From positions 1 to 10,324 of the forward strand of contig JADFWU010000079.1 in NCBI GenBank assembly GCA_015234045.1: a DNA stretch of 10,324 nucleotides, in the 5' to 3' direction. Positions within the stretch are counted from its first letter, which is position 1. The number at the start of each line of letters is the position of its first letter. This DNA is from Magnetococcales bacterium. GTDB taxonomy: Bacteria > Pseudomonadota > Magnetococcia > Magnetococcales > JADFWU01. Positions 1 through 10,324 of the stretch are shown here, one piece after another. The notes beneath the pieces were generated by a model, which saw only the letters and a program-made list of their open reading frames with translations, had not been told where the DNA came from and ran no database searches. Both the position numbers and the translations under genes were made by a program.

Positions 1-120
1 CCGATCAACTTCCCTCTGACAGATACCGATTCAGATGGCATCGTTGATCTGTTGGATGATGATGACGATGGTGATTATGTGTTGGATTGGGAAGATGAAG
101 AGCCACTCACGTTACCTTAA
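1..120 (+). CDS. C-terminal end of a calcium-binding-repeat (TSP type-3-like) protein, partial
   Basis: An open frame enters from the left edge and ends at TAA 118-120, giving 39 residues. The segment is very acidic and holds DTDSDG, which fits the DxDxDG calcium-loop pattern of thrombospondin type-3 repeats, followed by a run of five Asp, then Gly-Asp and a second acidic stretch (DWEDEEP). Proteins with such repeats are usually large, secreted or surface-exposed, and need calcium to fold. Only the last one or two repeat units are visible, so the main domain and the true function are unknown. No membrane anchor or sorting signal is visible at the C-terminus. No clear intrinsic terminator follows, but the stop codon overlaps the left arm of a 14-base inverted repeat. 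Confident as coding because of the frame and composition; the family is a moderate guess. Confidence 0.6.
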   Translation, partial: PINFPLTDTDSDGIVDLLDDDDDGDYVLDWEDEEPLTLP

Positions 121-289
121 AGCCGAACTTTCTACTGAAGAAATGCAATAATACTATGTTATTAAATCAAAAATAACGCAACAGGATTGCACCTGACTGG
201 GTACATTCTTCTACAATGATACCCTATATTCAGAATAACAATGATTCATCAGTCAGTTGCGATGGATTCCTTATGGAAAGTTCGGTTTT
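119..289. repeat. Nested imperfect inverted repeats in an AT-rich non-coding stretch
   Basis: The gene-free stretch 121-449 contains a series of inverted repeats. The outer arms are 119-132 (aaagccgaactttc) and 276-289 (gaaagttcggtttt), 13 of 14 complementary. Inside lie 186-199 against 250-263 (12 of 14), a local hairpin 199-207/215-224 (gggtacatt with aatgataccc, one bulge, 7-base loop), and a 6-base stem 158-163/172-177. Seen directly: complementary arms in nested order, compatible with one branched fold of about 170 bases. No open frame, transposase remnant or T-tract is obvious. It could be a structured RNA, a decayed small mobile element, or chance pairing in AT-rich DNA. From 290 to 440 I see only a weak 5-base hairpin (291-304). 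Confidence 0.4.
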
Positions 290-449
290 GAGAGAGCATT
301 CTCTGACCTTCTATACAGTTCCTAATAATTTGATATTACAGCTAGTTACCAAAGAACACATCTACCCATTTTATCCATAACCATCCAAAGCATTCCGCCC
401 TTTTCCTGGCATGATTACACAAGAATTACACAAAAGTCGATTTGCCACG

Positions 450-484
450 AAAAAAGGCTTCCCGGAAAAACCGTGGAAGCCTTT
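450..484 (-). terminator. Intrinsic terminator of the tRNA-Phe gene
   Basis: Bases 453-465 pair with 471-484 (aaaggcttcc against ggaagccttt, extended by ccg/cgg with one bulged T at 474) around a 5-base A loop. Read on the minus strand the stem is followed by six T residues (450-455 complement), and it begins about 20 bases after the tRNA 3' end. This is a textbook Rho-independent terminator for the tRNA. On the + strand the stem is followed by gtatttttt, so it may also stop transcription arriving from the left. Confidence 0.85.
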
Positions 485-504
485 GTATTTTTTATCATTT
501 AAAG

Positions 505-580
<76 letters not shown>

Positions 581-588
581 ACGCATGT

Positions 589-626
589 TCACCGTTCGGT
601 CGGCACTTCTCTTCAGAGAACGGTGA
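589..626. promoter_or_regulatory. Inverted repeat between the divergent tRNA-Phe and prmA genes
   Basis: The arms tcaccgttc (589-597) and gaacggtga (618-626) are perfectly complementary over 9 bases with 20 bases between them. A second small hairpin ttctc-ttca-gagaa (607-620) overlaps the right arm. The element sits 9 bases upstream of the tRNA 5' end and about 60 bases upstream of the reassigned prmA start, so it lies in the control region of both genes. It could be an operator for a dimeric regulator, or simply processing structure in the tRNA leader. No regulator is identified. Confidence 0.4.
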
Positions 627-651
627 TCAATGATGAAGACGAGGTTATACT
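623..651 (+). promoter_or_regulatory. Possible sigma-70 promoter of prmA
   Basis: A -10-like TATACT lies at 646-651 (5 of 6 against TATAAT). The hexamer 17 bases upstream, GTGATC at 623-628, is a poor -35 (3 of 6). Transcription would start near 658, about 28 bases before the GTG at 686. This agrees with 686 rather than 623 as the prmA start. The -35 is weak, so confidence is modest. Confidence 0.35.
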
Positions 652-685
652 GAATCCTTCTATCCCTGTCAACAGAGGAAAATGG

Positions 686-1612
686 GTGATCTGGGAATTA
701 CAGGTTGGCGTAGCCACACTCCTTGAGACATATGTCTCAGAACTTTTACACAATCTTGGCTCCATGGGTGTTTCTGTACAAGATACCGGAACACGTCCGG
801 TATTCTCATCGGACACCCCTTTTGGTGCCTGTCTGGTAAGGGGGTATTTCGAAGAGTCGGTTGATCAATCGGCCATTGAATCAAAAGTTGCGCTTCTCCT
901 CACCACATTGGGTTTGAAAGATTTGCCCAAGGTGCGATGGGTTGCGCTGGAAGATCAGGATTGGCAGGAGAGTTGGAAACAACACTTCAAACCACTGCCC
1001 ATCGGCGAAACAGTGCTGGTTCTGCCCTCCTGGCTGGAACCTCCAGAACACAACCAACGCAAAATTATTCGCATTGACCCGGAGATGGCCTTTGGGAGTG
1101 GCTCCCACGAGACCACGCAGGGTTGCCTGGAAGCACTGGAGAGACACGCCAAAGTCGGGCCATTAGGCCATGTCCTGGACCTTGGCACCGGCTCGGGTAT
1201 TTTGACCATTGGTGCCCTACTACTCGGAGCTGACATGGTTACCGCCACAGATAACGACCCTATCGCTGTCGAGACCTGTAATAAAAATGTTCAGGCCAAC
1301 TGGCCACACGCCACGGCTGCACCATTGACCGCCCTGCACACCGAAACCATTCCACCCGGCCAGTATGACACCATTGTTGCCAACATATTGGCCCCGGTAT
1401 TGCTGGCTTTTTTGCACCCAAATCTGGTACAAAACCAGCAGCAACCAGGCATTAGTACAGTGTTGAAACCAGACGGTTCTGTCATACTATCCGGCATCCT
1501 GGTTGAACAGATAACAGAGATTGCCGAAGCGTGTAAGCGTGTGGATCTGAACATCAATCAACAGCACATTCTGGGGGATTGGGCTGTATTGGTTGCCAAC
1601 CATACTTGTTAA
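686..1612 (+). CDS. prmA: Ribosomal protein L11 methyltransferase PrmA
   Basis: Cytoplasmic SAM-dependent enzyme that methylates lysines and the N-terminus of ribosomal protein L11. Numbered from GTG 686 (308 residues, close to the usual 290-300), the N-terminal substrate-recognition domain covers about 1-95. The family signature around QDWQESWKQHFKP is at 91-103, and DPEMAFGSGSHETT at 131-144. The Rossmann methyltransferase domain follows: SAM motif VLDLGTGSGILTIG at 163-176, the acidic ribose-binding DNDP at 189-192, and VANILAPVL at 231-239. Start choice: the frame is open from a GTG at 623, but that would add 21 residues without family resemblance and overlap the putative promoter. GTG 686 has AGAGGA at 674-679, 6 bases upstream, and gives the family's typical MxWxEL-like opening. 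The gene is followed after 69 bases by mtnA. Function is near certain; the start is likely. Confidence 0.95.
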   Translation: MIWELQVGVATLLETYVSELLHNLGSMGVSVQDTGTRPVFSSDTPFGACLVRGYFEESVDQSAIESKVALLLTTLGLKDLPKVRWVALEDQDWQESWKQHFKPLPIGETVLVLPSWLEPPEHNQRKIIRIDPEMAFGSGSHETTQGCLEALERHAKVGPLGHVLDLGTGSGILTIGALLLGADMVTATDNDPIAVETCNKNVQANWPHATAAPLTALHTETIPPGQYDTIVANILAPVLLAFLHPNLVQNQQQPGISTVLKPDGSVILSGILVEQITEIAEACKRVDLNINQQHILGDWAVLVANHTC

Positions 1613-1681
1613 GTTAGTTGCAATAGCCCTGGTAATTGATACCATGCTCACTTTTTGTTCTTTATATAAGGGAATTCTCGG

Positions 1682-2737
1682 ATGAGTGGCTTTGAGACCA
1701 TTACATGGCACAATGGACACGTGCGCATGCTGGAACAGCGTGATCTGCCCTGGAAAGTGCGCTATGTGGACTATGACAGCGCCGAGGCCGTTGCGGGAGC
1801 TATTACTGATATGGTTATCCGTGGTGCACCGGCCATTGGCTGTGCAGCGGCTTTTGGTGTGGCGGTTGAAGCGTTTCGTATCCGCAATCAACAGGGCGTG
1901 CCCAATGACTGGGCTCGGGCCATGGCACCGGGTATGGATATTCTCGCCCGCTCTCGACCTACGGCTGTGAATCTGTTCTGGGCTTTGGCTGAGATGAAAC
2001 CACTGCTTGACACGATGCCAAAAGAGAGTCTACCGGAACGCCTGTTGGAAAAGGCGCGTCAAATCCATGCCGATGATGTAGCCTCTTGCAAAGCGATGGG
2101 CCGTCTGGGTGCGGCTATTCTGCCAGACACAGGTGATCGCCCCATCAACATCATGACACACTGCAACGCCGGCGCACTGGCGACGGCCGGATACGGCACA
2201 GCGCTCGGTGTAATCAGAGGGGCACATGAGTCTGGACGCACAGTACATGTCATTGCCAATGAAACCCGCCCCTATCTCCAAGGCGCTCGCCTTACCGCTT
2301 GGGAACTGCTTCAGGACAACATCAACACCACGTTGATCACTGACAATATGGCCGGTTACCTCATGAGCAAGGGCGAAGTTGATGCCATTGTGGTCGGTGC
2401 AGACCGGGTTGCAGCCAATGGCGATGTCGCCAACAAGATCGGCACCTATACCCATGCTGTACTCGCCAAACGGCACAATATACCGTTTCTGGTGGCGGCT
2501 CCGGTCTCTACTGTAGATCCAAATATGGTCTCTGGTGACGGTATTGAAATTGAAAAGCGTCAAATTTCCGAAGAGGTTACCCATATCCTGGGTAAACGTA
2601 TTGCGGCAAAAGGGGTCAATGTCAACTATCCTGCATTTGACATCACACCCGCAGCGCTAATCACCGCATTAGTGACTGAAAAACAAGTAATTCTTAACCC
2701 TAACACAGCTAAGATCAAAGCGCTGTTTACTGGATAA
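1682..2737 (+). CDS. mtnA: S-methyl-5-thioribose-1-phosphate isomerase MtnA
   Basis: Cytoplasmic aldose-ketose isomerase that converts 5-methylthioribose-1-phosphate to 5-methylthioribulose-1-phosphate in the methionine salvage pathway. It is homologous to the eIF2B alpha/beta/delta fold. It has 351 residues, the family's normal length. Visible motifs are RGAPAIGCAAAFG (47-59), SRPTAVNLFWAL (91-102), the catalytic-cysteine segment MTHCNAGALATAGYGT (Cys161), NETRPYLQGARLTAWEL (193-209), and VVGADRVAANGDVANKIGT (237-255) with catalytic Asp241. These match Cys160 and Asp240 of the Bacillus enzyme. ATG 1682 has AAGGGA at 1668-1673, 8 bases upstream. No other salvage gene (mtnK, mtnB, mtnC, mtnD, mtnP) is next to it, so the rest of the pathway must lie elsewhere, or the isomerase may serve a 5'-deoxynucleoside salvage shunt. 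Assignment is very sure; the pathway use is inferred. Confidence 0.96.
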   Translation: MSGFETITWHNGHVRMLEQRDLPWKVRYVDYDSAEAVAGAITDMVIRGAPAIGCAAAFGVAVEAFRIRNQQGVPNDWARAMAPGMDILARSRPTAVNLFWALAEMKPLLDTMPKESLPERLLEKARQIHADDVASCKAMGRLGAAILPDTGDRPINIMTHCNAGALATAGYGTALGVIRGAHESGRTVHVIANETRPYLQGARLTAWELLQDNINTTLITDNMAGYLMSKGEVDAIVVGADRVAANGDVANKIGTYTHAVLAKRHNIPFLVAAPVSTVDPNMVSGDGIEIEKRQISEEVTHILGKRIAAKGVNVNYPAFDITPAALITALVTEKQVILNPNTAKIKALFTG

Positions 2738-2769
2738 GCTTACAACAATAGCACTGATTTGACTCATGT

Positions 2770-2785
2770 TGGCAAGTTGCTTGCT
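2770..2785 (+). promoter_or_regulatory. Sigma-54 (RpoN) type promoter for motA
   Basis: The sequence TGGCAAG-TTGC-TTGCT matches the sigma-54 consensus TGGCACG-N4-TTGCW with one mismatch (A for C at the sixth base). The invariant GG (2771-2772) and GC (2783-2784) are at the exact -24/-12 spacing. Transcription would begin near 2796, leaving a leader of about 92 bases before the motA ATG. The leader contains three small hairpins (2792-2796/2811-2815, 2825-2829/2835-2839, 2839-2843/2853-2857). Sigma-54 control through an FlrC/FleR-type activator is common for flagellar genes in polarly flagellated Pseudomonadota; an activator site is not visible here. Confidence 0.7.
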
Positions 2786-2887
2786 TACTCTACGGTGAGT
2801 CTTCCAGTTTACCGTCTTGGATTTCTGTCGTGGTGACAGGCCACGGGCAAGCTGGCCTTATTATTATGCAACGAAGGATTGAGGGTC

Positions 2888-3640
2888 ATGGATTTCGGAA
2901 CCATAGCCGGGCTTGTTTTGGGATTAGCCCTGATCTCAATGGCCATCATGCTTGGTGGCGACTTCGGGATGTTTATCAACGCACCGAGCTTGCTGATCAC
3001 CATTGGTGGCACCATTGCTGCCATGTTCATCAAACATAAGATGAACGAGGTGTTTGGTGCAGTGGGTGTGATGATGAAGGCCTTTATCGTCAAACAGCAA
3101 AACCCTGAACAGGTGATTGGGCAGCTGATTGACATGGCCAACATTGCCCGAAAAGACGGCATCTTGGCACTTGAACGTGTTAAGTCAGATGATGCCTTTC
3201 TTCAGGGTGCGGTCAACCACTGTGTTGACGGTGCAGATCCAGAGTTTCTTGAGGAGATTCTTTCCAAGGAGCTTGACTATCTCGCCGCACGACATGGTCA
3301 AGGTATCGCGCTCTGGACAGGTGCCGGTGAAACCGCTCCCGCCTTCGGCATGATCGGTACACTGATCGGACTGGTACAAATGCTTGCCAACATGGACGAC
3401 CCATCGGCTATTGGCCCTGGTATGGCTGTTGCGCTACTGACCACCTTGTATGGTTCCATCATCGCCAACCTGATCTGTATCCCTATTGCGATCAAGCTTG
3501 AGGGCTACAGCAAAGAGGAACAGCTCACCAGACAGGTGATTATTGATGGCATGATCGGCATTCAGAAGGGTGTTAACCCCAGAATGCTTCAGGAAGCCCT
3601 GAAGGCAGCGTTGCCGCCCAGACTGCGTGAGATGGATTGA
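2888..3640 (+). CDS. motA: Flagellar motor stator protein MotA/PomA
   Basis: Inner-membrane stator subunit that, with MotB/PomB, conducts ions and pushes on the rotor protein FliG. It has 250 residues, near the roughly 253 of Vibrio PomA and shorter than E. coli MotA (295). Four membrane segments are visible (about 5-22, 31-48, 150-170, 178-202) with a large cytoplasmic loop between the second and third. The loop holds Arg88 and Glu96, the charged FliG-contacting residues at the same numbers as in PomA. Segment 3 carries PAFGMIGTLIGLVQML with Pro151 and Thr158, and segment 4 carries VALLTTLYG with Thr186; the two threonines match the sodium-path residues of PomA. PomA Asp31 is Asn31 here. ATG 2888 was chosen over an in-frame TTG 2879: it gives the usual MDxxTxxGLxxG start and has AAGGA 9 bases upstream. 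A sigma-54 promoter precedes it and a terminator follows. Confidence 0.95.
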   Translation: MDFGTIAGLVLGLALISMAIMLGGDFGMFINAPSLLITIGGTIAAMFIKHKMNEVFGAVGVMMKAFIVKQQNPEQVIGQLIDMANIARKDGILALERVKSDDAFLQGAVNHCVDGADPEFLEEILSKELDYLAARHGQGIALWTGAGETAPAFGMIGTLIGLVQMLANMDDPSAIGPGMAVALLTTLYGSIIANLICIPIAIKLEGYSKEEQLTRQVIIDGMIGIQKGVNPRMLQEALKAALPPRLREMD

Positions 3641-3670
3641 TCGCTTAAACAAACATCTATTTTTGAAAGC

Positions 3671-3695
3671 ATGGGGAGCCTGCTCCCCATTTTCT
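3671..3695 (+). terminator. Intrinsic terminator between motA and motB
   Basis: An 8-base perfect stem atggggag (3671-3678) / ctccccat (3683-3690) with a 4-base loop is followed directly by tttct. The stem is GC-rich and lies 30 bases after the motA stop. The T-tract is short, so termination may be partial, leaving some read-through into motB. Confidence 0.65.
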
Positions 3696-3725
3696 TGCAC
3701 CACCTAAACACCCTAAATAGACGCT

Positions 3726-3753
3726 TTGATTAATCCAATCAGCGTATTATTAT
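3726..3753 (+). promoter_or_regulatory. Possible sigma-70 promoter for motB
   Basis: TTGATT (3726-3731) and TATTAT (3748-3753) form a plausible -35/-10 pair with 16-base spacing, just after the motA terminator and 40 bases before the motB ATG. The stretch tattattatgcaa (3745-3757) recurs exactly at 2859-2871, upstream of motA. The pair supports independent motB expression but is only a pattern match. Confidence 0.4.
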
Positions 3754-3793
3754 GCAAAGTTGATGGTGGTCTGTAGCAACAGGGAGCCAAATC

Positions 3794-4567
3794 ATGGCTA
3801 AGAAAAAGTGTCCAGAGTGTAAGGAAGGTGGTGGTGCACCATTATGGATGGTGACCTTCGGTGACCTAATGGCGCTGCTGTTGACCTTCTTCGTGCTTTT
3901 GCTCTCCTTTGCACAGTTGGAAATCGTCAAGTTCGAACAGGCGGCTGGTTCCATCAAAGACGCGTTTGGTGTGCAACGTATTCAGCAAATCGACCCCTCT
4001 CCTACTGGTGAAAAGATGATCACCACTGATTTTAATCAAGAGATTATTCTGGTTAAAATCAAGGAAAAGCTCGAGTTCATTCTCGTTAAAATGATCGACA
4101 ATGGCGAAGCTGAACTCATCGAAAGCGAAGAAGGGTTCACGGTGCGTTTGGGTGATGACAATATGTTCACTCCAGACTCCATGAAGATCAAACCGGAGAT
4201 GATTTCCGTCCTGGAACAGATCGCCAATCAGCTGATCGACATCCCCAACATGGTCCACATAACCGGCCACACAGACAACCAACCCGCCAATCCATACAGC
4301 CCCTACCCTACCAGTTGGGCTATCGGTGCTGGACGCGCAGCTTCAGTTGTGGCATTCCTAGAAAAGCAAGGAATCGACCCGGCACGCCTTCAAGCGCGTA
4401 GCAATGGTAGCTATGCGCCCATTGAAAGCAACCAAACAGCGCAAGGTCGCGGTCGTAACCGACGGATTGAAGTAACCATCTCTCGGGAAACTCAACCGGT
4501 GACAGTGAACCAGTTTATGGAAACACCACACTTCATCCAGACCAATGCACCGGACTCTCCAGGCTGA
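3794..4567 (+). CDS. motB: Flagellar motor stator protein MotB/PomB
   Basis: Stator partner of MotA: it anchors the complex to peptidoglycan and carries the ion-binding aspartate. Residues 1-16 are cytoplasmic and start MAKKKCPECK, a cysteine pair recalling PomB. One membrane helix (about 17-40) contains Asp24 in LWMVTFGDLMALLLTFF, the same number as the sodium-binding Asp of Vibrio PomB; Ser38 is also kept. A plug-like segment follows (about 44-65). The periplasmic OmpA-like domain spans about 110-230, with ITGHTDNQPAN (Asp161), an Arg at 181 in GAGRAASV, and GRGRNRRIEV. These correspond to the conserved peptidoglycan-contact residues, but the usual SNWxLS before the Arg reads TSWAIG here, a modest divergence. 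ATG 3794 has GGGAG 7 bases upstream. It has 257 residues, within the family range. Separated from motA by 153 bases and a terminator, which is unusual. Confidence 0.95.
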   Translation: MAKKKCPECKEGGGAPLWMVTFGDLMALLLTFFVLLLSFAQLEIVKFEQAAGSIKDAFGVQRIQQIDPSPTGEKMITTDFNQEIILVKIKEKLEFILVKMIDNGEAELIESEEGFTVRLGDDNMFTPDSMKIKPEMISVLEQIANQLIDIPNMVHITGHTDNQPANPYSPYPTSWAIGAGRAASVVAFLEKQGIDPARLQARSNGSYAPIESNQTAQGRGRNRRIEVTISRETQPVTVNQFMETPHFIQTNAPDSPG

Positions 4568-4631
4568 GTGCATTCGTTATCATAAACAGGCTTTTAAAAT
4601 CTGAAACAAAACAAACTCGGAGATGTCGGAC

Positions 4632-5213
4632 ATGGCCGCTGATCAACAACGAGAATTTGTACGCGTCGATGATCATATCCCGCTGGCTTGGCGACTCGTC
4701 AGTGAGGCGGATTACGCTGAAATGATGACGCACTTTGAGCGCAACCGGCAATTTCCAAGCAAGCCGGAAAATATCGCCGCTCTGCTCAACACCCTGGATA
4801 TCACTGATCGCCTGAAAAATCTGGAACGTTCTGATCCCCATCTTGCCAAAATTCTCGCCAAGATGGATATGAAACTGAACGTGCTCATCCAGCTGTTTCA
4901 CCCCAACAATAAAGAACAACCACTGGTGCCGCGAAAAGTCAATCTCAGCGGCAGTGGCATTGCCATATGGGAAGAAACCCACAATCTGAAGCCGGGCGAT
5001 GTAATGGAAGTGCGTTTGGCACTCTCCAACGATGCCCTGGTCTCCATAGAGTGCTACACCCGTGTTATTCGCGTGTTCGAAAACAACGAAGACGGTATGG
5101 ATAAAATCGCCTGTAAATTCGATCCTATCCTCACTCAGGATCGGGAGCGACTGATTCAGCATATTTTTAAACGGCAAGCCGAATTGATTCGCACTACCCG
5201 TACACAGAGCTGA
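4632..5213 (+). CDS. PilZ domain protein, probable c-di-GMP effector (first of a pair)
   Basis: Probable cytoplasmic c-di-GMP receptor, 193 residues from ATG 4632. The N-terminus holds the RxxxR ligand motif in QREFVRVDDHIPLAW (Arg7 and Arg11). About 90 residues of mainly helical, charged sequence follow, and only then the second half of the ligand site, NLSGSG (Asn104, Ser106, Gly109), with the PilZ beta-barrel continuing to about 165 and a C-terminal helix. Splitting of the two motifs by a helical insert occurs in some proteobacterial PilZ proteins and may promote oligomerisation. Both motifs are intact, so ligand binding is expected. Start: an in-frame ATG at 4623 directly abuts the only good ribosome site, GGAG 4619-4622, whereas 4632 is 9 bases away. 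The next gene encodes a longer relative 4 bases downstream. Placement after motB suggests a YcgR-like role in motor control; this is inference. Confidence 0.85.
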   Translation: MAADQQREFVRVDDHIPLAWRLVSEADYAEMMTHFERNRQFPSKPENIAALLNTLDITDRLKNLERSDPHLAKILAKMDMKLNVLIQLFHPNNKEQPLVPRKVNLSGSGIAIWEETHNLKPGDVMEVRLALSNDALVSIECYTRVIRVFENNEDGMDKIACKFDPILTQDRERLIQHIFKRQAELIRTTRTQS

Positions 5214-5217
5214 CACT

Positions 5218-6882
5218 ATGGCCAGTCCTGCACCCAAAGCCCCACCCCGGCAGAAGATCTTACTCTGGTGGCGCAAAGTAACCCCGCGCATGCTGAAATC
5301 TGCCTGTCAGCAGATGAGCCGAACCGGTCAGATGCCCGGTGTCAATGCAATCCCCCTGGATGAACCAACCCGCGCTCTTTTTGAACAAAGCAACACCACA
5401 CCTCCGGCCTCTTCTGCTGGCGGCCATACTGCCTTGGCGCGGCGTGATGTCTTTGATCTACTGGACATTAAATTTGCTCGACTCCTACGCCAAGCGCTAC
5501 CCGGAACTCTGCTAGGCGATACCACAGTCACACCCATGCCCATGGTCGCCATACTCAGCCCTTTAGGACTGGCGTTTTGGGATCGTGATGCAGGCCTGAA
5601 ACCTGGACATGTGCTGGAAGTTCAGTATTGGCCATTTCCCGACAATCCGATGAAAATCCGTGCATTTGCCCGGGTTATACGTGTTCATCCGCCCAATGAG
5701 GCTGATCGGGTTCGCGTTGACTGTCGATTCGAAAAACTGGAACAAACGATTCAGAAACATGAAAAACCTGTGCGCCGCTCTGCGCCACCACCACCCGAGC
5801 CAATAAAACCAGCGCCTCCCGAACCCGAGATTATCGATCTGGACGCACCGGGTATACCGCCACCACCACCACCACCAGAACCCATGGTTAAAGCGGCGTT
5901 CCAACCGAAACCAGAACCTGAGCCTGAGCCTGAGCCTGAAGCTAAAAAGGGTGACGGCAAAAACAAACGGCAATCGTTCCGACTCAATGATGATATTCCG
6001 TTCACCTGGAAACTCATCTCTGAACACGACTATGAACTTGCCCTCAATCATCTATTCCACGAAAATGAGCTACCGCCACGGGCTATGGAGGCCAAATTCA
6101 ATGCGGCCTTGCAACGCCTGGATCGGGATATCGTTTTTCTGCGTAAAATGCGATCAAAAGCAGCCAATTCAGCGAATTGGTTAAAAGAGCAACTGCAAAA
6201 ACAGTTTCTCGGCGCAGGTATGCCAGCGGAGGAAGAGATCTATTTCTTTCTACTGGTTCGGGTTGCCAATGTGGTGGAAGAGTTGGTTGAACTTCGCCCC
6301 ATACCGCCTAAAGCGGTACAGTTGATGGATCATATGAAATCCAAGTTCCAATATATCCGTCAACGGGATGAATCAGAGTTGGCCAATGATGGACAACGTC
6401 TGCAAAAATCCCTGGAGGCACTGTCCAATCTTGAGCGTCAAATCACCAAAAAGGGCTTGGATCTGGAAGACCGCGCACCAGAAGCCGGTAAACGACTCCG
6501 TCAACTGAGTGACAAGCTCTCCATTTTGGAATTCAAGAGTATTGATCCACCCAGCAAGCCCGTCAAAGGGCCTGAAGGACTGCCCATCTATACGATTAAT
6601 ATCAGCGCCACTGGACTTGCTTTCCGTACTTTTAAGCAAGGACTGCAAAATGGTGATATCCTATCCATCAGAATGGGATTGGGGTTGTCTGATGACGTAC
6701 AAATCGAAGAGTGTTTCGGCAAAGTGGTCATGACCAAAGGGCCGGAAGAAGATGGTTCTTTCCGCATTGCCTGTCAGGTTATTGATCAGTCAGATGAGTT
6801 GCGCGACCGTATCCATTATCACATCACCCAGCGTCAACGTGAGATTCTGTCTGAGCAGTGGCGTAAAAACAACATGGAGTAA
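5218..6882 (+). CDS. Two-module PilZ domain protein with Pro/Glu-rich linker
   Basis: Cytoplasmic protein of 554 residues, related to the preceding gene. Residues about 105-175 form a degenerate PilZ-like barrel: AILSPLGLAFW sits where NLSGSGIAIW lies in the neighbour, but the Asn/Asp is Ile112, and no RxxxR is found upstream, so this module probably does not bind c-di-GMP. Residues 186-245 are a low-complexity linker with runs of Pro and Pro-Glu repeats. The second module begins RQSFRLNDDIPFTWKLISE (Arg251, Arg255), closely parallel to the first gene's start. It then has a helical, coiled-coil-prone insert (about 280-440) and NISATGLAF (Asn461, Ser463, Gly466), both motifs intact. A helix ends the protein. 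There is no membrane segment. ATG 5218 lies 4 bases after the upstream stop, implying coupled translation. The likely role is a c-di-GMP-responsive partner of the neighbouring PilZ protein or stator; the target is unknown. Confidence 0.82.
   Translation: MASPAPKAPPRQKILLWWRKVTPRMLKSACQQMSRTGQMPGVNAIPLDEPTRALFEQSNTTPPASSAGGHTALARRDVFDLLDIKFARLLRQALPGTLLGDTTVTPMPMVAILSPLGLAFWDRDAGLKPGHVLEVQYWPFPDNPMKIRAFARVIRVHPPNEADRVRVDCRFEKLEQTIQKHEKPVRRSAPPPPEPIKPAPPEPEIIDLDAPGIPPPPPPPEPMVKAAFQPKPEPEPEPEPEAKKGDGKNKRQSFRLNDDIPFTWKLISEHDYELALNHLFHENELPPRAMEAKFNAALQRLDRDIVFLRKMRSKAANSANWLKEQLQKQFLGAGMPAEEEIYFFLLVRVANVVEELVELRPIPPKAVQLMDHMKSKFQYIRQRDESELANDGQRLQKSLEALSNLERQITKKGLDLEDRAPEAGKRLRQLSDKLSILEFKSIDPPSKPVKGPEGLPIYTINISATGLAFRTFKQGLQNGDILSIRMGLGLSDDVQIEECFGKVVMTKGPEEDGSFRIACQVIDQSDELRDRIHYHITQRQREILSEQWRKNNME
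5905..5940 (+). repeat. Six-base tandem repeat encoding Pro-Glu
   Basis: Four consecutive copies of cctgag (the last ending in a) occupy 5917-5940, preceded by two imperfect units (ccgaaa, ccagaa), encoding Pro-Lys then five Pro-Glu units. A CCA-rich run encoding seven prolines lies just upstream near 5860-5877. Both are in frame and prone to slippage; copy changes in six-base units would alter linker length without breaking the frame. Confidence 0.8.
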
Positions 6883-6888
6883 TCAACA

Positions 6889-8241
6889 GTGCGTTCTACC
6901 CATACGCTGTTTAGTACGCTTAATGGACCGTCTCGTCAAATTGCGTTAGGTTGGCTCGGGTTAGCACTGGCTTCCATGGTTGGTGCTGGACTTGTGGTGA
7001 TTCTGATCGTCTTGGCACGCATGCCGATCATCCATGACATGATCCCCTGGGTAGGTTCGTTCAAAACCGCCTTGGTGATCCATGTGGATCTTTCGGTGCT
7101 GGTTTGGTTTTTGGCTTTTGCAGGTGTAATTGCCGCCTTCACCATGCGTGAGGGTGTCTCTCCTCCAGCCCGCATGGGTATCAAGCTGGCCTGGCTGGGC
7201 ACCGTTCTGATCACATTCTCGCCCTTTCTCGGTGCGGGAACACCCTATATGAACAACTACATCCCTGTGCTGGAGAACCAAGCATTCTTTGCCGGGATTA
7301 TCCTTTTTTCCATCGGATTTCTACCTACGGGCCTCCTTGGTACACTTTCCGCCCGTCACGCGGATCTTGCCTATGATAAGGCACTCATACTAGGCAGTCG
7401 TATCGCCCAAGCTCTGGCCCTTCTCGCCATCCTGTTTGTTATCTGGAGCGGATTTACCCTGCCCGGCGATGTCAGCGGTGAATATCAGTATGAAATTCTG
7501 TTCTGGGGCGGCGGTCATATCCTACAATTCACCCATACCCATTTGGTTTCTGTTGTATGGCTGAGTTTGGCACTGTTTGGCGGTCTGCGTGTTATGGGCT
7601 CGGGACGCGCGATCACTTTTACCTTTATTATCGGTGCCCTGCCTATTCTGGCTGCGCCGGTCATTCAGATTCTATTCCCGTTGGACACGGTAAGCTATCG
7701 GGATGGCTTTACTGAAATGATGCGCTGGGGTAATGGCATCACACCACTTATAATCGGCTTGATGCTGTTGCCTGGATTGCTTGCTAATCCTACCGATGAC
7801 GCACAAAGCCAAATTGCACGCACCACCTTACGTCTGTCTCTGTTGCTGTTTCTGGCTGGCGGTGTGATTGGCTTCATGATCCGGGGCATCAATGTCACCA
7901 TTCCTGCCCATTACCACGGCTCTATTATCGCTATTACACTGTGCTACATGGGCTTCACCTATTTACTGCTTCCCATGTTGGGACGTGGTACGGTCTCGCC
8001 TATCTGGGCACGCAGGCAGCTATGGATTTATGTGTTGGGTCAACTGATCCATATATTTGGTCTCGCTTGGTCCGGTGGTCATGATGTGCAACGTAAAACC
8101 GTTGGTGCCGCTCAAGAGTTGGATACACTACAAGCTAAACTGCCTATGATGGTGACCGGTATTGGCGCGGGTATCGCAATTATAGCGGGTATCATGTTTT
8201 TGGTTTTGGCTATACGTGCTTTTCGTCAGAAGCAAACGTGA
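6889..8241 (+). CDS. Heme-copper oxidase subunit I-like membrane protein, divergent active site
   Basis: Integral membrane protein of 450 residues with about 12 predicted helices (20-43, 59-86, 98-115, 128-152, 166-190, 203-230, 240-262, 281-298, 313-333, 338-363, 376-396, 418-444), the layout of oxidase subunit I. Kept features: His65 in helix II (HVDLSVLVWF), His210 in helix VI (FWGGGHILQF), His341 and His343 in helix X (PAHYHGSI), which would ligate high- and low-spin heme, and HIFGLAWSGGH after helix XI. Missing features: helix VII has no His-His pair (it reads ALPILAAPVIQ), and position 214, where Tyr or Glu often follows the helix VI His, is Phe. Extra His216 and His218 follow the helix VI His. 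No subunit II or III, cytochrome c or assembly gene is nearby. GTG 6889 has GGAG 9 bases upstream and lies 6 bases after the PilZ stop, so it shares that operon. The fold is likely; oxygen-reducing activity is doubtful. Confidence 0.75.
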   Translation: MRSTHTLFSTLNGPSRQIALGWLGLALASMVGAGLVVILIVLARMPIIHDMIPWVGSFKTALVIHVDLSVLVWFLAFAGVIAAFTMREGVSPPARMGIKLAWLGTVLITFSPFLGAGTPYMNNYIPVLENQAFFAGIILFSIGFLPTGLLGTLSARHADLAYDKALILGSRIAQALALLAILFVIWSGFTLPGDVSGEYQYEILFWGGGHILQFTHTHLVSVVWLSLALFGGLRVMGSGRAITFTFIIGALPILAAPVIQILFPLDTVSYRDGFTEMMRWGNGITPLIIGLMLLPGLLANPTDDAQSQIARTTLRLSLLLFLAGGVIGFMIRGINVTIPAHYHGSIIAITLCYMGFTYLLLPMLGRGTVSPIWARRQLWIYVLGQLIHIFGLAWSGGHDVQRKTVGAAQELDTLQAKLPMMVTGIGAGIAIIAGIMFLVLAIRAFRQKQT

Positions 8242-8368
8242 TCTGAGGGCCACGGAATAAGGACCACGGAAAAAATTAATCACAACCAGGGCTGGAACGG
8301 CTGACTGTTCAAACTTTAGACGAAACCACAATATCTCAAAGTCCGTACAACTCCACAAAGGCTACCTC

Positions 8369-9244
8369 ATGGACGCAGATCCCGAATGGCTCAGTGCCAA
8401 TGATGCCCCGCCACCCAAACGGGTACTCGTTGTCGCTGGATCAGATCCCGCTGGCGGTGCAGGTCTTCAAGCCGATCTCAAAACCATATCCGCCCTCGGT
8501 GGATACGGCATGGCCGTAGTAACGGCTCTGACAGTACAAAGCACACGCAAAGTATTCCGCGTTGAGCCAGTGGATGCCGCTCTCGTCGCACAACAACTCC
8601 GCACATGCCTGGACGATATGGGGGCGGACTGTATTAAATTGGGTATGCTTGCCAGCAAAGAGATCGTTGCCGCTGTAGCAGCAGTACTTGAACTCTTTCC
8701 CGATATTCCGGTAGTTGCTGATCCCGTAATGTCCGGTACAAATGGCGGCATCCTGTTAGAAGAAGCCGGATTGGAAACATATTTAACCCGACTTCTACCA
8801 CGTATTTCACTGGTAACCCCCAATCTTCAAGAAGCCGAACGTCTTTCAGGTATCTCACCTGTTAATGACCTGACATCCATGGAAAATGCGGCCTTGAATA
8901 TCGCTGAAAAGATGGCCACAACAGGTAATAAAGGGGCTGTATTGGTCACCGGTGGACATCTTACCGGTACTGAGGTAATTGACGTACTCCATGATGGTTG
9001 GTTTCTGTTTCCGCTGCGCTATCAACGCCTGATCGGGCCGGATTATCATGGTAGCGGTTGCGCGTTATCCTCTGCTATTTCGGTTGGTTTAGCTGATGGT
9101 TACACCATACGTGACGCGGTGGAATATGGGATTAAAGCCGTGCGGACCGGGATGTTGAATGGGTATGGTGTCCGTGGACGTGGGCTGATAAACCATGCAG
9201 CCATGGCGGAAATTAACGCCAAAACCAAACCAACTGAAGTATGA
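8369..9244 (+). CDS. thiD: Hydroxymethylpyrimidine/phosphomethylpyrimidine kinase ThiD
   Basis: Cytoplasmic kinase that phosphorylates HMP and then HMP-phosphate to HMP pyrophosphate for thiamine synthesis; ribokinase fold. It has 291 residues, slightly long because of a roughly 17-residue N-terminal extension before VLVVAGSDPAGGAGLQADLKT (19-39). Other marks are the VQST segment (Gln57, pyrimidine contact), ADPVMSGTNGG (117-127), VTPNLQEAERLSG (149-161), LVTGGHLTG (192-200), and the anion-hole/catalytic loop DYHGSGCALSSAI (225-237) with Cys231. The loop reads GSGCA where GTGCT is more usual; this is conservative. ATG 8369 has AAAGG (8357-8361) 7 bases upstream. The 127 bases upstream contain two copies of ccacggaa (8250-8257, 8264-8271) but no TPP-riboswitch core. 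No other thiamine gene is adjacent. The next gene starts one base after its stop. Confidence 0.95.
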   Translation: MDADPEWLSANDAPPPKRVLVVAGSDPAGGAGLQADLKTISALGGYGMAVVTALTVQSTRKVFRVEPVDAALVAQQLRTCLDDMGADCIKLGMLASKEIVAAVAAVLELFPDIPVVADPVMSGTNGGILLEEAGLETYLTRLLPRISLVTPNLQEAERLSGISPVNDLTSMENAALNIAEKMATTGNKGAVLVTGGHLTGTEVIDVLHDGWFLFPLRYQRLIGPDYHGSGCALSSAISVGLADGYTIRDAVEYGIKAVRTGMLNGYGVRGRGLINHAAMAEINAKTKPTEV

Positions 9245-9245
9245 T

Positions 9246-9572
9246 ATGGAATCTCTGCTCCTTTTCTTGATCTTGGCTCTGGTCGGTCTCTGGTTCATGG
9301 CCATGCAGGCACGAGAAAAAGCACTCACCTTTACCCGACGCGCCTGCACGGATATGGGTGTATACTTGCTTGATGATACCGTGGCGCTGAATGGTTTACG
9401 TTTCGCCCGAAACCGAAACGGGCAACTCTGTTTTAAACGCTGTTTCCGTTTCGAATACACCCGTGGTACGGATTTCCGCCACAAGGGTACGGTTATTTTA
9501 TTGGGAAATCATGTAGATTCATTGCTGTTAGATCCTGATATAGACAATTCAGACTTGGAAATTCCTCTCTGA
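9246..9572 (+). CDS. DUF3301 family small membrane protein
   Basis: A 108-residue protein of unknown function. An N-terminal membrane helix covers about 3-20 (SLLLFLILALVGLWFMAM), followed by a soluble C-terminal domain. That domain holds the pattern I associate with DUF3301: a cysteine-containing segment (RRACTDMGVYLLDDTVAL), an Arg-rich middle (RFARNRNGQLCFKRCFRFEYT), then RGTDFRHKGTVILLGNHVDSLLL. The frame is open further upstream inside thiD, but ATG 9246 is preferred: it begins the hydrophobic helix directly and follows the thiD stop by one base, suggesting coupled translation. The family is widespread in Gammaproteobacteria, typically as a small conserved gene with no assigned role. Family call is fairly sure; function is unknown. 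Confidence 0.8.
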   Translation: MESLLLFLILALVGLWFMAMQAREKALTFTRRACTDMGVYLLDDTVALNGLRFARNRNGQLCFKRCFRFEYTRGTDFRHKGTVILLGNHVDSLLLDPDIDNSDLEIPL

Positions 9573-9623
9573 TTTGTCAAACTGTTTGGAATCCTATGAA
9601 GTCAGCAGAAGAGGGTCACCGCT

Positions 9624-10253
9624 GTGGACAGTGAGATTACAAAAAACACTACTGGAAAATCAGTCTCATTCTGGAAAGGATTAGTACTGACCTATTTGAT
9701 ATTTCTAGCAATTTTCTTTGCTGCAACGCCTTTTTTAACATTTTTACTCTACTGGGAAACCGATCTTTCAACCACCATGTTGCCTGAATTGATCGGCTTT
9801 TGCCTTCAGGGGGCTTTTTTAGTATTGATCTTTGGCCTGTATGAACGCCGCTCGGCAATCAACGCCAAAAACAATCAAAAATTTGCTCTACGCATGTTTG
9901 TTTCTTCTTTCTTACATCGCAGCCTTTCGCAATCGGATAACAGCGGTAGTGGTGAATCCTATCCTTCCTCCCTGCCCAACCCGTTTGAAAAAGAGATCAA
10001 CTTGATTCAACAAGAAGGCCTCACGGACCGCCAAGCCAAAAGACTACGCACACTCGCCCGCTTGGAAACCCCCTCTTTGGCCTCTCTTTCAGCGGTCGCT
10101 GCGGGGCTGGACTATGCCCACCTTGAAGCATGGAATACTATTTTGAACGACCTGCGTCGTTTGCGGGATTCAACCACGCTGGAGGACACATCCCGCCTGA
10201 CGCTTGCCCTGCTTGGCAGCGTTAACCGGTTCGATGCTTTGGCATTTTCCTAG
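9624..10253 (+). CDS. Unrecognised two-helix membrane protein
   Basis: A 209-residue protein I do not recognise. After about 18 polar residues come two strongly hydrophobic helices (about 19-43 and 53-72) joined by a short acidic turn (ETDLST). A long polar, mostly helical C-terminal half follows (about 74-209) with many Arg, Leu and Gln residues, including the positively charged LYERRSAINAKNNQKFALR just after the second helix, which by the positive-inside rule puts both ends in the cytoplasm. There are no catalytic motifs, no histidine or cysteine cluster, and no signal peptide. GTG 9624 has GAGG 9 bases upstream. It lies 51 bases after the DUF3301 gene and 11 before the next start, in what looks like the same transcription unit. 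Real as a gene by length, ribosome site and membrane pattern. Confidence 0.75.
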   Translation: MDSEITKNTTGKSVSFWKGLVLTYLIFLAIFFAATPFLTFLLYWETDLSTTMLPELIGFCLQGAFLVLIFGLYERRSAINAKNNQKFALRMFVSSFLHRSLSQSDNSGSGESYPSSLPNPFEKEINLIQQEGLTDRQAKRLRTLARLETPSLASLSAVAAGLDYAHLEAWNTILNDLRRLRDSTTLEDTSRLTLALLGSVNRFDALAFS

Positions 10254-10264
10254 GTACTACTCAT

Positions 10265-10324
10265 ATGTCTGAGGACACCCCTCCCCCCCGCCCCGCCAAA
10301 CGCCAGCCCCGACCGCCACGCGGC
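10265..10324 (+). CDS. Start of a Pro/Arg-rich protein, partial
   Basis: ATG 10265 lies 11 bases after the previous stop and stays open to the window edge for 20 codons. The visible residues (MSEDTPPPRPAKRQPRPPRG) are polar, proline- and arginine-rich, typical of a disordered N-terminal tail ahead of a domain not seen here. The ribosome site is weak (AGG near 10253-10255). The position and spacing fit the preceding operon. No function can be given. Confidence 0.5.
   Translation, partial: MSEDTPPPRPAKRQPRPPRG

Follow-up and report, generated by a model that had tools for sequence, protein, structure and literature searches.

A CuB-less haem-copper-oxidase-fold protein, probably a helper in oxidase assembly, in Magnetococcales and other bacteria

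The 10,324 nucleotides examined for the current report (the window) make up the whole of contig C94 in G000, a Magnetococcales-like assembly that is fragmented and 93% complete, and they raise the question of what a relative of oxidase subunit I might do for a cell when it lacks the paired histidines of the catalytic copper site. The protein concerned is encoded by an open and intact reading frame of 450 codons, with GGAG lying ~9 nt 5' of its GTG start and the start itself placed 6 nt past the stop of a PilZ-domain gene. The initial annotation had taken it for an oxidase-like protein with no His-His pair in helix VII and with Phe at the Tyr site of helix VI, and had considered roles that ranged from a haem-binding relative without normal O2 reduction to a gas or redox sensor, with a hint of a link to motility. 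The features to which we refer below are the following.

5218..6882, + strand: PilZ-domain gene upstream of the CuB-less gene, 554 aa (Pfam; adjacency absent in relatives)
6889..8241, + strand: CuB-less haem-copper-oxidase-fold membrane protein, 450 aa, 12 helices (ORF, Pfam, AlphaFold2 model, structure matches)
7081..7083, + strand: H65, helix II, predicted low-spin haem ligand (invariant in 71/71; profile alignment)
7492..7542, + strand: helix VI motif, residues 202-218, EILFWGGGHILQFTHTH (H210 and Q213 invariant; F214 at the Tyr/Gln site)
7663..7668, + strand: I259-Q260, aligned to the eNOR helix VII His-His H277-H278 (profile alignment)
7909..7917, + strand: H341-Y342-H343, helix X, predicted high-spin and low-spin haem ligands (invariant)
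8050..8052, + strand: H388, helix XI (His in 67/71 relatives)

Fold and ligand positions

The Pfam COX1 model spans residues 18-426 of the protein at 22.8 bits, which is below its curated cut-off of 34.8, and searches of NCBIfam and PHROGs returned no family for it. Sequence matches in the PDB were weak and all except one were to ba3-type COX1; the family profile reached E 2e-12. The AlphaFold2 model, which was computed from an input alignment of 71 sequences (the window protein and its relatives), has 12 long helices (pLDDT 89.2, pTM 0.92) and matches A-type COX1 structures (Z 31.5, 417 residues aligned, 3.2 Å) as well as, over nearly its full length, cNOR NorB (4xyd, Z 30.0) and cbb3 CcoN (3mk7, Z 28.7). 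As modelled, the protein has the 12-helix subunit I fold that is common to the haem-copper oxidase (HCO) superfamily, and at the level of the fold it matches all three of the enzymes named in the initial annotation.

In the comparison with profiles of the HCO families, the nearest was eNOR subunit I (E 3e-29, 21% identity over 439 columns); A-type COX1 gave E 2.6e-5 and only 15% identity. Ligand positions were assigned from the profile-profile alignment with the eNOR family, and conservation was counted in the alignment rows of 71 relatives. H65, H210, H341 and H343 pair with H66, H228, H382 and H384 of eNOR, Q213 pairs with Q231 and F214 with Q232; there is no variation at H65, H210, Q213, H341 or H343 in any of the 71. 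The haem-ligand histidines expected of the superfamily in helices II and X are represented by H65, H341 and H343, and H210 is at the position of the helix VI CuB histidine. The 12 helices, the single histidines of helices II and VI and the HYH of helix X that had been read from the window were thus borne out by the model and by this invariance.

Catalytic oxidases and NO reductases hold CuB or FeB with three histidines, which include the His-His pair of helix VII. H210 is the only invariant one of the three in the family under discussion: a His-His pair within residues 240-266 (helix VII) occurs in 0/71 rows, and while the confidence of the alignment is low for this helix, no alternative His-His is present there. 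Position 260 is Tyr in 49/71 relatives, His in 13/71 and Gln in 3/71. Since the haem ligands are invariant and the helix VII pair is absent, the two haem sites appear to be preserved, and a three-His CuB/FeB site cannot form. Judged from these alignments, the protein is very probably a haem-binding HCO relative without normal O2 reduction, in agreement with the initial annotation.

Oxidases carry Tyr at the helix VI site that is occupied here by F214. Gln at the same site is diagnostic of eNOR (PMC8756737). The residue found there is Phe in 67/71 relatives, and the CuB-less protein, lacking the Gln, is not an eNOR. An altered metal site made of His216 and His218, which had also been suggested, is rejected because neither residue is conserved across the 71 relatives: position 216 is His in 53/71 and Tyr in 14/71, and position 218 is Gln in 41/71 and Leu in 22/71. 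H388 occupies what we take to be no known HCO ligand position and, by the same alignment, is a histidine specific to this family. Two trivial origins of the gene were likewise rejected, a frameshift or truncation because the ORF is open in all relatives, and decay of an oxidase copy because the family is widespread and conserved, with four histidines invariant in 71/71.

Phylogeny and gene neighbourhoods of the relatives

Of the 48 genomes in the order to which the window belongs, 36 encode the protein or a relative, the window genome counted, and the close relatives are 46-61% identical to it; that of genome G044 is represented by just 110 aa where its contig ends. At least 579 loci were confirmed in a scan of 84,980 species genomes, and the best 80 of these belong to Magnetococcales, Gammaproteobacteria and Nitrospirota. 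The family forms a clade of its own (96/94) in a tree that separates it from the eNOR and A-type proteins and unites it (100/100) with a sister clade (100/95) of CuB-less proteins, several of which bear C-terminal TPR repeats; the deeper branching order of this tree is unsure owing to long branches. By its fold the protein is a member of the HCO superfamily, one without the defining feature of the catalytic members. It resembles eNOR subunit I in fold, in the histidines of helices II, VI and X and, in many Gammaproteobacteria, in sharing an operon with it, but it has no helix VII His-His, carries Phe in place of the eNOR Gln and falls into a separate clade. Similarly, it retains the 12-helix fold and haem ligands of A-type COX1 but lacks the CuB His-His, the cross-linked Tyr and the conserved C-terminal PWxSxSLEW region. 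If these distinctions are true, many proteins now annotated as cytochrome oxidase subunit I may be non-oxidases, which matters for calls of respiration and NO reduction in metagenomes. The open-access papers that we searched do not describe the family; a mention in the main eNOR paper (10.1073/pnas.2316422121) is possible.

The neighbours of the gene in the window are PilZ, motA/motB and thiD-like genes (Pfam). In the 554-aa PilZ protein the PilZ matches fall in two stretches and there is a linker rich in proline; its gene follows motA, motB and another PilZ gene, with which it forms a flagellar c-di-GMP cluster. Another ORF of the window (9624-10253) encodes a membrane-like protein of 209 aa without a Pfam or NCBIfam match, and no plasmid record matched the window. 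When all of the window genes were compared by tblastn with ~40 related loci, the COX1-like gene alone was found. The PilZ link is therefore private to the window genome, and the PilZ gene at 5218-6882 is probably not part of the system to which the CuB-less protein belongs. The survey of homologs that had been recommended thus upheld one expectation, the family-wide absence of the helix VII pair, and not the other, since the tie to c-di-GMP and motility rested on a PilZ adjacency that recurs at none of these loci. A haem-based gas or redox sensor, perhaps tied to PilZ, would be in keeping with a protein that has lost the catalytic metal and kept its haem sites, and with the pair of PilZ genes that directly precedes its gene in the window. 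We nevertheless consider it very improbable: no PilZ gene lies beside any relative examined, no output domain is conserved as a fusion or neighbour, and the relatives are found instead among structural genes for oxidases or NO reductases and genes for haem O/A and copper assembly, a setting that yields no positive evidence for sensing.

An oxidase/NOR structural or maturation gene is located within six genes of the CuB-less gene at 54/75 analysed loci outside the window, a raw count of genes that are few per genome. These neighbours encode CtaA, CtaB, SCO, DUF420/CtaM and A-type oxidase or eNOR proteins. The ctaA gene is nearby at 6/16 Magnetococcales loci and 15/59 others, and among the latter 59 loci ctaB is found at 24 and SCO and an oxidase/eNOR subunit I at 25 each; the labels NirS, hemerythrin, Crp/Fnr, COX3 (L102) and SURF1 (L114) were read from sequence alone. 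The linkage to haem A/O synthesis and oxidase genes that might be expected of an assembly factor exists, in other words, in the relatives and not at the window locus. The constant companions of the CuB-less protein are haem O/A synthesis and HCO assembly, with no single terminal enzyme.

The arrangement differs between lineages. The CuB-less gene is often divergent from ctaA in Magnetococcales, and in Mariprofundaceae-like genomes it is followed by ctaA on the same strand with a stop/start overlap of 4 nt (three loci); coordinates indicate ctaA adjacency in seven more genomes from this family or a related one. Nitrospirota loci have the order SCO-COX2-COX1(-ctaB) and then the CuB-less gene. 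The usual order in Gammaproteobacteria is COX2/CuA, eNOR subunit I, ctaB, SCO, a cytochrome b/4Fe-4S/FlpD protein, a 167-aa protein and the CuB-less gene, and the eNOR subunit I of these operons bears GHSSQQ with the eNOR Gln. A cupredoxin (CuA) subunit II, as expected of eNOR, was not found in the window, and any that accompanies a relative goes with the gene for eNOR subunit I. The gene for the 167-aa protein (L096:7446-7955, + strand, without a Pfam family) is directly 5' of the CuB-less gene at 16 loci, with gaps of -20 to 172 nt, and its product is a candidate partner of the CuB-less protein. The cytochrome b, 4Fe-4S and FlpD/MvhD fusion inside the same eNOR operon (L096:5885-7453, + strand, 522 aa) is a possible electron-input protein for NO reduction.

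The position of the CuB-less gene at the end of the eNOR operon in many Gammaproteobacteria could mean that its product takes part in respiration directly, as an enzyme or subunit whose active site has been altered; examples would be a divergent reductase of NO or peroxide, or a subunit that transfers electrons for eNOR. The eNOR profile being the closest, the invariance of H210 and Q213 and the predominance of Tyr or His at position 260 would be consistent with such an enzyme. It seems to us quite unlikely, however, because a trio of metal ligands is not conserved in the family, because neither a subunit II nor a cytochrome c accompanies it in every case, and because eNOR is absent from the Mariprofundaceae-like and many of the Magnetococcales carriers. 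For the latter reason, a protein that is partner to eNOR only was rejected.

Co-occurrence with CtaA and SURF1

SURF1 is a haem A insertion factor of cytochrome oxidase. Among the 48 genomes of the order, 35 encode both the CuB-less protein and CtaA, 1 the protein alone, 2 CtaA alone and 10 neither (phi 0.83), the genome with the protein alone being that of the window. No other association in the order was as strong (phi 0.48 for CtaB, 0.43 for eNOR and 0.38 for A-type CoxA). In a survey of 348 genomes of Pseudomonadota, each at least 90% complete, CtaA was present in 35/36 carriers of the CuB-less protein and in 221/221 SURF1-bearing genomes. The 261 CtaA-positive genomes divide into 33 with the CuB-less protein only, 219 with SURF1 only, 2 with both and 7 with neither. 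The raw Fisher p for this exclusion is ~1e-32, uncorrected for kinship among genomes that are not independent, and the 33 come nearly all from Magnetococcales and one Mariprofundaceae-like family, so that they represent few independent events. Within the latter family, nine carriers all have CtaA and eight listed non-carriers all lack it.

We also examined 42 further carriers, reached via named loci, whose assemblies come with no completeness figures. All 36 of those outside the Nitrospirota have CtaA, and 16 of the 36 are without SURF1; SURF1 is kept in 20/42. Neither CtaA nor SURF1 was detected in the six Nitrospirota carriers. Both were also undetected in the 93% complete window assembly, which might reflect either a gap in the assembly or a haem-O-type oxidase. 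Contig C29 of that assembly (L196) carries a COX3-SCO-COX2-COX1-DUF420(CtaM)-ctaB-SCO operon. Genome G016 (estimated as 100% complete) has CtaA and the CuB-less protein, and no A-type oxidase, eNOR or clear CtaB was found in it.

The CtaA proteins of Magnetococcales, the Mariprofundaceae-like family and five gammaproteobacterial carriers form a subclade (99/93) with one SURF1-bearing genome inside it, and CtaA from loci with eNOR and the CuB-less protein clusters with the Magnetococcales and Mariprofundaceae-like sequences. Gammaproteobacterial carriers have a second, cysteine-rich CtaA clade, beside SURF1 in several genomes. This shared subclade, the translational coupling to ctaA and the rank of CtaA as the strongest co-occurring protein are all features that might be anticipated if the CuB-less protein were a redox partner of haem A synthase, that is, a membrane cytochrome that exchanges electrons with CtaA on one side and with the quinone or cytochrome c pool on the other while haem O is converted to haem A. 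We regard a partner of this kind as unlikely, since it leaves the SURF1 exclusion unexplained and since CtaA is undetected in 6/6 Nitrospirota carriers and in the window genome, several of these genomes keeping ctaB and an A-type oxidase. The Nitrospirota carriers argue against a pure CtaA partner, and the retention of A-type oxidase and ctaB in them and in the window genome favours haem delivery or insertion, or the assembly of subunit I.

A proposed role in haem delivery

The near exclusion with SURF1 likewise points to the step of haem delivery or insertion. We think the odds slightly favour an oxidase-fold haem protein that helps to deliver haem O/A to, or insert it into, oxidase subunit I and that partly stands in for SURF1; in more general terms, the CuB-less protein is probably a previously unrecognised oxidase-assembly helper. 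As a stand-alone relative of the oxidase/NOR subunit I that acts in the maturation of haem-copper enzymes, it would bind a haem at each of the two places where subunit I normally does so and be incapable of O2 or NO reduction. Its subunit-I-like pocket might take up haem O or A that CtaA/CtaB supply at the membrane and then pass it to a genuine subunit I, or hold it while subunit I folds. In Magnetococcales, the Mariprofundaceae-like bacteria and probably others, the CuB-less protein would do the job of SURF1. Against such a role are the 20 of 42 other carriers that retain SURF1, the seven CtaA-positive genomes with neither protein, the window genome with no detectable CtaA and genome G016 with no detected A-type oxidase or eNOR.

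The step proposed for the CuB-less protein matches that of SURF1, and both proteins are tied to CtaA and are near-exclusive in Pseudomonadota, but the two are unrelated and the CuB-less protein is not a SURF1. SURF1 spans the membrane with two helices and carries a large outer domain (PMC9145763), in contrast to the 12 helices and haem-ligand histidines of the CuB-less protein. A haem-binding copy of subunit I that is tied to CtaA, whose gene overlaps ctaA in some genomes, and that nearly excludes SURF1 would, if true, offer a direct handle on the step that the two proteins would share.

A broader and more tentative scenario, which we would rate at somewhat less than an even chance, is that an oxidase subunit I, on losing its copper site, became a widely distributed chaperone for haem O/A, one that takes the place of SURF1 and transfers haem from CtaA/CtaB to newly made subunits of oxidases and NO reductases, and that the TPR-bearing sister clade may do likewise for multihaem cytochromes beside ResB/CcsA-like proteins. 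The sister proteins are also CuB-less, with the HCO fold and no helix VII histidines, but they differ in having a C-terminal TPR or other extension and in their neighbours, which are genes for multihaem cytochrome c, ResB and cytochrome c assembly and not those for CtaA/CtaB. At the sister-clade loci L041:3404-9300, L035:3971-9294 and L038:3914-6049, the operons combine genes for multihaem cytochrome c with others that resemble ResB and cytochrome c assembly genes.
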